Assembly: GCA_020846875.1 (NCBI GenBank)
Contig: JADLDB010000036.1
Span: forward strand, 62,001 to 126,000
DNA: 64,000 nucleotides
From: Myxococcales bacterium
Lineage (GTDB): Bacteria; Myxococcota; Myxococcia; Myxococcales; Myxococcaceae
Direction: 5' to 3'
Shown here: positions 1 through 64,000 of the stretch, piece after piece
Numbering within the stretch: the stretch's first letter is position 1
Layout of the letters: each line of letters opens with the position of its first letter
The notes under the pieces: model-generated
Told to the model about the DNA's origin: nothing
The model's input: only the letters and a program-made list of their open reading frames with translations
Databases searched by the model: none
Program-made: the position numbers and the translations under genes

Positions 1-1419
1 GTGCTGCAGAACGGCATGACGGCGGCGGAGGCGGCGGGCACCTACGCGCTGATCGCCATCGGCGACGGGCTGGTCTCGCAGATCCCCTCGCTGTGCATCG
101 CGGTGGCGGCGGGCATCGTGGTGACGCGCGTAGCGTCGGAGAAGGAAGACGACTCGCTGGGCACGGACATCGGCGCCCAGTTCTTCGGGCAGTACAAGGC
201 GCTCTTCGTGGTGGCGGGCCTGTGCCTCGCGCTGGCCGCGATGCCGGGCATGCCGCACTTCACCTTCATCCTCATCGCGAGCGGAGCGGTGCTGGTGGGC
301 CTGGGCCTCAAGCGGCTGAAGAGCCGTCAGGCAGAGGCGAAGGCCCAGCCGGCGAAGACCAGCACGTCCGCGGCGGCCTCCTCCAGCGCGCCGGCCCAGG
401 CGCCGAAGCTGCACGAGCTGCCACAGGCGGTGACCCCGCTGACCCTCGATCTCTCCGCGGACCTCACGCCGCTCGTCGAGGAGGCGGAGCAGGCCTTCGT
501 GCACGTCGACCTCGAGAAGGTGCGTGAGCGGCTGTTCCTGGAGCTGGGCGTGCGCGTGCCGGGCTTCCGGGTGCGCACCGGAGCACCGCTGCCGCCGAAG
601 GCGTGGGCGCTGTCCATCGACGAGGTGCCGGCGGGCCGCGGCGTGCTGCCTGAAGGAGCGCTGTTCGCGCTGGCGACCCCGGCGGAGCTGGCCAACCATG
701 GGATCCAGGGCGCGGAGGCCGTGGAGCTGCCGGGCGGGAAGGCGATCTCCCGGGTGAGTGAGGCCCAGCGGCCGCAGCTGGAGGCGCTGGGCGTACCGCT
801 GCGGCACCCTCGCGAGCTGGTGGCCGAGCAGGTGGCAACGCACCTCAAGAAGCGGGCGCCTTCCTTCCTCGGCGTGCAGGAGGTGCAGGCGGCCCTCGGC
901 ACCCTCGAGCAGCAGTCGCCGGCCCTGGTGAAGGAGGCGCTGCAGAAGGTCCCGCTGCCGCTGATGACGGACGTCGCCAAGCGGCTGCTGCAGGAGCAGG
1001 TCAGCATTCGCAACCTGCGGGCGATCCTCGACGCGCTGGTGGCCCCCACCACCGAGGGCGACGCCGCCCAGCTGGCCGAGCGTTGCCGCGGCGCGCTGGC
1101 CCGGCAGATCAGCTTCCAGTACGCGTCCAACGGGCCGCTGTACGCCTACCTGGTGGATCCGGCGGTGGAGGAGACGCTGCGCCAGGCGGGCCCGGCGGCG
1201 GCGATCGACCCGATGGAAGCCGGCGCGATCCTGGAGGGTGTGAAGCGCCTCGCGAAGCAGGGCAAGGCAGTGCTGCTGTCTTCTCCCGACGTGCGGCGCA
1301 TGCTGCGGCGCCTGGTGGAAGGCGCCTTCCCCGAGGTCGCGGTGCTGACCTTCACCGAGCTGGATCCCGAGCTCCAGGTGCGGCCCGTGGGCCGGCTGGC
1401 GGCAGTGCCGGTGCGGTGA
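1..1419 (+). CDS. Type III secretion export-gate protein SctV/FlhA family (5' end outside window)
   Basis: Inner-membrane export gate of a type III secretion system; its cytoplasmic ring receives substrates and chaperones. Seen: coding is open from base 1, and the first residues (VLQNGMTAAEAAGTYALIAI then GDGLVSQIPS) match the conserved last part of the FlhA/SctV membrane domain, so base 1 is internal to the gene. Hydrophobic segments occupy roughly the first 105 residues shown. An Ala/Lys-rich linker follows to about residue 135, then the cytoplasmic domain, including QEVQAAL, the VSIRNLRAIL motif and a C-terminal PMEAGAILEGVKRLAKQGKA stretch. Only 472 of an expected total near 700 residues are present. 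Known: flagellar FlhA and injectisome SctV are homologous. Inferred: SctV is favoured because no flagellar gene is nearby and the QISFQYA...LYAYLVDP region looks injectisome-like, but the choice is not certain. Confidence 0.85.
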   Translation: MLQNGMTAAEAAGTYALIAIGDGLVSQIPSLCIAVAAGIVVTRVASEKEDDSLGTDIGAQFFGQYKALFVVAGLCLALAAMPGMPHFTFILIASGAVLVGLGLKRLKSRQAEAKAQPAKTSTSAAASSSAPAQAPKLHELPQAVTPLTLDLSADLTPLVEEAEQAFVHVDLEKVRERLFLELGVRVPGFRVRTGAPLPPKAWALSIDEVPAGRGVLPEGALFALATPAELANHGIQGAEAVELPGGKAISRVSEAQRPQLEALGVPLRHPRELVAEQVATHLKKRAPSFLGVQEVQAALGTLEQQSPALVKEALQKVPLPLMTDVAKRLLQEQVSIRNLRAILDALVAPTTEGDAAQLAERCRGALARQISFQYASNGPLYAYLVDPAVEETLRQAGPAAAIDPMEAGAILEGVKRLAKQGKAVLLSSPDVRRMLRRLVEGAFPEVAVLTFTELDPELQVRPVGRLAAVPVR

Positions 1420-1455
1420 AGCTTCCGGTAGCCTCGCCGCGAGGCCGAGGCCACC

Positions 1456-2358
1456 GTGACGGAGCTCTTGCTGACCGGGTTGAAGCTGTCCGTCGGTGCC
1501 TTGATCCTGGGGATCGGCCTGAGCGAGCCCGCGCGCGGCGTGCTGTACGTGTGGCGCCGGCCGGGGCTCCTCGCGCGCTCGCTGCTCGCCATGTACCTGG
1601 TGGTGCCGCTGGTGGCCGTGGCGATGGCCAAGCTGTTGCCGCTGACCCTGGGCGCAAAGGCCGCCTTGCTGCTCCTCGCCGTGTCCGCCGGCGCGCCGCT
1701 GCTGCCGCGCCGGTTGGCCGCCTTCGGGGCCGGCCCCTACATCTTCAGCCTGGTGTTCACGTCATCGCTGTTGGCGATGGTCCTGGTGCCGCTCTCCTTC
1801 CTCGGCCTGGCCTCCTTCTTCGAGGTGCCGGTCGCGACGCCGGCCGTGGAGGTCGCGGCGGTGATCGGCAAGTCCTTCCTCCTGCCCCTGGCCGCGGGCA
1901 TGGTCACCCGCAAGCTCGTACCGGAGCGCCTGCGGGATCGAGTGGTGCCGGTGCTCACCGCCGCCGCGGCGATCCTTCTGGTCCTCTGCACCGTGCTGCT
2001 GCTCGCGACCAACCTGCCGCTGCTGCTGGAAGCGCGCCTCTCTGGGATCGGCGCGCTGGTGCTGCTGATGGCCGTCTCTCTGGCGATCGGTCACGCGCTC
2101 GGCGGGCCCGAGCCGGGAGAGCGGAGCGCGCTCGCCGTCGCCTGCGCGACGCGGCACCTGGGCATCGCGCTGCTGGTGGCGACCACCCTGCCCGGCCCGC
2201 GCCTGGTGGTGGTGATTGGCATCTACATCGTGGTGTCGCTCGTCGTGACGACGCCGTACCTGCGCTGGCGCCGGCGCGCCCTCAGCACAGCTGAGCCCCG
2301 GGGCGGGACTCACCCCGGCGAGAGGAAGCGCGCCACCACCGTCTTCACGCCGAAGTGA
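1456..2358 (+). CDS. Probable bile acid:sodium symporter (BASS)-like membrane transporter
   Basis: Polytopic membrane protein of 300 residues with about eight to nine hydrophobic segments. It is probably a secondary transporter; the substrate is unknown. Seen: GTG start at 1456, 36 bp after the SctV stop. An LLLLAVSAGAPLLPRR segment and a later ALAVACATRHLGIALLVA segment resemble the two conserved unwound-helix regions of the BASS/AsbT fold. A basic hydrophilic tail starts near residue 275. Odd: the last 49 bp (2310-2358) lie antisense to the conserved C-terminal end of the neighbouring helicase gene, so the final 16 or so residues are probably constrained by that gene. It could instead belong to another transporter family of similar topology. 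The family call is inferred from motif resemblance only. Confidence 0.6.
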   Translation: MTELLLTGLKLSVGALILGIGLSEPARGVLYVWRRPGLLARSLLAMYLVVPLVAVAMAKLLPLTLGAKAALLLLAVSAGAPLLPRRLAAFGAGPYIFSLVFTSSLLAMVLVPLSFLGLASFFEVPVATPAVEVAAVIGKSFLLPLAAGMVTRKLVPERLRDRVVPVLTAAAAILLVLCTVLLLATNLPLLLEARLSGIGALVLLMAVSLAIGHALGGPEPGERSALAVACATRHLGIALLVATTLPGPRLVVVIGIYIVVSLVVTTPYLRWRRRALSTAEPRGGTHPGERKRATTVFTPK

Positions 2359-4772
2359 TCGAAGCGCACCGTCAGCTTCGCGGTGGGCCCACGCCCGCTG
2401 ACGCTCACCACCACGCCGCGTCCGAACTGGCCGTGGTGCACGCGCATGCCGCGCACGTCCCCGTCCTGGCCCTGGTGGAAGGCGCCGGATTGATCGTACG
2501 TGCGGTCGATCACGGGGCCCTCGTCATCGCCGCGGCGGCGCAAGATGGGCGGCCGTCCCATCGAAGGGCGATCCATGGTCGGCATCGCGTCGTCGGGCGA
2601 GAGGCCATAGAGTTCCGACGGCACCTCGCCCAGGAAGCGGGACGGCGCGTTGAAGCGCTGCTCCCCGAAGAGCGCCCGGCTCTGCGCCAGGGAGGTGAAC
2701 AGCCGGCGGCGCGCGCGGGTGAAGCCGACGTAACAGAGCCTCCGCTCCTCGGCCATGTCCTCAGCGGTCGCCTCCGGGACGATGGCGCGGCGGTGCGGGA
2801 AGATCTCTTCCTCCATGCCGGTGATGAAGACCGCGTCGAACTCGAGGCCCTTCGCCGCGTGCAGCGTCATCAACGACACGCGCCCCTTGCCGACGCCGGT
2901 GTCGCCGTCAGCTTCCCCGACCAGGGAGATCTGCTCGAGGAAGGACTGCAGCGGCGGCGCTTCGACCTCGAGCAAGAGCGCCTCGGAGGCGGCGGGCCCT
3001 GTCGCTTCCGGCTCGGCCTCTGGAGGGGCCTCCGCTTCCGTGACGGCGACAGGCTGAGCTGAGAAGCCGGCGAATAGATCGCCTTGCGGTGACGGCTCTG
3101 TCTCCTCGGGCTCCGGCTCCGGGGTGCCGGGCGCGTCGGGGCCCTCCGGCAAGGGGACGATGGGCGGCAGGGGATGGCCGGCGGCGGCGAGACGCTCCTC
3201 GCGCTGGCGATCGAACTCCTGGGTGGCGGTGAGGAGTTCTTTCAAGTTCTCTGCACGCCCCAGGGACTCCTCGGTCCCTTCCTGCTGGTGCGCGGCGACC
3301 AGCCCGGTGCGCTCCAGCATGAAGCGCGCCGCGCTCGTCGCGTCGGGGGACTTCCCGGCGAAGGCCACCAGGGCGTCCACCACCTCGCGGAAGGCCTTGA
3401 GCCGCTTCACCGCGGCGCCTCCCATTCCGGTGATGCGCTCGGGGGCCGCGAGCGCTTCGAAGAGGCTCCCGCCCTGCTGCGCCGCGTACTCGGTGAGGCG
3501 CTCCACCGTCGTGTCGCCGATGCCGCGCGCGGGCGTGTTGATGACCCGGCTGAGATCGGCGTCGGACTTCGGGTTCACCATCAGCCGCAGGTAGCTGGCG
3601 GCGTCGCGGATCTCGGCGCGGTCATAGAAGCTGCGCCCCGACACCAGCACGTACGGCACCCGCAGCAGCCGGAACGTCTCTTCGAGCACGCGGCTCTGGG
3701 CGTTGGTGCGGAAGAAGACGGCCATCTGCTCGAAGTCGCAGATCCCCTCGCGGCGCAGGTCATGGACGCGGGCGGCCACCTCCTGCGCCTCACCGCGCTC
3801 GTCCCGGGCGAGGATGAGCCCCAGCGGCTCGCCCTTCGCGCGGGCGGACCACAGCTTCTTGTCCATGCGCCGCCGGTTCTTCGAGATCACCGCGTGCGCC
3901 GCTTCGAGGATGGTCTGGTCCGAGCGGTAGTTCTGCTCCAGCTTCACCACCTTGCAGCCGGGGTACACCGTGGGGAAGCCGAGGATGTTGTCCACCTCCG
4001 CCCCGCGCCACCGGTAGATGCTCTGGTCGTCGTCGCCCACCACCACCACGTTCGACTTCGGCGGCGGCGCGAGCAACTGCAGCAGCTCGTACTGCACCGG
4101 GTTGGTGTCCTGGAACTCGTCGACCAGCACGTGCTGGAAGCGGCGCTGGTAGTGCGCGCGCACGTTCTCGTTGGTGCGCAACAGCTCCACGAGCAACAGC
4201 AGCAGATCCCCGAAGTCGACCGCGTTCGCCGCGCGCAGGAGCTGCTGGTACTTCCGGTACACCTTCTGCGCCGTCTCGAGGCGGGGATCGCCGGCCACCG
4301 GCAGCTGCCCGGGCAGCCGGCCCGCGTTCTTCTCCGCGTCGATGCGCGACAACATCTCCCGGGGGCTGACCGAGGCCAATTCGATGCCGGCCTCGCGGAT
4401 GGCGCGCCGCACCAGCGAGAGCTGATCGCCGTCGTCGTAGATGAGGAAGCTGCGATCCATCCCCAGGTTCTCGGCCTCGCGCCGGAGGATCATCGCCGCG
4501 GCGGAGTGGAAGGTGCTGACGGTGAGCCCCGACGCCGACGCACCGAGGAGCGAGGTGAGCCGCTCGCGCATCTCCCGCGCCGCCTTGTTGGTGAAGGTGA
4601 CCGCCAGGATCTTCCACGCGGGGACTTCGCGCTCGAGGATGAGGTGGGCGATGCGGCGGGTGATGACGCGCGTCTTCCCCGAGCCGGCGCCGGCCAGCAC
4701 CAACAAGGGGCCCTCCTCGTGCAGCACGGCCTCGCGCTGCGGAGGGTTCAAGTCGGCGAGCAGGTCTTCCAC
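2310..4772 (-). CDS. UvrD/PcrA-type superfamily 1A DNA helicase
   Basis: ATP-dependent 3'-5' helicase acting in repair and in clearing replication forks. Seen (820 residues from the GTG at 4772): Walker A GAGSGKTR near residue 27, VDEFQDTNP near 213, GDDDQSIYRWRGAE, QNYRSDQTI near 279, TLHAAKGLEFDAVF near 633, CYVGFTRARRRL, and a C-terminal Tudor-like module as in PcrA (FGRGVVVSVSGRGPTAKLTV). Odd: an acidic Pro/Glu-rich insertion of about 80 residues (codons around 2950-3190) splits the 2B region and carries QGDLF, a near-consensus beta-clamp-binding pentapeptide. Start: GTG at 4772 gives an N-terminus like family members (EDLLADLNPPQREAV). An in-frame TTG at 4808 would add 12 residues; neither has a clear ribosome-binding site. 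The 3' end overlaps the convergent transporter gene by 49 bp. Confidence 0.93.
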   Translation of the reverse strand: MEDLLADLNPPQREAVLHEEGPLLVLAGAGSGKTRVITRRIAHLILEREVPAWKILAVTFTNKAAREMRERLTSLLGASASGLTVSTFHSAAAMILRREAENLGMDRSFLIYDDGDQLSLVRRAIREAGIELASVSPREMLSRIDAEKNAGRLPGQLPVAGDPRLETAQKVYRKYQQLLRAANAVDFGDLLLLLVELLRTNENVRAHYQRRFQHVLVDEFQDTNPVQYELLQLLAPPPKSNVVVVGDDDQSIYRWRGAEVDNILGFPTVYPGCKVVKLEQNYRSDQTILEAAHAVISKNRRRMDKKLWSARAKGEPLGLILARDERGEAQEVAARVHDLRREGICDFEQMAVFFRTNAQSRVLEETFRLLRVPYVLVSGRSFYDRAEIRDAASYLRLMVNPKSDADLSRVINTPARGIGDTTVERLTEYAAQQGGSLFEALAAPERITGMGGAAVKRLKAFREVVDALVAFAGKSPDATSAARFMLERTGLVAAHQQEGTEESLGRAENLKELLTATQEFDRQREERLAAAGHPLPPIVPLPEGPDAPGTPEPEPEETEPSPQGDLFAGFSAQPVAVTEAEAPPEAEPEATGPAASEALLLEVEAPPLQSFLEQISLVGEADGDTGVGKGRVSLMTLHAAKGLEFDAVFITGMEEEIFPHRRAIVPEATAEDMAEERRLCYVGFTRARRRLFTSLAQSRALFGEQRFNAPSRFLGEVPSELYGLSPDDAMPTMDRPSMGRPPILRRRGDDEGPVIDRTYDQSGAFHQGQDGDVRGMRVHHGQFGRGVVVSVSGRGPTAKLTVRFDHFGVKTVVARFLSPG
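3072..3086 (-). other. Candidate beta-clamp-binding pentapeptide (QGDLF) in helicase insertion
   Basis: Codons for Gln-Gly-Asp-Leu-Phe in the acidic, probably disordered insertion of the UvrD/PcrA-type helicase. The bacterial sliding-clamp consensus is QL(S/D)LF, so four of five positions match. Placement in a flexible loop suits a peptide motif. Whether it binds DnaN is inference. Confidence 0.4.
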
Positions 4773-4836
4773 GGCGCCCGAAGAACCACGAGCGCGCGCC
4801 GGATGCAATGGGCCCCGCGCGTGCTATCGGTCGCGC

Positions 4837-5427
4837 ATGCACCTCCTCCAGTTGCTGCGCGCGCCAGAGCCTGACGTCGACGCCATCCGGGATCACCTCG
4901 ACGCCCTGTCCTCATCCCGGCGGGTCGCCGAGGTGCTGGAGCTGGGGGCGAAGTCGCAGGCGAAGCTGTTCGACCTGGCGAAGGGCTTTCTGCCCATGAG
5001 CCTCGACGATCTCGTGCCTCCGGGGACGGCGCCCATGCACGGCGTCCCGCACGAGGGTCGGAACTCGCTGCCCACCTTCACCCGCTTCGCCAAGGTCTTC
5101 TACCAGCCGGACGACGAGGCGCTGCTGGGCAAGGAGGTGTGGGGCTACAACCGGACCAGCCGGCTCGTCACCACCACCGTCGGGCCTGGGTACTACGTGG
5201 CGTACCCGCACGGGCACGGGGAGCTCCTCGTCGACTACACCCGCCACCCGCCGCGCACGCCGAAGGGCGGCCCCAGGTTTCTCCCCAACGACGCGCGCCT
5301 GTCCCGCTTCGTCTACAACAAGACGCAGGACGTGCTGCGGGGCGTGTCGAAGCACGTCTCCATCGGCCGGGCGGCGCGCAGCGGGAAGACGCTCGACAAC
5401 TGGTTCGTCCTCTGCCGGGTGGGCTGA
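4837..5427 (+). CDS. Conserved-looking protein of unknown function
   Basis: A 196-residue soluble protein with no signal peptide or membrane segment; I do not recognise a family. Seen: ATG at 4837, a short helical N-terminus (HLLQLLRAPEPDVDAIRDHL), then a region rich in Gly, Tyr and charged residues (TFTRFAKVFYQPDDEALLGK, WGYNRTSRLVTTTVGPGYYV, YPHGHGELLVDYTRHPP). Start codons upstream in the same frame are rejected because that stretch is antisense to the conserved helicase coding region. It is divergent from the helicase with only 64 bp between them, and its stop is 4 bp from the convergent stop of the next gene. The codon use and composition are like its neighbours. No function is proposed. 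Confidence 0.75.
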   Translation: MHLLQLLRAPEPDVDAIRDHLDALSSSRRVAEVLELGAKSQAKLFDLAKGFLPMSLDDLVPPGTAPMHGVPHEGRNSLPTFTRFAKVFYQPDDEALLGKEVWGYNRTSRLVTTTVGPGYYVAYPHGHGELLVDYTRHPPRTPKGGPRFLPNDARLSRFVYNKTQDVLRGVSKHVSIGRAARSGKTLDNWFVLCRVG

Positions 5428-5431
5428 AGAG

Positions 5432-6070
5432 TTAGAAGCCGGTGCCGAAGCGGAAGGTGAGCGTGGAGTAGCCGGCCTCGGCGAAGAGCTCCGCGACCAG
5501 CTCCAGGTGGTTGAGCAGCGCGAGCGGCGCCAGCAGCAGGGTAGCCAGGACGTTGAGCGTGTCGCCCGAGAAGCCGCGCTGCTCGTCGAAGGGCCGGAGG
5601 AAGAGGAGCTTCTTCGTCCACCAGGGCACCGTCACGCCGGCGCCGACGCGCACTCCGAAGAGGCTGGTGCGGCTGGCCGGCTCGTTGGGCGACGGAGGGC
5701 TCGCCACGTCTCCGAAGCCTACGTCCGTCCCCCAGAAGGGTGTCACCCGCCCGAAGACCAGCACGTCCGGGAGCACGTCGTCGTCCCGCGCCGCGAAGCT
5801 CCACGCATAGCCACCGCGCACCTGCACGCCCCACGACGCGCGGTACGGGACGGTGCCGAGCTGCTGCGCGAACTCGAAGCCCACGCCACCGAAGGGCGTC
5901 CCCCACGGGGGGCGCAGCGGGCCGACGGCGATCCCCAGGTACAGCGCGAAGGCCGCCGCGTTGCGCTGCCCCAGGCCGGCGACGAAGGACAGATCGGTCT
6001 GGAGCGGCATGATCCGGCGTTCGGCGAGCGGCGCCTGCGCCAGCGCAGTGCACAGGACCAGGGCGATCAC
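5432..6070 (-). CDS. Secreted or outer-membrane protein of unknown function
   Basis: A 212-residue protein. Seen: a short hydrophobic N-terminus ending in an AQAPLA-type signal cleavage site, then alternating Gly/aromatic-rich strands (GVQVRGGYAWSFAARDDD, GVRVGAGVTVPWWTKK) and a C-terminal GYSTLTFRFGTGF that ends in Phe, as outer-membrane beta-barrel strands often do. The GTG start overlaps the upstream kinase stop in a GTGA, so the two genes are translationally coupled and probably share an mRNA. Inferred: a small outer-membrane beta-barrel or barrel-associated protein. The coupling hints at a functional link to the kinase, but nothing in the sequence shows what that is. Confidence 0.7.
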   Translation of the reverse strand: MIALVLCTALAQAPLAERRIMPLQTDLSFVAGLGQRNAAAFALYLGIAVGPLRPPWGTPFGGVGFEFAQQLGTVPYRASWGVQVRGGYAWSFAARDDDVLPDVLVFGRVTPFWGTDVGFGDVASPPSPNEPASRTSLFGVRVGAGVTVPWWTKKLLFLRPFDEQRGFSGDTLNVLATLLLAPLALLNHLELVAELFAEAGYSTLTFRFGTGF

Positions 6071-7320
6071 GGCTTGTCTGGCCGCTTCCAGTTGATGACG
6101 GTGGGGCGGTCCCCGGGCGGGAACTCCTCGTCCTCGTCGAAGAGCGTCGCTGCGTCCACGCGCGGCTTCACTGCAGTAACGGCCGTGGGCTTCGACGATC
6201 CGTCCTTCATGGGGCTGAAGGCCGGCATGAGATCCGTCCCCTGCGTGGACTTCGCGGCGGCGATCTTGCCCGCGCCCGGTTGGGTGGGCCGCTTGCCTTC
6301 CGGGACGCGCCCCGGCGTCGCGGCCTTCCGGGGAGGGACGGCCGGCGCCTGCGGCTTTTCGACCAGGGCGGGCTGGGCCTTCATCGCCCGGGCCTTGCGA
6401 TCGAAGGCGCGCGCGAGCTCACCGAAGCGCGGCCCGCCCGGCGTGGTGCCAACCCCGGCGGAGGCGAGCTCGGCCTCCTTGAGGACCGCGAGGGCGACCT
6501 CGGCCGTGGAGGGACGCGCGGAAGGCTGCTTCTCCAGGAGCCAGGCAACCCACGCCTCGAGCTCGATGGGGACGTCGGGGCGCCTGGAGCGCAGCGGCGG
6601 CGCGGGCTGGGCGAGGTGGGCCTGGGCCAGTTGGGCGCCGCCCTTCACGGTGAAGACGGGGGAGCCGGTGACCATCTGGAAGGCGAGGCAGCCCACCGAG
6701 TAGAGGTCGCTCGCGGGCTCGACTTCCCCGGCGAGGTGCTCGGGCCCCATGAAGCCAAGGCTGCCCAGCGTCATCAGCGGCTGGGTGAGCGCCTCCTCCC
6801 GGCCGGCGCGGCGGGCGATCCCAAAGTCCACCAGCTTCACCCGGGGCAGCCCCACTGTCGTGTCGCAAAGGAAGACGTTGCTGGGCTTCAAGTCCCGGTG
6901 AATGACGCCGGCCCGGTGCGCGGCGTCGAGCGGCTCGAGGATCCCCGCGAGGAGGTGAAGGACCTCGCGGACGGCGAGCTGCCGGTGGCCCTTCAGGTGC
7001 TCGAGCAGGGAGTGCCCTTCGAGGCGCTCCATCACCAGGTAGGGCCGTCCGTCCGGCAGCGTCCCGGCGTCGAAGATGTCGACGATCCCCGGGTGGGAGA
7101 TGGCGTTGACCGCGCGCGCCTCCTCGAGGAGGCGCTGGGCCCCGTTCAGATCATCCTGCGCCGCGGACTTGAGCACCTTCACCGCGACGCGCTTGCCGAT
7201 GAGCTGATGGACGCCTTCGTAAACCTCGCCCATCGCGCCGGCGCCCAGGCGCCCGGTGAGGCGATAGCCCTTGATGGCCGGACCGATGGCCTTCCCTCCC
7301 GTCGAGCGCCCCGTCGCCAT
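6067..7320 (-). CDS. Ser/Thr protein kinase (Hanks type, soluble)
   Basis: Eukaryotic-like Ser/Thr kinase, 417 residues. Seen: glycine loop GRLGAGAMGEVYEG near residue 23, the ATP-binding Lys in VAVKVLK, catalytic HRDLKPSN near 145, VDFGIARR, and a GFMGPE motif where APE is expected, all in order. All catalytic residues I looked for are present, so it should be active. After about residue 290 the chain is Pro/Ala/Lys-rich and low complexity with no membrane segment, so the protein is probably cytoplasmic, unlike the PASTA-type kinases. Start: ATG at 7320, immediately before the first kinase residues. It is divergent from the RNase J gene (48 bp apart) and coupled to the downstream envelope gene. 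The substrates are unknown. Confidence 0.93.
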   Translation of the reverse strand: MATGRSTGGKAIGPAIKGYRLTGRLGAGAMGEVYEGVHQLIGKRVAVKVLKSAAQDDLNGAQRLLEEARAVNAISHPGIVDIFDAGTLPDGRPYLVMERLEGHSLLEHLKGHRQLAVREVLHLLAGILEPLDAAHRAGVIHRDLKPSNVFLCDTTVGLPRVKLVDFGIARRAGREEALTQPLMTLGSLGFMGPEHLAGEVEPASDLYSVGCLAFQMVTGSPVFTVKGGAQLAQAHLAQPAPPLRSRRPDVPIELEAWVAWLLEKQPSARPSTAEVALAVLKEAELASAGVGTTPGGPRFGELARAFDRKARAMKAQPALVEKPQAPAVPPRKAATPGRVPEGKRPTQPGAGKIAAAKSTQGTDLMPAFSPMKDGSSKPTAVTAVKPRVDAATLFDEDEEFPPGDRPTVINWKRPDKP

Positions 7321-7368
7321 GCGGCCGGCGAGTCTACGCCTTCGGCGCTCGTTGCTACAGTCGCGCCG

Positions 7369-9018
7369 ATGCTGAAAGTGACGCCGCTGGGGGGCTTGGG
7401 CGAGGTAGGGATGAACACGCTCGTCCTCGAGCACGGCGCTGAGCGCGTCCTGATCGACTGCGGGCTGATGTTCCCGCGCGGCGACCTGCCCGGGGTGGAG
7501 ATCATCCTCCCCGACTTCGGGGCCCTGCTGGACGCGCCCGACTCGCTCAAGGGCGTCGTGTTGACGCACGCGCACGAGGATCACCTGGGCGCGCTCCCGT
7601 GGCTGCTGCGCGAGCTGAAGGTGCCGGTGTGGGGTACGCCTTTCACCCTGGCGCTGGCGCGGCACCGCCTGGAAGAGGCCGGCGTGGAGGCCGAGCTGCG
7701 CGAGCTGGGTCCGCGAGAGGAGTTCCGCGTGGGCGAGCAGTTCCGGGTGGAGCCGGTGCGCGTCACGCACTCCGTCCCCGACTCGGTGGGGCTGATCATC
7801 CGTACGGCCACCGGCACGCTGGTACACTCTGGCGACTTCAAGCTGGATCTCTTTCCGGTCGATGGACAGCTCACGGATCTCGAGCGGCTGGGCGAGGTGG
7901 GCGACGAAGGCGTCCTGGCGCTCCTCTCGGACTCCACCAACGCGGAGGTCCCCGGCAGCACCGGCAGCGAGCGGGTGGTGCAGGACACCTTCGAGCGCCT
8001 GGTGTCGACCGCGCGCGGGCGGGTGGTGATCGCCGTCTTCGGCTCCCACCTGCACCGGGTGCGGCACGCGGTGGACCTGGCGCGGCGGCTGGGACGGCGG
8101 GTCGTGCTGGTGGGGCGCAGCCTGCAGCGCAACGTGGAGTTGGCCCAGAAGGTGGGGCTGCTCGAGGCGTGGCGCGACGTGTTGGCCGGCGCGGACGCGG
8201 TGGGCCAGGTCTCTCGAGAGCGGCTGCTGGTGTTGTGCACCGGCGCGCAGGCGGAGCCGCGGTCGGCGTTGATGGGCATGCTGTCGGCCGAGCCGGGGCC
8301 CTTGCGCATCGAGGCGGGGGACCTGGTGATCCTCTCCTCGCGCACCATCCCCGGGAACGAGCCGCTGGTGACCGCGCTGATCAACCGGCTCCTGGCCCGA
8401 GGCGCGCGCGTCGTCTACCCGGCCATCGAGCCCGGCGTGCACGTCTCGGGGCACGCGGCGCAGGACGAGCAGCGGCGGCTGCTGGAGGTGGTGCGTCCCC
8501 GCCACTTCGTGCCCATCCACGGCGAGCTGCGACACCTGCACAGCCACCTCCAGTTGGCGCGCCAGCAGGGCCTGCCCGCCGAGCGCACCTTCCTGATGAC
8601 GGACGGAGACGTGGTGGGCTTCGCCAGGGACTCGGCCACCACCCTGGGTCGCGTGCCGGTGGGGACGCGGGCGATGCGACGCGAGAGCGTGGCGCCCATC
8701 AACCCGGAGGCGCTGGGAGAGCGGCGCGCGCTGGCGGAGTCGGGCGTGGTGGTGGTGGTGGCGGTGCTGCAGTTGGGCGGAGGGCGCGTGGTGTCGGGGC
8801 CGACGGTGCACGCGCGGGGGCTGCCCACGGCGGAGACGGCGGCGCTGGGGCTGGCCACCGAGGGGGCGGCGCTGGCGCTGTCCGAGTTGTCGGAGGCGAT
8901 CCGCGGCGACGACGAGCGGGTGCGGGAGGCGCTGGTGCGGGGCGTGCGGAGAGCCTTCAAGCAGCTCTTCGGGACACGCCCCGCAGTGATGCCGGTGGTG
9001 CTGCGGGTGCAGGCGTGA
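7369..9018 (+). CDS. rnj: Ribonuclease J (metallo-beta-lactamase/beta-CASP)
   Basis: Zinc-dependent endo- and 5'-3' exoribonuclease in mRNA decay and rRNA maturation; cytoplasmic. Seen (549 residues): N-terminal LGGLGEVGMNTLVLE, the metal-binding HAHEDHLGALPWLL near residue 65, VHSGDFKLD, SDSTNAEVPG, beta-CASP motifs including SSRTIPGNEP, and HVSGHAAQDEQ followed by PIHGELRHL, the order typical of RNase J. The length matches the family. Start: ATG at 7369, which gives the canonical N-terminus. The gene is divergent from the kinase, and its stop lies 3 bp from the convergent stop of the next gene. Nothing is truncated and no key residue is missing. Confidence 0.95.
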   Translation: MLKVTPLGGLGEVGMNTLVLEHGAERVLIDCGLMFPRGDLPGVEIILPDFGALLDAPDSLKGVVLTHAHEDHLGALPWLLRELKVPVWGTPFTLALARHRLEEAGVEAELRELGPREEFRVGEQFRVEPVRVTHSVPDSVGLIIRTATGTLVHSGDFKLDLFPVDGQLTDLERLGEVGDEGVLALLSDSTNAEVPGSTGSERVVQDTFERLVSTARGRVVIAVFGSHLHRVRHAVDLARRLGRRVVLVGRSLQRNVELAQKVGLLEAWRDVLAGADAVGQVSRERLLVLCTGAQAEPRSALMGMLSAEPGPLRIEAGDLVILSSRTIPGNEPLVTALINRLLARGARVVYPAIEPGVHVSGHAAQDEQRRLLEVVRPRHFVPIHGELRHLHSHLQLARQQGLPAERTFLMTDGDVVGFARDSATTLGRVPVGTRAMRRESVAPINPEALGERRALAESGVVVVVAVLQLGGGRVVSGPTVHARGLPTAETAALGLATEGAALALSELSEAIRGDDERVREALVRGVRRAFKQLFGTRPAVMPVVLRVQA

Positions 9019-9021
9019 GGA

Positions 9022-9798
9022 TCAGTAGCTCTTCTTCGCCAGCTCCTGCTCCAGCGCGTCGAGCGCCTCGGCCTCGAAGGCTTTGCCGTCCTTCATCGCG
9101 TCGTCGGCGTTGGCCCAGACCAGCGGAGCCTTGCTCAGCGCGGCGATGGTGTCCGCGCGGACCTTCACCGTCTGATCGCCGGTCTCCAGGGTGACGAGGC
9201 GGGTGGCGCGCTGGCGCGCCTTGAGCAGCGTGTTGACCAGGCCCACCGAGGCCGGCACGTCGTACCAGTCGCCCAGGTTGCGCGCCTGCACCGCGTAGCG
9301 CTTGCCGTCCATGTACGCGACCAGGGTGTAGTGGCCTTCTTGGCGCAGACCCTCCTCATCGGTGGGGGCGATCTCCTCGAAGCGCACGCCCTTCAAGTCC
9401 TTGCCGGCGAGCTCGGCGAGATCCGCCAACAGGGAGTCGTGCTCGTTGGGGAAGATGCCCGTCTCTGCGTCGAAGGACCGCGTGGACTCGCGCGAGGCGC
9501 CCAACACCGTCGCGCCCGTCTTGGCGCTCTTCTCGGCCTTCGTCATCGGCAGCACCTCGGCGGCGGCGTAGGCCACCGGCACGCCCTTCTCCCGCACCGT
9601 GGGCACCGTCGTCTCCGGCGTGGGCGGCGGCTCCGGCAACGGCGGCAGAGTCGTGTACGTGTACGACGGCGGCGTGTACTTGTACGAAGAGTACGGCGAG
9701 TAGCTGCTGGCGCTGTTGTACTTCGCGCACGCCAGGCCGATCTTCAAAGTGACCAACACGCCGACGATCATCAGTCTCCAGGGAATCTGGCTGTCCAT
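9022..9798 (-). CDS. Membrane-anchored protein of unknown function
   Basis: A 258-residue protein. Seen: hydrophobic N-terminal segment WRLMIVGVLVTLKIGLACAK, either an uncleaved anchor or a weak lipobox (GLAC). A Ser/Tyr/Pro-rich linker follows (SSYSPYSSYKYTPPSYTYTT), then Pro-rich sequence, then a soluble alpha/beta-looking domain from about residue 75 (VRFEEIAPTDEEGL, GHYTLVAYMDGKRYAVQARN). Start: ATG at 9798 is preceded by GGAGGAG about 12 bp upstream. Longer in-frame starts were rejected because they cross the divergent promoter region. No family is recognised. The linker and anchor place the C-terminal domain outside the inner membrane. Confidence 0.75.
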   Translation of the reverse strand: MDSQIPWRLMIVGVLVTLKIGLACAKYNSASSYSPYSSYKYTPPSYTYTTLPPLPEPPPTPETTVPTVREKGVPVAYAAAEVLPMTKAEKSAKTGATVLGASRESTRSFDAETGIFPNEHDSLLADLAELAGKDLKGVRFEEIAPTDEEGLRQEGHYTLVAYMDGKRYAVQARNLGDWYDVPASVGLVNTLLKARQRATRLVTLETGDQTVKVRADTIAALSKAPLVWANADDAMKDGKAFEAEALDALEQELAKKSY

Positions 9799-9812
9799 TT
9801 CTGTGTGCTCTC

Positions 9813-9830
9813 CTCCACGAGGCCGTGGAG
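9813..9830 (-). promoter_or_regulatory. Short hairpin in the leader, touching the ribosome-binding site
   Basis: CTCCACG and CGTGGAG form a 7-bp perfect inverted repeat around a 4-nt loop. On the minus strand its 3' arm runs directly into the GGAGGAG ribosome-binding site of the gene starting at 9798. It could mask that site in the mRNA; this is inference from position only. Confidence 0.35.
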
Positions 9831-9943
9831 CGACTGACCCCACCCCCGCCCAGGCCGTGCAGAAAAGCAGTCGGACGTCGTAACCTGTTGATTTTAGGCG
9901 CCTCTGCCCGCGCCTGAGGCGATGTGGTAGGGCCACGCGCGTC

Positions 9944-11044
9944 ATGTTCGCCGCCGCCTTGATCGCCGCCGTGTTGAGCGCCCCGCCGCCCGCGCCCGCG
10001 GAGAAGCCGATCCGACCGCTGCCGACGCTGGCGAAGGATCCGAAGCTGGACGGCGTGCTGAAGGATCTCGCGCCCGCGCAGGACTTCAAGATGCCGGAGT
10101 CGGCGAAGGGCAGCTCGGCGTCGCTTTCCCTCAAGGCGGCGTTCCGCAAGGACACGCTCTTCGTGGGCATAACGGTGGCGGACGACAAGGTGCTGGCCGC
10201 GGACGCGCTGGACGTGAGCCTCTACTTCCCGGAGTCGGGCACCACCTCGAAGGGCGTGGTGTTCCGCTTCGGCGCCGAGGGCCTCGGGGCCGCCCCCGAA
10301 GAGGTGGCCGCGCCCGCCTTCGCCCAGGCGCTGGTGAAGGCCGGCACGAAGCAGGACGCGAAGGGCTTCACGGTGGAGGTGGCGATCCCCGCGCGGGCGC
10401 TGCCCCGCTTCCAGGCCTTCAAGCAGCTCGCGCTCACCTTGTGCGCCGAGTACTCGGACGTGGACATGGAGGGCGGCGAGGCGACGAAGCTGACCACCTG
10501 CCCGGCGGGAGAGATGGTGGGCGGCCCCACCCGCATCCCGGATGAGCTGCGCAAGGCGCTCAAGCTGTCGCCGATCGACTCGGTGGAGGGCATCGAGGCG
10601 CGCGAGACGGGCTGGGTGGGCTACTCCCGGCTGCACTACCCGACCTGGGTGGTGGGCGACGCGGAGCTGACGCCGGAGTCGCTGGGGCAGTTGATCGCCG
10701 GTCAGGCGGCGATCGAGCCTTCCTCGGTGGCGCTGCCGATCCCCGCGAAGCTGCAGTTGCCGGACAACCGGCCCATCTTCAGCGTGCTGACCGGGAAGAA
10801 CCCGTACCTGGGGACCACCTGCGTGCAGGGCAACGAGCTGCGCATGGCGATGTACGTGGTGAAGGGGGCGACGGCCTTCCGCGTGCTGGAGTGGCCCGCC
10901 GCCACCTGCCAACTGGGGCGCGCGATGCGCTTCGAGCTGAACCCCGACGGCAACCTGACCATCGGCTACACCAGCGGCTCCACCGCGCACTTCACGTGGG
11001 CCGGCGATCACTTCGAGCGCAGCGAGCTCGGGCTGGCCCAGTAA
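9944..11044 (+). CDS. Secreted protein with CBM9/DOMON-like beta-sandwich domain
   Basis: A 366-residue exported protein. Seen: signal peptide (MFAAALIAAVLSAPPPAPA), then KLDGVLKDLAPAQDF followed by LKAAFRKDTLFVGITVADDK and ALDVSLYFP. This is the order found in family 9 carbohydrate-binding-like domains, which begin with a dG-x-L motif and continue through a strand that ends in a predicted ligand pocket. The second half (from about residue 215) is a separate beta-rich region of unknown kind with two cysteines in TTCVQGNELR and AATCQLGRAM that may pair. The stop is followed 15 bp later by rimO on the same strand, so the two may be cotranscribed. The ligand is unknown and the sandwich assignment is inference. 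Confidence 0.65.
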   Translation: MFAAALIAAVLSAPPPAPAEKPIRPLPTLAKDPKLDGVLKDLAPAQDFKMPESAKGSSASLSLKAAFRKDTLFVGITVADDKVLAADALDVSLYFPESGTTSKGVVFRFGAEGLGAAPEEVAAPAFAQALVKAGTKQDAKGFTVEVAIPARALPRFQAFKQLALTLCAEYSDVDMEGGEATKLTTCPAGEMVGGPTRIPDELRKALKLSPIDSVEGIEARETGWVGYSRLHYPTWVVGDAELTPESLGQLIAGQAAIEPSSVALPIPAKLQLPDNRPIFSVLTGKNPYLGTTCVQGNELRMAMYVVKGATAFRVLEWPAATCQLGRAMRFELNPDGNLTIGYTSGSTAHFTWAGDHFERSELGLAQ

Positions 11045-11059
11045 AGGAAGAGAAGAACC

Positions 11060-12499
11060 GTGGCGAAGAAGGCATCGAAGTCGCTGTACATGATGACGCT
11101 GGGCTGCCCCAAGAATCGCGTGGACAGCGAGGTGATGCTGGGCACCCTGCAGCACAAGGGTTACCACCTGGTGCAGGAGCCGGACGACGCGGAAGTCATC
11201 GTCGTCAACACCTGCGCGTTCCTCAAGGCCGCCGAGAAGGAGTCGGTGGACAACATCCTCGAGCTGGCAGAACACAAGAAGACGGGCAGGTGCGACACGC
11301 TGGTGGTGACGGGCTGCCTGGTGCAGCGGCACGGCGAGGCGCTGGCGAAGGAGCTGCCCGAGGTCGATCACTTCCTCGGCACCAGCGCCTACGTGCAGAT
11401 CGGCGATCTGCTCGCGGCGGAGGCCAGTCCCCGGCAGCTCATTCCCGATCCCGAGTACATCCACACCGCGGCGGTGCCGAAGGTGAACTCGATGCCCGGG
11501 TACACCGCGTACCTGAAGATCTCCGAGGGCTGCGACAACAAGTGCGCCTTCTGCATCATCCCGAAGCTGCGCGGGCTGCAGCGCAGCCGGACCATCGCGG
11601 ACCTGGTGCAGGAGGCCTCGCAGTTGGCCGACTCGGGGGTGCGCGAGCTGAACCTGGTGGCGCAGGACCTGACCGCGTGGGGACACGATCTTCCCGGCAA
11701 GCCGAAGCTGCACGAGCTGCTCAAGGCGCTCTGCCAGGTGGACGTTCGGTGGATCCGCCTGCACTACGCCTACCCCCGCGTCTTCCCCGACGAGCTGATC
11801 GAGGTGATGGCCAGCGAGCCGAAGATCGCCAAGTACCTCGACATGCCGCTGCAGCACGCGAGCGATCGGCTGCTGCGCACGATGAAGCGTGGGCGGGAGT
11901 CCGCGTTCTTGAAGCAGCTCGTCGAGAAGATCCGCGCGCGGGTGCCGGGGCTCACCTTCCGCACGTCGATGATCGTCGGGCTGCCGGGCGAGACGGAAGA
12001 GGACTTCGAGATCCTGAAGGACTTCGTCAAGGAGCTGCGCTTCGAGCGGCTGGGCGTCTTCCAGTACTCCGACGAGCCGGGGACGGCAGCGTACGAGCTG
12101 GACTGCAAGGTGCCGCCGCGCACCATCGCCCGGCGCTGGCGCGAGCTGATGGCCATTCAGAAGCGGCTGAGCCGCGAGCAGAACAAGAAGCTGATCGGCG
12201 CGCGCCTCGAGGTGCTGGTGGAGGGCAGGAGCCCGGAGACGGACTTGCTGCTCGTCGGACGTCACCAGGGCCAGGCGCCGGAGATCGACGGGCAGGTGTA
12301 CATCAACGACGGCCTGGCCTACCCGGGGGAGCTGGTCACCGTCGAGGTCACCGAGGCGCACGACTACGACGTGGTGGGCAAGGTGGTGGCGCGGGAAGAT
12401 CCAAAGGCGAAGGGCCACAGGGCTCGCAGCCAGGCGCCTTCGCAGGTGCGGGGCGGAGAGCAGATCGTCTCGCCGCCGACGTGGCTCGCCCCCCGGTAG
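11060..12499 (+). CDS. rimO: Ribosomal protein uS12 methylthiotransferase RimO
   Basis: Radical SAM enzyme that adds a methylthio group to an Asp of ribosomal protein S12. Seen (479 residues): N-terminal cluster cysteines in [19 protein letters not shown] and VTGCLVQR; the radical SAM motif CDNKCAFC near residue 163; [13 protein letters not shown]; and a C-terminal TRAM-like domain. The [10 protein letters not shown] signature separates RimO from MiaB. Start: GTG at 11060 after AAAGGAAGAGAAG. Odd: about 35 extra basic residues follow the TRAM domain ([20 protein letters not shown]), longer than usual. The stop is 11 bp from the convergent regulator gene. Confidence 0.95.
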
Positions 12500-12510
12500 C
12501 GCGGCTGCCC

Positions 12511-13131
12511 TCAGCCCACCGGCTCGGCGTAGGTCATCACCAGGTACAGCACCGTCTCGGCCCCGCCGGCGTTCCGGTACACGTGAGGCGCGTCGGCCTC
12601 GAAGAGGATCGCGTCGCCGGTGCCCAGCTCGTGCGTCTGGGCGCCGATCTCGATCACCACCTGGCCCTTTGCGACGACCAGGTTCTCGGTGGTGCCCGGC
12701 GCGTGCGCCTCGGCCCGCTCCACGCCCTTCGGCGTGAGGCGCAATTCGTAGAACTCCACGCGGCGCGGCTCGTCGTACGGAAACAGCGCGCGCGACGAGA
12801 AGCTGCCGTCGCTCGACATCAGCCGCTTGGCCGCGGTGGCCCGGAGCACCTTGGGCCCCGTGGCCTGCGCGCTGGTGATGAGCGCGGAGAAGGGCACGTC
12901 CACCGCGCGGGCGATCTTCCACAGCACGTTGATGGTGGGCGCCGACTGCCCCAGCTCCACCTGGCCCAGCATGGCGCGCGACACGCCCGACGCCTGCGCC
13001 AGCCCCTCGAGCGACAGCCCGCGCTCGGTGCGCAGCCGGCGCAGGTTCCTCCCCACCACGGGTGCGAGATCCGCCCCCATCTCTGCGGCGGGCGCGGCGT
13101 CCTTCGGCTTCTTCTTCCGGCTGGCGGCCAT
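12511..13131 (-). CDS. XRE-family transcriptional regulator with C-terminal cupin domain
   Basis: DNA-binding regulator of the HipB/XRE plus cupin_2 type, 206 residues. Seen: a basic N-terminal tail (SRKKKPKDA), helix-turn-helix at about residues 25-80 (LRRLRTERGLSLEGLAQASG, SRAMLGQVELGQSAPTINVL), and a cupin at about 130-200 (ENLVVAKGQVVIEIGAQTHE, GDAILFEADAPHVYRN). Known: such proteins often sense a small ligand with the cupin and control nearby metabolic genes. The start at 13131 (ATG) just precedes the basic tail; longer in-frame options run into the neighbouring start region. It is divergent from the small gene at 13216 with 84 bp between them, which is the likely operator location. The target is unknown. 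Confidence 0.88.
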   Translation of the reverse strand: MAASRKKKPKDAAPAAEMGADLAPVVGRNLRRLRTERGLSLEGLAQASGVSRAMLGQVELGQSAPTINVLWKIARAVDVPFSALITSAQATGPKVLRATAAKRLMSSDGSFSSRALFPYDEPRRVEFYELRLTPKGVERAEAHAPGTTENLVVAKGQVVIEIGAQTHELGTGDAILFEADAPHVYRNAGGAETVLYLVMTYAEPVG

Positions 13132-13215
13132 GGGTGCGGAATCTCGCAGGGAATTGCCCGGGCGCAAGGGCCAGTCGGCAGGCGGGGGCGCGGGCGTTAC
13201 GCTTGGCGTCGCGAC

Positions 13216-13527
13216 ATGGGCCTCAGGAAGGATCTTCAGACCAGCGCCGCGATGGAAGCGGAGCTGAACAAGGAGCGGGCCAGCGCGCTGGGCCGCACGG
13301 GCGCTCGCCTGGAGCTGCACCTCGAGCGCTGCGAGGCGCTGCTGGACAAGCTGGGCGGCTCCACCGGGGCCGAGCGGCGCGCGCTGCTGGCCGAGTACCG
13401 AGACGAGCGGGCAGAGGCGGAGAAGTGGCGCTGGTACCTCACCATCCAGCGGGAGGCGATGGGCCTTCGCCGTCACGACGACGTCGAGCGGCTCTACCCC
13501 ACCCCGCCCACCATGCGAGACGAGTGA
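13216..13527 (+). CDS. Small charged helical protein, unknown function
   Basis: A 103-residue protein, nearly all predicted helix and rich in Glu, Arg and Leu (LELHLERCEALLDKLGG, RRALLAEYRDERAEAEKWRW). No signal peptide or membrane segment. Seen: ATG at 13216, and a stop one base before the ATG of the methyltransferase gene, so the two are almost certainly one transcript. It may be a small coiled-coil partner, but no family is recognised. The heptad-like pattern supports a real protein over a chance reading frame. Confidence 0.7.
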   Translation: MGLRKDLQTSAAMEAELNKERASALGRTGARLELHLERCEALLDKLGGSTGAERRALLAEYRDERAEAEKWRWYLTIQREAMGLRRHDDVERLYPTPPTMRDE

Positions 13528-13528
13528 C

Positions 13529-14140
13529 ATGCGCGGCCTGGAGCAGATCCCCTGGGTGTACGACGCGATGTGCGCGGTGATGGAGTGGTCCGGCCTCAAG
13601 CGCTGGCGCGCCTGGCTGGTGGGCGGCGCGAAGGGGCGCACGCTGGAGGTCGGCTGCGGCACGGGCAGGAACCTGCCGCTCTACCCGAAGGACGTGACGC
13701 TGGTGGCCGTGGAGCCCTCCCGCGACACCCTGGCGAAGGCGAAGCGGAAGAACCCCGCGGTGCTGCTGGTGCGCGCCAGCGCCGAGGCGCTGCCCTTCCG
13801 CGAAGGCGCCTTTGACACCGTCGTCTCCAGCCTCGTCTTCTGCAGCGTGCCGCGTCCAGCGGTGGGGCTGGCGGAGGTGAAGCGCGTGCTGGCGCCGGGC
13901 GGCGCCTTGCGGATGATGGAGCACGTGCGCAGCGAAGGCCGCTTCGGCGCGTGGGTGCAGGACACCATTCAGCCGGCGTGGACGCGCGTGGCCGGCGGCT
14001 GCCACCCCAACCGGCGCACCGAGGAGGCGGTGGAGGCCGCGGGCTTCGCGATTCAGGCCGACGGCCGGCGCAGGGACGGCAACATGCGCCGCTTCATCGC
14101 CGTCGCCTCAGAAGGCGATCCCCAGCGCCGCGCCGAGTGA
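13529..14140 (+). CDS. Class I SAM-dependent methyltransferase (UbiE/type 11 family)
   Basis: A 203-residue small-molecule methyltransferase. Seen: motif I LEVGCGTGRNLPLYP near residue 37, acidic motif II in LVAVEPSRDTL, ASAEALPFREGAFDTVVSSL, and GGALRMMEHVRSEGRF. This matches the Methyltransf_11 pattern in order. The start ATG at 13529 is one base past the stop of the upstream small gene. Odd: the last 33 bp overlap the 3' end of the convergent gene ending at 14108. The substrate cannot be read from the sequence; the C-terminal helix region resembles phospholipid or quinone methyltransferases only in general terms. Confidence 0.88.
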   Translation: MRGLEQIPWVYDAMCAVMEWSGLKRWRAWLVGGAKGRTLEVGCGTGRNLPLYPKDVTLVAVEPSRDTLAKAKRKNPAVLLVRASAEALPFREGAFDTVVSSLVFCSVPRPAVGLAEVKRVLAPGGALRMMEHVRSEGRFGAWVQDTIQPAWTRVAGGCHPNRRTEEAVEAAGFAIQADGRRRDGNMRRFIAVASEGDPQRRAE

Positions 14141-14881
14141 CGCGCCCTTGCCCGTCGCGGAGAAGGGAATGCCTTCGAGGACGAAGGCGGCGTTGAGCGT
14201 CACCTTGTTCACCGCCGCCGTGCTGCCCAGCGACGCGTAGTGCAGGCCCAGGCGCAGGCGGCCGATGCCTTCCCAGGAGGAGGCGCCGGGAGCCAGCGGC
14301 GCCGAGGGGATGTCGAGGTAGCCGGCGAGGACGTCTGCCTGCGCGTAGAACATCAGCCCCGCCTTGGTCCACCCGTCGCGATCCGGCACCCCGCGGCCCC
14401 ACCCGCCCTTCACCGCCAGGCCTCCGGCGTAGCGCGCGCCGCAGAAGGCCGAGCCCAGGCACACCGGCCCCGTCAGCCGGCCGTAGCTGGCCTGCACCCC
14501 CACCTGCATCAGCCAGCCTTCGGCGTTGCCCGGCTCGGACGCGCTGCGCCCCGGCTTCCCGAAGCCGCCGAGGAAGGTCAGCTCCCCGCCGAGGTACACG
14601 TTCTGGAGCGCGAGGAAGAGGCCGCTCAAGCTGCCGGCGATGCGGTTCCACCGGAGCTCCGGCGGGGGGCGCGGGACGGGGGGCGGCTGCGAAGGGAGTG
14701 GGCCCTCCTGCGGCTCGGGTGGAACGTCGGGAGGCATCGGCGGGGCGCTGGGCACCAGCACCCCCGCGTCAGGCGCGACGACTGGCGGTGCAGTGAAGGC
14801 CGGCAGCGGGGAATCGTTCGGCTGGGCGAAGGCGCCCGGCGCCAGCAGCACGAGAAGCGTGGCCCATCGCCAGGGGTGCAC
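14108..14881 (-). CDS. Exported, probably outer-membrane, protein of unknown function
   Basis: A 257-residue protein. Seen: signal peptide (WRWATLLVLLAPGAFAQ), a Pro-rich spacer to about residue 75 (VPPEPQEGPLPSQPPPVPRP), then Gly/aromatic strands (FLALQNVYLGGELTFLGGFG, LMQVGVQASYGRLTGPVCLG, YASLGSTAAVNKVTLNAAFV) ending in GAALGIAF, with a terminal Phe typical of outer-membrane barrels. Start: GTG at 14881, preceded by GGGAAG, puts the signal peptide at the N-terminus. A TTG at 14926 would add 15 polar residues and is less likely. The 3' end overlaps the convergent methyltransferase by 33 bp. A beta-barrel is inferred, not shown. Confidence 0.7.
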   Translation of the reverse strand: MHPWRWATLLVLLAPGAFAQPNDSPLPAFTAPPVVAPDAGVLVPSAPPMPPDVPPEPQEGPLPSQPPPVPRPPPELRWNRIAGSLSGLFLALQNVYLGGELTFLGGFGKPGRSASEPGNAEGWLMQVGVQASYGRLTGPVCLGSAFCGARYAGGLAVKGGWGRGVPDRDGWTKAGLMFYAQADVLAGYLDIPSAPLAPGASSWEGIGRLRLGLHYASLGSTAAVNKVTLNAAFVLEGIPFSATGKGASLGAALGIAF

Positions 14882-14960
14882 CGTCTTCCCATCGGACCTG
14901 CCCGCCTCCCCTTGACGCAAGGACAACCTGCGTTACCCGGACCGCCCCTCTGGTGCCGAC

Positions 14961-14998
14961 TTGACAGCAGACGATCCTGTTTGAGTTTTCGCTCAGAC
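14961..14998 (+). promoter_or_regulatory. Candidate hsp20 promoter with overlapping dyad
   Basis: TTGACA (14961-14966) resembles a -35 box. At the expected -10 distance lies GTTTGAG-TTTTCG-CTCAGAC (14979-14998), an inverted repeat matching at six of seven positions. The region is noticeably AT-richer than its surroundings. The dyad could be a heat-shock repressor site or a leader hairpin. No clear -10 box is visible, so the promoter reading is tentative. Confidence 0.4.
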
Positions 14999-15038
14999 CA
15001 ACCGCGGCCCCGCGAGGGCCTCTTCCCTGGAGAACGAC

Positions 15039-15473
15039 ATGACGCTGACCCGCTTCCATCCCCGCTTCCCCCTGTTCCGCGACTTCGACGAGTTCTTCCG
15101 CGACCTGGGCGCCCCCGTCTTCGACGATCACCGGCAAGCCGCGCTGGTGCCGCCGGCCGACGTGGTGGAGACCGAGAAGGCCGTCGAGCTGCGCCTCGAC
15201 CTCCCCGGCGTCGATCCGGCGCAGATCGAGGTCAAGCTGGACGGCAACATGCTGACCATCTCGGCCGAGCGGAAGAACGAGAAGACGGAGGAAGCGAAGG
15301 GGTGGATCCGCCAGGAGCGCTCCTGGGGCACCTTCAGCCGCTCCTTCACCCTGCCCAACACGCTGGACGGCACCAGGCCCGAGGCCGCGTACAAGCACGG
15401 CGTGCTGACCGTGACGCTCCCCAAGAAGGAAGAGGTGCTGCCGAAGACGCTGAAGGTGAAGGTCGAGGCCTAG
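15039..15473 (+). CDS. Small heat shock protein, Hsp20/alpha-crystallin family
   Basis: ATP-independent holdase chaperone that binds unfolding proteins in the cytoplasm. Seen (144 residues): the N-terminal PLFRDFDEFFRDL segment typical of the family; the alpha-crystallin domain from about residue 40 (VETEKAVELRLDLPGVDPAQ, IEVKLDGNMLTISAERK, RSFTLPNTLDGTRPEAAY, KHGVLTVTLPKKEE); and a C-terminal tail with the PKTLKVKVEA pattern. Start ATG at 15039 has GGAGAAC upstream. A long, AT-richer leader with a TTGACA box and a dyad lies at 14961-14998, consistent with stress control. The stop is 2 bp from the convergent ABC ATPase stop. Confidence 0.95.
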   Translation: MTLTRFHPRFPLFRDFDEFFRDLGAPVFDDHRQAALVPPADVVETEKAVELRLDLPGVDPAQIEVKLDGNMLTISAERKNEKTEEAKGWIRQERSWGTFSRSFTLPNTLDGTRPEAAYKHGVLTVTLPKKEEVLPKTLKVKVEA

Positions 15474-15475
15474 AA

Positions 15476-16246
15476 TCACAGCTTCCGGGCCGCGGCCTCG
15501 CTCTCCAGCCAGTCCTTCAAGAAGGCCTTCACCGCCGGGTGGGTGGAGGCCTTGAACTCCTCGGGCGCGGCCGCCCCGATGATCTTCCCCTCATGCAGCA
15601 GGCCCACCCGGTCCGCGATGCGGAAGGCGGTGGGGAGATCGTGGGTGATGATGAAGGCCGTCGCGCCCAGGGCCTTCTGCGCGGTGACGATCGCGTCGTC
15701 CACCGTATCGGTGGTGAGCGGATCGAGGCCGGCCGTCGGCTCATCCGCCAGCAGCACCCGCGGCTTCATCACCATCGCCCGGGCGAAGGCCACCCGCTTG
15801 CGCATGCCGCCGGACAGCTCGCCCGGCAGCTTCTCCGTGGCCTCCGCCAGGCCGAGCAAGGCCAGCACCTCGGCGACGCGCCGCTTCACCTCCGGCTCCC
15901 GCACGTGGCCCAGCTCGCGCAAGGGGAAGGCGACGTTGTCGAAGACGCTCATCGAGTCGAACAGCGCGCCCGCCTGGAACTGGATGCCCAATTCCTTGCG
16001 GACCTCCATCAACTCCTCGCCGTCGCACGCGGTGAGATCATGCCCGTCGATGATCACCTGGCCCGAGTCCGGCTTGAGCAGCCCCTCGAGGTGCTTCATC
16101 AGCACCGTCTTCCCGCTGCCCGAGGTGCCGAGGAGCACGAAGGTCTCGCCTTCGTGGACGGTGATTGAGAGATCCTCGAGGACGCGCGCGTCGCCGAAGC
16201 GCTTGCAGAGGCCCTTCACGACGATCATCGGCGCCTGGTCGCTCAC
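15476..16246 (-). CDS. ABC transporter ATP-binding protein, MlaF/Ttg2A-like
   Basis: ATPase likely to power retrograde phospholipid or toluene-type transport with an MlaE permease and an MCE protein. Seen (256 residues): Walker A GTSGSGKTVLMKH near residue 42, Q-loop GIQFQAGALFDSMSV, signature LSGGMRKRVAFARA, Walker B VLLADEPTAGLDP and switch His in ITHDLPTAF. The GMRKRV form of the signature and the GALFDSMSVFDNVAFPL stretch are characteristic of MlaF. Start: GTG at 16246 is chosen; ATG at 16228 would remove six residues. Odd: no MlaE or MCE gene lies beside it, so its permease must be elsewhere. It is divergent from the RelE-like fusion gene (65 bp between starts). Confidence 0.88.
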   Translation of the reverse strand: MSDQAPMIVVKGLCKRFGDARVLEDLSITVHEGETFVLLGTSGSGKTVLMKHLEGLLKPDSGQVIIDGHDLTACDGEELMEVRKELGIQFQAGALFDSMSVFDNVAFPLRELGHVREPEVKRRVAEVLALLGLAEATEKLPGELSGGMRKRVAFARAMVMKPRVLLADEPTAGLDPLTTDTVDDAIVTAQKALGATAFIITHDLPTAFRIADRVGLLHEGKIIGAAAPEEFKASTHPAVKAFLKDWLESEAAARKL

Positions 16247-16311
16247 CCCCGCGGTTGTAGCGCGTTCGCCGTCGTGGATCGCGGAGGCCCGCGGCGCTAT
16301 GGCCTGCGCGC

Positions 16312-17571
16312 ATGAGCGAAGCCCCGGTGAGCCCCACGGATCTGCTGCCCCCAAAGGGCGGCGACGCGCCGTTGTCCGCGCTGGGGCGCGACGAGCTGTC
16401 GGTGTTCCTCTACCTGGCCTTCACCGACGCGGAGCTGACCGCCCTCTTTCGGGAGCTGAAGCTGTCCGTCCCCGGGTACCGGCTGGAGAAGCTGTCCGGC
16501 GTGCAGAAGGCCGACACGTTGGCTGATGAGATCCGCGCCCGGCCCGACGCGCGCGCGCCGGTGATCGCCTTGCTTGCGAAGATCTACGAGTTCCCCGCGC
16601 TGGACATCGTGTCCCTCTCGGCGCCGGTGGCCGACGAGATCGGCCTGCTCGCGGTGGAGGAAGACGCGACGGTGCGCATCCTCTGGCGCCTGCTGGCAGA
16701 CCCGCAGCAGGAGGTGCGCCAGACGGCCACGCCGATCCTCCAGTCCCTGGCCCGCACGTACTACGGCGCTGGCCCGGCGCAGAAAGGGCCGCCCGCGGTG
16801 GACGCGTCGGCGAGGCTGGCCCCACCTCCGCAGGACGCCGCGCCCCGAGACGAGTCGGCGGAGCTCAAGGCCGCGAAGAAGGAGGCCCGCGAGGCCGTCC
16901 AGGCGATGGAGAAGGCCCAGGCCAAGGCCGAGTCGCTGGCGCAGCAGCTCAAGGACCTGCGCGCCGCGCTGGCCGAGGTGTCACGCGAGCGCAACCTGTC
17001 CAAGCGCGAGGCGGAGAAGACGGACACCGCGCTGGAGCGAACGAAGGAGCAGCTCGAGAAGGCCAAGGGCAAGGTGACGCGCGCCGAGCTGGAGAAGCTG
17101 AAGAAGGACTACGAGAAGGCCAGCGAGTCGGTGGCGGCGCTGACGGCTCGCGAGGAGCGCTGGGCGGAAGAGAGGCAGGCGTTGCAGCAGGAGCTGGAGG
17201 CGCTCAGGCGCACCCCGGACGCGGCGCCCCAGGCACCGGCCGCCCCGGCGAGCGATGAGGGCCCGGTGGAGGAGCTCCCGTCCACCTGGCTCAAGCCGAA
17301 CTTCACCCAGGAGTTCTACGACTCCCTCGACGGCTGGGACGCGCGGCTGCAGCGCGCCGCCTTCAAGCAGGCGTACCTCTTGTCGGAGAACCACCGGCAT
17401 CCCTCGCTGAGGGCGATTCCGCTGGAGGGGCTGCCCGGCTACTTCCGCGTGCGCGTGGCGACCGACGTGCGGCTGATCTATCGGCGCGCCGAAGGCACCA
17501 GCGTGGAAATCCTCTCGCTCATCGACCGCGAGGATCTCGATCGCTACGTGCGCCAGGCGAAGACGCGCTGA
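16312..17571 (+). CDS. Coiled-coil protein with C-terminal RelE/ParE toxin-like domain
   Basis: A 419-residue three-part protein. Seen: an N-terminal helical domain (about 20-150) with LSVFLYLAFTDAELTALFRE and RILWRLLADPQQEVRQTATP, the latter resembling a HEAT-type repeat; a long charged coiled coil (about 183-305); a Pro/Ala linker; and a C-terminal domain from about 326 to the end. That last domain (FYDSLDGWDARLQRAAFKQA, HRHPSLRAIPLEGLPGYFRV, RVATDVRLIYRRAEG, EILSLIDREDLDRYVRQ) follows the RelE/ParE pattern strand by strand. Known: RelE-family toxins are normally about 90-residue stand-alone proteins with an adjacent antitoxin. Here the fold is the tail of a large protein with no antitoxin gene beside it. 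Inferred: a regulatory or defence-type fusion; the function is unknown. Confidence 0.8.
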   Translation: MSEAPVSPTDLLPPKGGDAPLSALGRDELSVFLYLAFTDAELTALFRELKLSVPGYRLEKLSGVQKADTLADEIRARPDARAPVIALLAKIYEFPALDIVSLSAPVADEIGLLAVEEDATVRILWRLLADPQQEVRQTATPILQSLARTYYGAGPAQKGPPAVDASARLAPPPQDAAPRDESAELKAAKKEAREAVQAMEKAQAKAESLAQQLKDLRAALAEVSRERNLSKREAEKTDTALERTKEQLEKAKGKVTRAELEKLKKDYEKASESVAALTAREERWAEERQALQQELEALRRTPDAAPQAPAAPASDEGPVEELPSTWLKPNFTQEFYDSLDGWDARLQRAAFKQAYLLSENHRHPSLRAIPLEGLPGYFRVRVATDVRLIYRRAEGTSVEILSLIDREDLDRYVRQAKTR

Positions 17572-17576
17572 TCCCC

Positions 17577-20500
17577 TCACACGCGGAAGAGGACGCCGCG
17601 CGTCGGCAGTCCCGTCGCGGCCTGCACGGCCCGCACGTACGCCGCGGCCTGGGCCTCGTAGGCGGCGCGGTGCGCCTCCAGATCCTCGTCCGTCTTGAAC
17701 TCCACCACGGTCCAGCCGCTCGCGTCGCGGAAGGCGAGGTCCACGCTGCCTTCCACGTAGTCCGCCGGCCCCAGCACGTCGACGATCCCCCGCTCCCGGC
17801 GCACCTGCGTCGCCCCGCGGGCCGCCTGCATCAACGGGTGGGCCAGCGCGGCCAGCACCGCCTCCACCGCCGCGGACTGTTCCCCCGGGCTCGCGAGCAA
17901 CGCGCGCCCCTGCGCCGCCACGGCGTTCGTCACCAGCGCGCGCGAGGCGTCCAGCGGCGCCACCGCCAGCACCGCGTGCACCAGCTCACCGAAGCGGCGC
18001 CCCTTCGGCCGCCCCGCGCGCGGCACGCCCGAGTCCTCGAGGCCGATGGTGCCGGGAGGAGGGGCCTCGTCCAGCTCGCGCGCCACCCGCACCCGCTCCG
18101 ACGGACGGCCCCCTGCCTCCAGCGCCTTCGCGTGGGAAAGCCGCCAGTCCTCCCACGCCCGCTGACTGTCATCGCTGGGGCCGACCACCTCCACCAGCGC
18201 GTCGGACGCCTGGAGCCCGCCGCCCGCCTCGAGCTCGAGCCGGAGCGGCTTCGGCCCCCACCACACCACCCGGTTCTTCCCCGTCTCGCTCCGGTGCAGG
18301 CCGGGCAGCGGGACGCAGGACGGGACGCCGCCCTCGCGGCCGACGATCACGTCGCGCCCCAGGTCCGGGCACCCGGGGGCGGGCTTGGGATCGTGCGCGC
18401 CTCCCTCGGGCGGGTACACCGACGGGTAGAGCACCTCGGTCCAGGTGTCGTCCCAGCGCTTGTCGCCCACCGCGGGGATCACCAGCAGGTCCTTCGCGCG
18501 CGTCGCCGCCACGTAGGTGATCCGCACCGACTCCTCGTGATCTCTCGCGCGCACCTCCTCCTCGTGCTCGCGCAGCTCCACCGGCAGGCAGCCGCCCAGC
18601 GCGTGCACCCACAGCCCGCGCTCGGGGTCGACCCAGTGCGACGGCTCCTGCCAGTTCGCGTTGGCGGTGGGCTCGGCGAGGATCACCACCGGGAACTCCA
18701 GCCCCTTCGCGGCGTGCACCGTCATCATCCGCACGCCCTCGGTGCCCTCCTCGACGATGGGCGCCTCGGGGGCCTCGCCCTCCTCCGCCTCGTCCTGCAG
18801 CGCCTCCACCACGTCGCGGAAGCTGGTCGATCGCCGCTCCAGCCGCCGCGCCACCTCCGCCAGTTGCAGCACGTTGGCCAGGGCCTGGGCCCCGGCGTTC
18901 CAGAAGGCGATGCCGGCGTGCGCGCGGGTGGCCTCGAGGAAGGCGTGCAGCGTGGCGGACACCGGGCGGCGGTTGCGGAACAGGTGCAGGTCGCGCAGCA
19001 CGGCCAGCGCCTCGGCCACCGCGCTCGCGTCCTCGGACAGCGTCAGGCCCTCCAGCGGGCGCAGCGGGTGAAAGTGGCCGAGCTCGTGCCGGTAGATCAG
19101 CAGCTGCTCGTCCGCCAGCGCGAAGAAGGGCCCTCTCAAGGCGGCGTAGACAGAGAGCTCGTCGTCCGGCCGCTCGATGGCCATCAGCGCGGTGCGCAGC
19201 GCCATCACCTCCTCGCGCACGTGAAAGCTTCGGCCCCCCACCAGCACGTGCGGCACGCCGCGGGCCTCGAGCGCCTGGGCGTACGGACGGGGAATGTCCA
19301 CACCGCCCCACCGGCGCAAGCGCTTGAAGAGGATGCACACGTGCCGCGGCTCGATCGGCACCCGCTTGCCTTCCTCCTCCACCGTCCAGCCGCTCTCGCG
19401 GACGAGCCACGCGATGAAGGCGCCCACCGTGTCCGACAGGCTGCTCTCCACCCGCTCCTTGGTGACCCAGCCGCGCTCGTTGTGGACGCGCGCGGGAGGC
19501 AGCGCCACCACCGACGGCTGCTTGTCGTACGCGTCACGCCACCGGCCCAGGTGCACGTAGGCGGGGTGCAGGCCGTTGCCCAGCTCCATCACCCGCTCGA
19601 AGGCGCCGTTGACCGCCGCCTGGATGCCCGGGGTGCTGCGGAAGCTGGTGGACAGGAAGACGACCGAGGCGCCGTGACCGGCGAGGTGCCGCTTCACCCG
19701 CTCGTAGAGCAGCACGTCGGCGCGCCGGAAGCGGTAGATGGACTGCTTCGGATCGCCGACCACGAAGAGCTTCCCCGGCACGGGCCGGACCTCGAACGGC
19801 TCCTCGACACCGGGATCGTCCGCTGCCAGCAGCAGCACCAGCTCGCTCTGCAGCGGATCGGTGTCCTGGAACTCGTCGACGAAGAGGTGGGTGAAGCGCC
19901 GCTGCAAGGACTCGCGCACCGGCCGGCTGTGGCGCACCAGGTCGCGCGTCTTGATCAAGAGATCCACGAAGTCCAGCGCGCCCACCCTGGCCTTCTCTGC
20001 TTCGTAGGCGGCGACCACCGGCAACAGCTCCTCGTGCAGGCAGGCGGCGAGGTGCGCCTCGGCGCGGCGGAGGAAGCCGGTGAGCTCTTCGTAGAGCAGC
20101 CCGCGCTCGGCGGACACCGTGTCCACGGTGACGCCCTGGAAGCGCACGCCGCCCGGCTTCCACGTCCACCGGCGCTGATCGCGGGACAGGTCCTTGAGCT
20201 GGGCCTCGAGCCCGTCGTAGTCGCGCGGCGACACCGCTTCCCGGTGCGCGAGATCGTCGCTGAAGCGCCGCACCGCGGCCAGACACTCACCCAGCTTGCT
20301 GTCCGGGGCCTGCCAGGTGAGCTGCCGGGCGCGCTCGGCCAGGGCGCCCAACCGCGGCAACAGCGCGTCGATCGCGGCCTCGCGCGCGAAGGGCTCCCTG
20401 CGCCAGGGCGCGCTGAAGTCCCGGTGCTCGACCAACTGCTGCACCGCGGAGAAGAGCACCCGGCGCGGAGGATCGTCGCCGCGGCCCTTCGGACGCCGGC

Positions 20501-20990
20501 GGAGGATGCGGCGGATGCCTTCGGGGGGCGCGTGCAGCACGTCCTGCAGCGCCCGGTGAAACGCCGCGGACAAGAGCGCGTCGGCGTCGCCCTCGGACAC
20601 CACCTCGAAGCGGGGATCGACCTCCGCCTCCACCGGGTACTCGCGCAGCAGATCCGCGCACAGCCCGTGAATGGTGCCGATGCGGGCGATCTCCAGCTCC
20701 TCCAGGGCCTCGGTGAGGCGCAGGCGCTCGGTGGCGTCCGTCACCTCGTCCCGCGTCCGCTCCAGCGCCACGCGCAGCCGCAGCTTCATCTCGCCCGCGG
20801 CCTTCTCGGTGAAGGTGACGGCGATGATCTGCGACAGCCGCGCCCGTCCGGTGCGCACCACGGCGACGATCCGCCCCACCAGCACGGTCGTCTTGCCGGT
20901 GCCCGCGGCGGCCTCGACCACGAAGGTGCTGTCCAGATCCTCGAGCAACTGCTTGCGGGTGGCGTAGTCCTCGGGCGAGCGGGGGATCAT
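17577..20990 (-). CDS. addA: AddA-like ATP-dependent helicase/nuclease (UvrD family plus PD-(D/E)XK)
   Basis: Helicase-nuclease subunit of an AddAB-type complex that resects DNA double-strand breaks for RecA. Seen (1137 residues): Walker A EAAAGTGKTTVLVGR near residue 30, VDEFQDTDPLQSE near 375, VVGDPKQSIYRFRRAD, TVHAAKGLEFPVVIL near 757, ITYVAATRAKDLLVIP, and a C-terminal nuclease core (GSVDLAFRDASGWTVVEFKT then AYEAQAAAYVRA) with the expected D, E-x-K and Gln-Tyr residues near 1085-1115. Start: ATG at 20990 overlaps the upstream partner's stop as ATGA, showing coupled translation. AddA is favoured over RecB because the partner is AddB-like and no recC is present. Confidence 0.92.
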   Translation of the reverse strand: MIPRSPEDYATRKQLLEDLDSTFVVEAAAGTGKTTVLVGRIVAVVRTGRARLSQIIAVTFTEKAAGEMKLRLRVALERTRDEVTDATERLRLTEALEELEIARIGTIHGLCADLLREYPVEAEVDPRFEVVSEGDADALLSAAFHRALQDVLHAPPEGIRRILRRRPKGRGDDPPRRVLFSAVQQLVEHRDFSAPWRREPFAREAAIDALLPRLGALAERARQLTWQAPDSKLGECLAAVRRFSDDLAHREAVSPRDYDGLEAQLKDLSRDQRRWTWKPGGVRFQGVTVDTVSAERGLLYEELTGFLRRAEAHLAACLHEELLPVVAAYEAEKARVGALDFVDLLIKTRDLVRHSRPVRESLQRRFTHLFVDEFQDTDPLQSELVLLLAADDPGVEEPFEVRPVPGKLFVVGDPKQSIYRFRRADVLLYERVKRHLAGHGASVVFLSTSFRSTPGIQAAVNGAFERVMELGNGLHPAYVHLGRWRDAYDKQPSVVALPPARVHNERGWVTKERVESSLSDTVGAFIAWLVRESGWTVEEEGKRVPIEPRHVCILFKRLRRWGGVDIPRPYAQALEARGVPHVLVGGRSFHVREEVMALRTALMAIERPDDELSVYAALRGPFFALADEQLLIYRHELGHFHPLRPLEGLTLSEDASAVAEALAVLRDLHLFRNRRPVSATLHAFLEATRAHAGIAFWNAGAQALANVLQLAEVARRLERRSTSFRDVVEALQDEAEEGEAPEAPIVEEGTEGVRMMTVHAAKGLEFPVVILAEPTANANWQEPSHWVDPERGLWVHALGGCLPVELREHEEEVRARDHEESVRITYVAATRAKDLLVIPAVGDKRWDDTWTEVLYPSVYPPEGGAHDPKPAPGCPDLGRDVIVGREGGVPSCVPLPGLHRSETGKNRVVWWGPKPLRLELEAGGGLQASDALVEVVGPSDDSQRAWEDWRLSHAKALEAGGRPSERVRVARELDEAPPPGTIGLEDSGVPRAGRPKGRRFGELVHAVLAVAPLDASRALVTNAVAAQGRALLASPGEQSAAVEAVLAALAHPLMQAARGATQVRRERGIVDVLGPADYVEGSVDLAFRDASGWTVVEFKTDEDLEAHRAAYEAQAAAYVRAVQAATGLPTRGVLFRV

Positions 20991-23900
20991 GGCTGCTTCC
21001 TCACCAGGGCCAGGGGCTTCGTCTCTTCGCGCAAGAGCTTCTTGCGCACGCGCCGCTCCTCTTCGGGCCCGCACACCGGGCGGAAGTCGCAGAAGCGGCA
21101 CCCGTCCTTCTCGGGCGCGGCGGGCAGAAAGCCCTCTTCCAGCGAGCGGGCGATGGTGCGCACCACCAGGCCCATGCCTTCCCGCGCCGCCTGATCCAGC
21201 GGCGTGGGCACCGTGGTGAAGTTCCCCGCCTGCGTGCAGTAGAAGAGGCGCCCTTCCTCCACCTTCGTCTCGGGGAACAGCTTCTCCAGCACCAGCGCGT
21301 ACAGCACCGGCTGCAGGTGCTTGCCGCCACCCAGCACGTTGCCTTCCTTCGCCCGCGCCTTGCCCGTCTTGTAGTCGGTGGCCCGCAGCGAGCCGCGGGT
21401 GCTCTTCTCCACGAGGTCGATGGAGCCGCGCAGCTGGAGCCCCTCCATCAGCGTCACCGGCGCGGGCGTGCTGTGGGGATCCTGCTGCTCGCGGGCGCCC
21501 AGGCCGAAGGACAGCTCGAAGCGCCAGGGCTCCCACTCGGAATCCGCGGCGGTGCGGCGCAGCCACTCGCGCAGGTCCGCCTTGAGCGTGTCCACGCCGT
21601 CCAGCCACACGCGCTCGATGGCGGGGACGAACTCGTCCCACGTTTCCTTCGCCACCTCCGCCAGCACCTCGTCGAGTCGCGCGAAGGCCCTGGGCAGGGT
21701 GGCCTCCGTCACCCGCACACCTTCTTCCTGGAGCGAGGACAGCACCTGGTACTGCACCGCGTGGGCCATCGAGCCCTTCTCCAGCGGGCCCAGCTCCTCC
21801 AGCTCGCCGGGGATCTCCAGGGGGGAGAGGCGCAGCACCGCGGAGAGGAAGAACTTGTAGGGGCAGGCAGAGAACAGCTCGAGCGCGGTGGGGGAGAAGG
21901 GGCGCTTGCCGACGAAGTGCAGCGCCAGCGCCTCCCGCGCGGCCGCCTTCGGCTTCACCAGCCCGTCGGCGGAGCTCCAGGCGGTCTGCATCCACCGGGC
22001 GTAGCGGGTGCGAAGCGCGCGGGCGAGGTGGGGGTTGGCGCCGACGAGGTAGCGCGCCCGTCCCTTCGTGTCCGACTTCGCGTGGAGCACCTGGTCCAGC
22101 AGGGCCAGATCGAACTCGGTGGCGTCGATGGCCTCCAGCGGCTCGGTGGGCGCGGGCCAGGCGAGGCGGACGCGGCCGTGTCCTTCTGCGCGACGCTGCA
22201 GCTCCTCGTACACCGGGAGTCGGCCTTCCACCGCGCGCGCGGCCTCCAGGACGTAGAAGCTGGGCACCCGGGGCCGGGCGTGCTCGGCGTCGATGCGCGG
22301 CCAGGAGAGGACGGCCCGGGACTCGGCCGCACCCACGGCCAACTGGAGGGCGAGGCGCTCGGCGGCGAGGCGATCGACGTTGGTCTCCAGCGCGGGCGAG
22401 AGCTGCCGCCGCACCTCGTCGGCCAGCAGCGGATCCTCTCTGAGCTTCTGCGGGAAGATCCGCTCAGCGAGGCCAGGCACGAAGACCAGCTCGAAGGCCA
22501 GCCCGCGGGCCGCCTCCACCGGAGCGACGAAGACCTGCCCGGCGCGGCGCGCGGTGGGCGCCTCGACGATCTCCAGGAGCCGCGGGGTGAGCACCGCGCG
22601 GACCTCCCGCAGCGACACCGGCCCCACCACGCCCATCGGCGAGAGCTCCTGCAGCACGCCCAGCACCCGCTGGGGGAACTTGAGCGCGCGGGTGACGAGC
22701 GCGGACAGCCTCACGATCCACTCGCCCCAGGTCGCCTCCTCGGGCAGCGCGGCCAGCTCGTCGAGGAGCGGCAGCGCGAAGCTCTCGAGCGCGGCGAGAT
22801 CGCCCAGGTCCCGCTTCGCCCGCTGCACCTGCGCCTCGGAGGCAGTGGGCGCGGCGGCCTCGGCTTCCTTCCTGTGACGCAGTCCGTCCAGGCGCCGGCG
22901 CCAGCGATCCGTCCCGCCGATCACCGCGGCGTCGATGATCAACCTCTCCCAGCGGCGCGGGGCCCGCAGGCGGCCGGCGGTGACGGGCGCGTCGGGATCG
23001 AGCACCTCGGGCGGCGCGGGCGGCGGCGCGGGTGTCTTCTCGTCGAGCGGCAGCAGGCTCTCGTCCACCTCGCCACGGACGAAGCGCTGCTCCTCGGGCG
23101 GCGCGGCAGGCGGGGCGCCCTGCTCGTCCTTCGGCACCTGGCCCAGCGAGAGGTACTCGGAGAAGCCGCGGGCGGACAGGCCGTCCTCCTTGCACTTGAG
23201 CAGCGCCAACAGCGCGCGGCCCGAAGGGTCAGGCCGGGGCACTCCGCGCGCGAACCAGGCCGGCACGCGGGCGCGGCGGAACGCGTCCTCCAGCGGGGCC
23301 CGGTAGGTGGACGGGGAGCGCAGCAGCACGGCGATGCGGTCGAAGGGAATTCCGGCGCGGGACGCGTCCAGCACCCGGCGCGCGATCTCCACGCACTCGC
23401 GCGCTTCACCGGGAGCGGAGAACAGCTCGGTGAACTCCTCAGGGCCCGTCACCGCCGCCCCGGAGAAGAGCCGGGTCTGCAGCGCGCGCAGGGCCCCGGA
23501 CGACTTCGCCTCTACCGTGCGCGGCTCGACCTGCAAGGCGGCGGACAGGCGCGCCACCGACGCCGTGTCCGCTTCAGGGGCGACGGCCAGGACGTGTCTC
23601 GCGCGCGCGGCGAGTTGGGCCAGGAAGGCCGCCTCGGCGCCGGCGCCCACGCGCAGGTCGATCAACGCCAGCGCGGGAATGGACAGCGTGTCGATCGCGC
23701 CCTTCGCGCGGCGGAAGATCTCGGTGCGATCCACCAGCCTCTGGGCGGCGAGCGCCTCCTCGAAGGCCCGCGCCGCGACGATGAGGCCCGGCTCGAGCCG
23801 CGCGACCTCCACTCCGGCGAGGCGCACGTCGGCCACCGTCTGACCGAGCGCGCGGGCCAGGCCGGGGCGATCGGAGACCGGCTCGAAGCGATGCAGCGCA

Positions 23901-24196
23901 CCCGCCTCGTGCAGTTGCCAGGTGACGCGCGCCCACAGCGCCTCCAGCGCCAGCGGCGTGGCCAGGGTGAGGCCCTCTTCGAGCAGCGAGGGCCGCGCCA
24001 GCTCCGCGGCGAAGCGGAAGAGCGTCGAGCGCTGCCAGCCGAACATCGGCCGGCCGAGGGAGCGGACCAGCTCGGCGGCCGCTTCCCAGGTGGGCCCCAG
24101 CACCACCACGTCCCCGTCCGCGGGCTGGCTCTCGAAGAAGGCGCGCGCGTGCGCCAGCCGCTCGGCGCTGCGACGGGATGTGACGAGCTCACGCAT
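20987..24196 (-). CDS. addB: AddB-like PD-(D/E)XK nuclease subunit with iron-sulfur cluster
   Basis: Partner of AddA, 1069 residues. Seen: UvrD-like fold motifs in degenerate form at the N-terminus (DVVVLGPTWEAAAELVRSLG where Walker A should be, without GKT); PVEAARGLAFELVFVPGLAE midway; a C-terminal PD-(D/E)XK nuclease (RGSIDLVEKS, TDYKTGKARAK near 940, then HLQPVLYAL); and the four cysteines of the AddB iron-sulfur staple, one in FSACPYKFFLS near 776 and three in CRFCDFRPVC near 1032. Start: ATG at 24196. Longer in-frame starts add a basic, low-complexity stretch. Inferred: with Walker A lost, this subunit should be a nuclease and scaffold while AddA supplies ATPase activity. Confidence 0.88.
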   Translation of the reverse strand: MRELVTSRRSAERLAHARAFFESQPADGDVVVLGPTWEAAAELVRSLGRPMFGWQRSTLFRFAAELARPSLLEEGLTLATPLALEALWARVTWQLHEAGALHRFEPVSDRPGLARALGQTVADVRLAGVEVARLEPGLIVAARAFEEALAAQRLVDRTEIFRRAKGAIDTLSIPALALIDLRVGAGAEAAFLAQLAARARHVLAVAPEADTASVARLSAALQVEPRTVEAKSSGALRALQTRLFSGAAVTGPEEFTELFSAPGEARECVEIARRVLDASRAGIPFDRIAVLLRSPSTYRAPLEDAFRRARVPAWFARGVPRPDPSGRALLALLKCKEDGLSARGFSEYLSLGQVPKDEQGAPPAAPPEEQRFVRGEVDESLLPLDEKTPAPPPAPPEVLDPDAPVTAGRLRAPRRWERLIIDAAVIGGTDRWRRRLDGLRHRKEAEAAAPTASEAQVQRAKRDLGDLAALESFALPLLDELAALPEEATWGEWIVRLSALVTRALKFPQRVLGVLQELSPMGVVGPVSLREVRAVLTPRLLEIVEAPTARRAGQVFVAPVEAARGLAFELVFVPGLAERIFPQKLREDPLLADEVRRQLSPALETNVDRLAAERLALQLAVGAAESRAVLSWPRIDAEHARPRVPSFYVLEAARAVEGRLPVYEELQRRAEGHGRVRLAWPAPTEPLEAIDATEFDLALLDQVLHAKSDTKGRARYLVGANPHLARALRTRYARWMQTAWSSADGLVKPKAAAREALALHFVGKRPFSPTALELFSACPYKFFLSAVLRLSPLEIPGELEELGPLEKGSMAHAVQYQVLSSLQEEGVRVTEATLPRAFARLDEVLAEVAKETWDEFVPAIERVWLDGVDTLKADLREWLRRTAADSEWEPWRFELSFGLGAREQQDPHSTPAPVTLMEGLQLRGSIDLVEKSTRGSLRATDYKTGKARAKEGNVLGGGKHLQPVLYALVLEKLFPETKVEEGRLFYCTQAGNFTTVPTPLDQAAREGMGLVVRTIARSLEEGFLPAAPEKDGCRFCDFRPVCGPEEERRVRKKLLREETKPLALVRKQP

Positions 24197-24349
24197 GCGC
24201 CCAGGCCTCTTCGCGCGGCCACCGTACAGCGGGCCACCACCACCGTGCGGGATATTTCGCGGCGGGTGTGACACCACAGGGCAGACCAGCGCGGCGCGAG
24301 GAGTTGGCCAGCCTCCTGTGGCCGTGGCACCAGGCCGCCTTCGCGCGGG

Positions 24350-25663
24350 TTAGGGCTGGCAGAACCTCACTCGCGTCACCTCGAGCGCCTGCCCTGCGCC
24401 GCGCGCCCAGCCCACGTGCCCCTCCGGCCAGGAAGCGAAGTCGTCTCGGGGCGCCCAGGCGCCGCCCGCCGTCACCGGGCCCTCCCGTACCTCGCCCGAA
24501 GGCGAGAGGACGGCCAGGCGCTGCGCGCCACCTTCGCGCCAGGCCGCCAGGAGCTGAGCTCCGTAGCGCGCGAGGTTGGGCCGTGACGCCTCGGCCGAGG
24601 TGAGCCACACCACCGCGCCCTTCCGCCGCTGCGGCGTGATGGCGACAAGGCCCACGTCTCGGTGGGGGCGGCCCTCACGCGAGGAGAAGGTGAGCGCGAA
24701 GCCGCCGCCTGGCAACGGCGCCAGTCCGCCCAGCTCCCCGTCCGAGGCGCCCGCGCAGTTGCCCGACGGCTCGTCCACCAGCACCGTCGAGTCGTCCAGC
24801 AGCACGCCCTTGGTGCTGTAGCAGTCCGACAGGCACACCGGCGCCAGGCGCGCGCCGTCCCAGGCGAGGCGCACGTCGAGCGAGTGGCTGCACCCCCAGT
24901 CCCAGCCGCCCGGTCCGCCGGGGGCTCCCGTCGAGGCGAGGTAGGCCTCGAGCAGATCGCCCTGGTGTTTCCCGCCGGCTCCAAAGTGCCTCGTGTGGCC
25001 GAAGTACGCGACGTAGTGCGTGCCGGTGAAGAGCAGCCGCCCGTCGTGGCCCCAGCCGTCCACCCAGCGCGCGCCCTCGGTGTCGGAAGGAGCGTCATTC
25101 ACCAGCGCCTTCTCATACGCCGTGCTGCCGTCCGGCGCCCGGCGCACCAGCCACATGCCGGTGCCGCGCACCACGAGCAGCCCCACCGCGCCGTCGTCAT
25201 GCGCCACGAAGCCGCGCACACTGGTGCCAGGCATGGTGACGTCGGGGCCGGAGCGAGCCAGCCTGGCGTCGAGCGGCGTGACGTGCACCGTCCCGTTCGA
25301 GCTCCAGGCCACCTTGGCGCCTCCGCCGGCGAGCGGCGCGAAGTGCACCGGCCGGTTGTTGGACCAACCGGATGAGGAGCCGACGTCCACCCTGGCTGGC
25401 GCGACGTCCACCTGCGTCACGGTGACGCGCGAGTCGAGCGCGCCGCACGGCCCCGACAGGCCGGCGTCCACCGGCGGCTCGGCGGTCCCCGCGTCCGCGG
25501 ACACGACGCCGCTGTCCTGCATCGTCGCCGCGCCCGAGTCCACCGGACCTGCCGAGGCGTCAGGCACCATCACGACGACGCCCGCGTCACCGGCCGGCTC
25601 CAGTGACAGGAGCTGCCCCTCACACGCTGCGAGCGCCAGACAACCGAAGACGAAGACTCTCAC
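24350..25663 (-). CDS. Lipoprotein of unknown function, possible beta-propeller
   Basis: A 437-residue lipoprotein. Seen: signal peptide with lipobox LAAC at about residue 14; a low-complexity linker of Asp/Ala/Gly/Val to about residue 70 (PDASAGPVDSGAATMQDSGV); and a large beta-rich domain with repeated patterns such as HFAPLAGGGAKVAWSSNG, HDDGAVGLLVVRGTGMW and LAPLPGGGFALTFSSREG. Repeats of that sort suggest a beta-propeller, but I cannot count blades with confidence. Start: GTG at 25663. Inferred location is the periplasm or outer-membrane surface. No catalytic motif is recognised. A divergent 203-bp gap separates it from the YIP1 gene at 25867. Confidence 0.75.
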   Translation of the reverse strand: MRVFVFGCLALAACEGQLLSLEPAGDAGVVVMVPDASAGPVDSGAATMQDSGVVSADAGTAEPPVDAGLSGPCGALDSRVTVTQVDVAPARVDVGSSSGWSNNRPVHFAPLAGGGAKVAWSSNGTVHVTPLDARLARSGPDVTMPGTSVRGFVAHDDGAVGLLVVRGTGMWLVRRAPDGSTAYEKALVNDAPSDTEGARWVDGWGHDGRLLFTGTHYVAYFGHTRHFGAGGKHQGDLLEAYLASTGAPGGPGGWDWGCSHSLDVRLAWDGARLAPVCLSDCYSTKGVLLDDSTVLVDEPSGNCAGASDGELGGLAPLPGGGFALTFSSREGRPHRDVGLVAITPQRRKGAVVWLTSAEASRPNLARYGAQLLAAWREGGAQRLAVLSPSGEVREGPVTAGGAWAPRDDFASWPEGHVGWARGAGQALEVTRVRFCQP

Positions 25664-25866
25664 CGCTGGAGTGTCGCCGCGGGCCGGCCTGCCGGTGCGG
25701 GCTTCTCCTCAAGCGAGAAGACAAGCGCCACCCCTGTGCACCACCTGGTGCCAGCACCCGCGTCGACGAGCGAATCTTCCAAGCAATCCCTGCTGGTTGC
25801 GCGGCCTGGTGCGCGAAGGCAGGACTTCCGGAAATCGGCGTGGCTACATCCCGTACCGCACACGCC

Positions 25867-26574
25867 ATGGCCGCCGCCTTCACGCAGGACGCAGCCGTCG
25901 TCTTCACTGCGCTGGTCGAGCCGGGGCGGGGGTTTGCGCGGGCAGTCGAGCGCAACCGGGCGTTGATGGCGGTGGTGTTGTCCACGCTCCTCTCCCTGTT
26001 GGCGACCGGGCTCATCCTCCCGAGGGTGGATCAGGAGGCGGTGGCGGCGGACAAGCTCCAGCCGGAGATGACGCAGCACGAGCGGGAGATGGCCGTCGAG
26101 GCGGCGGTCCGGCTGCACCGCGTCAAATCGTGGGCGGTGGCCGGCGTCGGCCCGGTGGCGCTCGCCTTCCTGGTGACGGTGGGGCTGTGGCTGGGGTTCA
26201 AGGTGGCCGGCGCCCGCACCGGCTTCAAGGCCACCTTCACCGTGGCCGCGCACGCGCTGGTGCCGCAGGCGATCCACTCGCTGCTCTCGGCCCCCGCGGC
26301 CATCGCCCACGCGCCGGTGACACCGGAGCAACTGCCGAAGCTGCTCCCGTCCAACCTGACGGCGGTGCTGCCCGCGTCCTTGCCGCCGCCGGCCCTCGCC
26401 GCCGCGAGCGCGCTGGACCTCTTCACCCTGTGGTCGCTGGTGCTGCTGGGCCTGGGCATGGCCCGTTGCTCCGGCGCGTCCCGGGTGCGCAGCTTCGCCG
26501 TCGTCGTCATCCTCTTCCTCGCATCTGTCGCGCTGCTCCAGATCGCGCCCACCGGGGCCCCCTCCGGTCCCTGA
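25867..26574 (+). CDS. YIP1-family membrane protein
   Basis: A 235-residue integral membrane protein. Seen: N-terminal VFTALVEPGRGFARAVERN, a typical Yip1-domain entry, then about five hydrophobic segments (LMAVVLSTLLSLLATGLIL, WAVAGVGPVALAFLVTVGLW, GFKATFTVAAHALVPQAIHS, TLWSLVLLGLGMARCSG, FAVVVILFLASVALLQIA). Start: ATG at 25867. Its stop is 21 bp before the efflux adaptor gene on the same strand, so it probably heads that operon. Known: bacterial Yip1-like proteins are common but poorly characterised. Inferred: a membrane accessory to the downstream transporter, on position alone. Confidence 0.75.
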   Translation: MAAAFTQDAAVVFTALVEPGRGFARAVERNRALMAVVLSTLLSLLATGLILPRVDQEAVAADKLQPEMTQHEREMAVEAAVRLHRVKSWAVAGVGPVALAFLVTVGLWLGFKVAGARTGFKATFTVAAHALVPQAIHSLLSAPAAIAHAPVTPEQLPKLLPSNLTAVLPASLPPPALAAASALDLFTLWSLVLLGLGMARCSGASRVRSFAVVVILFLASVALLQIAPTGAPSGP

Positions 26575-26595
26575 CAAGCGCGTGAAAGGTCTCTC

Positions 26596-27963
26596 ATGGC
26601 ACTCAAGAGCCCGGCTCCCCTCACCGAGGTCACCGCCGACCGCCCCGCCCCGGACAAGCCGACGGTGGCCCCGCTGCCGCCTCCGCAGCGGATGAGCTGG
26701 AAGGGGCGCCTCTTCGCGGTCGTCTTCGTGCTCGCGATCGCCGGCATCACGGTGGCCTCGGTGATGCCCAAGCCGCAGCCGCCGGTGGAGGTGCAGGCGA
26801 TCTCCAGTCGCCAGGGCACCATCACCCGCATCGTCACCGCGGGCGGCAAGCTGCAGGCGGCCACCCAGGTGAAGCTGTCGTCCAACATCACCGGCGATCT
26901 CCTCACCCTGACGGTGAAGGAAGGCGACGTAGTGAAGAAGGGACAGGAGCTGGGCACCATCGATCCCCGGCGCTACGCCGCCCAGGTGTCGCAGTTCGAG
27001 GCGGCGCGGGCCTCGGCGGTGGCGGACGTGCAGCAGGCGAAGGTGCAGGTGGCGCAACTGGAAGCCGAGCTCAAGCGCGTGGAGAAGCTGCAGGCGGGCA
27101 GCATCGCCAGCGCGGCGGAGGTGGAGAAGGCCACCTCCGAGCTGCTCGCGGGCCGGGCGCGCTTCGAGGCGGCCAACGGGCGCCTGTCCCAGACGGACGC
27201 CAGCCTGCGGGAAGCGAGGCACTCCTTCTCGATGACCACGCTGACCGCGCCCATCGACGGGGTGGTGACCAAGCGGGAGAAGCAGGTGGGCGAGCGCGTG
27301 CGCGGCTCCGACTTCTCGGAGGACGTCATTCTGATCATCTCCACCCTCTCGCAGATGGAGATGAAGATGGAGGTGGGCGAGCAGGAGGTCGTCTACCTGA
27401 AGGAGGGCCAGAGCGCCGAGGTGGAGGTCGACGCCCTGCCCGGCCAGAAGTTCCGCGCCGAGGTGGTGGAGGTGGCCCGCAACGCCAACGTGAAGAACGC
27501 GGGCACCGAGGGCGAGGTGACGACCTTCTTCGTGCGCCTGGCGATGACCGAGAAGGACGCGCGGGCCCTGCCGGGGATGAGCGCCCAGGCCTCGGTCTTC
27601 ACCGACACGCGCGACGACGCGGTGGTGGTGCCGATCCAGGCGGTGACGGTGCGCTCGGAGAAGGAGCTACCGGGCAGCCAGGCGCCGAAGCCGGAGACGT
27701 CGGTGCCTCCCGCGGCGGGCGGGCGCAAGGCGAAGCGCGAGCCGATGCAGAAGGTCGTCTTCGTGATCGAAGACGGGGTGGCGAAGATCCGCCGGGTGGA
27801 GACGGGCCTGGCCAGCGACACGGAGATCGAGATCGTCACCGGCCTCGCGGCGGGCGAGCGGGTGGTGGAAGGCCCCTACCGGGTGCTCTCGCGCGAGCTG
27901 TCCGACGGCAAGCCGGTCAAGGAGCAGGGCGAGGAGTCGAAGGGCGAAAGGCCGGCGGGGTGA
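26596..27963 (+). CDS. Periplasmic adaptor (MacA/HlyD family) of an ABC efflux system
   Basis: Membrane-fusion protein that links an inner-membrane ABC transporter to the outer membrane; 455 residues. Seen: a single N-terminal anchor ([19 protein letters not shown], about residues 38-56); a split biotinyl-lipoyl domain ([20 protein letters not shown] and later [18 protein letters not shown]); a helical hairpin between them (about 130-200); a beta-barrel; and a membrane-proximal domain ([37 protein letters not shown]). The order is that of MacA. Odd: a Pro/Lys-rich insertion near residues 355-385. The stop overlaps the next gene as GTGA, so the operon is translationally coupled. Confidence 0.9.
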
Positions 27964-28697
27964 GCGCCGTGGGCGAGCCGCTGATCGTGGTGGAGTCGCT
28001 GCACCGCCACTACACGGTGGGCGGTGAGGTCGTGCGCGCGCTGGACGGGGTCAGCTTCGGCATCACGCGCGGGGAGTGGGTGGCCATCGTCGGCCAGTCG
28101 GGCTCGGGGAAGTCGACGCTGATGAACGTGTTGGGCTGCCTGGACACGCCCACCTCGGGCACCTACCGGCTCAACGGCGCCGACGTGCAGGGGCTGACGG
28201 ACGATCAACTGGCCTCGCTGCGCAACAAGGAGATCGGCTTCGTCTTTCAGACCTTCCAGTTGTTGCCGCGGGCCACCGCGCTGGGGAACGTGATGTTGCC
28301 GCTGGTCTACCGGGGCGTGCCGAAGCGGCAGCGGCGGGCGATGGCGGAAGAGGCGCTGGCGGCGGTGGGCCTCACCAACCGGCTGAACCACCGCCCCAAC
28401 GAGCTGTCGGGTGGGCAGCGGCAGCGCGTGGCGATCGCCCGGGCGCTGGTGGGCCAGCCGTCGATGCTGCTGGCCGACGAGCCGACGGGCAACCTGGACT
28501 CGGCGACCGGCGAGGAGATCATCCGCCTCTTCAGCGAGCTCCACCACCGCGGCCACACCATTCTCCTCGTCACCCACGAGCCGAAGCTGGCGGCGCGCTG
28601 CCCGCGGGCGATCCGCCTGATGGACGGGCACGTGGTGGCCGACGGAGCGGGCGCGGCCGTGGCCGGCCTGGGGACGAGCGCCCCGGTGCCGGCATGA
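27960..28697 (+). CDS. ABC transporter ATP-binding protein (MacB/LolD-type)
   Basis: ATPase of the efflux operon, 245 residues. Seen: Walker [19 protein letters not shown] near residue 44; [20 protein letters not shown]; signature [15 protein letters not shown]; Walker [16 protein letters not shown]; and switch His in LVTHEPKL. The [16 protein letters not shown] and [11 protein letters not shown] stretches are typical of the MacB/LolD/FtsE group. Here the ATPase is a separate protein, not the N-terminal domain of MacB. The GTG start overlaps the adaptor stop (GTGA) and its stop overlaps the first permease start (ATGA). It presumably serves both downstream permeases. Confidence 0.93.
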
Positions 28698-29953
28698 AGG
28701 CGCTGGCGGCCGCGCGGCGGATCCTCGCCGAGACGCTGGAAGGCGCGCAGATCGCCGCCGAGAACCTGGTCGCCGCGCGGCTGCGCAGCTTCCTCACCAC
28801 CCTGGGCATCGTGATCGGCGTGATGACGGTGATCGCGATCGTGGCGATCATCCAGGGCCTCAACAAGAGCTTCGAGGGGCAGATCGCCACGCTGGGCGCG
28901 CACACCCTGTACGTGTCCAAGTGGGCGTGGTTCGCCGAGGGCCGCGACGCGTGGTGGGAATTGCGCAACCGGAAGGACCTGGGCGCGAAAGAGCTCCAGG
29001 CGGTCGAGCGGGAAGCCACGCTGGCCACCGCCATCGCGCCGATGGCGATGACGCAGGCGGACCTGAAGCGCGACACCTTCGAGGCGCCCAACGTGCAGCT
29101 CATCGGCACCAACGCGCAGTACCTGACGACTGGGGGCGGCACCGTGGGCGCGGGGCGCTTCCTCGCCGAGACGGACGTAGAGCTGACGCGCAGCACGGCG
29201 GTGATCGGCGCGGACGTGGCCGACCGGCTCTTCCCCGGGCTTCAGCCGGGGCAGGTGCTGGGGCGGAAGCTGATGATCGGCGAGGTGCCGTTCCAGGTGG
29301 TGGGGGTGATGGAGCGGCGCGGGCAACTGCTGGGCATGAACATGGACGCGAACGCGATGGTCCCCTACACCGCGTTCCTCCGGCACTTCGGCGGGAAGCG
29401 ATCGCTCAACCTCGCGGTGTCGGGCGAGCCGGACAACCTGTCGGCGCTGGAGGATCAGGTGGTGGAGATCCTGCGCCGGGTGCGCCGGGTGCCGCCGGAG
29501 AAGAAGGACGACTTCACGCTCAACCGGCAGGAGCAGTTCCTGCGCACGTACAACCAGCTCACCGGCTCGCTGTACGCGGTGGCGTTTGGCGTCGGCCTCA
29601 TCACCCTGATCGTCGGGGGCATCGGGATCATGAACATCATGATCGTCTCGGTGACGGAGCGGACGCGGGAGATCGGCGTGCGGCGGGCGCTGGGGGCGCG
29701 GCGGACCACCATCCTGCTTCAGTTCCTCGTCGAGTCGTCGATCGTCGCGGCGATCGGCGGGGCGATCGGCACCGCGTTGGGGCTGGGGTTGGCGCAGGTG
29801 GTGGCGCTGGCGAGCCCCCTGGCGGCGACGGTGAGCGCGTCAGCGGTGGCGCTGGGGATCGGCTTCTCGGCGGCGGTGGGGCTGGTGTTCGGCAGTTGGC
29901 CGGCGTGGCGGGCGGCGCGGCTCGATCCGGTGGAGGCGCTGAGGCACGAATGA
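28694..29953 (+). CDS. ABC transporter permease, MacB/FtsX type (first of two)
   Basis: A 419-residue permease. Seen: first membrane helix around residues 32-60 ([34 protein letters not shown]); a large periplasmic MacB_PCD domain ([38 protein letters not shown]-like, [20 protein letters not shown]); then three helices of the FtsX domain ([35 protein letters not shown], and the C-terminal VEALRH tail). Start ATG at 28694 overlaps the ATPase stop and the stop overlaps the next permease start, both as ATGA. It shares motifs with the second permease but the two are clearly different proteins. Confidence 0.92.
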
Positions 29954-31179
29954 ACGCGCTCCTCGACACGCTGGAGATGGCCCTGTCCACGCTGCGCGGG
30001 AACGTGCTGCGCTCGATCCTCACGCTGCTGGGGATCGTGATCGGCGCGGCCACGGTGGTGGCGATGATGAGCTTCACCGAGGGGCTCAAGGTGAAGCTGT
30101 CCACCGACTTCGCGCAGCTGGGGGCAGGCGCATTCCAAGTGCAGAAGTGGCCGGCGATGAGCTTCGGGCCGCGGGACTGGCGGAAGATCGAGCGGCGGCC
30201 GGACCTCACGCGGGAGCAGGGCGAGGCCTTACGGGACCTGCCGCACATCCAGTTCGTCAGCATCGAGGAGTACCCGCATCAGCCGGAGAAGTTGACCACC
30301 CCGGAGCGCGCGACCAAGCAGAACATCGACGTGTGCGGTGGGCTGCCCGACTACGAGCCGGCGAACGGGGTGACGGTCGCGGAGGGCCGCTTCCTGGTGG
30401 AGACGGACATTCAGCTCGGGCGGCGGGTGGTGTTCATCGGCATGGACATCGCAGATCAGCTCTTCCCCGGGGAGGACGCGCTGGGCCAGGAGGTGCGCCT
30501 GCGCGGGGTGCCGTTCGAGGTGGTGGGGATCGCCCAGCGGAAGGGCGCGGTCATGGGCCGGTCGAAGGACACCTTCGCGGTGATCCCCTGGCCGGCGTAC
30601 GAGCGCGTGTTCGGCAAGTCGCGGAACACCAACATCGCGCTGGTGGCGACGAGCCCCGAGGACGTGCCCAAGGCGATCGACGAGGTGGTGGCGAAGCTGC
30701 GGCGGCTGCGCGGGCTGTCTGCGCAGGACGAGAACGACTTCGACTACTACTCGAATGACACGTCGGCGGAGATGTTCAACAACCTGGCGGCGATGGTGGC
30801 GGCGGCGACCGGGGCGATCTGCGCGCTGGCGCTGCTCGTCGGGGGCATCGGGATCATGAACATCATGCTGGTGTCGGTGACGGAGCGGACGCGGGAGATC
30901 GGCGTGCGCATGGCCTTGGGTGCCCGGCGGCGGCACATTCTGGCGCAGTTCCTGGTGGAGTCGGTGACCCTGTCGCTGTCGGGCGGCCTGTTCGGCGTGC
31001 TGGTGGGCGGTGCGCTGGCGCTGTCCGCGCGGGAGCTGTTCGAGGTGCCCGCGCAGATCCCGCTGTGGGCGGTGCTCCTGTCGCTGGGCCTCACCGCGAC
31101 GGCAGGCATGCTGTTCGGGATCTACCCGGCGCAGCGCGCGTCGAAGCTCGATCCGGTCGAGGCGATGCGCACCGAGTAG
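29950..31179 (+). CDS. ABC transporter permease, MacB/FtsX type (second of two)
   Basis: A 409-residue permease paralogous to its upstream neighbour. Seen: N-terminal helix (LRSILTLLGIVIGAATVVAM), periplasmic domain (GAGAFQVQKWPAMSFGPRDW, GRFLVETDIQLGRRVVFIGM, LFPGEDALGQEVRLRGVPFE), and the FtsX portion ([40 protein letters not shown], and the SKLDPVEAMRTE tail). Known: MacB usually works as a homodimer. Inferred: two distinct permeases with one ATPase suggest a heterodimeric transporter, or two alternative ones. The stop lies one base from the convergent toxin gene stop. Confidence 0.92.
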   Translation: MNALLDTLEMALSTLRGNVLRSILTLLGIVIGAATVVAMMSFTEGLKVKLSTDFAQLGAGAFQVQKWPAMSFGPRDWRKIERRPDLTREQGEALRDLPHIQFVSIEEYPHQPEKLTTPERATKQNIDVCGGLPDYEPANGVTVAEGRFLVETDIQLGRRVVFIGMDIADQLFPGEDALGQEVRLRGVPFEVVGIAQRKGAVMGRSKDTFAVIPWPAYERVFGKSRNTNIALVATSPEDVPKAIDEVVAKLRRLRGLSAQDENDFDYYSNDTSAEMFNNLAAMVAAATGAICALALLVGGIGIMNIMLVSVTERTREIGVRMALGARRRHILAQFLVESVTLSLSGGLFGVLVGGALALSARELFEVPAQIPLWAVLLSLGLTATAGMLFGIYPAQRASKLDPVEAMRTE

Positions 31180-31180
31180 C

Positions 31181-31477
31181 TCAGCGGCGGTGATAGCCGG
31201 CTTCACGCTGGTGGCGCACGCCAAGCACGCGGAGCACGTGGTCGACCTCGTCGCATTGGTACAGCGCGACGTAGCCGGTCTTCCCCACGGAGATGATCAG
31301 CTCGCGCAGTTCGCGATCGTTCGGCACGAGGCGTCCGATGTGCGGGTGCTCGTCGAGCACCGAGACGGCGCTGTGGATGAGACCGAGCTGCTCCAGTGCC
31401 CATTGATCGGACGCGCCGAGGTGAAACTGGAAGATGCGCTCCAGGTCGATGAGCGCGTCCTCGGCGAAGACGATCAC
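31181..31477 (-). CDS. ParE-family toxin of a type II toxin-antitoxin pair
   Basis: A 98-residue RelE/ParE-superfamily protein. Seen: AEDALIDLERIFQFHLGAS (N-terminal helix with the family's A-x-x-D-L-x-x-I pattern), VLDEHPHIGRLVPND, and RELIISVGKTGYVALYQCDE with VDHVLRVLGVRHQRE, which gives the (G)YVALY strand and the VLGVRHQRE end seen in ParE toxins. Known: ParE toxins act on gyrase; RelE members cleave mRNA. ParE is favoured because of the sequence pattern and the RHH antitoxin. The GTG start overlaps the antitoxin stop (GTGA), so toxin translation is coupled to antitoxin translation. It looks intact. Confidence 0.9.
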   Translation of the reverse strand: MIVFAEDALIDLERIFQFHLGASDQWALEQLGLIHSAVSVLDEHPHIGRLVPNDRELRELIISVGKTGYVALYQCDEVDHVLRVLGVRHQREAGYHRR

Positions 31478-31752
31478 GTCAGCTTCCGCGCCTTCGGCCG
31501 GCGCGGCTTCTCACCACCAGCCCGTGCGCGGAGGTAGCGGAACACCTCGTCGGCCGGAATGCCGACGCCTGTCCTCTTCATGCGCGCGAGTCGGCGGCGG
31601 GCCGCGGCGTGGAACTCTGCCTGGGCCTCTTCTGCCTCGATCTTCTCGCGGATGGCTTCGAGCATGAACGCGTGCGCGCTGGTGTCGCGCTCCTCCACGA
31701 GCCGAGACAGGCGCACCAACAACTCCGAGGGCAGCCTCAGGGAGACGGGCAT
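31474..31752 (-). CDS. RHH-type antitoxin
   Basis: A 92-residue ribbon-helix-helix DNA-binding protein. Seen: MPVSLRLPSELLVRLSRLVE, the typical beta strand and first helix of a CopG/ParD-type fold; then RDTSAHAFMLEAIREKIEAE (second helix with the S-x-x-A-F-x-x-E-A pattern); then a helical tail and a basic C-terminus (YLRARAGGEKPRRPKARKLT), the expected toxin-binding part. The start ATG at 31752 lies five bases from a perfect 10-bp inverted repeat, the likely operator. Known: such antitoxins repress their own operon. It is coupled to the toxin by GTGA. Confidence 0.88.
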   Translation of the reverse strand: MPVSLRLPSELLVRLSRLVEERDTSAHAFMLEAIREKIEAEEAQAEFHAAARRRLARMKRTGVGIPADEVFRYLRARAGGEKPRRPKARKLT

Positions 31753-31756
31753 GGCT

Positions 31757-31784
31757 GAGGTGTATCACAAAAGCGATACACCTC
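31757..31784 (-). promoter_or_regulatory. Perfect palindromic operator of the toxin-antitoxin operon
   Basis: GAGGTGTATC, an 8-bp spacer (ACAAAAGC), then GATACACCTC: a perfect 10-bp inverted repeat, five bases from the antitoxin ATG. The spacing and AT-rich centre fit an RHH repressor site overlapping the promoter. It also lies just past the 3' end of the tmRNA on the same strand, where the same stem (loop GCUUUUGU) could help end that transcript. No uridine run follows. Confidence 0.75.
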
Positions 31785-31801
31785 GGCTTACAGGAAGAAC
31801 A

Positions 31802-32165
31802 TGGAGGCGCCGGGAATCGAACCCGGGTCCGGAAGCCTTCTTCCCCTGGCCACTACGTGCGTAGTCCGCAGCTTGATTTAGGCCCCGATGCCACCTGCGG
31901 ACAGAAAGCACCGAAGCCGGTCCCGGGCTTTTTCTCGTCTCCCCGCTCCGGGCGCTCGGGAAGACCAGCCTGCAGTATGGCGGTTGACCCTCACCTCACA
32001 GGCGGGAGGTCAGGCAACCGTGCGTGAACCGCTTTCAGGCGGCCAGCGCAAGCTCAACGTTGTCGTTGGCTTTTGTAGCTTGCTCATTTGTATTTACGAG
32101 TGTGATGAGCCCACTCGGCACGCGACCAGGAGCGTCTATGCCCCCGTCGAAACCGTGTCGCCCCC
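31802..32165 (-). ncRNA. ssrA: tmRNA (ssrA), one-piece form
   Basis: Transfer-messenger RNA that rescues stalled ribosomes and tags the unfinished protein. Seen: 5' GGGGGCGACACGGTTTCGAC (from 32165) pairs with 3' CGCCTCC (31803-31809) to form the seven-pair acceptor stem, one pair being G-U. The T-arm has the canonical GGGTTCGATTCCCGG. The tag frame at 32038-32070 reads ANDNVELALAA and ends in TGA at 32035-32037. The CCA end does not appear encoded (A then T-G follow the stem), so it must be added after transcription. About 364 nt, typical for a single-chain tmRNA. The 5' leader contains TTTGACAATT but I cannot place a promoter with confidence. Confidence 0.97.
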
Positions 32166-32284
32166 AATTGTCAAAGAACCGCTGCACCGCACTGTAGCCG
32201 CTCTGTCGCCGCTGTCACCCCTGCCCTGACAACCCGCGGCTTTTCCTGCCCGTTCGGGGCGTCGGCCCGTACACTCCGCCGCCT

Positions 32285-33639
<1,355 letters not shown>

Positions 33640-33643
<4 letters not shown>

Positions 33644-35244
33644 GCCGCCACCTCACCCTCGCCTCCGCGCTCCTCGCCGCCGCGTGCGCCACCACGCCCG
33701 TCGAGAAGCCGCTGCCCAAAGACGCCGCGCAGATCACCCCGGACACGCTGGCCGAGCTGGTGGCCAGGCCGCCTCCCCCGCCCGTGCCGGTGCCGTACAC
33801 ACCGCTGCCGAAGGTGGAGCCGATGGCGCTGGTCCTGGTGCCAGTGCCGGGCAAGCCCATCGTCAGCGTGCGCCTCGTCTTCCGCGCCGGCTCCGTCGAC
33901 GATCCTCCGGGGAAGGAAGGCCTCACGGCGCTCACCACTCGCGTGCTGGTGGAAGGCGGCACCGCCTCGCTGTCCTCCTCCCAGCTGCTCGAGGCGCTCT
34001 ACCCCATGGCCGCCGAGCTCTCGGGCGACACCGACAAGGAGTTCACCACCCTGGCCGGCCGCGTCCACGTAGAGCGCCTGCCCCGCTTCCTGGAGATCAT
34101 CTCCGAGGTGCTGCTGGCGCCCCGCTTCGATCCGAAGGAGCTCGCCCGCCTCCAGGCCGAGCAGCTCTCCGCCATCCGCACCCGGCTGCGCGGCGAGAAT
34201 GACGAGGAGCTGGGCAAGGCCGGCCTCGACGCGCTCCTCTACCCCAGGCACCCCTACGGCCACTTCACCGGCGGCACCGAGAAGGGCCTCGAAGCCATCA
34301 CCCTCGACGACGTGAAGGCCCACTGGAAGAGCGTCTTCACCCAGGACCGGCTGATCATCGGACTGGCCGGCGGCGTGGACGACGCGCTCGCCCAGAAGGT
34401 GAAGCAGGCGCTGCGCAAGCTGCCCGCCACCGGGGTCGCCCGCGCGCCGCTGCCTCCGGCTCCGGGCGTTCGGGGCGCCACCCTCATCCTCCAGCGCGAC
34501 ACCCTGTCCACCGCCGGCAGCTTCGGCTTCAGCACCGCGATGCGCCGCGACCAGCCCGGCTTCTTCGCGCTGATGATGACGCTGTCCTACTTCGGCGAGC
34601 ACCGGCAAGAGCACGGGGTGCTGTTCCAGGAGCTCCGCGACAAGCGCGGCCTCAACTACGGCACCTACGCCTACGCGCAGCACTTCCGGCAGGACGGCTG
34701 GTCCTCCATTCCCCTGCCCAACATCGCGCGCTCCGAGCAAGACGTGTCCATCTGGCTGCGCCCGGTGGAGGCGAAGCACGGCCTGTTCGCCACCCGCGGC
34801 GTCCTCTACTTCCTCGACCAGTTGCGCAACGCGCCCATCCCCGCCCATCGCTTCGAGACCGCCCGCGGCTTCCTCATCGGCGCCACCCGCCAGTGGGTGC
34901 TGACGGATCAGCGCCGCCTCGGCTGGGCCATCGACGACGTCCTCTACGGGACGCCCGACTTCCTCGGCCACCTGCGCAAGGCGCTGGAGACGATCACGCC
35001 CGAGCAGGTGCAGGCCACCGCGAAGCGCGAGCTGGCCCCCGAGCTGCTCAACTTCGTCTTCGTCACGAAGGACGCGGAAGGCCTCCAGGCCGCGCTGGTC
35101 AGCCAGGCGCCCACGCCCATCAGCTACTCCACCAGCAAGCCCGCCGAGCTCCTCTCCACCGACAAGCGGATCGCCACCACGCCGCTGCCCTTGCACCCGG
35201 GGCTCATCCGCGTGGTGCCCGCCAGCGAGTTCATGCGGGAGTAG
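33640..35244 (+). CDS. M16-family lipoprotein, non-catalytic partner
   Basis: A 534-residue M16-like protein exported as a lipoprotein. Seen: signal peptide and lipobox (TLASALLAAACATTP, about residue 15); a Pro-rich spacer; then the M16 fold (VSVRLVFRAGSVDDPPGKEG, RVHVERLPRFLEIISEVLLA, FGFSTAMRRDQPGFFALMMT). Where the zinc motif HxxEH should be, the sequence reads GLTALTTRVLVEGG, so it cannot bind zinc there. Start GTG at 33640, coupled to the upstream catalytic partner by GTGA. Known: such inactive subunits are common in paired M16 systems. The pair should form one periplasmic peptidase anchored by this lipid. Confidence 0.88.
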
Positions 35245-35306
35245 CAGCCTGTAGCACCCTCGAAATTTTCGACGGCCACCCCGGACGGGGTAGAACGTGA
35301 GATTGC

Positions 35307-37031
35307 GTGCGCCGCTCTGCGCTCACCCTTGCGCTGTGCCTCCTGTCGGTGGCGGCCTGGGCCCAGGACGCGGCGGATCCGTTCGCCCGCGGCATCGACC
35401 TGGTGCCCAACAAGGTGACGCCGACGATGAACAGCGGCATCACCCTCGACGGCGCCGAGACGCTCTACCGCGGCTCCTGGGCGCTGCAGGCGATCCTCGA
35501 TCTCAACTGGAGCATCCTCGCCCTCAAGTCCGGCGACGCCTACCTGGGCCAGCTCGTCCCCTTCCGGTTGAACCTGAACCTGATGGGCACCTGGCAGCTC
35601 CACAACCGGATCGAGGTCGGCGCCGATCTCCCCATCACCCTCTACCAGGCCACCAACTTCAAGCTGATGGAGGAGCAGGGGTTTCCTCAGGAATCGCCCA
35701 AGGCCGCCGGGCTGGGCGCCCTGCGCCTCTTCACCCGCGTGCAGATCCTCCGCCAGTCCGAGATCCCCATCGTGGGCCTCGCCGGCATCCTCGAGGTGCG
35801 CGCGCCCACCGGGGACACCTTCAGCTTCCTCTCCGATCGCGGCTTCGTCTTCGCCCCCCGCATCGCCGTGGAGCGCAAGTTCGGCCCGGTCCGCGTGCTG
35901 GCCAACGTCGGCTGGCGCCTGCGCACCGCCCCGGGCCGCTACCTGAACCTCTACGTGGGCCAGGAGTTCACCCTGGGCGGCGGCGCGATCGTCGCCCTGC
36001 CCGACTGGAAGGCGCTCAAGCAGACCGAGCTCATCGGCGAATTGGTGGCCGCCACGCCGGCCGAGGCCCCCTTCACCACCAGCCAGGCCGAGTCGCTCAA
36101 GAGCCCCTTCGAGCTGCTCCTCGGCGCCCGCACCATGGTGGCCGAGCACTGGGGCGTGCAGCTCGACTTCGGCAAGGGCCTGGGCGTGGCCGGCTATGGC
36201 CGCGAGGCGTTCCGCGTCATCCTCGGCGTCCGCTACCAGGTCACCGCCGAGCCGGATCTGGACGGCGACGGCATTCCCGATCGCATCGATCAATGCCTCG
36301 ACGTCCCCGAGGACAAGGACGGCTTCGAGGATCAGGACGGGTGCCCCGAGCCCGGCCCGGACGTGGACACCGACGGCGACACCGTGCCCGACACCGCCGA
36401 CGGCTGCCCCACCGAGCCCGGCCCGCCGCAGCTCGATGGCTGCCCGGACCGCGACAACGATCAGATCCCCGACAACGTGGACAAGTGCCCCGACGAGCCT
36501 GGCCCCGCCGATCTGCAGGGCTGCCCGCCCCCCGAAGAGGAGGAGGAGGTCGTCCTCGAGTCCGAGCGGATCCGCATCAACAACCAGATCCTCTTCGAGT
36601 TCGGCTCAGATCGGATCGATCCGCGGTCCTTCAAGCTGCTCGACGAGGTGGCCTCGGTGCTGACGAAGAACCCCGACGTGGGCCCGGTGATCATCGAAGG
36701 CCACACCGACAACGTCGGCTCGCGGCCCTACAACCTCGATCTGTCCAAGCGCCGCGCCAAGGCGGTGGAGAACTACCTGGTGACCAAGGGCATTGCCGCC
36801 AAGCGCCTGCGCAGCGACGGCTTCGGCTTCGACCGGCCCGTGGCGCCCAACGACACCCCGCTCAACCGCGCGAAGAACCGCCGCACCGAGTTCAAGTTGG
36901 TCGACGAGAAGAAGGACGAGGAGAAGAAGGACGCGCCGAAGGGTGGCGAGGCCCCGAAGAAGGACTCGCCGAAGCCCGCCGAGGCCCCGAAGCCGGCTGA
37001 AGCGCCAAAGCCGGACGCGCCGAAGAAGTAG
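35307..37031 (+). CDS. OmpA-family outer-membrane protein with thrombospondin type 3-like repeats
   Basis: A 574-residue outer-membrane protein. Seen: signal peptide (ALTLALCLLSVAAWAQ); an N-terminal beta-barrel-like domain (about 25-315); four short Asp-rich repeats at about 320-405 (DLDGDGIPDRIDQC, DTDGDTVPDTADGC, DRDNDQIPDNVDKC) that should bind calcium; then a C-terminal OmpA peptidoglycan-binding domain (ILFEFGSDRIDPRSFKLL, IIEGHTDNVGSRPYNLDLSK, NRAKNRRTEFKLV). Odd: a Lys/Pro/Glu/Ala tail after the OmpA domain (PAEAPKPAEAPKPDAPKK). Start: GTG at 35307. Its stop is 3 bp from the convergent thioredoxin gene. A long, varied barrel region makes the exact partners unclear. Confidence 0.93.
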   Translation: MRRSALTLALCLLSVAAWAQDAADPFARGIDLVPNKVTPTMNSGITLDGAETLYRGSWALQAILDLNWSILALKSGDAYLGQLVPFRLNLNLMGTWQLHNRIEVGADLPITLYQATNFKLMEEQGFPQESPKAAGLGALRLFTRVQILRQSEIPIVGLAGILEVRAPTGDTFSFLSDRGFVFAPRIAVERKFGPVRVLANVGWRLRTAPGRYLNLYVGQEFTLGGGAIVALPDWKALKQTELIGELVAATPAEAPFTTSQAESLKSPFELLLGARTMVAEHWGVQLDFGKGLGVAGYGREAFRVILGVRYQVTAEPDLDGDGIPDRIDQCLDVPEDKDGFEDQDGCPEPGPDVDTDGDTVPDTADGCPTEPGPPQLDGCPDRDNDQIPDNVDKCPDEPGPADLQGCPPPEEEEEVVLESERIRINNQILFEFGSDRIDPRSFKLLDEVASVLTKNPDVGPVIIEGHTDNVGSRPYNLDLSKRRAKAVENYLVTKGIAAKRLRSDGFGFDRPVAPNDTPLNRAKNRRTEFKLVDEKKDEEKKDAPKGGEAPKKDSPKPAEAPKPAEAPKPDAPKK

Positions 37032-37034
37032 CCT

Positions 37035-37571
37035 TCAGCGCTCGAGCGCCGCTTCGATCCACCGCGCGATCTGCGTCTCCGAGGCCTGACCCGTCTCGGA
37101 GGCGACGATCTTCCCCTGGCGATCGATGACGTACAGCGTGGGCAGCGCGCGGACGAGGTACGTGTGGCCCAGCTCCGGCGTGCCGAAGGCCGCGTAGGGG
37201 CCGAGGTCCGGCATCCCCTTCACGAAGGCGGACACCGCCTCGTGCTGCTCGTCGAGATCGTCGTTGCTCACCGCGAGGAACTTCACGCCCTTCGCCTCGT
37301 GCGCCTTCACCTGCTTGAGCAGGTAGGGCAGCTCGTCGCGGCAGGGGCCGCACCAGGTGGCCCAGAAGTCGATCACCACCACCTGCCCCTTGAGCGAGGA
37401 CAGCGACACCGGCCCGCCGAGCAGCGTCTCCACCGTGAAGTCAGGGGCCACGCTGTCGTCGGGGAGCCGGCGGCTGGCCTCCACCTCCTGCCAGCCCATC
37501 AGCGCGGCGCCGGCGAGCAGCAGCCCGACGATCACCACCGTCACCCGGTCGGGCTTCTTCGCCGCCCTCAC
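37035..37571 (-). CDS. TlpA/ResA-like thioredoxin-fold protein, membrane-anchored
   Basis: A 178-residue thiol-disulfide oxidoreductase facing the periplasm. Seen: a single N-terminal membrane segment (VTVVIVGLLLAGAALMGW), then VAPDFTVETLLGGPVSLSSL, the active-site WCGPC in DFWATWCGPCRDELPY near residue 73, and the cis-Pro loop in VRALPTLYVIDRQGK. All catalytic residues are present. Known: TlpA/ResA proteins reduce or oxidise apocytochromes or other secreted proteins. The GTG start at 37571 directly abuts the stop of the upstream CFI-box gene, so the two are probably cotranscribed, but the reason for the pairing is not evident. Confidence 0.9.
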   Translation of the reverse strand: MRAAKKPDRVTVVIVGLLLAGAALMGWQEVEASRRLPDDSVAPDFTVETLLGGPVSLSSLKGQVVVIDFWATWCGPCRDELPYLLKQVKAHEAKGVKFLAVSNDDLDEQHEAVSAFVKGMPDLGPYAAFGTPELGHTYLVRALPTLYVIDRQGKIVASETGQASETQIARWIEAALER

Positions 37572-38615
37572 CTACAGCACCCTCTCGATCGCGCGCGCCA
37601 CGCCGGACAGCATGGCGCGAGTGACGCCCTTGAGCCATGGGCGCGAGGCGACGAGCCGCGCCCAGCCCGGCCCCTCCCGGTAGTACCAGCGCACCGCCGC
37701 CCGGCCGAGAGCCCGCTGGAGCAGCACCCGATCGCGGAAGGCCCGCAGCGGCACCAGCTCGGGTGCGCCCTCGCCGAACACCGCCGTCGCCACGAAGCAC
37801 GACCTCACCGACGGCAGCCACAGCACCCGGCTGGAGTTCAGGTTGAGCACCCCCCGGAGGATGGTCGGCGGTCCGTAGAGGAAGGCGAGCAGATCGCGCC
37901 GCGCCGCCACCAGCTCCTCGCCGCCCACGTGCTCGAACTCCACCCGCGTCGGCGCGCCGCCCGGCTCCTCCACCCGGAAGGTGTAGCGGCGGCGATTCCC
38001 CTTCTCGCGCGCCACCTCCACGCTCTTCACCTCGGCCAGGTACGCCTGGAAGCCCTGGGCGCAGTGCAGGCACGTCAAGCGGTGCATCGCCAGCCGGGGC
38101 GGCAGGGTGAAGTCCTCCGCCTTCTGGCACCACGGGCACGCCAGCTTCACCTGCACCGCGGGCTCGGGCCGGGGATCGTACCGGGAGCGGCGCGTCGCCT
38201 CGTCGAAGACCCGCGGGCGCTCCTCGTCCGTCTTCCGCCACAGCCGGCTCCCTGCCGTCGCCTTCCGCTCCAGGATCATCGCGCGCTGCCACTGGCCGGC
38301 CGCCGCCTCCACCCGCCCCTCAGCCGTCAGGCACAGCGCCGACAGGTGCTGCTCCAGCGCGTCGACGTGCAGCCGCACCTCCTCGCCCAGCCGCCACCCG
38401 CGCGCCAGGAGCAGCTCCGCCTCCTCCAACAACCCAGAGGCTGTCTTGCGCGCGGGATCCTCCCGCCGCCGGTACAGCGGAGGCTCCGGCACCCGGGCAA
38501 AGAAGCTCATCGCGTCGGCCCGAAACACCTCCGCCGCCTCGGTCGGCTGTGAGGACAGGCGCTCCTGCCTCGCCCGCGCCCGCTGCTTGACCTGCTCGAG
38601 CTCCACGCCTCCCAT
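37572..38615 (-). CDS. Zinc-ribbon protein with C-terminal CFI-box domain
   Basis: A 347-residue protein. Seen: an N-terminal helical region (VKQRARARQERLSSQP, LLEEAELLLARGWRLGEEVR), a zinc ribbon near residues 160-190 (CPWCQ then CLHC), a middle domain (FRVEEPGGAPTRVEFEHVGG), and a C-terminal part starting SCFVATAVFGEGAPELVPLR. This is the pattern called the CFI-box, here with CFV instead of CFI, and is followed by FRDRVLLQRALGRAAVRWYY. Known: CFI-box regions end many uncharacterised bacterial proteins; their role is unknown. The stop codon is directly adjacent to the start of the TlpA-like gene. No enzyme motif is recognised. Confidence 0.75.
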   Translation of the reverse strand: MGGVELEQVKQRARARQERLSSQPTEAAEVFRADAMSFFARVPEPPLYRRREDPARKTASGLLEEAELLLARGWRLGEEVRLHVDALEQHLSALCLTAEGRVEAAAGQWQRAMILERKATAGSRLWRKTDEERPRVFDEATRRSRYDPRPEPAVQVKLACPWCQKAEDFTLPPRLAMHRLTCLHCAQGFQAYLAEVKSVEVAREKGNRRRYTFRVEEPGGAPTRVEFEHVGGEELVAARRDLLAFLYGPPTILRGVLNLNSSRVLWLPSVRSCFVATAVFGEGAPELVPLRAFRDRVLLQRALGRAAVRWYYREGPGWARLVASRPWLKGVTRAMLSGVARAIERVL

Positions 38616-38689
38616 CTACGCACCATTCGCACGGCTCGCTACCCGGTCGAAAAATGGACCCCGATGTGGGGCCATGTAGGGATCGCGCC

Positions 38690-38968
38690 ATGGGCTTCCT
38701 CCGCTTCGTGATCTGGACCGGGTTGTGCGTGGCCTTCGGCGTGTGGCTGGGCACCGCGAAGGTGGGCGGCAAGTCACCCCTGCAGCAGCTCTCGGCGGCG
38801 TGGAGCGCGCCGAAGGTGGAAGAGGTGAAGCGCGACGCGAAGGAGCTGGTCACCGACGTGAAGAAGAAGGTGACGGCGCCCGAAGCGGCGGGCCCGAAGG
38901 AGCAGCACACCGCCCAGGACAAGGCGGCGATCGACGACATCATCGCCCGGCGGCCGGCGAAGAACTGA
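38690..38968 (+). CDS. Small single-pass membrane protein, unknown function
   Basis: A 92-residue protein with one N-terminal hydrophobic segment (FLRFVIWTGLCVAFGVWLG) and a charged, Lys/Glu-rich helical remainder (VEEVKRDAKELVTDVKKKVT). Start: ATG at 38690 is preferred to an ATG at 38654, which would put 12 polar residues ahead of the membrane segment. It is divergent from the CFI-box gene. Composition is compatible with a real protein, but no family is recognised and translation is not certain. Confidence 0.6.
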   Translation: MGFLRFVIWTGLCVAFGVWLGTAKVGGKSPLQQLSAAWSAPKVEEVKRDAKELVTDVKKKVTAPEAAGPKEQHTAQDKAAIDDIIARRPAKN

Positions 38969-39134
38969 CAGAGGCCAGAGCGCCGATCAGGTTGGCGGAC
39001 CGAGTGACGTCGGTGAGTTGCGAGCAGACCAAGGCGCGACGAGGGAAGCTGCTGGTGGGCAGCCGACCGAGGAGCAACGACGGGATGCGACGCAAATCGC
39101 CGATGTCACGACGGGAGCCAACCTGTTCGGCGCT
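38969..39134. other. 166-bp intergenic stretch with no recognised feature
   Basis: Lies between the small membrane protein gene and the convergent TrmJ-like gene. I see no hairpin with a T-run, no repeat copy from elsewhere in the window, and no convincing short reading frame. Confidence 0.5.
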
Positions 39135-39839
39135 CTACCCGCTGGCGGTCCGCAGCACGTGCTCGAAGGCGGCCAGCCACAGCTGCGCCTCGCGCTGGGT
39201 CAGCCTTCCCTGCACCAGGCTGCGGGACAGCTCCTTGAGCACGTGGCCCGGCGCCTGGGGGTTGAGGAACTCGCACGCCAGGAGCGCGGCCTGCATCTTC
39301 TCTTCGAGCCGCTGGAGGAGCGCGCCGTCCGCGCCGGGCTGGGCGTCGGCCGCGGCGAGCGTTCCCTGTCCCGCGCACAGGTACAGCAGCACCGCGGCGG
39401 CCTGCGCCACGTTCATCGACGGCTGCGGGCCGGGCGTGGGAATGGCCACCACGTCGTGACAGAGCGCCAGCTCGTCGTCCGACAGCCCGCGCTTCTCCCC
39501 GCCCAGCACCAGCGCCACCCTCCCCCGCGCGGAGTGCTCCGCGAGCCGGGCGACGCCTTCCTCGGGGGGCAGGGCGCGCTGCCGCTTGAGCGCCGTGCGG
39601 GACGTGGTGCCCACCGCGTAGACGACGCCGGACAGGGCCTCCGCCAGCGAAGCCGCCACGGCGAACTGCTCCAACACCGGATCCGCCTTCACGCCCAGCT
39701 TCTCCACCCCCCGGAAGTCGTGCGTCGCCGGATCGGCCAGGATGAGCCGCGTCAACCCGAAGTTGGCCATCACGCGGGCGATCGCCCCGAGGTTCTCCGG
39801 GGATCTGAGCTGGTGACAGATCACGACAGGGTGCACCAT
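39135..39839 (-). CDS. SPOUT RNA 2'-O-methyltransferase, TrmJ-like
   Basis: A 234-residue SPOUT-class methyltransferase acting on the 2'-OH of tRNA (position 32 in the TrmJ family) or rRNA. Seen: N-terminal VVICHQLRSPENLGAIARVM, motif 2 ALVLGGEKRGLSDDELALC and motif 3 VAIPTPGPQPSMNVAQAAAV, the three SPOUT signatures in order. A C-terminal helical extension (about residues 170-234) is longer than in minimal TrmH. The start ATG at 39839 places the first motif at the N-terminus. Divergent from the lipoprotein gene at 39896. The TrmJ assignment over TrmL/TrmH rests on the N-terminal motif and extension and is not certain. Confidence 0.85.
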   Translation of the reverse strand: MVHPVVICHQLRSPENLGAIARVMANFGLTRLILADPATHDFRGVEKLGVKADPVLEQFAVAASLAEALSGVVYAVGTTSRTALKRQRALPPEEGVARLAEHSARGRVALVLGGEKRGLSDDELALCHDVVAIPTPGPQPSMNVAQAAAVLLYLCAGQGTLAAADAQPGADGALLQRLEEKMQAALLACEFLNPQAPGHVLKELSRSLVQGRLTQREAQLWLAAFEHVLRTASG

Positions 39840-39895
39840 GTGGGCGGGGAGTCTAGCTGGCTGATCGCCGGCCCCGTGGGTATAGTGGCCACGCC

Positions 39896-40450
39896 GTGTC
39901 GCGCACCCTGCTGATCAGCCTCGCCTCCCTCACTCTGGCCTCCGCCTGCGGTGGGCCTCCCCTCTCCACCCGCGGACCGTCCACATCCCAGGCCCTCACC
40001 GGCACCGCCGAGTGGCTGGAGTTCGAGCCGTCCGCCGTGCGCCAGGAGCTGTTCCGCGACATCGCGAAGGCCTCCCAGGCGCAGGCCGGCGCCCACGGCA
40101 TCGTGCTCTTCCCCATGTTGGTCGACGGCGAGTTCGTCGGCGCACGGGCGCTCGAGCCGCACATGGATCTGCTCCTCGCGCCGGACGCTGGCGCGCCGCT
40201 GCTGCTCACCTTCGACGGCCGCGTCGAGCGCTTCAGCGAGGATCGCCGCGAGGCCTTCCAGGGCCTGTCCGAGCGCGAGGCCGCCGAGCTGATCGCCCGC
40301 ACCCTGCTGCACCACTGGAACGTCTCCGAGACCGGCCCCATCACCGTGGTGCGCGCGCCCGGCGCCCCGTACGCCGCCGCGTGGATCGACGGCGAGCTGC
40401 GCCTCAACCCGGCCTTCGTCTACATGGCCGCGGCGCCGCTGACGCCCTGA
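39896..40450 (+). CDS. Lipoprotein of unknown function
   Basis: A 184-residue lipoprotein. Seen: signal peptide with lipobox SAC (LISLASLTLASACGG, Cys near residue 18), a short Ser/Thr spacer, then a compact alpha/beta domain (EFEPSAVRQELFRDIAKASQ, GIVLFPMLVDGEFVGARALE, AELIARTLLHHWNVSETGPI). Start: GTG at 39896. No catalytic motif or known family is recognised. It is followed 31 bp later by purC on the same strand and may share a transcript, though no functional link is apparent. Confidence 0.75.
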   Translation: MSRTLLISLASLTLASACGGPPLSTRGPSTSQALTGTAEWLEFEPSAVRQELFRDIAKASQAQAGAHGIVLFPMLVDGEFVGARALEPHMDLLLAPDAGAPLLLTFDGRVERFSEDRREAFQGLSEREAAELIARTLLHHWNVSETGPITVVRAPGAPYAAAWIDGELRLNPAFVYMAAAPLTP

Positions 40451-40481
40451 CGACGCCTCCCCCTGCTGCTACAAGGCCGGC

Positions 40482-41435
40482 ATGTCCGACGCCCGCCTGC
40501 GCGCGCAGCTCCCTCACACGCTGAAGGCCACCGCCTTCCCCGCGCTGGGAGAGCGCTACCAGGGGAAGGTGCGCGACACGTACCGCCAGGGCGACCGGCT
40601 GGTGCTCATCACCACCGATCGGCTGTCCGCCTTCGATCACGTGCTCACCACCATCCCCTTCAAGGGCGATCTGCTGAACCAACTGGCGCACTTCTGGTTC
40701 CAGAAGACCGCCCACGTGGTGAAGAACCACGTCCTCGACATGCCCGATCCCTGCGTGACGGTGGCCCGGCGCGCCGAGCCTTTCCCCATCGAGTTCGTGG
40801 TGCGCGGCTACATCACCGGCAGCCTGTGGCGCGACTACGAGGCCGGCCGCGATCCCTACGAGCTGCACCTCCCGCCGGGAGTGAAGAAGGACCAGGCCTT
40901 CCCTGCGCCCGTCTTGACGCCGTCCACCAAGGAGCAGCAGGGCAAGCACGACGAGCCGGTGTCCGAGGCCGAGGTGCTGCGCCGCAAGCTGGTGTCGCCC
41001 GCCGACTGGCAGCGCGCGAGAGAAGCCGCCCTGGGCCTGTTCGCCGAAGGCCAGCGGCAGGCGAAGGCGCGCGGCCTCATCCTGGTCGACACCAAGTACG
41101 AGTTCGGCCTGGTGAAGGGCGAGCTGACGGTCATCGACGAGCTGCACACCCCCGACTCCAGCCGCTACTGGGTGGCCAGCGAGTACGAGGCGCGCTTCGC
41201 CAGAGGTGAGGCCCAGAAGATGTTGGACAAGGAGAACATTCGCCAGTGGCTGATCCAGGAGCGCGGCTTCTCCGGCCACGGCGCGCCGCCCCCCATCCCC
41301 GACGAGGTGCGCGTCGAGCTCGCCGGCAAGTACCTCGCGGCGTACGAGCAGATCACCGGCACCGCCTTCGACCTGCAGGTGGGCGACGTCACCGAGCGGC
41401 TGCGCGGCAACCTGAAGAAGGCCGGGTTGATCTAG
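40482..41435 (+). CDS. purC: Phosphoribosylaminoimidazole-succinocarboxamide synthase
   Basis: SAICAR synthetase of de novo purine synthesis: joins CAIR and aspartate using ATP. Seen (317 residues): YQGKVRDTYRQGDRLVLITT with the ATP-binding GKVRD, SAFDHVLTTIPFKGDLLNQL, PIEFVVRGYITGSLWRDYEA, STKEQQGKHDEPVSEAEV and VDTKYEFGL, ELTVIDELHTPDSSRYW. These are all in order and typical of the longer, eukaryote-like PurC group. Start: ATG at 40482, from which the conserved core begins near residue 25. Nothing is missing. purB lies nearby on the opposite strand. Confidence 0.96.
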   Translation: MSDARLRAQLPHTLKATAFPALGERYQGKVRDTYRQGDRLVLITTDRLSAFDHVLTTIPFKGDLLNQLAHFWFQKTAHVVKNHVLDMPDPCVTVARRAEPFPIEFVVRGYITGSLWRDYEAGRDPYELHLPPGVKKDQAFPAPVLTPSTKEQQGKHDEPVSEAEVLRRKLVSPADWQRAREAALGLFAEGQRQAKARGLILVDTKYEFGLVKGELTVIDELHTPDSSRYWVASEYEARFARGEAQKMLDKENIRQWLIQERGFSGHGAPPPIPDEVRVELAGKYLAAYEQITGTAFDLQVGDVTERLRGNLKKAGLI

Positions 41436-41445
41436 GTTGCTGCTG

Positions 41446-42510
41446 ATGCGCCGCCTCGTCCCCGTACTCCTCCTCGCCGTCAGCGGCTGTGGTGGCGCCG
41501 TCATGTCGGGCATGGACGCGTCGCACGAGCTCGACGCAGGACCCGACGCCCAGGTGCCTTTCGACGCGGACGCCGGCGCGGATGCCTCGGTCGCCGACAG
41601 CGGCACGCCTGAGGTCGATGCAGGCGTGGACGCAGGGGTGGACGCGGGCGGGGACGCGGGCTTCGACGGAGGGGCCGACGCCGGGATCTCGACGGCCGAC
41701 GCCGGAAGCTGGCGCTCCTCGCTCTCGGTCTGCTGGACGGACGCGAGCTGCCAGCGGGTGATGGCCGTCGGCCACGGTGGCGCGTGGACCTCCTCCATCC
41801 CCTACAACTCCAACGGGGCGATCGCCGCCGCGTACACCCAGGGCCTGGACGGGGTGAAGATCGACGTCCGGGTCACCGCCGACAACGTGCCGGTCATCTC
41901 CCACTCCAGCCCCATCGAGCTGTTCGAGTCGCTCGACTGCTACAACCAGCGCATCGAGAACATGACCGCGGCGCAGGTGACCAACTGCCACCGCGTTCCG
42001 TCCACCACCGAGAAGTTCCAGCGCCTCGACGAGGTGCTCGACTACCTGCGGGGCAAGCTGGTGGTGCAGCTCTGCGTGAAGGTGGCCAGCGACCTCCCGC
42101 GCATCGTCCAGCAGGTGATCGCCTCCAACGCCCAGGACTTCGCCTTCCTGGAGATCGACCCCCTCGATCTCCAGACGCGGGTCCCCTCCGCGCCCGGCGG
42201 GAACACCGTCTGGTACCTGATCAACCTGGCCTCAGACCTGACGCAGGTCGACACGCTGCTCGCGCTGAACAACCCGCGCGCCTTCATGTACGAGTTCGAC
42301 ACCGGCGTGCAGCTGGGAAACCTCGTCTCCACGCGCCTGCACCCGGCCAACATCCGCGCCTTCACGTACGAGTCCGGAGCGCTCGCCACCACCCAGCAGT
42401 TCGTCGGCTACTACAACGCGGGCTACGACGTCGTCTCGGCCAACGCGACCAGCGCCCTGCTCCCCGCCCGCCAGCAGGTGAATGGCGCCCGCGGCGTCTC
42501 GCCTCCGTGA
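41446..42510 (+). CDS. Lipoprotein with degenerate GDPD-like phosphodiesterase domain
   Basis: A 354-residue lipoprotein. Seen: signal peptide and lipobox (LVPVLLLAVSGCGG, Cys near residue 15), then a Asp/Ala/Gly/Val repeat linker to about residue 85 (VDAGVDAGVDAGGDAGFD). The rest looks like a glycerophosphodiesterase TIM barrel: GHGGAW near residue 105, GAIAAAYTQGLDGVKIDVRV, then TADNVPVISHSSP. Odd: where active members have H-R-G, E-x-D and H-D, this has H-G-G, K-I-D and H-S, so the metal and phosphate ligands are partly lost. Start ATG at 41446; a TTG at 41437 would add three residues. It may be non-catalytic or use a changed site. Convergent with purB, 6 bp apart. Confidence 0.7.
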   Translation: MRRLVPVLLLAVSGCGGAVMSGMDASHELDAGPDAQVPFDADAGADASVADSGTPEVDAGVDAGVDAGGDAGFDGGADAGISTADAGSWRSSLSVCWTDASCQRVMAVGHGGAWTSSIPYNSNGAIAAAYTQGLDGVKIDVRVTADNVPVISHSSPIELFESLDCYNQRIENMTAAQVTNCHRVPSTTEKFQRLDEVLDYLRGKLVVQLCVKVASDLPRIVQQVIASNAQDFAFLEIDPLDLQTRVPSAPGGNTVWYLINLASDLTQVDTLLALNNPRAFMYEFDTGVQLGNLVSTRLHPANIRAFTYESGALATTQQFVGYYNAGYDVVSANATSALLPARQQVNGARGVSPP

Positions 42511-42516
42511 AGCGCC

Positions 42517-43827
42517 TCAGCTGCGCCCGAAGACGCGCTGGAAGATCTGCCCGACGTGCTTTAAGTGGTAGTCGGGCGTGAAGCAGGCCTCGATGTCGGC
42601 CGGTGACATGACCTTGAGCAGCTCCGCGTCACCGAGGAGCGCCGTCTTGAAGTCCTTCTGCTCCTCGTAGAACTTCATCGCGTTGCGCTGGACGATCACG
42701 TACGCGGCCTGCCGATCCAGGCCCCGCTTCGCCAGCTCGAGCAACAGGCGCTGGCTGTTCACCACCCCGCCCAACAGCGCCAGGTTCCTCTGCATGTTCT
42801 CCGGGTACACCTTGAAGGACTCCACCAGCCCGGCGAAGCGGTACAGCATGAAGTCGAACACCACCGTGGCGTCCGGGCCGATCATCCGCTCCACCGAGGA
42901 GTGGCTGATGTCTCGCTCGTGCCACAGCGGCACGTTCTCCATCGCGGACAGCGCGTAGCCGCGCAAGAGCCGCGCCAGCCCGGTGAGGTTCTCGGTGAGG
43001 ATCGGGTTGCGCTTGTGGGGCATCGCCGAGCTGCCCTTCTGGCCCGGCGTGAAGGGCTCCTCCACCTCGCGGACCTCGGTGCGCTGGAGGTGACGGATCT
43101 CCACCGCGAACTTCTCGATGCTGGTGCCGACCAGCGCGATGGCAGTGAAGACCTCGGCGTGGCGATCGCGCTGGACGATCTGGCTGGACGCGGGCGCGGG
43201 CTTGAGGCCCAACAGCCCCATCGCGTGCTCCTCCACCGCCGGAGGCAGGTGCGCGAAGGTGCCCACCGCGCCGGAGACCTTCCCGAACGAGATCGTGTCC
43301 CTCGCCTGCTCCAGCCGCCGCCTCCCCCGCTTGAGCTCGTCGTACCAGAGGGCCAGCTTGTGCCCGAAGGAGATGGGCTCGGCGTGGATGCCGTGGCTGC
43401 GGCCCGCCATCACCGTGCGCTGGTGCTCGAAGGCCCGCGTCTCCACCGCCTTCAGCGCCCGGTCCACCCCGGTGAGCAGCAGCCCCAGCGCGTCCCGCAA
43501 GGTGAGCGCCAGCGAGGTGTCCAGCACGTCGCTCGACGTCATGCCCCAGTGCAGCCAGCGCGCCTCCGGGCCGATCCGCTCCTCCATGAAGGTGAGGAAG
43601 GCGATCACGTCGTGCCTGGTCGTCTTCTCGATCTCATCCACCCGCGCCACGTCCGCCGCCGTGAAGCCGCCCGCCTTCGCCCGGCACACCTCCAGCGCCT
43701 GCTTCGGGGCGATGCCCGCGTGCACCATGCCTTCCAGCGCCGCGAGCTCCACGTCGCGCCACCGTGAAAGCCTGGCCTCCGGCGTCCACAGCGCGACCAT
43801 CTCGGGTCGGGAGTAGCGAGGGATCAT
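42517..43827 (-). CDS. purB: Adenylosuccinate lyase
   Basis: Catalyses two steps of purine synthesis: releasing fumarate from SAICAR and from adenylosuccinate. Seen (436 residues): the N-terminal IPRYSRPEMVALWTPEARL, catalytic-region His motifs including TSSDVLDTSLALTL and AGRSHGIHAEPISFG, and the fumarase-superfamily signature GQKGSSAMPHKRNPILTENL near residue 260. The ATG at 43827 precedes the conserved N-terminus; an extended frame upstream lacks similarity. The start is 49 bp from the base of the large inverted repeat at 43876-44024, which lies between this gene and the one upstream on the same strand. Confidence 0.96.
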   Translation of the reverse strand: MIPRYSRPEMVALWTPEARLSRWRDVELAALEGMVHAGIAPKQALEVCRAKAGGFTAADVARVDEIEKTTRHDVIAFLTFMEERIGPEARWLHWGMTSSDVLDTSLALTLRDALGLLLTGVDRALKAVETRAFEHQRTVMAGRSHGIHAEPISFGHKLALWYDELKRGRRRLEQARDTISFGKVSGAVGTFAHLPPAVEEHAMGLLGLKPAPASSQIVQRDRHAEVFTAIALVGTSIEKFAVEIRHLQRTEVREVEEPFTPGQKGSSAMPHKRNPILTENLTGLARLLRGYALSAMENVPLWHERDISHSSVERMIGPDATVVFDFMLYRFAGLVESFKVYPENMQRNLALLGGVVNSQRLLLELAKRGLDRQAAYVIVQRNAMKFYEEQKDFKTALLGDAELLKVMSPADIEACFTPDYHLKHVGQIFQRVFGRS

Positions 43828-43875
43828 GCCGCTCCCATAGGGGAACTGCCCGCGCCATGCCAGCGCCCGAGCGTG

Positions 43876-44024
43876 GAGCACCGAAGTTGACAACCCGGGG
43901 GTGGGGCGGGGGTCTCGCGGCAGAGCACCAAAGTTGCTCCCGGCTCCTAAGCCCCAGGCGCAGCAACTTTGGTGCTCTGCCGGGAGACCCCTCCACCCCC
44001 CTCAACTTGTCAACTTCAGTGCTC
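43876..44024. repeat. Large imperfect inverted repeat, 62-nt arms, 25-nt loop
   Basis: Arms at 43876-43937 and 43963-44024 match at 52 of 62 positions by hand alignment, the innermost 20 without mismatch. Each arm begins and ends with a version of GAGCACYRAAGTTG, so the element holds four copies of that 14-mer, two in each orientation, separated by G/C-rich spacers. No ORF lies within. It sits between the substrate-binding protein gene and purB, both on the minus strand, inside 202 bp of otherwise gene-free DNA. It resembles a MITE-like or REP-like element, or a strong RNA hairpin. No target-site duplication is obvious. Confidence 0.85.
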
Positions 44025-44029
44025 CCGAC

Positions 44030-44965
44030 CTACTCCACCGCTTTGATCGGCAGGCCCTTCTGGGCCGCGAACCGCAGCACCTCCGCGCCGAAGGAGTCCC
44101 GCGCGCCCAGCTTCGCCGCCTGGCCCAGGTCCACGTGCAGCTCGACGCCTTCGGGGCTCACCACGGCCAGCGCGCCCGGGTCGACCTTCTCCACCAGGAT
44201 CCGGTTGGCCAGGCGGCCGGCCTGCTGGCCGATCGCCAGCGGCGCTGGAGAAAGCACGAAGAGCGCCCCTCGGCCCACCTGGGACGGCACCAACCCCACC
44301 GCCGGCAGCTTCTCGGCCTGGGCGAAGGCGAGCAGGCGCTCGACCACCGCGGCGTTGCCCACCGTCTTGTCCGAGATGATCACCAGCGCGTCTACCTTCC
44401 CCTTCGCCGTCGCCAGGGCCTTTTCCACCTTCTGCGGCGAGTCGAGATCGACAGGCACCAGCGAAAGGCCCGCCGCCTGCGCCACCGCCGCAGCGTCCTC
44501 GAGGTACTTCCTGGAGTACCGCTGATCCGCCAGCACACCGACGCGCTTCGCCTGGGGCCAGGTGGCCTTCAAGGCGGAGAACTCGAGGGACAGATCGCTG
44601 GTGAGCGCGATGCCGGTGACGTTCTGTCCGTCCAGCTCGTACTTCTGGAAGTACGGCACCATCACGAAGATCACCGGCACGTCGGAGAACTGGCGCCGCG
44701 CCCCCACCGCCGCCGCTGGCCCCACCGCCAGCACCAGCGCGGGCTTCGACTGGGCCACCTGCTTGAAGGCCGCCTCCACCGCCTGGACGCCTTCCTGCAG
44801 CGTCACCTCCTCCACTGTGGCCTTCGCCTCGGCAGAGAACCCGGCCATCACCTGGGCATAGGGCCCCAGCGCCGCGGACTTCACCACCACCACCCGGGGG
44901 CGCTCGGCGGCGGTCGCGGCGAAGGCGACGAGGCAGGCTGCGATCAGCGCGGATCGGCGCAGCAC
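44030..44965 (-). CDS. ABC_sub_bind-type periplasmic substrate-binding protein, without its transporter
   Basis: A 311-residue secreted binding protein. Seen: signal peptide (SALIAACLVAFAATAAE), then the two-lobe periplasmic-binding pattern (RVVVVKSAALGPYAQVMAGF, SDVPVIFVMVPYFQKYELDG, NVTGIALTSDLSLEFSALKA, RVGVLADQRYSRKYLEDAAA, VDALVIISDKTVGNAAVVER). This matches the ABC_sub_bind group often paired with a permease and ATPase. Neither lies nearby. Start: GTG at 44965, which overlaps the upstream kinase gene by 22 bp. Inferred: it acts as a sensory binding protein linked to that kinase, or the transporter is elsewhere. Confidence 0.8.
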   Translation of the reverse strand: MLRRSALIAACLVAFAATAAERPRVVVVKSAALGPYAQVMAGFSAEAKATVEEVTLQEGVQAVEAAFKQVAQSKPALVLAVGPAAAVGARRQFSDVPVIFVMVPYFQKYELDGQNVTGIALTSDLSLEFSALKATWPQAKRVGVLADQRYSRKYLEDAAAVAQAAGLSLVPVDLDSPQKVEKALATAKGKVDALVIISDKTVGNAAVVERLLAFAQAEKLPAVGLVPSQVGRGALFVLSPAPLAIGQQAGRLANRILVEKVDPGALAVVSPEGVELHVDLGQAAKLGARDSFGAEVLRFAAQKGLPIKAVE

Positions 44966-47400
44966 CTGAAGCCCACCTCGGAGGACCTCGAGAAGGACGC
45001 CCCGTTCTTCCGCGCCGAGCACCGCACCGCGTAGTCGCTCGAGGCAAACGAGCCGCCCTTGATGATCTTGTCGCTGGTCCACTCGGCCACGTTGCCGGAC
45101 AGATCCGCCACCCCGAAGCCGGACCGGCACCGCGCGAACCGCCCGGACGGAGCCAGGCTGCGCGCGTCGCCCGCGTCGTCCTCGGTGTTGCAGGTGGCGG
45201 CGTCGAAGCTGCCGCCGTAGGGCCACTTGGCGCCGCCGGGGCCCTTGCAGGCGCGCTCCCACTCCGCCTCGCTGCACAGCCGCTTGCTCTGCGCCTCGCA
45301 CAGGCGCCTGGCGTCGGCCAGCGCGATGTTGGTGGTGGGCGCCACGCCCCGCTTGTTGGGGTACTCGAAGGTGTCGATGCAGTAGGCTTCCAGCGAGACC
45401 GAAGACAGCGACTTCTCGTCGAAGCCCATCATCGGATCGCCGGGCGCCGTGCCCATCTTGAAGGTGCCCGCCGCCACGGCGCGCATCCCCTCAGGGCAGC
45501 CGCCGGCGCCCGCCGGCTTGCTCGTCGCCCCCGCGGCGGCCAGCGTCACCGTCTTCGCGGACTTCTCGGCCGCGGACTTCTCGGCCGCGGACTTCTCGGC
45601 CGCCGCCTTCTCTGCCGCCGCCTTCTCCGCTGCCGCGCGCTCTGACTCAGCCTTCTCGGCGGCCGCCTTCTCTGCCTTCTCTGCCTTCGCCGCCTCCCGC
45701 TCGGCTCTGGCCCGGGCGGCGGCCTCCTTCGCCGACTCCTTCGCCGACTCCTTCGGCTCCTTCTTCGCGGCCGCCAGCGCCTTCTCCTGCTCGGCCTTCT
45801 CGCGCGCGGCCTGCTCGGCGGCCAGGCGCTCCTGCTCGGCCTTCTCCTTGGCGGCCTTGTCCGCGGCGATCGCATCGGCCAGGGCCTTCTCTTCGGCAGC
45901 CTTCTTCGCGGTGGCGGCGGCGGGATCCTCGGCCTGCGGCTGGACGGGCGGCGGCGCGACCACCGGGGCCTGCGCCTTCTGCCGCTGGATGAGGAAGAAG
46001 CCACCACCCGCCCCCACGCCCACGCCCACCACCACCAGCGCCGCCACGAAGAGCCAGGTGTTCGACGACGGCCTGGCCCCCGGATCCGGCGGCGGGGCCA
46101 CCGTGTCCACCTGCGCGCGCGTCTCGGCGTGATCGTCGGCGTCGAGCTGGGCGATGAACATTCCCGAGTCGATCACCTCGGTCTCTTCACGATCCTTCTT
46201 CGCCTCGCGGGCCACCGCCTCGTCAAGGCCGTTGCCGCTCTTGAGCGCGCGGGCGATCGCCTCGGGATCGACCGGCTGGGTGGCATCGGGGAGCGGGCTC
46301 TCGCCGGACAGCGGCGGGGGCGGCGGCAGCTCCGGCACGGGCGGCGGCGGCTTCTCGCGCCGGGGCTGCAGCTGCAGCATGCCGGTGCTGGTGCGGGGCC
46401 GGGCGGGCGGCGGAGCCCCGGCCGCGCTCTCTGGCTTGGGGATCGGGGGCGGCGGCGGCGGGGCGGCCTTCTTCGCCAGCGCGCTGAACTCCTGCGACAG
46501 CTCCAGGGCCGTCTTGTGGCGCGCGTTGGGGTTGGCGTGCACCGCCTTGCGGTACAGGCCCTCGACGGCCGGCGGCACGGCGGGGTTGCGGCGCTGCAGC
46601 TCGGGGATGGCCCCGTCCGGCGTCAGGCCCGACAGCATCTCTCCCAGAATCACGCCCACCGCGTACAGGTCGGCCCGCCCGTCGATCTCCCCGCCTTCGA
46701 TCAGCTCCGGCGCGAGGTAGCGATCCGACTTGCGCGCCTTCATCGCCTGCACGAAGGGCAGCCGCGGCATGGCCAGCCCCAGCCCGAAGTCCGTCACCTT
46801 GAGCAGATCGGGCAGCACCAGCACGTTGTCCGGCTTCACGTCGGAGTGCGGCCCCACCTTGTGCGCCCCGTCCAGCGCCGCGCACACCTGGGTGAGGATG
46901 GGCTCGATCTCGTGCAGGGCGAAGAACTGCCCCTTCTGCAGGCGCAGGTCGATGATCTTCCGCAGCGTCAGCCCGTCGAGGAACTGCGAGGTGAAGAAGG
47001 GCCGCTCGGCGTCCTCCCCTTCCTCGTACACGCGCACCAGGTTGGGGTGAGACAGCTTGCGCGCCGAGCGCAGCACCTTGGCGAAGTGGCGGCGCTCGTC
47101 GGCCGACTGCACCAGCCGCGGGTTGATCACCTTGAGCGCGACCTCGACGTCGATTTCCTTGTCGTGCGCCCGGTAGACGAAGCCCAGCGGCCCCGCCCCC
47201 ACCACGTCCTTCACCAGGTAGCGGTTGGCCACCAGGTCCTGCGGCTTGTACGGAGAGCCCTCCATGGCACCCGTGACCGTGCGGCGGCGGCTGAAGGTGC
47301 CCGTCGCCTGACGCAGCCCACCCGTGGCGAGGCTCTGCCCGCACGTAGGACACTTCTCAGCGGTGTCCGGCGCGTGAGTGCCGCAGCGGTAGCAGAGCAA
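44944..47400 (-). CDS. Ser/Thr protein kinase fused to an extracytoplasmic FGE/sulfatase-modifying-factor-like domain
   Basis: An 818-residue single-pass protein. Seen: an N-terminal zinc ribbon (CYRCGTHAPDTAEKCPTCG); a kinase domain from about residue 57 with GAGPLGFVYRAHD, the ATP Lys in VALKVIN, HSDVKPDNVLV, TDFGLGLA and LAPELIEGG; a Pro-rich linker; a membrane segment near 450-470 (LFVAALVVVGVGVGAGGGFF); a long Ala/Lys/Glu repeat region (about 485-625); then an FGE-sulfatase domain (AVAAGTFKMGTAPGDPMMGF, YCIDTFEYPN, ADLSGNVAEWTSDKIIKGGS). Odd: HRD is HSD, so it is a non-RD kinase, and only one of the usual FGE active-site cysteines is seen near the end (DYAVRCSARKNG). TTG start at 47400 with AAGAGG upstream. 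Inferred: a membrane sensor kinase that reads a ligand outside. Confidence 0.9.
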   Translation of the reverse strand: MLCYRCGTHAPDTAEKCPTCGQSLATGGLRQATGTFSRRRTVTGAMEGSPYKPQDLVANRYLVKDVVGAGPLGFVYRAHDKEIDVEVALKVINPRLVQSADERRHFAKVLRSARKLSHPNLVRVYEEGEDAERPFFTSQFLDGLTLRKIIDLRLQKGQFFALHEIEPILTQVCAALDGAHKVGPHSDVKPDNVLVLPDLLKVTDFGLGLAMPRLPFVQAMKARKSDRYLAPELIEGGEIDGRADLYAVGVILGEMLSGLTPDGAIPELQRRNPAVPPAVEGLYRKAVHANPNARHKTALELSQEFSALAKKAAPPPPPPIPKPESAAGAPPPARPRTSTGMLQLQPRREKPPPPVPELPPPPPLSGESPLPDATQPVDPEAIARALKSGNGLDEAVAREAKKDREETEVIDSGMFIAQLDADDHAETRAQVDTVAPPPDPGARPSSNTWLFVAALVVVGVGVGAGGGFFLIQRQKAQAPVVAPPPVQPQAEDPAAATAKKAAEEKALADAIAADKAAKEKAEQERLAAEQAAREKAEQEKALAAAKKEPKESAKESAKEAAARARAEREAAKAEKAEKAAAEKAESERAAAEKAAAEKAAAEKSAAEKSAAEKSAKTVTLAAAGATSKPAGAGGCPEGMRAVAAGTFKMGTAPGDPMMGFDEKSLSSVSLEAYCIDTFEYPNKRGVAPTTNIALADARRLCEAQSKRLCSEAEWERACKGPGGAKWPYGGSFDAATCNTEDDAGDARSLAPSGRFARCRSGFGVADLSGNVAEWTSDKIIKGGSFASSDYAVRCSARKNGASFSRSSEVGFRCCADPR

Positions 47401-47484
47401 CGGGCGAAAACCTCTTGGAGCCGGTGGCGCGCCGGCGTAACGCCTGAATCAAACTTGGGTTTTTAGTCCAGATCCACTGCACCT

Positions 47485-47940
<456 letters not shown>

Positions 47941-47979
47941 GGGCGCCGTCTACCATGAGGCCCGAGTTCCCTCTCGAGC

Positions 47980-49089
47980 TCAGAGCTCGGTGGCCTCGGG
48001 CTGGCCGAACTGCTCGAAGGCCTGCTTCAGCGCCGGGCTCATCGGCCGGGTGGGCGGCTGGGCCTGGCCCGGGGCCTTCGGCGCCAGCGGCAGTGGCAGC
48101 TCCACCAGCGCCGGCTTCGAGCCCCGGAACGAGAACGGATCCATCGGCCGGTGGCCCAGCTCCAGCTGGTAGTGCAGGTGCGGCCCGGTGGAGCGCCCGG
48201 TGGTGCCGGACTCGGAGATCACCTCGCCCGCCTTCACCCGCATCCCGGTGAACACGAGGAGCCGCGAGTTGTGGCAGTAGGCCGTCGACACCCCGCGGCC
48301 GTGCTCGACGATCACCACGCGCCCATTCACCGCGTCCTCGCTGGCGCGGCGCACCACGCCGTCGGCCACCACCTTCACCTGGGTGCCCTCGGGCACGGCC
48401 AGGTCGACGCCGGTGTGGAGCTGCCCCCGCCCGAGGATGGGGTGGCTGCGCCAGCCAAAGGCAGAGGACACGCGCGTGCCGGGGGCCACCGGCCAGGACA
48501 ACCCGTACGCGGTGCCCAGCATCAACGCCTGCGAGGCGGCGGTGACGGCGCCTTGAGAGGCCGGGGGCAGCTGCGCGGCCAACACCTCGAGCGACTGCTC
48601 CCGGCCCTCCGCCTTCGCGCGCGCCACCGCGTAGGCCGCCACGTCGTAGCCGGCGAAGAGCGCCAGCATGGCCGCCTCCTCGCCGCCCAGCTCCGCCTGG
48701 GCCTTCTCCAGTATGCGCGCCGCGTCCTCGGGGCTCGCCAGCGGCAGGTGGTAGCGCTTCGCCAGGGCGTCCACGATGGCGCGCTCGCGGCCCGACAGCC
48801 TCGCGGCGCTGGCCCAGGCCCCGCGGCCGAGCGCCCGCCCGGGAGGAATGGTGGCCAGCAGCGACGCGTCCGGCACCGGGGCGATCAGCTCCGGCTCGCT
48901 CACCTCGCGCGCGTCGTAGACGCCGCCGGTGTAGTAGGCGAGCAGCGAGCGCCCGTCGGCCTTCGCCCCCGAGAAGCGCGCGACGATCGCCCGGCCCAGC
49001 GCCCCCACCGGGGTGTGGTACGCGGCCGCCCAGAAGCAGAGCGCCGCGGCGGCGAAGTCCAGCAGGCTTCGGGACGGGCGCGCGAACAT
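47980..49089 (-). CDS. M23/LytM-family peptidoglycan peptidase
   Basis: A 369-residue exported peptidase. Seen: a hydrophobic N-terminus (LLDFAAAALCFWAAAYH), a long helical region (about 40-205), then the LytM domain (SSAFGWRSHPILGRGQLHTG, VDLAVPEGTQVKVVADGVVR, GPHLHYQLELGHRPMDPFSF). The zinc ligands (H-x-x-x-D in HTGVD and H-x-H in HLHYQ) are present, so it should be active. A Pro-rich tail follows. Known: such enzymes cleave peptidoglycan cross-bridges or regulate those that do. The downstream end is 39 bp from dut; upstream it lies 3 bp from the next gene, with which it likely shares a transcript. Confidence 0.9.
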   Translation of the reverse strand: MFARPSRSLLDFAAAALCFWAAAYHTPVGALGRAIVARFSGAKADGRSLLAYYTGGVYDAREVSEPELIAPVPDASLLATIPPGRALGRGAWASAARLSGRERAIVDALAKRYHLPLASPEDAARILEKAQAELGGEEAAMLALFAGYDVAAYAVARAKAEGREQSLEVLAAQLPPASQGAVTAASQALMLGTAYGLSWPVAPGTRVSSAFGWRSHPILGRGQLHTGVDLAVPEGTQVKVVADGVVRRASEDAVNGRVVIVEHGRGVSTAYCHNSRLLVFTGMRVKAGEVISESGTTGRSTGPHLHYQLELGHRPMDPFSFRGSKPALVELPLPLAPKAPGQAQPPTRPMSPALKQAFEQFGQPEATEL

Positions 49090-49092
49090 GGC

Positions 49093-49854
49093 TCACATCA
49101 CGAAGGACAGCAGGCTGCGCGCCTCCAGCAGCAGCGCCACCGCCAGGGGAATCGCCAGCGCGCTGCCCCACACCCCCACCAGCCACGGCTTCACCTTCGA
49201 CGTCTTCGCCGCCTCCTCACAGCGCGCGTCGGCGTGCTCCAGTCCCCGCAGCACCGCCCGCCAGCCGTGGCTGAAGAGGACCAGCGCCATCGCCAGCCCG
49301 CCCAGCACCCTGGCCAGCGCCTGGGCCACGTCCGCCGGGGCCACGTCGCCCACGAGGCCGACGAAGAGGCTGGACTCCACCAGCCGCGACACCGCGTACG
49401 CACCGCCCACCACGAAGACGGCGGTGACGAAGGGGCGCACCAGCCGCATCGGCGTGGGCCTCTGGTTGAGGCGCGACAGCAGCGCGCGCCACGTCTCCTT
49501 CCGGAAGGCGAAGCGGCGCTCCTCGTCGGACTGCTCGTCGTAGCCCAGCAGGGGCAGCGCGACGAAGCCGTCCACCGCCAGCTCCCAGGCCAGGGCCACC
49601 GCGCGGGCGATCAACGTGCGCTCGCGGGAGTCGATGCGGTTGACCCAGGCGCCCAGCGACTCGGACTGGGCGAGGATCCCGTCCAGCCAGGCGTCCACCG
49701 ACTCCACCAGCCGCAGCACCTGATCGTCGAGCAGATCCGCCGCCGCGTGCACCCCCACCGCCACCAGCGCGAAGAGGCCCAGCGGCATGAAGGCCCAGCG
49801 GAAGAAGCCGAAGAAGCCGCTCACCTTTTTCAAGGAGGTCGTCGAGGTCGCCAC
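49093..49854 (-). CDS. Multi-pass membrane protein of unknown function
   Basis: A 253-residue protein. Seen: an N-terminal hydrophobic stretch (WAFMPLGLFALVAVGVHAAA), a long amphipathic or charged region (about 45-130), then hydrophobic segments (PFVTAVFVVGGAYAVSRL, ALARVLGGLAMALVLFSHGW, WGSALAIPLAVALLLEARSL). GTG start at 49854. No family is recognised. Its stop is 3 bp from the M23 peptidase start, so the two are probably cotranscribed and may work together in cell-wall maintenance; that link is inference from position. Confidence 0.65.
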   Translation of the reverse strand: MATSTTSLKKVSGFFGFFRWAFMPLGLFALVAVGVHAAADLLDDQVLRLVESVDAWLDGILAQSESLGAWVNRIDSRERTLIARAVALAWELAVDGFVALPLLGYDEQSDEERRFAFRKETWRALLSRLNQRPTPMRLVRPFVTAVFVVGGAYAVSRLVESSLFVGLVGDVAPADVAQALARVLGGLAMALVLFSHGWRAVLRGLEHADARCEEAAKTSKVKPWLVGVWGSALAIPLAVALLLEARSLLSFVM

Positions 49855-49947
49855 GGGACAACGCCATCAACGCACAACCGGCCCCCGCTGATCTTCTCTC
49901 TGCCCGCCGCGCCAACCCATTGAAACAACTACCTTCAAATGAAACGA

Positions 49948-49970
49948 GGGAGCGGCGCTGGTCCGCTCCC
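49948..49970 (-). terminator. Probable terminator after pnp
   Basis: On the minus strand GGGAGCGG, loop ACCAGCG, CCGCTCCC forms a perfect 8-bp GC-rich stem, followed by CTCGTTTCATTTG, which is T-rich though not a clean T-run. It lies 30 bp past the pnp stop. Confidence 0.65.
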
Positions 49971-49999
49971 CCGTCACCTCGCCACCTGAAGGAAGCTCG

Positions 50000-52159
50000 T
50001 CAGGCCTGGGTGGTGGGCTTGGCTTCGGCCGGGGCGTCACCGGGAGGCGGGGCACCGGCGGCGGCGGCGCGATCGGCCAGCGCCTGCTTGCGGGACAGGC
50101 GGATCTTCCCGCCCGAGTCGATGGAGATCACCTTCACCATCACCTCGTCGCCTTCCTTCACCACGTCCGTCACCTGCTTCACCCGCTTGTCCGCGAGCTC
50201 GCTGATGTGGATGAGCCCGTCGGTGCCCGGGAAGAGCTCCACGAAGGCGCCGAACTCCACCACCTTGCGGACCGTGCCCAGGTACACCTTGCCCACCTCG
50301 GCCTCGCGGGTCAGCGCCTGGATCATCGACACGGCCACCTTCACCGCCTCCGAGTCCGCCGAGGCGATGTCGATCTTCCCCGAGTCCTCGATGTTGATCG
50401 AGCAGCCGGTGCGCGCGGTGATGTCCTTGATCACCTTGCCGCCGGGGCCGATCACGTTCTTGATGAACTCCGGGCGGATGTGGATGGTGGTGATCCGCGG
50501 CGCGTACTGGCTGATCTCCTTGCGGGGCTCGGCCAGCACCTTCACCATCTGATCGAGGATGTGCAGCCGTCCCTTCCGGGCCTGCTCCATCGCGCGGAGC
50601 ATGATCTCCATGGTCAGCCCGGTGATCTTGATGTCCATCTGCACGCTGGTGATGCCCTTCTTGGTGCCGCACACCTTGAAGTCCATGTCGCCCAGGTGAT
50701 CTTCGTCCCCGAGGATGTCGGTGAGGATCGCGATCTTCTCGGCCTCCTTCACCAGGCCCATGGCGATGCCCGCCACCGGCGCCTTGATCGGCACGCCCGC
50801 GTCCATCAGCGCCAGCGTCCCGCCGCAGACCGAGGCCATCGACGAGCTGCCGTTCGACTCGAGGATGTCCGACACCAGCCGCACCGTGTACGGGAAGGCG
50901 TCCTTCGACGGCATCATGTTGCGCAGCGCGCGCTCGGCCAGGGCGCCGTGGCCGATCTCCCGGCGGCCGGGGCCGCGCAGGGGCTTGGTCTCGTTCACCG
51001 AGAAGGGCGGGAAGTTGTAGTGCAAGAGGAACGTGCGGCTGATCTCGCCCGCCAGCGTCTCGATGCGCTGATCGTCCTCCGCCGTGCCCAGGGTCGCCAC
51101 CACCAGCGCCTGCGTCTCGCCGCGCTGGAAGACCGCCGAGCCGTGGGTGCGGGGCAGCGAGCCCACGTCCATCACCAGGGCGCGGACCTCGTCGTGCGCC
51201 CGGCCGCCGATGCGCCCGCCGCTGCAGGTCAGGTCGCGCATGTACTCGTACTTGAGCTCCTCGTAGATGCCCTTCACCGGCTTCTCGTGCGCGGCGTAGC
51301 CGTCGCCCAGCTCGGCCTTCAGCGCGTCGAGCATCGCGGTGCGGGTCGCCTTGAGCGCGCCGTAGCGCTCGTGCTTGTCGCTGATCGCGTAGCCCTTCTT
51401 GATGCCTTCCCACGACAGCTTCTTGCACTTCTCCTTGAGCGCCGCGTCGAACTTCGGCGCCGCGTCGAAGGCGCGGACCTGCACGCCCAGCTCCTTGCGC
51501 ATCGCGTCCTGCGCGGCGATCAGCGGCTGCGCGGCCTTGTGGCCGAACTCCAGCGCCGCCACCATGTCCGCCTCGGACACCTCCTCCGCGCCGCCCTCCA
51601 CCATCACGATCGCCTCCCTGGAGCAGGCGACCACCAGATCGAGATCCGACACCGCGCGCTGCTTGGCGGTGGGGTTGGCGACCAGCTTGCCCTCGATGCG
51701 GCCGACGCGGACGCCGGCGATGGGGCCGTTGAAGGGAATGTCCGATACCCACAGGGCCGCCGAGCAGGCCGTCAGCGCCAGCACGTCGGGATCATTCTCG
51801 CGGTCCGCCGAGATGCAGCTGACGATGATCTGCGTGTCGTACGGGTAGCCGTCGGGGAAGAGCGGGCGGCAGCTGCGGTCGATGAGCCGGCTGGACAGCG
51901 TCTCCTTCTCGGTCAGCTTGCCCTCGCGGCGGAAGTAGCCGCCGGGGATCCGCCCGGCCGCGTACATGTTCTCCTTGTACTCGACCGTCAGCGGCAGGAA
52001 GTCCACGTCCCGCTTGTCCTTGGCGCTGACCGCGGTGGCCAGCACCATGGTGTCGCCGTACCGCACCACCACCGAGCCGTCCGCCTGCTTGGCCAGCTTG
52101 CCGTTCTCGATGGTGAGCTCCTTGTCGCCCACCATCACGCTCTTCCGAATGACTGCCAT
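50000..52159 (-). CDS. pnp: Polyribonucleotide nucleotidyltransferase (PNPase)
   Basis: Trimeric 3'-5' phosphorolytic exoribonuclease of the degradosome, 719 residues. Seen: two RNase PH-like domains with the catalytic-region [20 protein letters not shown] and [20 protein letters not shown]; a helical domain between them; then a KH domain ([20 protein letters not shown] near residue 560) and an S1 domain ([20 protein letters not shown]). Length and order match the family. ATG at 52159. It is downstream of rpsO on the same strand, the conserved arrangement in which a leader hairpin usually mediates control. Confidence 0.97.
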
Positions 52160-52302
52160 GTTGGTTGTCCTCTCGTTGCCTTCGTTGGGAAGGCCTCGAG
52201 GGCGGCGTCAGCGTCTTGACCGTCTGATCGCAACCGCCGACTTTGCGCGTCGGCGACTCCAAACAGAGAATCAAAACGTTGTCCGCCCCCGTGCAGCACG
52301 AA

Positions 52303-52332
52303 GGGGCGCCCGGCCTTCGAAAGGAGCGCCCC
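52303..52332 (-). promoter_or_regulatory. rpsO-pnp intergenic hairpin
   Basis: On the minus strand GGGGCGC, then CCTT-TCG-AAGG, then GCGCCCC forms a nested hairpin between the rpsO stop and the pnp start. No T-run follows. Known: in other bacteria this interval carries an RNase III-cut stem that controls pnp. Here the role is inferred by position. Confidence 0.5.
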
Positions 52333-52347
52333 CCCGGTGGGGATCCG

Positions 52348-52617
52348 TTACTTGCGGATACCCAGGGTGTCGATCAGCTTGCGGTACCGATTCGTGTCCT
52401 TCGACTTCAGGTAGTCGAGCAGGCGGCGGCGCTGGCCGACCAGCTTGAGCAGGCCCCGGCGGCTGTGGAAGTCCTTCTTGTGCGTCTTGAAGTGCTCGGT
52501 GAGGTGGGTGATCCGCTCGGACAGCAGCGCGACCTGCACCTCAGGCGAACCCGTGTCCTTCTCGTGGGTCCGGAACTTCACCACCAGCTCGGTCTTCTTC
52601 TGGGCTTCAGCGCTCAT
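52348..52617 (-). CDS. rpsO: 30S ribosomal protein uS15
   Basis: Ribosomal small-subunit protein binding 16S rRNA early in assembly. Seen (89 residues): [60 protein letters not shown] and the closing [13 protein letters not shown], a full-length and canonical S15. Start ATG at 52617. It lies 188 bp upstream of pnp on the same strand. Confidence 0.98.
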
Positions 52618-52762
52618 CGTGGACGGCTCTCATCCCGCTCCGGGTATTGAAGCGTCCACCGAGCGTCCGCGGAGGGGTGCAGGCGAGGTGGGCCTTTCGG
52701 CAGGACGCCGGAAAGCGCGACGGGCCTTACCGGAAGGCCCCCGGCCGGTCAACCCGCCGTCT

Positions 52763-53860
52763 TCACCGCGAGGGGCGGGGCTTGGGGGCGGCCTGCAGAG
52801 CCGGCTCGTCTTCCCGCACCACGCGGGGGCGTGACGGGCGGGCAGGCGGCAGCGGGGCAGCCTCGCCGTCCGCCGCGAGCCGGGTCGACGCCACCTCGGC
52901 GGCGTGCGCCTGGGCGTCGGCGGCCTCGTAGGCCTTGATCACCTCCTGCACCACCGGGTGGCGCACCACGTCCACCTCGGAGAAGAGGCAGAAGGCCACC
53001 CCGGGCAGCCCCTGGAGGATCCGCTGGGCGTGCACCAGGCCCGACGTCTTCCCGGTGGGCAGGTCGACCTGCGTCACGTCGCCCGTCACCACCGCCCTCG
53101 AGTGCATGCCGATGCGGGTGAGGAACATCTTCATCTGCTCGACGGTGGTGTTCTGCGCCTCGTCGAGAATGGCGAAGCCCTCGTTCAAGGTGCGGCCGCG
53201 CATGAAGGCCAGCGGGGCCACCTCGATGGTGCCGTCTTCGATCAACGCCGCCGCCCGCTCGTGGGGCATCATGTCGTGGAGCGCGTCGTAGAGCGGCCGC
53301 AGGTACGGGTTCACCTTCTCCGCGAGATCGCCGGGCAGAAAGCCCAGCTTCTCCCCCGCCTCCACCGCCGGCCGGCAGAGGATGATCCGCTTCACCCGCT
53401 TCTCCTGCAGCGCCGCCACCGCCATGGCCATCGCCAGGTACGTCTTGCCGGTGCCCGCCGGCCCCAGGCCGAAGACCACGTCGTGGCTCTTGATCAGCTC
53501 CACGTAGCGCTTCTGGGTGAGGCCCCGGGGCGCCACCGCCCGCCCGTGCCGCTGGGTGAGGATGGGCGGCAGGTGCAGCACCTCCAGCCCCTCGTCCCCC
53601 GACACGCCCAGCAACTGCAGCGCGTGCTCCACCTCCTCCGCGTGAAGCGCGCGGCCAGCCCGCAGCCGCGACAGCAACGCGTCCAGCACCTTCACCGCGC
53701 TGGAAACCGCCGGCGCCGGCCCGGACAGGTGCAGCTCGGCCCCCCGCTGCCCCACGCGCACCCCCAGCCGGCGCTCCAACAGCTTCAAGTGCTCGTTCTG
53801 CGGCCCCGCCAGCGCGCGGGCGAGCTCATTGTCGGTGAGGTCGATGGTGAGGGACTTCAT
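52763..53860 (-). CDS. PhoH-family ATPase
   Basis: Cytoplasmic P-loop protein (PhoL/YbeZ group), probably an RNA helicase or nuclease accessory linked to ribosome quality control. Seen (365 residues): an N-terminal KH-like part (NEHLKLLERRLGVRVGQRGA), then GLGPAGTGKTYLAMAMAVAA (Walker A near residue 140), LCRPAVEAGEKLGFLPGDLA, FAILDEAQNTTVEQMKMFLT and VTGDVTQVDLPTGKTSGLVH. Odd: a low-complexity Pro/Ala/Arg tail (about 325-365) replaces a compact C-terminus. The usual downstream partner ybeY is not here. ATG at 53860. Confidence 0.93.
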   Translation of the reverse strand: MKSLTIDLTDNELARALAGPQNEHLKLLERRLGVRVGQRGAELHLSGPAPAVSSAVKVLDALLSRLRAGRALHAEEVEHALQLLGVSGDEGLEVLHLPPILTQRHGRAVAPRGLTQKRYVELIKSHDVVFGLGPAGTGKTYLAMAMAVAALQEKRVKRIILCRPAVEAGEKLGFLPGDLAEKVNPYLRPLYDALHDMMPHERAAALIEDGTIEVAPLAFMRGRTLNEGFAILDEAQNTTVEQMKMFLTRIGMHSRAVVTGDVTQVDLPTGKTSGLVHAQRILQGLPGVAFCLFSEVDVVRHPVVQEVIKAYEAADAQAHAAEVASTRLAADGEAAPLPPARPSRPRVVREDEPALQAAPKPRPSR

Positions 53861-53967
53861 TCGTGCGTGCCCGCTGGCTACCCCATTCGCCCGGGCAACG
53901 CCAACCGCACTCTGGCCCGACGGTGACATGACGGCCGCGCCCGACGCGGGGCCTTGCCCTGGCCTGA

Positions 53968-55140
53968 CTACCGCAAGGGCGGCAACAGCACGTACGTCCC
54001 GTCGATCGCGCGCCGGTAGTAGTACGCCTCCTGCCACGGGTAGCGCACGTCGTCGGCGCGAAGCAGGCCCACGTCCACCAGCTCGGTGAGCGCGTCGGGT
54101 AGGGAGCCCCGCTCCAGGCGGTACACGTCCAGGGCCGCGGCGATGCGGGACATCTGCGCCCGACTGGCGAAGCGCTGGGCCGCGGGATCGGTGAACGTCA
54201 TGGCGTTGCCGCCGCCCAGCTTCACCGCCCCCAGATCCAGCCGCGTCCCGATGAAGAGCAGGCCGCCCACCACCAGCATCGTCACCGCCACCCGCCCCAC
54301 CACGCCCAGCACCGCGCCCGAGCGGCTGTCGTCGAAGTCGCGCCCGCCCTTCTTCGTCGACGCCACGCCCGCCAGGTACTCGAGGTTGATCAGGTTGCAG
54401 AGCGCCTTGGCCGTCTCGAACTCCCCCAGGCAGGACAGCTCGATGATCTTCGCGGCGGCGCGGCCGGGCGCCACCAGCGCGAACACCTTGCGCTCGTTCT
54501 CGCCCACCGACTGGAACTCGCCCTTGTTGACTTCCTTCTTCTCCTCGGAGAACGCGTCGTCGAGCGCCGAGTCGAAGGAGTCGCGGGTGAAGGTGGGCGG
54601 GGGCAGCTCCTTCACCTTCTCGAAGGTCATCTGCAGGCTGGTGATCCGCTTGCGCACCACCGGCCACTCGTCGACGCGGCGGAAGCCCTCCATCAGCACC
54701 GACTCGGCGCGCAGCGGCGTCAGGGTGGCGTCCACCTCCACCTCGGCCTGCTCGAACTCGTAGGTGCCCGCGTTCCACTGGAACAGCTTGAAGAGCGTCT
54801 CGCTGGTCTGGAGCTGCACCAGGTCCTTGAAGCGCTCGGCGGTCAGCGCGCCCTGGCTCACCAGCACGTCCCCCAGCCGCTGCAGGGTGCGCTTCTGCGT
54901 CTCCAGCGCGAACTCCAGCTGCGTCTCGCTGATCAGCTCCGCCGCCACCAGCATGGAGCCGATCAGCTCCTTCTTGCTGCGGTGCCCGGCCTCGGCCTTG
55001 ACGATGTTGCCTTCCTTGAAGGCGACCACCACCTCGTCGCCCTTGTTGGCCAGCTTCAGGTAGCCCGTCTTCTGCTGCTGGCCAATGAGCTGGAGGATGT
55101 CGGCGATGCCGAAGTCCTTGAGGGTGCCCTGGAGCGCCAT
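53968..55140 (-). CDS. DUF4388 (PATAN-like) protein with pilin-like C-terminal region
   Basis: A 390-residue protein. Seen: N-terminal DUF4388 (MALQGTLKDFGIADILQLIG, VVVAFKEGNIVKAEAGHRSK), a repeated helical region (LGDVLVSQGALTAERFKDLV), a membrane segment near 285-305 (VVGRVAVTMLVVGGLLFIGT), and a C-terminal section with SRIAAALDVYRLERGSLPDA and DVRYPWQEAYYYRRAIDG, which resembles the soluble part of type II pseudopilins. Known: DUF4388 proteins are abundant in myxobacteria and may act in signalling or motility. It is 4 bp upstream of a TPR membrane gene on the same strand, so they are cotranscribed. The fusion is unusual. Confidence 0.8.
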   Translation of the reverse strand: MALQGTLKDFGIADILQLIGQQQKTGYLKLANKGDEVVVAFKEGNIVKAEAGHRSKKELIGSMLVAAELISETQLEFALETQKRTLQRLGDVLVSQGALTAERFKDLVQLQTSETLFKLFQWNAGTYEFEQAEVEVDATLTPLRAESVLMEGFRRVDEWPVVRKRITSLQMTFEKVKELPPPTFTRDSFDSALDDAFSEEKKEVNKGEFQSVGENERKVFALVAPGRAAAKIIELSCLGEFETAKALCNLINLEYLAGVASTKKGGRDFDDSRSGAVLGVVGRVAVTMLVVGGLLFIGTRLDLGAVKLGGGNAMTFTDPAAQRFASRAQMSRIAAALDVYRLERGSLPDALTELVDVGLLRADDVRYPWQEAYYYRRAIDGTYVLLPPLR

Positions 55141-55144
55141 CGCC

Positions 55145-57331
55145 TTAGCCCTGCCTCTTTCGCAGGCCGCGCAAGGTGGCCAGGTACAGGATCGCCAGCC
55201 CCAGCCCCACGGGGAAGAGCCACACCAGCGTGGGCAACGGCTCGTAGGGCGCGCGCAGCACCCCCTGGCGCATCACCACCGCCAGCACCGCCAGCGCGAA
55301 GAAGAAGCCGTACACCGTCCCCCGGATCGTCATCCCCGAGAAGACGTGGCCCATCCCGCTCCACACCGCGCCCAGGCCATAGGCCACCTTCCCCACCCGG
55401 CTCTCGTAGCGGGCCACCTCGAGCTGCTTGCGCACCTTCATCGAGGGCGCCACCGCGTTCTTCTTCACGAAGACGTTGACGCACTGGGTGCAGTTGACGC
55501 TGCCCGGAGACACCTCGGGATCCTCGCGGCGGCTCACCGGGCGACCGCAGCGGGCGCACGCCTTCGCGGCTTCCAGCGCCGGGCCCAAGAGGCCGACGGC
55601 CAGCAACAGCAGCGCCACCGCCAGGGGGTAGTAGGGGGCTGCCCACTCCGGCACGTCGCCCAGGAGGATCTGCGAGAGCTGCGAGCGCACCCGCGCCGCG
55701 GCCTCCGGGCTCCTCGCCAGGGCCAGCAGCTCTCCTCTGGGCAGCGGCAGGGTCCTCAGGTACTCGTTGCCGGTGGTGGGGGCGGTGAGCTCCTCGCTGC
55801 CCAGCGGCGGGAGCGTCCCGTCGAGGTCGCGGGCCGCCGCCAGCGCCGAGTTGGCCTTGTCCACCTCCGCCGCCACGTTGTCGCCGTACACCGCGATGCG
55901 CCGCTTGTAGACGCGCCCCAGGTCGAAGAGCGCCACCGCGCTGCCCGAGGACTGGGTGGACTCGAGGATGGCGCGGGGGTTCTCCAGGTCGCCGCCGAAG
56001 AAGAGCGCCGCCGCCAGGTTCACCTTGCAGGGCACGTCGTCGGGCTTGAGCGACAGCGCCAGGCGCAGGTGGGTGGCGGCCAGGTCGAGCTGCCCCCGCC
56101 GCACGTAGTAGCGGCCCAGCACCGCGTGCTCCGGGAAGGACACCTTGTCCGCCTGGGACAGCTCCTCGTAGCGCTCCACCAGCGGCCCCACCCCCGGCCC
56201 GCCACGCTCGATGCGGTACATGTCCTCCGCGGGCGTCTCGGCGAAGGCCGTCTGCTGCACCACCAGCGCGCCCAGCAGCGGCACCGCCCCCAACAGGCCC
56301 ACCAACACCACCGCCACCACCCGCTCCTTCACCGAGAGGTAGAGGGTGGACGCGGCGAAGAGCGCGAGCAGCGTGGGCACCACCCCCAGCCGGAAGACGA
56401 TCGGCACCGCCAGCAGCAGCACCGCCAGCGCCGAGGTCTGCCAGCGGGCCGCCGCGCGTGGGAAGAGGAAGTGGAAGTCGTGGAAGAAGTACCGGGCCCG
56501 CCGCAGGAAGAGCACCGCCACCACCGCGATCGCCACGCCCACCAGCGCCAGCAGCACCACGGTGCTCAGGTCCGCCACCAAGGGGCGCAGGTAGCGGGGA
56601 TCTTCCGCCGTGCGGGACAAGGCCTTCGAGAAGGCCTCCAGGGTGCGGCCCACCTCGCTGGGATCGGCCTGGAAGTACGCCCGGGCCAGGCCCACCCACG
56701 CGGCGGGGAGGTGCGGGGCCAGCTCCGAGGCGCTGACGGCCATCTCCACCGCGGCGCCGCTGTCCCCGGCGGCCTCGGCGAGGGTGGCCGCGCGGAGCAG
56801 GCCGATCGCGTGCAGCTCCACGTCCTCCGCGCCGGACCGCGAGCGCAGCTCCAGCAGCCCCTTGCGCGCCGCCTGCTCGGCCTTCACGTCCTTCGAGTCG
56901 GCGGCCTTCTTCCACACCTGCCAGGCGGTGGCGAAGTCGGCGTCGGACACCGGCGCGGAGGTGATGGCCGGCACCGGCCGCTTCTCCACCACCGGCTTGG
57001 GCGGCTCGGCGAAGAGGTCCCTGGTGCCGGGGGCCAGCTTCTTCACGTCCTTCACCCCTGCGTCCGGCCTCGGGGTGATCTTCGGGCGGGGGAGATCGGC
57101 CGTGTCGTCCGGCTCGTCGCCAGCCAGCTCTTCCTCGGGCGGCGCGGCGGACGGATCATCGGCCTCGGCGTCGGGAGCGATGACGCGCGGCGGCGCCTTC
57201 TTCTTCTTGGCCTTGCCGGGCGCCGTCGTCTCCTCGGGCTGCGGGGCGTCGGGGTCGACCAGCTCGACCTGGGCCCAAGCCACGCCGGAGCCCACCAGTG
57301 CCAGCGCACACAGAGACACAAGGATCCGCAT
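55145..57331 (-). CDS. Multi-pass membrane protein with TPR-like repeats and zinc ribbon
   Basis: A 728-residue protein. Seen: signal peptide (ILVSLCALALVGSGVAWAQ); a low-complexity charged region; TPR-like helices at about 130-230 (AEAAGDSGAAVEMAVSASEL, LPAAWVGLARAYFQAD); several membrane segments (VVLLALVGVAIAVVAVLFLR and others); TPR-like pairs at about 395-450 (AVLGRYYVRRGQLDLAATHL); a zinc ribbon (CARCG then CTQC near 600); and C-terminal membrane segments (YGFFFALAVLAVVMRQG). The start ATG at 57331 puts the signal peptide first. It directly follows the DUF4388 gene's operon on the minus strand (this gene is upstream), so the two are likely coexpressed. Function unknown. Confidence 0.75.
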   Translation of the reverse strand: MRILVSLCALALVGSGVAWAQVELVDPDAPQPEETTAPGKAKKKKAPPRVIAPDAEADDPSAAPPEEELAGDEPDDTADLPRPKITPRPDAGVKDVKKLAPGTRDLFAEPPKPVVEKRPVPAITSAPVSDADFATAWQVWKKAADSKDVKAEQAARKGLLELRSRSGAEDVELHAIGLLRAATLAEAAGDSGAAVEMAVSASELAPHLPAAWVGLARAYFQADPSEVGRTLEAFSKALSRTAEDPRYLRPLVADLSTVVLLALVGVAIAVVAVLFLRRARYFFHDFHFLFPRAAARWQTSALAVLLLAVPIVFRLGVVPTLLALFAASTLYLSVKERVVAVVLVGLLGAVPLLGALVVQQTAFAETPAEDMYRIERGGPGVGPLVERYEELSQADKVSFPEHAVLGRYYVRRGQLDLAATHLRLALSLKPDDVPCKVNLAAALFFGGDLENPRAILESTQSSGSAVALFDLGRVYKRRIAVYGDNVAAEVDKANSALAAARDLDGTLPPLGSEELTAPTTGNEYLRTLPLPRGELLALARSPEAAARVRSQLSQILLGDVPEWAAPYYPLAVALLLLAVGLLGPALEAAKACARCGRPVSRREDPEVSPGSVNCTQCVNVFVKKNAVAPSMKVRKQLEVARYESRVGKVAYGLGAVWSGMGHVFSGMTIRGTVYGFFFALAVLAVVMRQGVLRAPYEPLPTLVWLFPVGLGLAILYLATLRGLRKRQG

Positions 57332-57424
57332 GGGAAGACAGGGGGAAGCGTAGCCAAACCACCGCCCCCTGTGCACGTTTCAAGCTGGGGCGGAAGGCGC
57401 ACCGGCGTGGTACGCAGGCCCGCC

Positions 57425-58255
57425 ATGAGCGAGCTGGGCAAGGCGGTGGAGCGGCTCCAGGAGATCATGCGGCGGCTGCGGGCGCCCGGAGGCTGCCCCT
57501 GGGATCGCGAGCAGGACTTGAAGAGCCTGCGGCCCTACCTGATCGAAGAGGCCTACGAGGTGCTGGACGAGATGGATCGGGTGGCGGAGGGCGGCCCGTG
57601 GCGGCCGCTGGCCGAGGAGCTGGGGGATCTGCTCTTCCAGATCGTCTTCCACGCGCAGTTGGCCAGCGAGCAGCCGGGCGGCTTCGTGCTGGCCGACGTA
57701 GCCAACGCGATCAGCGACAAGATCGAGCGGCGGCACCCGCACGTCTTCGGAGAGGCGGCGGTGAGCGGCACCACCCAGGTGCTGGAGAACTGGGCGAAGC
57801 TGAAGGCGAAGGAGCGGAAGGAGAAGCACGGGCACCACGGCAGCGTGCTGGACGGGGTGCCGTCACAGGCGCCGGCGCTGCAGCGCGCGGAGCGGCTCAC
57901 CGAGAAGGCCTCGCGGATCGGCTTCGACTGGCCGGATCTCTCCGGGCCCCGGGCCAAGGTGGACGAGGAGCTGGCCGAGCTGGACGCGGCGATCGCCTCG
58001 AAGGACAAGGAGGCGATCGAGCACGAGCTGGGCGACGTGCTCTTCGCGCTGGCGAACGTGGCGCGGCACCTGAGCCTCCCCCCGGAGGACGCCCTGCGCC
58101 TGGCCAACAAGCGCTTCACGGCGCGCTTCCAGGCGGTGGAGCACAAGCTGGAGGAGCGGGGGGTGCCCTTCGGGGAGGCGACGCTGGAGCAGTTGGACGG
58201 GCTGTGGGACGAGGCCAAGGCGGAAGAGAAGGCGAGGCGGGGCCGTTCCGCTTGA
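57425..58255 (+). CDS. mazG: Nucleoside triphosphate pyrophosphohydrolase MazG
   Basis: Hydrolyses (d)NTPs, and possibly ppGpp, to monophosphates. Seen (276 residues): the start MSELGKAVERLQEIMRRLRA, CPWDREQDLKSLRPYLIEEA, then the first MazG domain with EEAYEVLDEMD and ELGDLLFQIVFHAQ, and a second with DEELAELDAAI and HELGDVLFALANVARHL. Two tandem domains and the EE-x-x-E plus E-x-x-D metal sites match full-length MazG. Start ATG at 57425; a long frame upstream is antisense to the TPR gene and was not used. Divergent from that gene with 93 bp between. Confidence 0.95.
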   Translation: MSELGKAVERLQEIMRRLRAPGGCPWDREQDLKSLRPYLIEEAYEVLDEMDRVAEGGPWRPLAEELGDLLFQIVFHAQLASEQPGGFVLADVANAISDKIERRHPHVFGEAAVSGTTQVLENWAKLKAKERKEKHGHHGSVLDGVPSQAPALQRAERLTEKASRIGFDWPDLSGPRAKVDEELAELDAAIASKDKEAIEHELGDVLFALANVARHLSLPPEDALRLANKRFTARFQAVEHKLEERGVPFGEATLEQLDGLWDEAKAEEKARRGRSA

Positions 58256-58322
58256 CCCTTCCGGGGGAAACCCGCTAGGAGCGCGCCGTTCCGCATTTCA
58301 GCGACACCCCAAGGAAACCACT

Positions 58323-58601
58323 GTGGCCAACACCCGTTCTGCAGAGAAGCGCAACCGTCAGGCGCAGAAGCGCAACGTTCGCAACACCGCCGTCCGCAGC
58401 AGCGTGAAAACGGCGCTGAAGAAGGCCCGCGAGGCCATCGCCACGGGCGACGCGGCCAAGGCGAAGGAGGCGGTGAAGGCCGCCACCCGCGCGCTGGACA
58501 AGGCCGCCACCAAGGGCGTGCTGCACGCGCGCAACGCCAGCCGGCACGTGGCGCGCCTGGCGCACGCCACCGCGGCGAAGTTCGCGGCGGCCACGAAGTA
58601 A
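58323..58601 (+). CDS. rpsT: 30S ribosomal protein bS20
   Basis: Small-subunit protein of 92 residues, basic and helical. Seen: the conserved start (ANTRSAEKRNRQAQKRNVRN), VRSSVKTALKKAREAI, then VKAATRALDKAATKGVLHAR and NASRHVARLAHATAAK, the S20 order. GTG start at 58323; the upstream AAGGAAACC is a plausible binding site. A GC-rich hairpin with a T-run follows at 58629-58656. Confidence 0.97.
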   Translation: MANTRSAEKRNRQAQKRNVRNTAVRSSVKTALKKAREAIATGDAAKAKEAVKAATRALDKAATKGVLHARNASRHVARLAHATAAKFAAATK

Positions 58602-58628
58602 CCCCCTCCCGCAGCGAGTGGAGAGAAG

Positions 58629-58656
58629 GCCGATCGGGCTAGCCCGGTCGGCTTTT
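58629..58656 (+). terminator. Rho-independent terminator after rpsT
   Basis: GCCGATCGGGC, loop TA, GCCCGGTCGGC: an 11-bp stem with one G-U pair, directly followed by TTTT. It begins 27 bp after the rpsT stop and is the clearest intrinsic terminator in the window. Confidence 0.9.
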
Positions 58657-58758
58657 CACTTTCACTGCGCCGCATCGACCCTGGCCAGGCAGCCGCCCCG
58701 GGGGTCCGCAGCCGCTCAATGCCAGGCGGGCCCGACGGACTTGCGATCGGCGAGAGCG

Positions 58759-59274
58759 CTACTCGGACAGGCGCTCCGCCCCTTCCCGCATCAGGCTCTC
58801 ACACAGCCTGCGCAGCGCGGTGGCCCGGTTCGACTCGGTGAGGAGCAGATCCGCGCCGGAGGGGTACTCCTCGTTCCCCGACACGAGCAGCTCGCGGTCG
58901 GGCCTGCTGGGCTGCTTGAGGGTGAGGCGGACAGAGGCGCTGAGCCGGTAGGTGGGGAACGCCCCCCGCTCGGGCGCAGCGAGGAACGCCCCGGAGGAGA
59001 CGCTGACCACCACGCCCTCCACGGAGGCAGGGCTGCCTTCGCCTCCCAGCACCCCGGCGCGCTGGTAGTGCTCGCGCAGCGCCTGGGTGCACAGCACGTC
59101 CACCTGGGGCTCGGTGGTGGCGTTCTGGAAGACGGGTACGCTGACCGACGTCACGCCGGCGGGCGCGTGGGGGACGACGAAGCGGTAGCCGCACGCGCAG
59201 ACGAGCAACCCGAGGAGCAACGCTCTGCCTCGCCCCCATCGGGGGAGAGGGTCGGGGAGCGGGGAAGTCCTCAC
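58759..59274 (-). CDS. lptE: LptE-like LPS-assembly lipoprotein
   Basis: Outer-membrane lipoprotein that plugs LptD and delivers lipopolysaccharide. Seen (171 residues): signal peptide and lipobox (LLLGLLVCACGYRF, with the CGYRF typical of LptE), SVSVPVFQNATTEPQVDVLC, YRLSASVRLTLKQPSRPDRE and a C-terminal helix. Start: GTG at 59274, one base after the leuS stop, adds a Pro/Arg-rich stretch (SPLPDPLPRWGRG) that overlaps a repeat-like sequence; a TTG at the start of the hydrophobic stretch is an alternative. Known: leuS-lptE adjacency is conserved in many bacteria and supports the call. Confidence 0.85.
   Translation of the reverse strand: MRTSPLPDPLPRWGRGRALLLGLLVCACGYRFVVPHAPAGVTSVSVPVFQNATTEPQVDVLCTQALREHYQRAGVLGGEGSPASVEGVVVSVSSGAFLAAPERGAFPTYRLSASVRLTLKQPSRPDRELLVSGNEEYPSGADLLLTESNRATALRRLCESLMREGAERLSE
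59226..59264. repeat. Repeat-like GC-rich sequence at the leuS-lptE junction
   Basis: CGCCCCCATCGGGGGAGAGG followed by GTCGGGGAGC resembles a widespread class of dispersed CCCTCTCCC/GGGAGAGGG-type bacterial repeats and contains CCCCC-ATC-GGGGG. It encodes the odd Pro/Arg-rich residues at the lptE N-terminus. Only one copy is visible in this window. Confidence 0.35.
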
Positions 59275-59275
59275 C

Positions 59276-61762
59276 TCACACCACGAAGTTGACCAGCCGC
59301 TTCGGGACGAAGACGAACTTCTTCACCGGCTTCCCACCCAGGGCGGCGACGATCTTCGGATCGGCCTCGGCGGCGGCGCGCACCTCGGCCTCCCCTGCCC
59401 CGGCCGGCACCATGATCTCCGCGCGCAGCTTCCCCAGCACCTGCACGGCGTACGGAATCACGTCATCCACCACCAGCGTGGGTTCGAAGGCGGGCCAGCT
59501 CGACTCCTCCAGCGGCTCCTTCGCCCCGTACGCCTGGGCCAGCTCATTGGCGAAGTGGGGCATGAAGGGCACCAGCACCACCGCGAGGAGGCGGACGGCT
59601 TCGTTCATCGCGGCCTTCTCGGCGGGCGTGGACACCTCCTTGGCCAGGTAGAGGGCGTTGACGCACTCCATGATCCCCGCGATGGCGGTGTTGAAGGACA
59701 GCCGCTCGATGGCCTCGGTGACGCGCTTCAAGGCCTTGTGGGCCGTCTTGCGGATCTCCAGCGCCTTCCCTTCGTACGGCCCGTCGTGCCTGGCGCCCGC
59801 GCACGCGGCCTCGTGCGTCGCGGCCAGCGTCCACACGCGGTGGAGGAAGCGGAACACGCCTTCCATGGCCTTGTCGCTCCAGTCGAAGTCGCGCTCGGGG
59901 GGCCCGGCGAACAGCACGTACCCGCGGGCGGTGTCGGCGCCGTACTTGTCCACGATGGAGGACGGGGCCACCACGTTGCCCCAGCGCTTGGACATCTTCC
60001 TTCCGTCCGGCCCGTTGACGATGCCCTGGGTGATGAGGCGCGTCACCGGCTCGTCCACCGGCGAGAGCCCCAGCTCCTTCATCACCCGCGTCCAGAAGCG
60101 GAAGTAGAGCAGGTGCATGGTGGCGTGCTCGGGGCCGCCCACGTAGAGATCCACCGGGAGGTACTGCTTCGCCGCGGCCGCGTCGACGGGCGCCGCCTCG
60201 AAGGCGGGCGAGAGGTAGCGCGCGAAGTACCAGCAGGAGTCGACGAAGGTGTCCATCGTCTCCACCTCGCGGCGCGCGGGGCCCTGGCACCTCGGGCAGG
60301 TGGTGTTCACCCACGACGCCACCTTCGCCAGCGGCGGCTCGCCCTTGCCGGTGAGCACCTTGTCGGTCTCGATGTCGGGGAGCGTGACGGGGAGCTGCTG
60401 GTACGGCACCGGAATCCCCTTGCGGTCCGGGTCGCACTTCTCGCAGTAGACGATGGGGATGGGCGTGCCCCAGTAGCGCTGCCGGGAGAAGCCCCAGTCC
60501 TTCTGGCGCCAGGTGGTGGTGGGCTTGCCCAGGCCCTGCTGGACGAGCCACGCGCCCATGTCCTTGCGCGCGTCGGCGCTCGGCTTGCCCGAGTACGCGC
60601 CTGAGTCCACCAGCACGCCGTCGTCGGTGTATGCGCCTTCGCCGTCCCACGGCCCCTTCGTGGAAGGGTGAATGACGGTCTTGACGGGCAGGGCGTACTT
60701 CTTCGCGAAGTCGAAGTCGCGGGCGTCGTGGGCGGGCACGCTCATCACCGCGCCGGTGCCGTAGTCGGACAGCACGAAGTTGGCGACCCACACCGGTACC
60801 TTCGCGCCGGTGAAGGGGTTGACGGCGTACGCGCCGGTGAAGACGCCTTCCTTCTCGGCGCCCTCCTCGGTGCGCTCCGTCTTGGACTGGGCGGCCATCT
60901 TCGCCACGAAGGCGTCCACGGCGGGCTGCTGCGCCTTCGAGGTGATGGAGGCGACGACGCGGTGATCCGGCGCCAGCACCACGTAGGTGCAGCCGAAGAT
61001 GGTGTCCACGCGGGTGGTGAAGACGCGGACCTTCTCGGTGGAGCCCTCGAGGGCGAAGTCGGCCTCCACGCCCTCGGACCTGCCGATCCAGTTGCGCTGC
61101 GCGCTGGTGATCCGATCGGGCCACTCCGTCAGGCCGTCGAGCGCGTCGAGCAGCACCTGCGAGTAGTTGGTGATGCGGAAGGCCCACTCGGGCATCTCCT
61201 TGTCCATCACCTTCGCCTCGCAGCGCTCGCACACGCCGTCCTTCACCTGCTCGTTGGCGATGACGGTGAGGCAGCCGGTGCACCAGTTGACGCGCGAGAA
61301 GCGCCGGTAGACGAGGCCCTTCTCGAGCATCTTGAGGAAGAACCACTGATTCCAGCGGTAGTACGACGGCTCCGAGGTGTTCACCTCGAGCGCCCAGTCG
61401 TAGGAGTAGCCGAGCGTCCTGATCTCTGCCTTGAAGCTGGCGATGTTCTCCCTGGTGCGGGTGGCGGGGTGCACGCCGTCCTTGATGGCGGCGTTCTCGG
61501 CGGGCAGGCCGAAGGCGTCCCAGCCCATGGGGTGCACCACGTCGAAGCCCTTCATCCAGAAGTAGCGCGCGTAGACGTCGCCCAGCAGGTAGTTGCGGAC
61601 GTGCCCCATGTGCATCTTGCCGGAGGGGTACGGGAGCATCTCCAGCACGTACTTCTTGCCCTTCGGGGCGGGGCGGCCCTTGCGGAAGGTGCCGCGCGCC
61701 TCCCACGCGTCCTGCCACTTCTTCTCGAGGGCTCGGGGCTCGTACTTCTCGTGCATCGCCAT
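59276..61762 (-). CDS. leuS: Leucine--tRNA ligase
   Basis: Charges tRNA-Leu, 828 residues. Seen: the HIGH-equivalent YPSGKMHMGHVRNYLLGDVY near residue 45, DAFGLPAENAAI, the CP1 editing domain in the middle (VFTTRVDTIFGCTYVVLAPD), zinc-binding cysteines (CEKC and CPRCQ), and KMSKR in GPDGRKMSKRWGNVVAPSSI near 570, followed by the anticodon-binding region. The ATG at 61762 (AMHEKYEPRALEKKWQDAWE) gives the family N-terminus; ATG at 61756 would shorten it by two residues. One base separates its stop from lptE. Divergent from the gene at 61885. Confidence 0.97.
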   Translation of the reverse strand: MAMHEKYEPRALEKKWQDAWEARGTFRKGRPAPKGKKYVLEMLPYPSGKMHMGHVRNYLLGDVYARYFWMKGFDVVHPMGWDAFGLPAENAAIKDGVHPATRTRENIASFKAEIRTLGYSYDWALEVNTSEPSYYRWNQWFFLKMLEKGLVYRRFSRVNWCTGCLTVIANEQVKDGVCERCEAKVMDKEMPEWAFRITNYSQVLLDALDGLTEWPDRITSAQRNWIGRSEGVEADFALEGSTEKVRVFTTRVDTIFGCTYVVLAPDHRVVASITSKAQQPAVDAFVAKMAAQSKTERTEEGAEKEGVFTGAYAVNPFTGAKVPVWVANFVLSDYGTGAVMSVPAHDARDFDFAKKYALPVKTVIHPSTKGPWDGEGAYTDDGVLVDSGAYSGKPSADARKDMGAWLVQQGLGKPTTTWRQKDWGFSRQRYWGTPIPIVYCEKCDPDRKGIPVPYQQLPVTLPDIETDKVLTGKGEPPLAKVASWVNTTCPRCQGPARREVETMDTFVDSCWYFARYLSPAFEAAPVDAAAAKQYLPVDLYVGGPEHATMHLLYFRFWTRVMKELGLSPVDEPVTRLITQGIVNGPDGRKMSKRWGNVVAPSSIVDKYGADTARGYVLFAGPPERDFDWSDKAMEGVFRFLHRVWTLAATHEAACAGARHDGPYEGKALEIRKTAHKALKRVTEAIERLSFNTAIAGIMECVNALYLAKEVSTPAEKAAMNEAVRLLAVVLVPFMPHFANELAQAYGAKEPLEESSWPAFEPTLVVDDVIPYAVQVLGKLRAEIMVPAGAGEAEVRAAAEADPKIVAALGGKPVKKFVFVPKRLVNFVV

Positions 61763-61884
61763 GGTGGCTGGACCTTGTAGGGGACCGACTCTGACGACGC
61801 AACGAGTTGAGTGCGGCCGCGAGGAGGTGTTGCTAGCTTGCGCCGCGCTTTTCGGGATCTTCAGAAACCCACGAGGGGGCACCC

Positions 61885-62754
61885 ATGGCGGCGAAGAAGA
61901 AGACGGCGAAGAAGGCGACCACGAAGGCGGCTCCGAAGAAGGCGGACCGGCTGGCGGTGAAGCTGCTGGCCACCCTGCCGGCCCTGGACGACCGGCGGCG
62001 CAAGGCGTACCGGGCGGCCTTCACCGACGCGCAGTGCGAGGCGTGGGGCGCCCAGACGAAGTCCGAGGCGGTGCTAGCCGACGCGGAGCGCGCGGTGGGC
62101 GCGGTGCAGGGCAAGCTGAAGAATGGCGGCGTGACGGGCTACAGCGCGCACCGCCTGGCGTGGCTGTGCCACCTGATGGCGGATCTCGAGGACGCGATCG
62201 CCACCCAGGAGGCGGCCGAGGGCACCGAGGCCCGGGCCGAGCGCAACGCCGCGGTGGCGGTGGCCGATCGCGCACGCAAGCGCCTGGTGGCGGGGCTGTC
62301 CAGCATGGCCGGGGGTGACGCGGGGCTGCGCAAGCAGATCGCCGATCGCAACGAGTCGTCCACCACGCCGCACGTGCTGGAGTCGTCGCTGACCGGCCTG
62401 GTGCAGCTCGCGCTGGTCTGGCGGCGCACGGAGTTCGGCGAGGTGCTGGGGGACGACGCGGGGGTGACGGACTCGTTCCTCTCGTCGGTGAGCGCGGTGG
62501 TGGACTCGCTGCGCGAGGCGAACGAGCACACCTACGGCGAGGGCACCGGCCGCGACTCCGCAGAGACCAACCGCATCGAGGGCCGCGTCCTGCGCGAGCT
62601 GGGCTTCCTGCGCCGCGCGCTGGCAGTGGCGAAGGACCTGGGTGATTCGGTCCCCGCCTTCCCTCCCGTCAAGACGCTCGGCACGGCCGAGAACCGGAAT
62701 GGGAACGGAAAGCCCGGCGCCGAAACGGACGAGATGGTCGCCTCGCCCTCGTAA
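61885..62754 (+). CDS. Protein with histone H1-like N-terminal tail, unknown function
   Basis: A 289-residue protein. Seen: a Lys/Ala/Thr-rich N-terminus (AAKKKTAKKATTKAAPKKA, first 21 residues), the composition of histone H1-like or AlgP-like DNA-binding tails. An all-helical region follows (LLATLPALDDRRRKAYRAAF, ERAVGAVQGKLKNGGVTGYS, GLVQLALVWRRTEFGEVLGD), then a Ser/Asn/Gly-rich C-terminus. No signal peptide. ATG at 61885. It is divergent from leuS and is followed by the tandem repeat array. Inferred: it may bind DNA through its tail; the rest has no recognised fold. Confidence 0.7.
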   Translation: MAAKKKTAKKATTKAAPKKADRLAVKLLATLPALDDRRRKAYRAAFTDAQCEAWGAQTKSEAVLADAERAVGAVQGKLKNGGVTGYSAHRLAWLCHLMADLEDAIATQEAAEGTEARAERNAAVAVADRARKRLVAGLSSMAGGDAGLRKQIADRNESSTTPHVLESSLTGLVQLALVWRRTEFGEVLGDDAGVTDSFLSSVSAVVDSLREANEHTYGEGTGRDSAETNRIEGRVLRELGFLRRALAVAKDLGDSVPAFPPVKTLGTAENRNGNGKPGAETDEMVASPS

Positions 62755-62787
62755 CCGGGCTCCCCCGAAAGACCTGCCAGCCGACCG

Positions 62788-62983
62788 GGGCCCTTTGCTG
62801 GCGCGTCGAGGGCCCTTTGCTGGCACCTCGAGGGCCCTTTGCTGGCACATCGAGGGCCCTTTGCTGGCACATCGAGGCCCTTTGCTGGCACGTCGAGGGC
62901 CCTTTGCTGGCACCTCGAGGCCCTTTGCTGGCACATCGAGGGCCCTTTGCTGGCACGTCGAGGGCCCTTTGCTGGCATGGGGA
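62788..62983. repeat. Nine-copy tandem repeat, 21-22 bp unit
   Basis: Nine head-to-tail copies (starting at 62788, 62810, 62832, 62854, 62876, 62897, 62919, 62940 and 62962). Each contains CCCTTTGCTGGC, usually followed by AC, one or two variable bases, then TCGA. Two units (62876 and 62919) are one base shorter at the G-run. The first unit has GCG where others have ACN, and the last diverges after TGGCA. There are no unique spacers, so it is not CRISPR. It lies between two genes with no coding frame crossing on the plus strand. A role as a protein-binding array or a slippage-prone spacer cannot be decided. Confidence 0.9.
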
Positions 62984-62995
62984 AGGGCATCCGGT

Positions 62996-63046
62996 GAATC
63001 GGTGCAACACACTCGACCGTTTCGGTGGAGTGTGTTGCACCCATTC
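62996..63046. promoter_or_regulatory. Long hairpin/inverted repeat upstream of the AbiEi-like gene
   Basis: GAATCGGTGCAACACACTC (62996-63014) and its complement at 63028-63046 match at 18 of 19 positions, including a perfect 14-bp core, with an inner CCG-TTT-CGG. No T-run follows. It lies 94 bp upstream of the AbiEi/DUF559-like gene. Known: AbiEi proteins repress their own operon by binding inverted repeats. Here that role is inference; a transcript-end hairpin for the upstream gene is an alternative. Confidence 0.6.
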
Positions 63047-63087
63047 GCGGCGCCTTGCCCTGGAAGCCTCTGATTCCCTTTCCTCCT

Positions 63088-63104
63088 GGGCTGGATGTCA
63101 GCCC
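63088..63104 (+). promoter_or_regulatory. Small leader hairpin before the AbiEi-like gene
   Basis: GGGCTG-GATGT-CAGCCC, a 6-bp perfect stem with a 5-nt loop, between the long hairpin and the ribosome-binding site. Its role is unknown; it could be chance in this GC-rich DNA. Confidence 0.3.
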
Positions 63105-63128
63105 CGCGTGAGACAAGGGGCGGGTTTC

Positions 63129-63139
63129 AGGAGGTGATC
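63129..63139 (+). promoter_or_regulatory. Unusually strong ribosome-binding site
   Basis: AGGAGGTGATC immediately precedes the ATG at 63140. AGGAGGTGAT is the exact complement of the usual 3' end of 16S rRNA over ten bases, far stronger than other sites in this window, and it fixes the start codon. Confidence 0.85.
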
Positions 63140-64000
63140 ATGGTGAGCGATGAAGTCCGGGCGGCGTTGGCGCTCGCGGCGATGCAGCACGGAGTCTTAC
63201 GGAGGGATCAGGCCTTCCAGCTCGGCCTTTCGGCCAGGCAGGTGGACCGCTTGCGGGCGAACGGCGCGTGGAGAGACGTCTTCCGCTCCGTCTACCGCGT
63301 GGACGGCGCCCCTGAGACCTGGCTCTGTCGTCTGCACGCGGCGGCGCTCTGGGCCGCCGGCAATCGGCGGGAGGCCACACGCCTCTACCGGGAACGGCCG
63401 GGGAGGCAGGTGGGCGACCACGTCTACGCCATTTCCCACCGCGCGGCGGCGGCGCTCCACGGCTTCAACCGCTACCCCGAGGGGGCCCTCGAGCTCTCCG
63501 TCACCCGAGGCACCAGGTGTCCGGCCTCCCTGACCATCTACCGGGTCGACGCGCTGCTCCCCGAGAAGGACGTCATCGACGTGGGCGGCCTCTCGGTGAC
63601 GAGCATCCCCCGCACGCTGGTCGATCTCGCCAGGTCCGAGGCGGACGACGACGTCCGCGCTTCGGTGGAGCAGGCGCTCAGCCGCAGGTGGATGAAGCTG
63701 GAGGAGCTGGAGAAGGCCCTTCGCCGCTCCGGCCGGCGCCCGGGGATCCCCTTCCTCAAGGCCCTGGTCCGCGAGTACCAGGGCGGCGACGGGCCCGCCG
63801 AGAGCGAATTGGAGTCCCGCGTCTTCGAGCTCTTCAAAGAGGCCGGGCTGCCGCGGCCCCTGCGTCAACAGCGGGTGCGCGGGCGCGGGCGGCAGCGGCG
63901 CCTCGACTTCCTCATCCCCGGCACGCGGGTGGTGATCGAAGCCGACGGCTACGCCCACCACTCCAGCCTCGAGGCCTTCGAGGAGGATCGCCAGCGCACC
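63140..64000 (+). CDS. AbiEi-type winged-helix protein with C-terminal DUF559/Vsr-like nuclease domain (3' end outside window)
   Basis: At least 287 residues, cut by the window end. Seen: N-terminal winged-helix region (HGVLRRDQAFQLGLSARQVD, RLRANGAWRDVFRSVYRVDG) that follows the AbiEi antitoxin-domain pattern; HRAAAALHGF; TSIPRTLVDLARSEADDDVR; then a C-terminal region from about residue 221 (ESELESRVFELFKEAGLPRP, RRLDFLIPGTRVVIEADGYA, HHSSLEAFEEDRQR) matching DUF559, a Vsr/restriction-like fold with E-x-D-G and H-H. Odd: an insertion (NRREATRLYRERPGRQVG) interrupts the usual ALWAAG...SH spacing. Known: AbiEi is the antitoxin of AbiE phage-abortive systems; fused DUF559 forms are common and of unknown function. 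Start fixed by a perfect Shine-Dalgarno. Confidence 0.88.
   Translation, partial: MVSDEVRAALALAAMQHGVLRRDQAFQLGLSARQVDRLRANGAWRDVFRSVYRVDGAPETWLCRLHAAALWAAGNRREATRLYRERPGRQVGDHVYAISHRAAAALHGFNRYPEGALELSVTRGTRCPASLTIYRVDALLPEKDVIDVGGLSVTSIPRTLVDLARSEADDDVRASVEQALSRRWMKLEELEKALRRSGRRPGIPFLKALVREYQGGDGPAESELESRVFELFKEAGLPRPLRQQRVRGRGRQRRLDFLIPGTRVVIEADGYAHHSSLEAFEEDRQRT

Follow-up and report, generated by a model that had tools for sequence, protein, structure and literature searches.

The window analysed here is a stretch of 64,000 nucleotides from a bacterium of the Myxococcaceae (contig JADLDB010000036.1, positions 62,001 to 126,000), and the gene under study is an open reading frame on its forward strand that starts with ATG, encodes 419 aa and is present in one copy in the genome. 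Its product is composed of three parts, a helical head, a coiled coil and a RelE-like tail, laid out as follows:

16312–17571, + strand: the whole three-part gene (419 aa, with a C-terminal RelE-like domain)
16345–16776, + strand: N-terminal helical domain (residues 12–155; 45% mean identity in orthologues)
16675–16755, + strand: HEAT-like stretch (residues 122–148; PF02985)
16858–17208, + strand: coiled coil (residues ~183–299; 27% mean identity; length 109–125 residues)
17284–17571, + strand: RelE-like domain (residues 325–419 and the stop codon; 77% mean identity in orthologues)

On the 5′ side lies a divergent ABC-ATPase (MlaF-like) gene whose GTG start at 16246 leaves the 65-bp gap reported by an earlier, sequence-only reading of this DNA, and on the 3′ side a converging helicase gene resembling AddA has its stop at 17577. 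With one neighbour divergent and the other convergent, no antitoxin gene adjoins the three-part gene, as that reading had also held, and there is no space for one on either side. Consensus promoters and terminators were likewise sought around the gene, and none stood out above chance. Toxins of the RelE family are considered dangerous when no antitoxin accompanies them. Both hallmarks of a type II toxin-antitoxin module are lacking at 16312–17571: there is no adjacent co-directional antitoxin gene, and the protein is not a small single-domain toxin but one of 419 aa with three parts that recur in its orthologues. The same window provides a contrast in an ordinary ParE-type toxin gene (31181–31477, − strand) with an overlapping antitoxin-like gene upstream (31474–31752, − strand).

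The last ~90 residues had been read as RelE/ParE-like, and profile searches, structure prediction and fold comparison all agree with this. The profile phrog_1213, annotated as "RelE-like toxin", matched 30 of 33 tails (window protein E 5.9e-05; best relative E 1.7e-09), a family-profile match that places the tail in the RelE/ParE superfamily. Among orthologous tails, PF24732 (ParE_like) matched 27 of 29 and PF05016 (ParE_toxin) 12 of 29, and PF06769 was also matched. Taken by itself, the window protein does not reach the curated cut-offs in Pfam (its isolated domain matches ParE_toxin with E 0.0051), but one relative (L071) passes that of PF24732, with 24.5 versus 24.4 bits. When a profile of the tail was searched against the PDB, E. 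coli RelE was the sole family found up to E 10, with the ribosome-bound structure 4v7k first at E 0.047. AlphaFold, given 33 tail sequences, produced a model (pLDDT 85, pTM 0.75) with the order strand-helix-helix-strands-helix, that is, the N-terminal strand, two helices, antiparallel sheet and C-terminal helix of the BECR fold. Foldseek returned 36 matches at E ≤ 0.001, those listed being toxins of the RelE, YoeB, YafQ and ParE types and Cami1, and VIA-align placed the tail among RelE, YoeB, YafQ, ParE and HigB toxins and Cami1, with a top Z of 11.4 for RelK of M. tuberculosis. No different fold emerged from the prediction and comparison that the earlier reading had called for and, as judged from profiles and the predicted structure, the assignment of the tail to a RelE-type fold is secure.

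We mapped RelE residues onto the tail with the alignment from the PDB profile search, in which K52, K54, R61, R81 and Y87 of E. coli RelE align with R379, R381, R387, R406 and Y412 respectively:

17446–17454, + strand: R379 and R381 (RelE K52 and K54 positions), arginine in 29 of 29
17470–17472, + strand: R387 (RelE R61 position, the transition-state arginine), invariant in 29 of 29 and also found in the SEC-C long form described below
17527–17529, + strand: R406 (RelE R81 position, the proposed general acid), invariant in 29 of 29 and also found in the SEC-C long form
17545–17547, + strand: Y412 (RelE Y87 position, the stacking tyrosine), Y in 25, W in 3 and F in 1

All five positions retain a residue that is basic or aromatic, so that the loss of catalytic positions, which the sequence-only reading had named as grounds for dropping the assignment, is not what we found; the residues are those of a RelE-type mRNase at the R61, R81 and Y87 positions, with basic residues at positions 52 and 54. 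In E. coli RelE, R61A, R81A and Y87A significantly lower cleavage and K52A and K54A do not (PMC2807027), and in M. tuberculosis RelE1 the residues R60, R65, R85 and Y89, equivalent to K54, R61, R81 and Y87, are needed for toxicity (PMC12620021). Moreover, the R381, R387 and R406 positions are arginine in all six very divergent SEC-C relatives, which have few other invariant residues. The stacking tyrosine is not strictly kept, since tryptophan occupies the Y412 position in one family (f6 of the anonymous labels f1–f31 that we use for families) and W or A the aligned position of the long form.

These residues also bear on whether the tail could be a ParE-type inhibitor of DNA gyrase fused to a coiled coil, which would account for PF05016 being among its best Pfam matches and for the ParE structures among its fold matches. 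PF_ParE, however, also includes an RNase, E. coli RelE itself, according to the Gerdes 2025 survey (PMC11980606), and a gyrase inhibitor would be expected to resemble ParE in sequence and to lack the catalytic arginines of RelE, whereas R381, R387 and R406 are all kept. Six ordinary PF05016 toxins are encoded in the same genome, five of them outside the ParE pair of the window, and those that we aligned by eye have L, I or V three residues ahead of the strand tyrosine, where the tail has the arginine R387. Because of this difference, the residues point to chemistry of the RNase rather than the gyrase type, and we consider gyrase inhibition highly improbable.

The main rival to an RNase is a non-catalytic module: the RelE fold would serve solely for binding to the ribosome, rRNA or mRNA, and the protein would be a scaffold or translation factor. 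Having no antitoxin is simplest for a domain that is not toxic; a module of this kind would also fit the laxity at the stacking tyrosine (replaced in the long form by W or A) and a conservation of the tail that extends far beyond the active site (e.g. IDREDLD and HRHPSLRA), as for a binding surface. Nonetheless, three arginines (RelE positions K54, R61 and R81) are invariant even in the SEC-C relatives, which chemistry explains more easily than binding alone, and we regard a purely binding role as less likely.

The N-terminal helical domain with one HEAT-like stretch that had been described from the sequence was recovered through PF02985, which matches residues 122–148 of the window protein (E 0.0084) and 5 of 15 orthologues (best E 9.6e-06); besides this stretch, the head (residues 12–155) matches no named family in Pfam. 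Within the head (window 16345–16776), one orthologue weakly matches EAD2 and another EAD7 (E 0.004–0.006), effector-associated domains that are domains of conflict systems. A coiled coil of ~120 residues (~183–299), also noted in the earlier reading, is borne out by a heptad signal of 1.05, shuffled sequences averaging 0.28 (P 0.0035), and the region is helical in the single-sequence AlphaFold model of the whole protein, a poor model (pLDDT 55) in which the head too is predicted to be helical at low confidence. In orthologues the sequence of the coil is variable, but its length is kept (median 121 residues). Matches to SMC, Rad50 and JetC proteins from PADLOC, NCBIfam and some of Pfam were rejected as coiled-coil matches.

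If this N-terminal part were an antitoxin neutralising the RelE tail in cis, the gene would be a single-gene toxin-antitoxin, and fused antitoxin-toxin genes are indeed known in the superfamily, as the Gerdes survey relates (PMC11980606). The head, however, matches no Pfam antitoxin family, the coil is poorly conserved in sequence though its length is kept, and the single-copy vertical pattern presented below is not that of an addiction module, all of which makes a fused antitoxin distinctly improbable.

Searches with the tail profile also uncovered a second architecture in six genomes of the phylum (G088, G089, G090, G138, G148 and G157). In this long form of ~660–740 aa, a helical head is followed by a SEC-C motif, then a coiled coil and finally a tail resembling RelE. 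Its genes are:

L085, 412–2508, + strand: long-form gene
L086, 1474–3459, − strand: long-form gene
L087, 1501–3564, − strand: long-form gene
L088, 448–2508, + strand: long-form gene
L089, 4–1992, + strand: long-form gene
L093, 1129–3336, − strand: long-form gene

The SEC-C motif (PF02810) was matched at E about 1e-09 in the two long-form proteins scanned. A zinc motif of the SEC-C type, that of SecA, is linked to ribosome binding. In profile comparisons the short- and long-form tails matched with 98% probability, and homology of the two heads, with a probability of 0.2%, was rejected. Since the tails match and the heads are unrelated, RelE tails borne on coiled coils are combined with at least two kinds of head. 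The short form is absent from all six long-form genomes, a mutual exclusion that, with six genomes and ~1 overlap expected by chance, is not statistically meaningful. Two frames of 127 and 168 aa (L073:2271–2651 and L074:2158–2661, both − strand) match the tail profile without a coiled coil and are possibly stand-alone RelE genes.

The three-part architecture recurs within the order, and the homologues retain the RelE domain. The family is present in 41 of 145 genomes, counts that include some fragments at contig ends of draft genomes, and is near-universal in the six related families f2–f7 (38 of 42 genomes) but rare in f1 (3 of 96); none was found in genomes of f8 and f9. As it is missing in 93 of the 96 f1 genomes, the gene is not essential across the order. 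Split fragments aside, it occurs as a single copy per genome. In the gene tree, f2, f3 and f6 each occupy one side of a branch and f1 groups with f7, a topology that, with these three families each on one branch side, agrees with a gene that is vertically inherited and has been lost from most of f1. Beyond the phylum, where one pattern scan of GTDB genomes and collections of plasmids, phages and viral contigs were covered and distant relatives may be missed, the scan gave eleven matches, all labelled as myxobacterial except for one labelled only Deltaproteobacteria, and the plasmid and phage collections and the viral contigs contained no relatives of the tail.

Along with this vertical descent goes strong constraint on the RelE tail. 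Mean identity among orthologues is 77% for the tail compared to 45% for the head and 27% for the coil, and between the window protein and its orthologue in Anaeromyxobacter oryzae the tail, with 76% identity, is more conserved than LexA (64%) or MutS (59%). Because the RelE tail is the most conserved part and inheritance is like that of a housekeeping gene, the family behaves neither as selfish addiction modules nor as defence genes do.

A conserved gene neighbourhood was considered and rejected across families, since it is found only within Anaeromyxobacter, where the three-part gene lies between Lon and metallophosphoesterase genes on one side and LexA, ABC1 and MutS genes on the other. One such stable Anaeromyxobacter block, with Lon, metallophosphoesterase, LexA, ABC1 kinase and MutS, spans L011:1080–14937. 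Otherwise, apart from the three-part gene itself, no neighbour is common to the window and the orthologous loci across families, with one partial exception. This is a large gene at 6070–9021 (− strand) of the window, relatives of which, 33–40% identical over part of its length, lie near several orthologous loci (L084:2281–3828; L012:2–928; L003:1–699) and probably share a common domain. As no neighbour recurs in different families, the MlaF gene, whose closeness the earlier reading had noted, is an incidental neighbour.

Neighbourhood and descent weigh as well on the proposal, already among the options of the sequence-only reading, of an autoinhibited defence effector whose head senses infection and frees the RelE tail to stop translation, as in Cami1. 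The general layout, a sensor followed by RelE, is that of Cami1, which is among the fold matches of the tail, and the two EAD matches in single orthologues would suit such a role. But the protein has no CARF match in Pfam; PADLOC run on the RelE tail gives no match, and all matches listed for the full-length protein fall on the coiled coil or just past its end. Moreover, the neighbours in Anaeromyxobacter (Lon, LexA, MutS, ABC1) are housekeeping genes and no defence neighbourhood was seen; the family is vertical and near-universal in f2–f7, where its inheritance is not patchy as that of defence genes is, and it has no copies in the plasmid and phage collections or viral contigs. The defence option thus found no support, and we consider it improbable. 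The best fit among the earlier options is the domesticated RNase or ribosome-binding module, given that the gene descends along the family tree, is carried as one copy by almost every genome of six families and is most conserved in its tail.

Our preferred explanation, held with moderate confidence, is that the protein is an antitoxin-free RelE-type RNase that would act on ribosomes and be delivered and restrained by its head and coiled coil. As RelE and Cami1 do, the tail would reach into the A site of the ribosome and cleave mRNA at that site; the coiled coil of ~120 residues would probably oligomerise the protein and serve as a tether of fixed length; and the helical, HEAT-like head may dock on the ribosome or on a partner that sets the timing of tail delivery. 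Instead of by an antitoxin, the protein would then be restrained by tethering, recruitment or cis-inhibition, and we infer that the most likely physiological role would be housekeeping cutting of mRNA on stalled or stressed ribosomes. In short, the conserved three-part protein suggests a former toxin turned into a controlled housekeeping enzyme on ribosomes. A wider proposal, which we offer tentatively and as one possibility, is that a myxobacterial RelE has been permanently domesticated as an endonuclease for ribosome quality control or translation stress, with tether and head in place of an antitoxin and in two architectures not found together in the genomes searched. Of the 145 genomes, 142 encode Smr-domain proteins, the family to which the collision nuclease SmrB belongs, and for this reason there is no sign of the three-part protein replacing them, an idea that we considered and found unsupported.

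The protein described here is a multidomain RelE member without an antitoxin that is single-copy and vertically inherited, with active-site positions intact and a tail more conserved than LexA or MutS. With it, one can test directly whether a housekeeping nuclease of the ribosome can arise from a toxin fold, and by what means RelE is restrained when no antitoxin is at hand. In our literature search, which covered few subscription papers, no description of the three-part architecture was found. The Gerdes 2025 survey of mono- and multidomain RelE/ParE proteins exempted many multidomain ones from its analysis, either for want of a recognisable antitoxin gene or domain or because such proteins were too few; the multidomain proteins of the survey resemble ours in having a BECR-fold toxin domain within a larger protein, and the main text of the survey makes no mention of coiled-coil, SEC-C or myxobacterial forms (PMC11980606). 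SmrB, an mRNA endonuclease that is brought to stalled ribosomes via its N-terminal part (PMC10897456), offers a proposed analogy of working only, being of the unrelated SMR fold, and Smr proteins coexist with the three-part protein in these genomes. E. coli RelE is like the tail in its fold, in being the sole family matched by the PDB profile search and in the active-site positions (K52/K54/R61/R81/Y87, here R/R/R/R/Y), but is a single-domain toxin of ~95 aa paired with RelB rather than the tail of a 419-aa protein with no adjacent antitoxin. Cami1, a CARF sensor fused to RelE, is a type III CRISPR effector that cuts mRNA at the A site (PMC11229360). It is the closest characterised design to the three-part protein, since its RelE domain also follows a large regulatory part and it gives a fold match at Z about 9; unlike Cami1, however, the three-part protein has a long coiled coil and vertical inheritance, shows neither a CARF match in Pfam at its N-terminus nor a type III CRISPR locus around it, and is flanked by unrelated genes. 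The three-part protein is a member of the RelE/ParE fold superfamily that belongs neither to a type II toxin-antitoxin module nor to the Cami1 family.
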